12,285 bases of DNA. Source: Clostridia bacterium. GTDB taxonomy: Bacteria; UBA6262; WVXT01; JAUXBS01. The translations under genes and the position numbers were made by a program. Location: positions 1 through 12,285 of the forward strand of contig JAUXDE010000050.1 in the NCBI GenBank assembly GCA_030618495.1, given 5' to 3'. The notes under the pieces were generated by a model. The model searched no databases, was not told where the DNA came from, and worked only from the letters and a program-made list of their open reading frames with translations. Position 1 is the first letter of the stretch. The number at the start of each line of letters is the position of its first letter. Of the stretch, positions 1-12,285 are shown piece by piece.

Positions 1-1
1 G

Positions 2-2935
2 GCAGGGACCGGTACAGGGGGTATAACTTTTACTGTAACGGGCCAGGGCACATTACTGGGCACAACGTTTAAGGATATGGTAGACGGTGTTTCAACCATC
101 ATAATGCAGTCAATGGGAATAGCAGGGCCTGCTGTTGTGACGGCAACTTCGGAAGTACTTTCACAGGGGACGGTTGAACTGGACGTGTTTTCCGCGGGAG
201 CGGAGAAGATACTTAATACTGCCGACCCCGTATCCATAAGGGCGGACGGCAGCGCCACGAGCCTGGTAACGGCGAGAGTATGCGACAGCGGAAATAACCT
301 GGTTACGGCAGCTACCAATGAAATAACTTTCAGTATATCCGGTGGAGGCAGCCTGACAGCGCCCACGGTGAATACGGCTTTGGGAGGTATCGCTACAGTA
401 GAGATGAAATCAACGGCGGTTGTAGGGACGTCAACGGTCACGTCGACGTCAAACGGGCTTGCACAGGGGACAGTTAATATAGAAACCACACAGAACCCGG
501 TGAAGATACTCAATACCGCGGAACCTGCGTCCATATTCGCTAACGGTATGGCTACTTCACTTGTAACGGCAAGGGTATGCGACAGTGGAGACGTTATTGT
601 AACCGAAGCAACGAATACGATCACGTTCAGCATATCCGGTGACGGTACGCTTACAGGTGCGACTTCAAAGGTTGTTTCCGGAGGCATGGTTACGATTGAA
701 ATGAAATCAACGTCAACGGCAGGCAATGCTACGGTATCGGCAACGTCCAATAACCTCAGCAGGGGGACGGTGCAGGTAACTACCGTACCGGAACCCGTGA
801 AACTGATAAACACGGCAAGCCCGCTTACTATAGAGGCTGACGGTACTTCAACGTCGCTGGTAACTTCATCGGTATGTGACAGTATGGATGCAGTTATTAT
901 CGATGCAGTGAACACGATAACTTTCAGTGTATCAGGAAATGGTAGTTTGCTTGATACTACAGCGAAGGCGGCTTCCGGGGGTAATGCTACGGTAATGATG
1001 CAGTCAACGATAACTGACGGGACTGCGGTGATTAGCGCGACATCATCAGACCTGGCCAATGGGACGGTGGAGGTAAATACCACACCTGTTGTAGACCCCA
1101 CGAAGTTAATCTGTACTGTATTACCAACGAGTATTGTAGCTGACAGCACAAGTACGAGCCTTATCACTGTCATGATATGTGATGATGGTAACAACGTGGC
1201 TACTAATGCAACCAATAGCGTGGCATTCAGTGTTGGCAGTAAGGCTGAATTTATCACTGAAAATCCTGTAGACGCAGTAGGCGGGGTGGCAGAGGTAGTA
1301 TTACGGTCCAAGACGGACCTGGGCACGGTCGCGGTTAATGCAGGTTCTTCCGGTTTGACACAGGCTTCGGTGGACGTTTACCTAGTGGTGGGGAGTTCTT
1401 CTGTAATAGTATGTACTGCGAATTCGTTAAATCTTGGCGCTGACGGCTATAGTGAGAAGTTGATTATCGCTGAAATCCAGGATGATTATGGCCATATAGT
1501 GGATGTCTCTGGGGTTATGATAGCGTTTACGGTGAGCGGGGAAGGAAGCCTTGTGGGGGCCAATCCTGCCGCAAGCGTATCAGGGAAGTCAAACATACAG
1601 CTCCAGTCAACACTTATACCGGGTACGGTTGCCGTAACTGCAACTGCTTCGGGGGGAGAGGGGCTTGAACAGGGGACTATTGAAGTGGTGACCATACCCG
1701 CGCCTGTAACCATGTTATTAACAGTTAATACAACATACTTCTCGGCGCCGGAACAGGTAACCATAACCATTGAACTAAGGGATGGGGAAGGCAGCCCCGT
1801 AGCGTGGGATAAGTCTATAGGCGTTGGTATAACGAGCTCAAGCGGCGATAACTGTCCGGAAAACTTTAACATAAGTACTTCAAGTTTAGTACCGACAACC
1901 CAATCGGTAATCACCTTCAATAATCCCGGTATATTCACTATTACCATTACAGATATCCTTATGCATATGAGCCCTAAAAGCATTGTAGTTAAGGGTTTTA
2001 TGCCCATGGATTCGGCATTCAATATAGTCAAGACCAAGGCGTTCTGGTTACAGGAAACAGACCTTAATCTCCCTTATTCACTGTTTGAGCTGGATGTGCC
2101 CACGGGTGCTATAACGCGGGACGATGTGATAATAAGAATTACTGATTGGTCGGGCATTGAAGGGACCGAACTGGAATCAATGGTAAATGAGGCGAATGAA
2201 CATGCTGCATGGGGTGACCCGACAATAGACTTCGCGACCGAACTGGGGTTTGGCAAGTTTGTAGGGGCATCCGGTTCAGAGGAATGGCAGAGGCCTGTAT
2301 GCCTTATTGAAATGTTTGACGCGGATAATAATAAAATAGGCCTAAACTTCCCGGTTGACAAAAAAGTAAAGCTTAAAATACATTACCTGATTTTCCAGAC
2401 CTTTGATGAATGGTGGATAGGAGAAGGGTTTGACAGTCTGCATAGTCCCCGGCCGTTCCACTCTGACAGGAGGGAAGAGACTGATATTAATGAAACATCA
2501 TTGAGGATATACAGGTTAAGCGATACCTCTAAATGGCAGCCTGTGACAGGTTCTTCCGTAAATTCCGATGATGATACCGTTGAAGTGGAACTGGGGCATT
2601 TCTCCGTTTACTGCGTATTACCCGAGGGGGTATTAGGGGATTTCGGTGTAATCAACGTATTGAACTACCCCAACCCGTTTAGCGGCAGTACGATGGTTGT
2701 TTTCAACCTGGGATTCGATGCCGAAGAAGTTGAGATAAACTTCTATACTATATCAGGAAGGCTTATAAGATCAGAGAGTAGAGGACCATTAAATACCGGA
2801 TATAATGAGTGGAGTTGGGATGGCCTGGACGGGGCCGGGAATAAAACGGCAAATGGGATATACTACTACAAAATAACTGCCACTTCAGGGGATACCGTTA
2901 AGGAAGCAACCGGCAAGGCAGTTAGAATACAATAG
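2..2935 (+). CDS. Multi-domain Ig-repeat surface adhesin, 5' partial, with FlgD-like C-terminal domain
   Basis: The reading frame is open from base 2, and its first residues (ITFTVTGQGTLL) already match the internal repeat, so the gene begins off the left edge and the ATG at 77 is internal. About 977 residues are visible. They hold five tandem Ig-like repeats of about 100 residues of the invasin/intimin type (Big_1-like: ADGTSTSLVT near the start, ITFSISG in the middle, TVTATS near the end), then a degenerate sixth unit. Next is a region with ELGHFSVYCVLPEG, like the segment before the tail in many secreted repeat proteins. The last ~95 residues form a FlgD-like Ig or T9SS type A-like sorting domain (YPNPFSGSTMVVF, WDGLDGAGNKTANGIYYYK). 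It is presumably an exported adhesin or S-layer-type protein; the secretion route cannot be read from the visible part. Repeats 1-4 each carry a Cys in (V/I)CD, unusual for surface Ig repeats. The stop is TAG at 2933-2935. Confidence 0.9.
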   Translation, partial: AGTGTGGITFTVTGQGTLLGTTFKDMVDGVSTIIMQSMGIAGPAVVTATSEVLSQGTVELDVFSAGAEKILNTADPVSIRADGSATSLVTARVCDSGNNLVTAATNEITFSISGGGSLTAPTVNTALGGIATVEMKSTAVVGTSTVTSTSNGLAQGTVNIETTQNPVKILNTAEPASIFANGMATSLVTARVCDSGDVIVTEATNTITFSISGDGTLTGATSKVVSGGMVTIEMKSTSTAGNATVSATSNNLSRGTVQVTTVPEPVKLINTASPLTIEADGTSTSLVTSSVCDSMDAVIIDAVNTITFSVSGNGSLLDTTAKAASGGNATVMMQSTITDGTAVISATSSDLANGTVEVNTTPVVDPTKLICTVLPTSIVADSTSTSLITVMICDDGNNVATNATNSVAFSVGSKAEFITENPVDAVGGVAEVVLRSKTDLGTVAVNAGSSGLTQASVDVYLVVGSSSVIVCTANSLNLGADGYSEKLIIAEIQDDYGHIVDVSGVMIAFTVSGEGSLVGANPAASVSGKSNIQLQSTLIPGTVAVTATASGGEGLEQGTIEVVTIPAPVTMLLTVNTTYFSAPEQVTITIELRDGEGSPVAWDKSIGVGITSSSGDNCPENFNISTSSLVPTTQSVITFNNPGIFTITITDILMHMSPKSIVVKGFMPMDSAFNIVKTKAFWLQETDLNLPYSLFELDVPTGAITRDDVIIRITDWSGIEGTELESMVNEANEHAAWGDPTIDFATELGFGKFVGASGSEEWQRPVCLIEMFDADNNKIGLNFPVDKKVKLKIHYLIFQTFDEWWIGEGFDSLHSPRPFHSDRREETDINETSLRIYRLSDTSKWQPVTGSSVNSDDDTVEVELGHFSVYCVLPEGVLGDFGVINVLNYPNPFSGSTMVVFNLGFDAEEVEINFYTISGRLIRSESRGPLNTGYNEWSWDGLDGAGNKTANGIYYYKITATSGDTVKEATGKAVRIQ
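176..1686 (+). repeat. Five tandem ~300-bp Ig-like repeat units within the adhesin gene
   Basis: The unit borders lie near 176, 470, 770, 1069, 1372 and 1686, each marked by a codon string for GTV or GTI followed by a short acidic or Thr-rich linker. Units 1-3 are closest to each other in protein sequence (ILNTA..SI.ADG, DSG, TFSISG). Units 4 and 5 have diverged, and a sixth lacks the hallmark motifs. The gradient suggests recent duplication towards the left edge, so more copies may lie upstream of the window. Confidence 0.85.
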
Positions 2936-2983
2936 AAGAAATAGGAAGAAGTTCTAAGGGGTAATTTATTGTATAGGAATTTC

Positions 2984-3002
2984 AATATTTAGCTTAAATA
3001 TT
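2984..3002. other. Small AT-rich hairpin downstream of the adhesin gene
   Basis: AATATTT and AAATATT form a perfect 7-bp stem around the 5-nt loop AGCTT, about 50 nt past the adhesin stop. There is no T-tract after it, so it is at most a weak terminator or an RNA-end-stabilising hairpin. Confidence 0.4.
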
Positions 3003-3014
3003 ACATCTGGTAGT

Positions 3015-3068
3015 CGCAGGCCCCGAAAAGGTCAGTGACCCACGGGGTTTTACTGACTTTAGCCTGCG
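3015..3068. other. Nested inverted-repeat element, possible structured RNA or terminator
   Basis: An outer perfect stem, CGCAGGC (3015-3021) with GCCTGCG (3062-3068), encloses CCCG (3022-3025) with CGGG (3043-3046), which encloses the tight hairpin GGTCA-G-TGACC (3030-3040). A competing pairing exists: GTCAGT (3031-3036) with ACTGAC (3052-3057), which would break the inner hairpin. On the plus strand it follows the adhesin gene. On the minus strand it begins one base past the stop of the truncated binding-protein remnant. A TTTT run follows the CGGGG arm on the plus strand, so the inner part could end transcription. I match it to no known riboswitch class. Confidence 0.5.
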
Positions 3069-3299
3069 TTAACTTATGAGGTACTGGTCTATGTTCTCCA
3101 TGCTCACGATGTTGGTGGGTGAATGAATTATCTTTTTTATCTTTTCCTCTTTTATCATATTCCCTACAACTGTCCTCATGATAATCCTGCCCATTTTAAT
3201 GGGATTAGTGTTTAGCGCGGCGTTAAATTTCCCCCGTGTGATATAATCGAGGGCTCCCGGGGTGCCGTCAAGCCCGGTTAAGTAAATTATATTTTGACA
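3069..3299 (-). pseudogene. C-terminal remnant of a periplasmic sugar-type ABC substrate-binding protein
   Basis: The minus strand is open for 76 codons from 3299 to a TAA at 3069-3071, but has no start codon near its 5' end; an in-frame TGA (3302-3300) lies directly upstream. The peptide reads YLTGLDGTPGALDYI, then a segment with NPIKMGRIIMR, and ends SPTNIVSMENIDQYLIS. This matches the last strands and helices of RbsB-like (Peripla_BP_4) proteins, where the pattern is GfDGtpdAl..I..G....a.. P..mG..a...... and the end is LVT..N.d.yl. A full member has about 300 residues, so three quarters of the gene, including signal peptide and hinge, is missing. The break coincides with the -35 box of the plus-strand promoter at 3294-3322. 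It is almost certainly non-functional. The homology call rests on motif recognition, not a search. Confidence 0.7.
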
Positions 3300-3322
3300 T
3301 CAGTCCATAATAAATATATAAT
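3294..3322 (+). promoter_or_regulatory. Perfect-consensus sigma70 promoter for the rubredoxin-led operon
   Basis: TTGACA at 3294-3299 and TATAAT at 3317-3322 are separated by exactly 17 nt, with no mismatch to consensus. The predicted start is near 3329, giving a leader of about 34 nt with a G-rich Shine-Dalgarno (GGGGGG, 3350-3355) 7 nt before the ATG at 3363. It is the only strong promoter seen ahead of the five plus-strand genes. No operator-like palindrome is obvious over the boxes, so strong constitutive expression is the simplest reading. Confidence 0.85.
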
Positions 3323-3362
3323 TATATTGTAGTAAATATTAATATTTATGGGGGGAATATTA

Positions 3363-3524
3363 ATGGAGAATTATGTTTGTTCGGATTGCGGTTATGTTTA
3401 TGACTCTGCAAGGGGTGATGCGGACAGCGGCATGGATCCGGGAACGCCTTTTGAAAGTTTGCCCGATGACTGGGAGTACCCGGAATGCGGGGCATCCAAA
3501 GATAAGTTTGAAACGAAGTCATGA
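3363..3524 (+). CDS. Rubredoxin-like protein with one iron-ligand Cys replaced by Tyr
   Basis: This 53-residue frame has the whole rubredoxin layout and length: [11 protein letters not shown] at the N-terminus (Cys6, Cys9), the acidic Asp-Gly/Pro loop, FESLPDDW, then [13 protein letters not shown]. Rubredoxins are small cytoplasmic one-electron carriers with iron held by four Cys in two CxxC knuckles, typically serving rubrerythrin, superoxide reductase or flavoproteins. In the second knuckle the usual WxCPxCG is WEYPECG, so Tyr39 (TAC, 3477-3479) stands where the third ligand should be; only Cys42 remains. One G-to-A change from TGC would explain it. Such a site would not bind iron normally, so it is either a recent null allele, a read error, or a variant centre. 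The gene leads the cluster and sits behind a perfect promoter; the next gene is 68 nt downstream. Rubredoxin fold is near certain; electron-carrier function is doubtful. Confidence 0.88.
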
Positions 3525-3592
3525 CGTATTAACTGCATCAATTGCATTGAGCATCAATTTCGCTTTATAAAATCTAATAAGGAGAGAAAACC

Positions 3593-3820
3593 ATGGAACT
3601 CAAGGAAAAAGTTGAAAAATCGCTGGATAAGGTGCGCAGCAGTCTTATTGCCGACGGAGGAAATGTTGAGCTTGTTGATGTTTCGGACGATGGGATCGTC
3701 AAGGTAAAACTTACGGGCGCCTGCTCCGGTTGTCCCATGTCAACCATGACGCTTAAGATGGGCATTGAAAAGGTGGTTAAACAGGACATACCCGAAATAA
3801 AGAGTGTTGAATCGATTTGA
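3593..3820 (+). CDS. NifU C-terminal domain-type iron-sulfur scaffold protein
   Basis: The 75-residue protein is a stand-alone NifU C-terminal (Nfu-type) domain. The N-terminal helix is followed by [13 protein letters not shown] and then the invariant [12 protein letters not shown], with Cys44 and Cys47 as the CxxC that holds a transient 4Fe-4S cluster at a dimer interface. Members accept clusters and pass them to apo-proteins in the cytoplasm; a likely local client is the Isf-type flavoprotein at the end of the cluster. Length is usual for the single-domain form, and there is no N-terminal NifU or A-type domain. The start is supported by AAGGAGAG about 8 nt upstream of the ATG. The stop at 3818-3820 is followed at once by a 10-bp palindrome, ACCGGCCGGT (3821-3830), of unknown meaning. 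Confidence 0.92.
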
Positions 3821-3850
3821 ACCGGCCGGTGTCTTTAGGTCAGCTAACCA

Positions 3851-4378
3851 ATGGCTATAAAACAAAAGAAGATAGTGATTCTTGTTGAACAGCAGTACCA
3901 GGACCTTGAAATATGGTATCCCCTGCTACGGTTAAAGGAGGAGGGGGTGAAGGTCATTGTCGCGGGTACGGGGTCCTCGAAGTCCTACAACGGGAAATAC
4001 GGGTATCCGATAAGAGCTGAGCGCAATGTGAAGGATATAAACCCGGCTGAAGTTGACGGGGTGATTGTACCCGGGGGCTGGGCTCCGGATTTCCTCAGGA
4101 GGCATGAGTCCGTATTGAAGTTCGTAAAAGACCTGGATGATGCGGGCAAGCTGGTTGCGTCAATATGCCACGGGGCTTCCGTTCTTGTTTCTTCGGGTAT
4201 TCTTAAGGGGAGGACGATAACGTGTTTTAAGGCTGTAAAAGATGATGTTGTATACGCGGGCGCAAAATACGTGGATGAAGAAGTGGTGGTCGATAAAAAT
4301 ATTATAACTTCACGCACACCTGATGACCTGCCGGCATTCTGCAGAAAAATATTAGAGCTGTTAATCAAACAAAAATGA
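3851..4378 (+). CDS. PfpI/DJ-1 family intracellular protein (Cys-His glutamine-amidotransferase-like fold)
   Basis: The 175-residue protein matches PfpI-type DJ-1 proteins in length and order: IVILVEQQYQDLEIWYPL at the first strand, then VDGVIVPGGWAPDFLRR, then the nucleophile elbow SICHGASVL with Cys106-His107, and a tail with IITSRTPDDLPAFCRKIL. The family includes intracellular peptidase-like proteins and deglycase/glyoxalase-like stress proteins; which activity this one has cannot be read from sequence. It lies 30 nt after the NifU-like gene, with only a weak ribosome site (TTTAGGT). Its TGA overlaps the next ATG in ATGA at 4375-4378, so it is probably translationally coupled to the metal transporter. 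Confidence 0.9.
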   Translation: MAIKQKKIVILVEQQYQDLEIWYPLLRLKEEGVKVIVAGTGSSKSYNGKYGYPIRAERNVKDINPAEVDGVIVPGGWAPDFLRRHESVLKFVKDLDDAGKLVASICHGASVLVSSGILKGRTITCFKAVKDDVVYAGAKYVDEEVVVDKNIITSRTPDDLPAFCRKILELLIKQK

Positions 4379-5559
4379 AAAGAATAACGGAATGGATTGT
4401 TTCCAAAACAATAAAAGACCACGAGAACGTGGATGACCCGAAAGTCAGGTCCTCTTATGGAATGCTTGAGGGGTGGTCCAGTATAATTGTTAATATTATA
4501 CTATTTATCGTTAAACTGGTTATCGGTATCAGTATTAGAAGCGTAGCGTTAATAGCCGATGCTGTACATACAATATTTGATTCAGTAACATCCGTTGTTG
4601 TGATGGTTGGTTTTAAAGCCGCTGAAAAACCTTCTGACAAGGAACATCCGTTTGGCCACGGCAGGTTTGAACCCGTGGCTACGCTTATTATTGCGGTGCT
4701 TCTTTTTGTTACCGGTATTGAACTATTAAAAAGTTCTGTGAAGGTGATTGTAGAGCCCGGTATAAGAACTGTAAATATCCGGGTGCTGATTATAATTGCG
4801 GTTGCGGTGCTCATCAAGGAACTGCTGGCGCGCTTTTCAAAACAGCTCGGCATTAAGATAAATTCAAAAACCATTATGGCTGATTATATCCATCACAGGA
4901 GCGACGTTCTGGCAACGGCGTTGGTCTTAATCGGGCTGGCGCTGTCAAGGTATGGGTTCCTCCGCATAGATGGAATAACGGGGATTCTTGTATCTTTGAT
5001 AATAATCTATTCAGGATACAGGATAGGCAGGGAAGCAATAAGCCCCCTGTTGGGCGAAGCGCCTTCTCCCGAGGTAATTAAAAGAATAAAGAATATCGCT
5101 CAAAAAACAGGGGGGGTAGTTGGGGTACATGATATTATATTTCACGCGTACGGACAAACGAGACTGTCTTCGCTTCACGTAGAGGTATCGGATGAAACAG
5201 AGTCCATGGAAATGCATCGGATATCGGAAACCGTAGAGCAGTCTGTGGCAAAGGGAATAAAAGGCGCCGTTGTTGTCCATGTTGACCCGGTTAACAGGAA
5301 TCATCCCTTGTATGACAATGTTTGCGGGGTAATCGATAGCATTGTGAAGGAAAACAACAGTATCCATTCTTTTCATGAGCTGAGAATCGTGGGCGCCCGG
5401 GGTAAATTAAAAGCGGTTTTTGATATTGTTCTTAACAAGGATATAAAAAAAAGGGATGTATATCGTACCAAGCAACTCCTTTCGGAAGAAGTAAAAGCAA
5501 AATTCAGCGATATGGAAGTGGTTGTAAACGTAGACCCGGAGTATGTATATAATCCTTGA
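4375..5559 (+). CDS. Cation diffusion facilitator (CDF) metal-efflux transporter with tandem C-terminal domains
   Basis: This 394-residue inner-membrane protein has the CDF signatures. TM2 carries ADAVHTIFDS with His65 and Asp69; TM5 carries ADYIHHRSDV with His173 and Asp177; the TM2-TM3 loop carries HPFGHGRFE. The H-D/H-D quartet is the pattern usually tied to Zn2+ (or Fe2+/Co2+) export in exchange for protons. About six membrane segments span residues ~35-225. The cytoplasmic part is unusually long. Residues ~232-306 form the normal dimerisation domain, ending VVVHVDP, and residues ~314-390 look like a second copy, ending VVVNVDP. Typical FieF/YiiP members have about 300 residues. It starts inside the stop of the PfpI-like gene and is followed after 24 nt by the flavoprotein. 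The substrate is inferred, not shown. Confidence 0.93.
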   Translation: MKRITEWIVSKTIKDHENVDDPKVRSSYGMLEGWSSIIVNIILFIVKLVIGISIRSVALIADAVHTIFDSVTSVVVMVGFKAAEKPSDKEHPFGHGRFEPVATLIIAVLLFVTGIELLKSSVKVIVEPGIRTVNIRVLIIIAVAVLIKELLARFSKQLGIKINSKTIMADYIHHRSDVLATALVLIGLALSRYGFLRIDGITGILVSLIIIYSGYRIGREAISPLLGEAPSPEVIKRIKNIAQKTGGVVGVHDIIFHAYGQTRLSSLHVEVSDETESMEMHRISETVEQSVAKGIKGAVVVHVDPVNRNHPLYDNVCGVIDSIVKENNSIHSFHELRIVGARGKLKAVFDIVLNKDIKKRDVYRTKQLLSEEVKAKFSDMEVVVNVDPEYVYNP

Positions 5560-5583
5560 CAGGCGGATGGAAGAGGTATCACA

Positions 5584-6153
5584 ATGAACGTTCTTGGAAT
5601 AGGGGGCAGTCCCAGGAAAGACGGGAATACGGATATACTGCTGGCTGAAGCCATGAAGGGGGCAAAAGACAGCGGAGCCCAAACGCAGGAAATATACCTC
5701 CGTGATTATAAGATATCCCCCTGCCTGGGGTGTCATGCCTGTGATGAGAAGGGCCTATGCGTACAGAAAGATGATATGCAGAAGATTTATCATAACCTGG
5801 CGCAGTCAGGCCATATTATCCTGGCATCGCCAATTTATTTCTACGGTGTCTCGTCACATACAAAACTCATGATTGACCGCTGCCAGTGCATGTGGGCAGC
5901 CAAATACAGGTTAAATAAACCGGTATCTGGTAAAGGGAGTAAAAGAAACGGCGCTTTTATTTCGGTAGGGGCGACGAAAGGAAAGAACCTTTTTGAAGGC
6001 GCCAGGTTGACCGTGAAGTACTTCTTTGACGCAATAGACGTAATTTATCATGATGATTTGCTCATAAGGCAGGTTGATGCCAAGGGAGAGATAAAAGAGC
6101 ATCCTGACTATTTAAAGAAGGCGTATGAACTTGGCAGGCAAATCGCCGGATGA
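5584..6153 (+). CDS. Isf-type iron-sulfur flavoprotein / NADPH-dependent FMN reductase family
   Basis: The 189-residue protein has a flavodoxin-like fold. VLGIGGSPRKDGNTDILL at residues 3-20 is the FMN-phosphate loop. It is followed by a compact Cys motif, CLGCHACDEKGLC (Cys47, 50, 53, 59; CX2CX2CX5C), which fits the 4Fe-4S motif of archaeal and anaerobe Isf proteins. ASPIYFYGVSSHTKLMIDR supplies the conserved flavin-binding and dimer region. Isf proteins move electrons between ferredoxin-like donors and O2, H2O2 or other acceptors in anaerobes. With a rubredoxin-like protein and a NifU-type scaffold in the same cluster, oxidative-stress or iron-redox work is a reasonable inference. AGAGG lies 8 nt before the ATG. 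It converges with the 6163-6777 gene, leaving 9 nt and no room for an intergenic terminator. Confidence 0.9.
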   Translation: MNVLGIGGSPRKDGNTDILLAEAMKGAKDSGAQTQEIYLRDYKISPCLGCHACDEKGLCVQKDDMQKIYHNLAQSGHIILASPIYFYGVSSHTKLMIDRCQCMWAAKYRLNKPVSGKGSKRNGAFISVGATKGKNLFEGARLTVKYFFDAIDVIYHDDLLIRQVDAKGEIKEHPDYLKKAYELGRQIAG

Positions 6154-6162
6154 TTTCTACCG

Positions 6163-6777
6163 TTAGTTTCCCTGTTCCTGTAATTCCCCGTCATTCGTTT
6201 CACGCACCTCTTCTGTTTTCCGGGACAGTAAGGTTTTAAAGTCGATTTTCAGCCTTACCTTTGCCTGCCAGAAAACCTTATCGTTAATAAGGCTGTAAAC
6301 GAGCAGCGGCTCAAGATAAAGCCCGTAATTCTCAGCTATCAGGAAAGGTTTCTTGAGTTTTAAGTCAATTATAGTTCTGTCACTGAAGTTACTGGATAAT
6401 TCAACCTTGCCGAATTCTTTCAGGTTCAGTTGATAGCCGATTAGAATCCTGGCATCCGTCCAGGCCTGGGCGTTCAGGGCAAGAAAGACGGAGTGGCCGT
6501 GCTTGAACGGCTGTTTTAAGGTTAAGGTCTGGCTGTCTATTTTCCTGGCGCCGATGTACTTCTGGGACAATGACACCCTTTCATGGGGAGTGATTTTGTT
6601 AATCAGGTTCAGGTACATCAAACCGTTTTCACGTTCATACTCAAAATCACTCTCAAAATACTTGTTTTCAACCCCGAATGCGAGCTGGTAATCCAGCGGA
6701 TTGGGCTCTATTTTTGCAGTTCTCACGGAAAAACTGATAAATAGCGCCAGCATACCTTCCATTATTATATTGAACAT
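6163..6777 (-). CDS. Beta-rich protein of unknown function, possibly envelope-associated
   Basis: I do not recognise this 204-residue protein. A strong GGAGG (5 nt before the ATG at 6777) fixes the start. The N-terminus has a hydrophobic stretch, MLALFISFSV at residues 9-18, but no basic residues ahead of it, so it is a poor signal peptide; export is uncertain. After that come many short alternating-hydrophobicity segments (for example HSVFLALNAQAW, RILIGYQLNL, YGLYLEPLLVYSLI, WQAKVRLKIDF), as in outer-membrane beta-strands or a beta-sandwich. The C-terminal ~20 residues are polar and acidic. It lies 75 nt downstream of the TMTC-like gene on the same strand and may be cotranscribed. There is no visible Cys and no catalytic motif. 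Confidence 0.75.
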   Translation of the reverse strand: MFNIIMEGMLALFISFSVRTAKIEPNPLDYQLAFGVENKYFESDFEYERENGLMYLNLINKITPHERVSLSQKYIGARKIDSQTLTLKQPFKHGHSVFLALNAQAWTDARILIGYQLNLKEFGKVELSSNFSDRTIIDLKLKKPFLIAENYGLYLEPLLVYSLINDKVFWQAKVRLKIDFKTLLSRKTEEVRETNDGELQEQGN

Positions 6778-6852
6778 ATTTTCCTCCGGTTTTTTTTAAT
6801 TATTCAGTTAAATGGTTTGTTGAATGATATGTTAGGCTCACCACGATAGAAT

Positions 6853-8679
6853 CTATGGTCTGTCATCCAGTGCCTGTATTAGTGTTTTTGCTTTTTCTTT
6901 GTCCCGTTTTGCCGGGCCCGGTTTGCCCGTCAGTTTATAAGCCTGACTGCGGTTGTTGTATGCTTCCGCGTTTAAAGGGTCCAGTTCGATTGACCTTGTA
7001 AAACTTGTAATTGCTTCTTCATAGTTGGCTTTCATCGCGCAGATTACACCGCGTTTGTTGTATAGCTCGGATACATTTGGATTTGTTTCTATTAACCTGT
7101 TACAATGAGCCAGCGCATCAGCAAGAGCCCCTTTTTCAATAAGAGAAATTAACCGTTCTATGGGTATCTTAAGTGTTTTTTCTTCATTTGTTGTTTTATT
7201 ACTATCGCTTTTTATTATCCTGTAAACTCTTTCTAAATTACTCTTAGCAATAATACTCTTCGGGTTTATCTCAATTGCTTTTTTGAAATCTAATATTGCT
7301 TTATCATAAATTCCTGTCTTAGCAAAAGCGGTTCCCCTGTTAATATATGATTTTGAATTTCTTGGTTTGAGTTTTATCGCCTCATTATAATCTTCTATCG
7401 CTTTATCATATAATCCCTTGTCTTTATAAGCGATTCCCCTGCTGTTTAACGCTGCGATATTCTCAGGATATTTTTTCAAAGTATCCGTCCATAAAGTGAT
7501 TTCATCCCTCCATGTATTATTTCTTGATATTGTTAAGACAGTATAGATTACTGCGATAAATAAAATCACCGCATTTTGTAATGCTTTTTTATTTAAGTAT
7601 CTATTAATAAGATAACTGACAAGTAATGCGTACCCGAATATCATGGGATAAGCCCTGTACTCTACCACCAGCTCATTTGATGAGGCAAGCAGAAAATACG
7701 GAAAATGCATGATATATATCCACAGTATTGAGAATGACACTATTTTGTTTCTTTTCCTAATAACAATTGAGTAAACAATCAGGGCTAAATTAATAATTAT
7801 GCTTGCAAGTATGGTCAGGTCAAAAGAGAATTCATGCAGCGGCTCAAGGCAATGGTTTACACTTTGACCGATTGGAATTAGCAGTAATTGTATATATTTA
7901 AATAGAAATACTTTGTTCTCCATCAAAAAATACTCTGCGATAAATGGCCTGTTTAACCTTGAAACAAGTCCCGTGTTTGTAAGCATAAAGAAAATAATAA
8001 AGAGCATTGAAGTAAATATCAGCCATTTATATTTATTATTGAAAACAATTTTCTTCCAATTAAGATAGTATATGCTATATATGGAAATACCGGCCATCAT
8101 ATAATAAATACCCACTCCTTTTGAAAACACGCCCATAATAAAAGATATTAAACAAATAACCGCATATATCTTTCTTCTTGTTCTTGTGTAAAGGACATAC
8201 CATAATAGAGTTAGAAAACAAAACAGAGTATACATCTGCGTGAAACGGGCGGTAATATAGTTTACCGGTTCTGTCGTTAAAGGGTGCACTAAAAATAAAA
8301 TAGAAGTTGCCAGGGGGACAAGGGATTCTTTTTTTTCTATTGCAAAAACAACTATCAAGTATATACATATTGAAATAATGATATGAATAATTAAGTTAAC
8401 AATATGATTCAGTACAAGGCTTGATTCTCCGAATAACGAATTAACATAAAACGTAAACCAGGTTACAAGGCGCAGGTTATTCACATTTATAGTTGTATTT
8501 ATTTCGTTCATGACATGATAATCATCATAATGAAGTTCACCCTGCAGGCTGTTGAAGAATACAATAGAACCCAGGAGTACTATCAATATGATATGCTGCC
8601 ATTTGGGTTTGAGGGCAACCGCATTATCCCCGGTTGGGATAGATGGTTTGTTGTTGGGTTTGTTTTTCCCTTTGCTCAT
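6853..8679 (-). CDS. TMTC-like multi-pass membrane protein with C-terminal TPRs (putative GT-C glycosyltransferase)
   Basis: The 608-residue protein has a short basic N-terminus, about ten hydrophobic helices (residues ~28-385), then TPR repeats to the end. The first extracytoplasmic loop holds ELHYDDYHVMNEI with Asp52-Asp53. A later segment, LFLVHPLTTEPVNYITAR, and the junction RNNTWRDEITLWTDTLKKYP match the bacterial relatives of TMTC and O-mannosyltransferase-like GT-C proteins with TPRs. These probably move sugars from a lipid carrier to secreted proteins or glycans. The TPRs (YDKAIEDYNEAIKLKP, YDKAILDFKKAIEINP, YEEAITSFTRSIELDP) would bind the acceptor or partners. The start is decided by a promoter whose -10 box ends 5 nt before the ATG; no Shine-Dalgarno fits. 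Base composition is mosaic: both ends are richer in G+C than the AT-rich middle. Catalytic activity is inferred from family resemblance only. Confidence 0.88.
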   Translation of the reverse strand: MSKGKNKPNNKPSIPTGDNAVALKPKWQHIILIVLLGSIVFFNSLQGELHYDDYHVMNEINTTINVNNLRLVTWFTFYVNSLFGESSLVLNHIVNLIIHIIISICIYLIVVFAIEKKESLVPLATSILFLVHPLTTEPVNYITARFTQMYTLFCFLTLLWYVLYTRTRRKIYAVICLISFIMGVFSKGVGIYYMMAGISIYSIYYLNWKKIVFNNKYKWLIFTSMLFIIFFMLTNTGLVSRLNRPFIAEYFLMENKVFLFKYIQLLLIPIGQSVNHCLEPLHEFSFDLTILASIIINLALIVYSIVIRKRNKIVSFSILWIYIMHFPYFLLASSNELVVEYRAYPMIFGYALLVSYLINRYLNKKALQNAVILFIAVIYTVLTISRNNTWRDEITLWTDTLKKYPENIAALNSRGIAYKDKGLYDKAIEDYNEAIKLKPRNSKSYINRGTAFAKTGIYDKAILDFKKAIEINPKSIIAKSNLERVYRIIKSDSNKTTNEEKTLKIPIERLISLIEKGALADALAHCNRLIETNPNVSELYNKRGVICAMKANYEEAITSFTRSIELDPLNAEAYNNRSQAYKLTGKPGPAKRDKEKAKTLIQALDDRP

Positions 8680-8684
8680 GCCGG

Positions 8685-8713
8685 ATTATAACTTTTTTCA
8701 TATTAATGGTCAA
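8685..8713 (-). promoter_or_regulatory. Sigma70 promoter of the TMTC-like gene, predicting a leaderless mRNA
   Basis: On the minus strand TTGACC (8713-8708) and TATAAT (8690-8685) are exactly 17 nt apart. The ATG of the gene begins 5 nt after the -10 box (CCGGC between), so the expected start of transcription falls on or next to the A of the ATG at 8679. The intervening bases hold no Shine-Dalgarno site, and the next Met is residue 57, so a later start would remove the first membrane segment. Confidence 0.75.
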
Positions 8714-8810
8714 TGATTATTCGGTTCTGCCTGAACTTCGTTGAAATGGCGAGGTGGGTTGCTGAATATTAGAAAAACAAAAATTAACAATATTGAAAAC
8801 AACATTTCTT

Positions 8811-8960
8811 GAAAAATAACGATATTAAAAATATCACATCAGGTCCCGGATCCTGGATCCAGACCAGGTCCCGGATTCTGGACAAGAACTAGATAACTGG
8901 ATTTATAAATATCCTTATTATAGAATATAAAATAGATATTATGCTTAATAAAATGCAAGG
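8811..8960 (-). ncRNA. Candidate small RNA from the orphan promoter (speculative)
   Basis: A transcript from the promoter at 8967-8995 would start near 8960. It could fold the hairpin GGTC-GGATC / GATCC-GACC (8842-8865) and reach a weak terminator-like structure: GATATT-TTT-AATATC (8821-8835) followed by GTTATTTTTC. The result would be an RNA of about 150 nt with no open frame of note. The alternative is that this promoter simply gives a long-leader mRNA for the TMTC-like gene. I know of no matching RNA family. Confidence 0.25.
8840..8882. repeat. Imperfect 18-bp direct repeat, 25-bp period, containing a palindrome
   Basis: CAGGTCCCGGATCCTGGA (8840-8857) recurs as CAGGTCCCGGATTCTGGA (8865-8882) with one mismatch. 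Between them lies the perfect palindrome CTGGATCCAG (8853-8862). The block is much more G+C-rich than the AT-rich flanks, as expected of an inserted small dispersed repeat or a structured RNA element. Confidence 0.75.
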
Positions 8961-8966
8961 TTGGTT

Positions 8967-8995
8967 ATTGTATGATGTTGTTAGACGAGAGTCAA
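8967..8995 (-). promoter_or_regulatory. Orphan sigma70-type promoter, minus strand
   Basis: TTGACT (8995-8990) and TACAAT (8972-8967) are separated by exactly 17 nt, each one mismatch from consensus. No start codon with a useful frame follows for about 280 nt, so it drives either a non-coding transcript or an additional, long-leader mRNA of the TMTC-like gene. It lies 65 nt past the stop of the TPR/CsgG gene. Confidence 0.55.
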
Positions 8996-9059
8996 GTATT
9001 AGTTTTGGTGGAATTTCGTATTATTGCGCAGAAGGCGAATAAATAGGAGCGGATATATG

Positions 9060-10334
9060 TTACTTCATTTTATTTATTAAGCGGTTGGCTAATTTGCTTA
9101 CAATACTTCTTACATCATCACTTGATTTGCAATTAGCATCATCCGCATAGAGGATGTTCCCTGATTCAACAGATACTATTCTAATAGTAATTTGATATAA
9201 ATCCAATAACTTACCAAAACTTCCTATAACCATGCTTTTGACATTCAGAATTTTACCCATTTCTACAGCACATTCTGTATCAGTGCAGCCGGTCTGCTGG
9301 AACCCCTGCTCTTCTAATATCTTGTCCATATTATTTTTTTCTATTACTTTAATACTGTTTGATGTAACCAAGTCTTGACGGAAAAAGTCGCTAACAAAAG
9401 CGGAATCTCCTTTTGAAACATTTAATGGGCGGAAGTCCATAACGGCTATATATTTTAACCGTTCTTTATCATAACTAGATAATATTATTTTATCTCTTCT
9501 TGTTTTGTTGGTTTCTTTTCTATGTTTATCTTTTATTCTCTGCTCCAATCTTCTTAATGTTTCTATTCCGATGGTTCTTTCTAGGACTGGTATTATGACT
9601 TGTCTGGCATGTAAATATTTTTCTTCTTCTGGATTGATATATAATGCTTTTGAAATGTCTCTTAATGCTTGTTCATAATTGTCCATAAGAACCATGACTT
9701 TTGCTCTACTGTAATAACCAACGTCATATTCTGTATTTAACTTTATAGCCTTATTGTAGTCCTTAATTGCTTTATTGTAGTTGCTAAGTTGTTTATAAAC
9801 ATTCCCACGGTTGTTATAAGCATCCTCATATTCAGGGTTTAATTCAATTGCATTGGTGTAATCTTCTATTGCTTGATCATAGTTGTGTTTGAAATAATAA
9901 ATATTACCCCGATTTAAATAGGTCCGGGGTTTTTTTGGGTTTATTTCTATTGCTTTATTGAAGTCTTTAATTGACTGGTCATAGTTTTTAATTTCTCCGT
10001 AAGTAAACCCGCGGTTGTTATAGATATCAGCATCTTTCGGGTTCAACTCTATTGCTTTAGTGTAGTCTTTGATTGCCTGGTCATGGTTGTTTTTATTAGA
10101 GTGAGCATTTCCACGAAGTATATAAGTATCAGACTTATTAAAATTTCCATTTTCCTCGGTCCACATCTTAATTGCTTTTGTGAAAAATCTAATTTTTTCA
10201 TTTTGGTCTCTACTATTTTTTCCTTTATGGTAGTATTCGCCAAATTCAGAGGCAATGCAAACACCCATAAATAACATGCTAATGAATATTTGCAGTAAAA
10301 TTATGTGTTTAATAGTTTTTTTGTTTTTGCTCAT
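9060..10334 (-). CDS. Exported TPR protein with CsgG/LpoB-like C-terminal domain
   Basis: The 424-residue protein starts with a basic-hydrophobic signal peptide (MSKNKKTIKH, then IILLQIFISMLFMGVCIAS), with probable cleavage near residue 29; a Cys is present but the lipobox is poor. Six or so TPRs fill residues ~66-265 (DQAIKDYTKAIELNPKD, DQAIEDYTNAIELNPEY, and so on). A charged linker follows, then a CsgG-type domain from ~295: YIAVMDFRPLN, VIEKNNMDKILEEQGFQQ, a paired-Cys motif GCTDTECAVEMGKIL, VIGSFGKL and a VESGNILY strand. CsgG/LpoB-like domains occur in periplasmic and outer-membrane assembly proteins, so an envelope assembly or scaffold role is likely. The gene is AT-rich. Its -10 box ends 5 nt before the ATG, which would remove the AGAGG upstream from the mRNA; if that AGAGG is used instead, its spacing of 11 nt is long. 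Confidence 0.88.
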   Translation of the reverse strand: MSKNKKTIKHIILLQIFISMLFMGVCIASEFGEYYHKGKNSRDQNEKIRFFTKAIKMWTEENGNFNKSDTYILRGNAHSNKNNHDQAIKDYTKAIELNPKDADIYNNRGFTYGEIKNYDQSIKDFNKAIEINPKKPRTYLNRGNIYYFKHNYDQAIEDYTNAIELNPEYEDAYNNRGNVYKQLSNYNKAIKDYNKAIKLNTEYDVGYYSRAKVMVLMDNYEQALRDISKALYINPEEEKYLHARQVIIPVLERTIGIETLRRLEQRIKDKHRKETNKTRRDKIILSSYDKERLKYIAVMDFRPLNVSKGDSAFVSDFFRQDLVTSNSIKVIEKNNMDKILEEQGFQQTGCTDTECAVEMGKILNVKSMVIGSFGKLLDLYQITIRIVSVESGNILYADDANCKSSDDVRSIVSKLANRLINKMK

Positions 10335-10339
10335 GATTA

Positions 10340-10368
10340 ATTATACCTCTTTTAATTAATAAGGTCAA
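10340..10368 (-). promoter_or_regulatory. Sigma70 promoter of the TPR/CsgG gene, same unusual spacing to ATG
   Basis: TTGACC (10368-10363) and TATAAT (10345-10340) are 17 nt apart, and the ATG at 10334 begins 5 nt after the -10 box (TAATC). Boxes, spacer length and distance to ATG are the same as at 8685-8713. A competing reading is that AGAGG in the spacer is a ribosome site and transcription starts further up; no better promoter is visible there. The -35 box lies 11 nt past the end of repeat copy A. Confidence 0.7.
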
Positions 10369-10379
10369 AAGGTTTTTAA

Positions 10380-10616
10380 CTATCTCTCTATTCCTCTGCC
10401 CCTGTCCTTGCCGGATTCACGGACTGCTGATTTTACTACTGCGGTTTCGTCCCGGGATAGTCCTTTCAATATGTCGGGGTCGCCGTCGCCGGCTATCTGG
10501 CGGGCCGCAGCGATCCTGCCTTTAGGAGAAAGTGAGCGTTTGTTCCATATTTGCAAAAAATAACCCGGGCTCACAGGAGTCCAGGGCTTATGAAATACTC
10601 GATTTCGTAAGGACGC
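10380..10616 (-). pseudogene. Repeat copy A: open frame with conserved GIER tail, in phase behind hicA
   Basis: From 10616 to the TAG at 10380-10382 the minus strand is open for 78 codons, in the same phase as hicA and separated from it only by the hicA TAA. A GTG at 10574 gives 64 residues but has no ribosome site. The peptide contains IWNKRSLSPKGRIAAARQIA, then DPDILKGLSRDETA, and ends VVKSAVRESGKDRGRGIER. The Ala/Asp-rich helical pattern weakly recalls HEAT or leucine-rich-variant repeats. Copies B and C carry the same tail. I read it as a remnant or a DNA-level boundary repeat, not an expressed gene. If it is a real gene, it is a short helical protein of unknown function. Confidence 0.55.
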
Positions 10617-10844
10617 TTATTTCATCCATTTTATAAAATCATTTCGGCTTACTTCTATATCATCCAATATTTTCGAAAGTAATCCCCTGCCAATATCTTC
10701 ACCCCTATGAAAGGGAACAACTGTTGTTCTACCGTCAGGATGTCTGAAGAATTTATGACTGCCTTTTTGTCTAACACACTTGAAACCGAGTTTGTTCAGG
10801 TATTTTATTAATTTTGCAGGTTTTATTACTGGAAGTTTACTCAC
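10617..10844 (-). CDS. hicA: HicA family mRNA-interferase toxin
   Basis: The 75-residue protein is a complete HicA: a small double-stranded-RNA-binding-like fold with PAKLIKYLNKLGFKCVRQ, then the catalytic motif GSHKFFRHPDGR (His30) and the tail ILDDIEVSRNDFIKWM. HicA cleaves mRNA and tmRNA independently of ribosomes unless bound by HicB. It starts with GTG at 10844, one base after the hicB stop (TAG-A-GTG), with GAGGT inside the end of hicB as a possible ribosome site, so translation is coupled. All expected residues are intact, so the toxin is probably active. Confidence 0.95.
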   Translation of the reverse strand: MSKLPVIKPAKLIKYLNKLGFKCVRQKGSHKFFRHPDGRTTVVPFHRGEDIGRGLLSKILDDIEVSRNDFIKWMK

Positions 10845-10845
10845 T

Positions 10846-11064
10846 CTATACGGCTACCTCTATTTGTTGAATCCCCATAAGCGTTTTATGTTCCTTGGGA
10901 ATACCTTCTTCCTCAACACATAATTCTATAACTTCTTTTATCCGAGGTAATAGAGCTTCAAGTGTTTTGGCTTGAGTATAGCAGCTTTTAAGAGAAGGAA
11001 CGGTTGCTATATATTTCCCGTCTTCATCTTTTTCTATTATAACGTTGAAATACATTTTTTTCAT
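10846..11064 (-). CDS. hicB: HicB family antitoxin, short form without a DNA-binding domain
   Basis: The 72-residue protein is the RNase H-like partial fold of HicB: YFNVIIEKDEDGKYIATVPS, LKSCYTQAKTLEALLPRIKE, then VIELCVEEEGIP. It binds and blocks HicA. Many HicB proteins carry a C-terminal HTH or ribbon-helix-helix for autorepression; this one stops right after the core, so operon control by DNA binding is not evident. hicB precedes hicA, the reverse of the classical E. coli order but common elsewhere. AGAGG lies 9 nt before the ATG. The promoter is at 11098-11126. Confidence 0.93.
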   Translation of the reverse strand: MKKMYFNVIIEKDEDGKYIATVPSLKSCYTQAKTLEALLPRIKEVIELCVEEEGIPKEHKTLMGIQQIEVAV

Positions 11065-11097
11065 AGTTCTATACCTCTTTTCCTTAACGTTAATTAT

Positions 11098-11126
11098 ATT
11101 ATACCATGATTTTAAATATAACGCAA
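11098..11126 (-). promoter_or_regulatory. Promoter of hicBA
   Basis: TATAAT (11103-11098) has a weak -35, TTGCGT (11126-11121), at 17-nt spacing; a second overlapping TATAAT lies at 11098-11093. The predicted leader is about 27 nt and includes AAGGAAAAGAGG, so this is an ordinary leadered mRNA, unlike the two TPR genes. It begins just after the end of repeat copy B. Confidence 0.55.
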
Positions 11127-11135
11127 TATATATTT

Positions 11136-11319
11136 TTATCGTTCAATTCCTCTGTCTTTTCCTTTGTCCCTGCCGGATTCTCGGACTGCGGCTTTTACAA
11201 CGGCGGTTTCTTCCCGGGATAAGCCTTTGCACAGGGGGGGAGGGGTCGCTGTCTCCGGCTATCTGGCGGGCCGTAGCGATCCTGCCGTCAGGAGTTAACG
11301 AGCGTTTGCTCCATATTTT
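11136..11319 (-). pseudogene. Repeat copy B: frameshifted relative of copy A
   Basis: The minus strand encodes KIWSKRSLTPDGRIATARQI, and then in another frame GLSREETAVVK followed by AAVRESGRDKGKDRGIER and a TAA at 11136-11138. Compared with copy A there is a net +4 nt change around the G-run at 11234-11240, which breaks the frame, and two extra codons near the end. Nucleotide similarity to copy A is high in blocks, for example CCGGCTATCTGGCGGGCC on the plus strand (11256-11273, identical in copy A apart from position). It lies between the small zeta-partner gene and the hicBA promoter. It has no start codon and no ribosome site, so it is not a working gene. Confidence 0.65.
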
Positions 11320-11363
11320 CTGTCCTTTGTCGGTGTTTAATGGGGGAAGGCGATGTAATGATA

Positions 11364-11525
11364 TTATGATTTGTTTTTTGCTTTGTATGGTGAAACATGG
11401 CGGGTCTTTCCTTTTACTGAAATAGCAAGAGGCCTGCCTGTTTTTTTGTGATGTTCGATAACTCCTCGGATTGCTTTCTTCATCGCCAATTCAGCTTTAT
11501 CCTGCAAAGATGTTCTTGTTTTCAT
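11364..11525 (-). CDS. Small basic protein paired with the zeta-like toxin (candidate antitoxin or accessory)
   Basis: A 53-codon frame starts with ATG at 11525, 3 nt after the TAG of the zeta-like gene (TAG-AAT-ATG), and ends with TAA at 11366-11364. It reads MKTRTSLQDKAELAMKKAIR, then GVIEHHKKTGRPLAISVKGK and a basic tail TRHVSPYKAKNKS. The layout is an N-terminal amphipathic helix, then HKKTGRPL and a short strand. Similar small proteins of the form helix, H-K/R-x-x-G-x-P-(I/L/V), and hydrophobic strand sit beside zeta-type kinases in other bacteria as I recall them, but I cannot search to confirm this. An antitoxin role is inferred from position and size. There is no room for a classical epsilon antitoxin upstream. 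GGGG at the end of the toxin gene could act as a ribosome site. Confidence 0.72.
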   Translation of the reverse strand: MKTRTSLQDKAELAMKKAIRGVIEHHKKTGRPLAISVKGKTRHVSPYKAKNKS

Positions 11526-11528
11526 ATT

Positions 11529-12104
11529 CTATTTAACCCCTTTTATAATATTTTTATATAAACTTTCATCTTTTACTATAATATTGCCATTATTTATTTT
11601 TGCTATTAAAGTTGGAACGAGCCCAGCATTATTAAAAAGCATCCAGGAATCAAACAATGATTTATATAAATTGAGGAAATTATTTATTGACCGTTTAAAC
11701 CTTCGGCGAACATCCTTTGCCGGCACATTATGCCCACCGTCTATAACCCTTTCTTTTATTCGAGCTAAAGCAAGAGCAGTATCTGGAATCCATAAAAAGA
11801 AAAGATGTAGTTTATATCCTTTTTCTTTTAATTCTTTTAAAACATTTACGTATGTTTTCCCGGAAAGAGTTGTCTCAAACCCAAAATCAAGATTACGCTC
11901 TGAAAAATCATCTATCTGTTGTAAAACCAGTTTTCCGGCTTTAATAGCAACACTGCTTGGAGAAAACGGAGCTAATCCCTGCGCAATAAGGTCGGCATTA
12001 ACAAAATTCGGACATTTAACATAATCAGGTAAAAATTCTTTTGCGAACGTTGTTTTTCCGGAGCCATTTGGCCCTGCAATAATATATGTGTTTTTATTCT
12101 TCAT
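11529..12104 (-). CDS. Zeta toxin-like P-loop kinase
   Basis: The 191-residue protein opens with YIIAGPNGSGKTTFAKEF, a Walker A loop at residues 11-18, followed by FVNADLIAQGLAPF, which matches the NxDxI/F substrate-binding stretch of zeta toxins, then FGFETTLSGKTY. Later come LFFLWIPDTALALARIKERV and GGHNVPAKDVRRRF, typical of this short zeta subfamily. Zeta toxins phosphorylate UDP-N-acetylglucosamine and block cell-wall synthesis; the exact substrate here is not proven. AGGATGA lies about 8 nt before the ATG. The gene is AT-rich and sits between repeat copy C and the small partner gene, inside the region that begins with a tyrosine recombinase. Confidence 0.9.
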   Translation of the reverse strand: MKNKNTYIIAGPNGSGKTTFAKEFLPDYVKCPNFVNADLIAQGLAPFSPSSVAIKAGKLVLQQIDDFSERNLDFGFETTLSGKTYVNVLKELKEKGYKLHLFFLWIPDTALALARIKERVIDGGHNVPAKDVRRRFKRSINNFLNLYKSLFDSWMLFNNAGLVPTLIAKINNGNIIVKDESLYKNIIKGVK

Positions 12105-12125
12105 ATTTAATCATCCTACAGTAGT

Positions 12126-12155
12126 ATATTAACTTATTTCTGTTACATAAATCAA
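12126..12155 (-). promoter_or_regulatory. Weak candidate promoter of the zeta-like toxin operon
   Basis: TTGATT (12155-12150) and TAATAT (12131-12126) are 18 nt apart, with two mismatches to consensus in each box. A transcript would start near 12119 and carry the AGGATGA ribosome site. The -35 box lies 3 nt beyond the end of repeat copy C. Confidence 0.35.
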
Positions 12156-12158
12156 TAA

Positions 12159-12221
12159 CTATCTTTCTATTCCTTTTCCTTGTTTTCTGGCAGACTCCCT
12201 TTCTGCAGTTTTGACTATTTC
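12159..12221 (-). repeat. Repeat copy C: GIER-tail sequence fused behind the recombinase gene
   Basis: Just past and slightly overlapping the recombinase stop, in a different frame, the minus strand reads IVKTAERESARKQGKGIER and a TAG at 12159-12161. This aligns with the ends of copies A and B. Only the last ~20 codons are present; an in-frame TAA cuts it off upstream, and the rest is replaced by the recombinase C-terminus. On the plus strand CTATCT-TCTATTCCT is shared with copy A (one base differs). Confidence 0.6.
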
Positions 12222-12285
12222 AACTTATCTCTATATTTTCTTAGTGCGTCTTCCGGGGACATGTTGAGGTAGATTTCGGTGGTGG
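12215..12285 (-). CDS. Tyrosine recombinase / phage-type integrase, C-terminal end only
   Basis: The gene runs off the right edge; only its last 23 codons are visible, ending TAG at 12217-12215. They read TTEIYLNMSPEDALRKYR then DKLK. This matches the end of tyrosine recombinases, in which the catalytic Tyr lies in (S/T)T..IY.H/N.(S/T) shortly before the C-terminus; here the Tyr codon is at 12271-12269. It could be an integrase, a XerCD-like enzyme or an integron-type IntI; the fragment is too short to tell. It is directly followed by repeat copy C and two toxin-antitoxin-type modules. Confidence 0.72.
   Translation of the reverse strand, partial: TTEIYLNMSPEDALRKYRDKLK

Follow-up and report, generated by a model that had tools for sequence, protein, structure and literature searches.

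Toward the right end of the window, the whole stretch of 12,285 nucleotides analysed here (contig C35, 1-12285, of a 1.69 Mb MAG in 179 contigs), toxin-antitoxin modules alternate with related gene-end repeats, which we call tails. We tentatively explain this arrangement as a small decaying toxin-antitoxin island that arose as modules were inserted one after another at the 3' end of a gene family X, or as that 3' end was duplicated. Each module would then sit beside a 3'-end fragment of X: at each event a new module would enter at the 3' end of X and the old 3' end would come to lie beyond it, leaving fragments that share the X stop-codon end and have varied starts after the preceding module. 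We infer that insertion, not homologous exchange between tails, built the array, and that an Xer-like recombinase took part in module insertion.

Modules and tail copies in the window

Read on the minus strand, the features follow one another in the order given in the preliminary description of this DNA: recombinase end, copy C, zeta gene with a 53-aa gene, copy B, hicB-hicA, copy A and a TPR/CsgG gene.

12215..12285, minus strand: 3' end of an Xer-like tyrosine recombinase gene, 22 codons and the stop codon, frame TTEIYLNMSPEDALRKYRDKLK and stop
12159..12224, minus strand: tail copy C, VEIVKTAERESARKQGKGIER and stop, the weakest copy; overlaps the recombinase stop codon in another frame
11529..12104, minus strand: zeta-like kinase toxin gene, with the Walker A motif GPNGSGKTT (Pfam Zeta_toxin, E 6e-8)
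11364..11525, minus strand: 53-aa partner gene, a candidate antitoxin, downstream of the zeta gene
11136..11319, minus strand: tail copy B, frameshifted (79% DNA identity to copy A, E 4e-37)
10846..11064, minus strand: hicB antitoxin gene (Pfam HicB_lk_antitox, E 4e-6)
10617..10844, minus strand: hicA toxin gene (Pfam HicA_toxin, E 7e-20)
10380..10559, minus strand: tail copy A, open frame of 64 aa with GRGIER at its end; DNA match to copy B
10340..10368, minus strand: sigma-70-like promoter between tail A and the TPR/CsgG gene, TTGACC-17-TATAAT (11/12)
9060..10334, minus strand: TPR and CsgG-like gene downstream of copy A (Pfam TPR, CsgG)

HicA and HicB are adjacent toxin and antitoxin families, as in a type II toxin-antitoxin system. 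The zeta-like kinase shares 48% identity with a zeta protein from a Synechocystis plasmid, and the 53-aa gene has no family match. On two cyanobacterial plasmids zeta-like kinase genes are followed by an overlapping gene of ~60 aa, and the 53-aa gene may belong to a loosely conserved class of small partners behind zeta genes. On a Bacteroidota plasmid a small frame follows a zeta-like frame. A promoter had been described after each repeat; by the rules of our scan, one is present after copy A and none after B or C.

Three related repeats had also been described between the modules, and for two of them the relationship lies far beyond chance: copies A and B align over 172 nt, with two ungapped blocks of 87% and 82% identity. 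Copy C is weaker. It shares ~21 codons with A (tblastn E 0.014, which is marginal alone) and reaches E 0.003 with a profile built from A, B, D and E with C left out (D and E lie on other contigs, see below). Its place as a tail relative is therefore marginal by sequence and leans partly on position.

The 3' ends of the tails coincide at the X stop codon, a short distance before the next module or gene, while their 5' ends differ (~57 aa in A and B, ~35 in E and ~20 in C). Marks of decay are present as a frameshift in B and deletions in D and F. The last 15 nt of the tails vary between copies, and neither a conserved core nor a short identical strand-exchange core is found in the tail alignment. 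The tails are too divergent to reveal a common crossover core, which counts against 3'-end insertion.

Further tail copies and their origin

The preliminary description had proposed searching the same genome and its relatives for the repeats. Using DNA and profile queries built from tail copies, we find at least three further copies in the same MAG, D (C92), E (C100) and F (C131, degenerate), and one or possibly two in the sister species (G001). Copy D lies upstream of a Gp49/HigB-type toxin with an HTH antitoxin, a HigBA-type pair that again joins adjacent toxin and antitoxin families. Copy E, at the start of its contig, adjoins ~39 nt matching the region upstream of the zeta gene, and copy F comes directly after a duplicate of the 53-aa gene's final part (C131:1-112). 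Judging from these two contig edges, one more zeta module, missing from the assembly because of a gap, probably lies between E and F.

Every independent copy in this genome thus adjoins a toxin-antitoxin module, for E and F as judged from the contig-edge matches; the preliminary description had held that repeats scattered genome-wide away from cargo genes would speak against it, and such scatter is not what we observe. Four other HicA/ParE loci in the genome (C70, C136, C41 and C127) have no tails, indicating that tails do not simply come with toxin-antitoxin genes. Direct repeats stand on both sides of the module, as would follow from insertion at a 3' end, in C-zeta-B and B-hicBA-A in the window, and E and F, at contig edges around the second zeta copy, are likewise counted as flanking direct repeats.

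In the sister species, copy G1 on C79 lies upstream of nikR (profile E 6.6e-4). A possible copy G2 on C166, upstream of a DUF3800 gene, gives a profile E of 0.11, and E 7e-4 when the profile is built from A and B only and searched against a small sequence set; it is perhaps a second sister-species tail, weak by sequence. The genes downstream of G1 and of the possible G2 are not toxin-antitoxin genes, which counts against the explanation that we prefer. Profile searches of the other four phylum members find no tails. None are found either in >90 diverse, more distant genomes, viral contigs, GTDB contigs, phages and plasmids, in collection searches that used copy A alone as the query, with which distant relatives would escape detection.

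To characterize the origin of the tails we compared their codons, aligned by hand. Copies A and B differ by 5 non-synonymous codons against 9.5 expected (P 0.003), and E and G1 by 11 against 16.6 (P 0.001); the synonymous bias is not significant for A-D and A-E. These codon-patterned, synonymous-biased differences indicate that the tails derive from the ends of protein-coding genes, and the tails are best read, on sequence grounds, as decaying 3' fragments of a genus-specific protein-gene family X and not as folded recombination sites.

Full-length X is not found in this genome, the sister species, the phylum members or any collection searched, and the genome and phylum searches likewise show no intact target gene (the own assembly is 98% complete, in 179 contigs). 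Pfam, NCBIfam, PHROGs and PDB sequences hold no credible match to a parent family, and phages, plasmids, viral contigs and genome contigs no credible candidate; Rfam and tRNA searches return nothing. As the simpler alternative to a cassette array, the preliminary description had proposed that the tail of one host gene was duplicated or received insertions one after another, and this alternative fits better, but its full-length parent gene has not turned up in these searches.

Several candidates for the source of the tail were rejected. The C-terminus of the REP transposase (Y1_Tnp) in this genome is unlike the tail, weak tblastn matches in leuC of genomes G002 and G005 are attributed to chance, and a likeness of copy A to leucine-rich-variant repeats was seen by eye alone, without Pfam support. 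The predicted structure of copy A is helical, at low confidence (pLDDT 56).

Module borders at two zeta places and at larC-nikR

One view of a module border comes from the two zeta places. Beyond the tail, the zeta upstream sequences beside C and E are identical at 34/35 nt, whereas the tails C and E themselves are ~52% identical (Fisher P 2e-6 versus the flank), so that identity between the two places shifts sharply exactly where the tail ends. At the opposite border of the module, C131 carries an 89% match to the end of the 53-aa gene; behind this gene end, the tails in the window and on C131 differ in length and sequence.

A second view is offered by larC and nikR, which are adjacent in this genome and separated by ~1.7 kb in the sister species. 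The insert there comprises a helix-turn-helix gene remnant, a UDG-like gene, a BrnT remnant and a tail. Because the same zeta module stands beside different tails, and because the larC-nikR site occurs both filled and empty, we conclude that modules have moved and that the tail ends are their borders. The proposal that modules are bounded by a related repeat and move at those borders is in this respect supported, by the second zeta place and by larC-nikR, where the comparison with the sister species shows one tail-bearing insertion against an empty site.

Simple segmental duplication at the end of a host gene, without mobility, would agree with A and B being close together and alike. It is nevertheless very unlikely, since copies lie on several contigs beside different modules and the sister-species copy lies at an insertion site.

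A different explanation holds that nothing targets the tail: the tails would be decayed leftovers of the right ends of a mobile element or a plasmid gene family confined to this genus, marking where toxin-antitoxin-carrying elements landed and eroded, and homologous recombination between the remnants would have shuffled the modules. We regard this as possible, if doubtful. The tails are multi-copy, genus-restricted and diverged as proteins before they decayed, B, D and F carry frameshifts and deletions, and relatives of the recombinase occur on plasmids beside ParA/MipZ and toxin-antitoxin genes, all of which would be in keeping with it; the sharp identity shift at the tail end between the two zeta places, however, exceeds what erosion alone predicts.

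We also note the following about these neighbourhoods. The UDG-superfamily-like gene inside the sister-species insert (G001 C79 3822-4523) has a Pfam E of 0.001, under the curated cut-off. The start of the window gene at 6163-6777 (window 6675-6795) has its counterpart ~2 kb from arsR-dnaK in the sister species (G001:C120), where a GGDEF/periplasmic-binding gene stands between arsR-dnaK and the start of the 6163-6777-type gene; in this genome, arsR-dnaK (C100) adjoins tail E. The interval between arsR-dnaK and the 6163-6777-type gene may be a variable spot.

Recombinase fragments and comparison with known systems

The right end of the window (12285) is the contig end and cuts the recombinase gene, of which 22 codons remain, with just TTEIY and the end of the protein visible. 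This end is 92% identical in DNA over 61 nt to a truncated copy on C169, a 53-codon 3' fragment with the motifs HALRHTF, GHDRL and TTEIY, which lies a few nucleotides after a ParE-like toxin gene. There (C169 3475-4274) RHH-like antitoxin and ParE-like toxin genes form a RelBE-type pair, the RHH-like gene being upstream as in a type II system, and the recombinase fragment follows. A family search of the genome returns two ordinary Xer proteins, a remnant on C61 and the C169 fragment, with no full-length member of the window recombinase's kind.

Full-length relatives are present in Acidobacteriota (73% identical over the recombinase end) and Alphaproteobacteria (56%). The full-length relatives are 175-177 aa long and covered by PF00589 alone, that is, they consist of the catalytic domain only, and many of the relatives are plasmid-borne. 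On plasmids of Aquicella and Megaira such relatives lie near ParA/MipZ and toxin-antitoxin genes, and a plasmid stability role for the recombinase is plausible. Four related recombinase loci show no tail-like or long module-flanking direct repeats, one plasmid giving AT-rich noise.

The preliminary description had interpreted the array as recombinase-driven cassette capture, and our analysis does not bear this out: the recombinase is present as 3' fragments only, and the tails appear coding-derived, unfolded and coreless, with variable 5' ends. A non-integron system in which toxin-antitoxin cassettes enter and leave tail sites at 3' coding ends through the action of a tyrosine recombinase consisting of the catalytic domain alone is thus unlikely. 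It would agree with the recombinase 3' end adjoining copy C, the recombinase fragment directly after the RelBE-type pair, a reduced recombinase adjoining HicBA in a distant genome and the zeta module at a second place. Against it stand the lack of a full-length recombinase of this kind in the genome, tails with neither core nor fold and with variable 5' borders, and related recombinase loci that are free of long module-flanking direct repeats.

Further observations concern the surroundings of these fragments. On C169 a 12-nt stretch, AGAATATAGAGA, joins the recombinase fragment to a repeat of the antitoxin gene's end, located where the contig stops; this is either a tandem duplication or an assembly branch. 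A non-coding stretch, TGACACACnnTTGTnATCGAATTATGATACA, perhaps an insertion-sequence end, is common to C92 and C169 and lies next to both toxin-antitoxin regions. In the distant genome (G043:C21 972-2938) HicB-HicA-like genes are followed by an internally deleted relative of the recombinase, and a protease-like gene start, a DUF433-like gene and RelE-like genes lie in the same row on one strand (families assigned by eye).

We considered whether the array could be a decayed integron (CALIN) or consist of Xer pdif modules. Both are known to carry toxin-antitoxin genes in arrays (PMC8618304, PMC6449649), but either origin appears extremely improbable. The repeats had been described as not obviously attC sites, and indeed the DNA of A and B folds no better than shuffled sequence (z +0.9 and -0.2), without the hairpins into which the attC sites of integrons fold. 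The 55-aa recombinase end, compared at its C-terminal end alone, scores better as XerA/XerC/XerD than as IntI. A scan of the window for XerD half-sites (one arm, at most 2 mismatches) gives 18 matches against 11.7 expected, none inside tails, with the sole exact match inside the zeta gene; by this arm search, 28-bp dif-like border sites are not found in the window.

The resemblance to sedentary chromosomal integrons and CALINs lies in the small same-strand, toxin-antitoxin-rich modules with a tyrosine recombinase at one side; the difference lies in repeats that appear coding-derived and unfolded, and in a recombinase end, visible as a fragment only, that fits XerA/XerC/XerD better than IntI. 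With Acinetobacter pdif modules, whose borders are 28-bp dif-like sites (PMC6449649), the window shares toxin-antitoxin modules bounded by repeats and an Xer-type recombinase nearby, but its borders are gene tails of 60-180 nt. The catalytic-domain-only Xer-like recombinases on plasmids of Aquicella, Megaira and Piscirickettsia are of the same family by C-terminal sequence and have toxin-antitoxin and ParA/MipZ genes nearby on two of the three plasmids, but tail repeats are not seen around them.

In an uncultured phylum, toxin-antitoxin modules apparently move as separate units, and neither an integron nor a dif-site signature accompanies them. If the tail ends are real insertion sites, they would represent a separate route by which chromosomes gather toxin-antitoxin modules; if they are not, the window is a clear case of gene-end repeats mimicking a cassette array.

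In staphylococci, tandem SCC-type elements at the 3' end of rlmH (orfX) are modules separated by repeats from that gene's 3' end. Unlike with these elements, no ccr-type serine recombinase is seen here, nor a short identical att core or an intact target gene, and the modules hold only one or two genes each; the likeness lies in modules that stand in tandem, separated by repeats that appear to derive from a single protein gene's 3' end.
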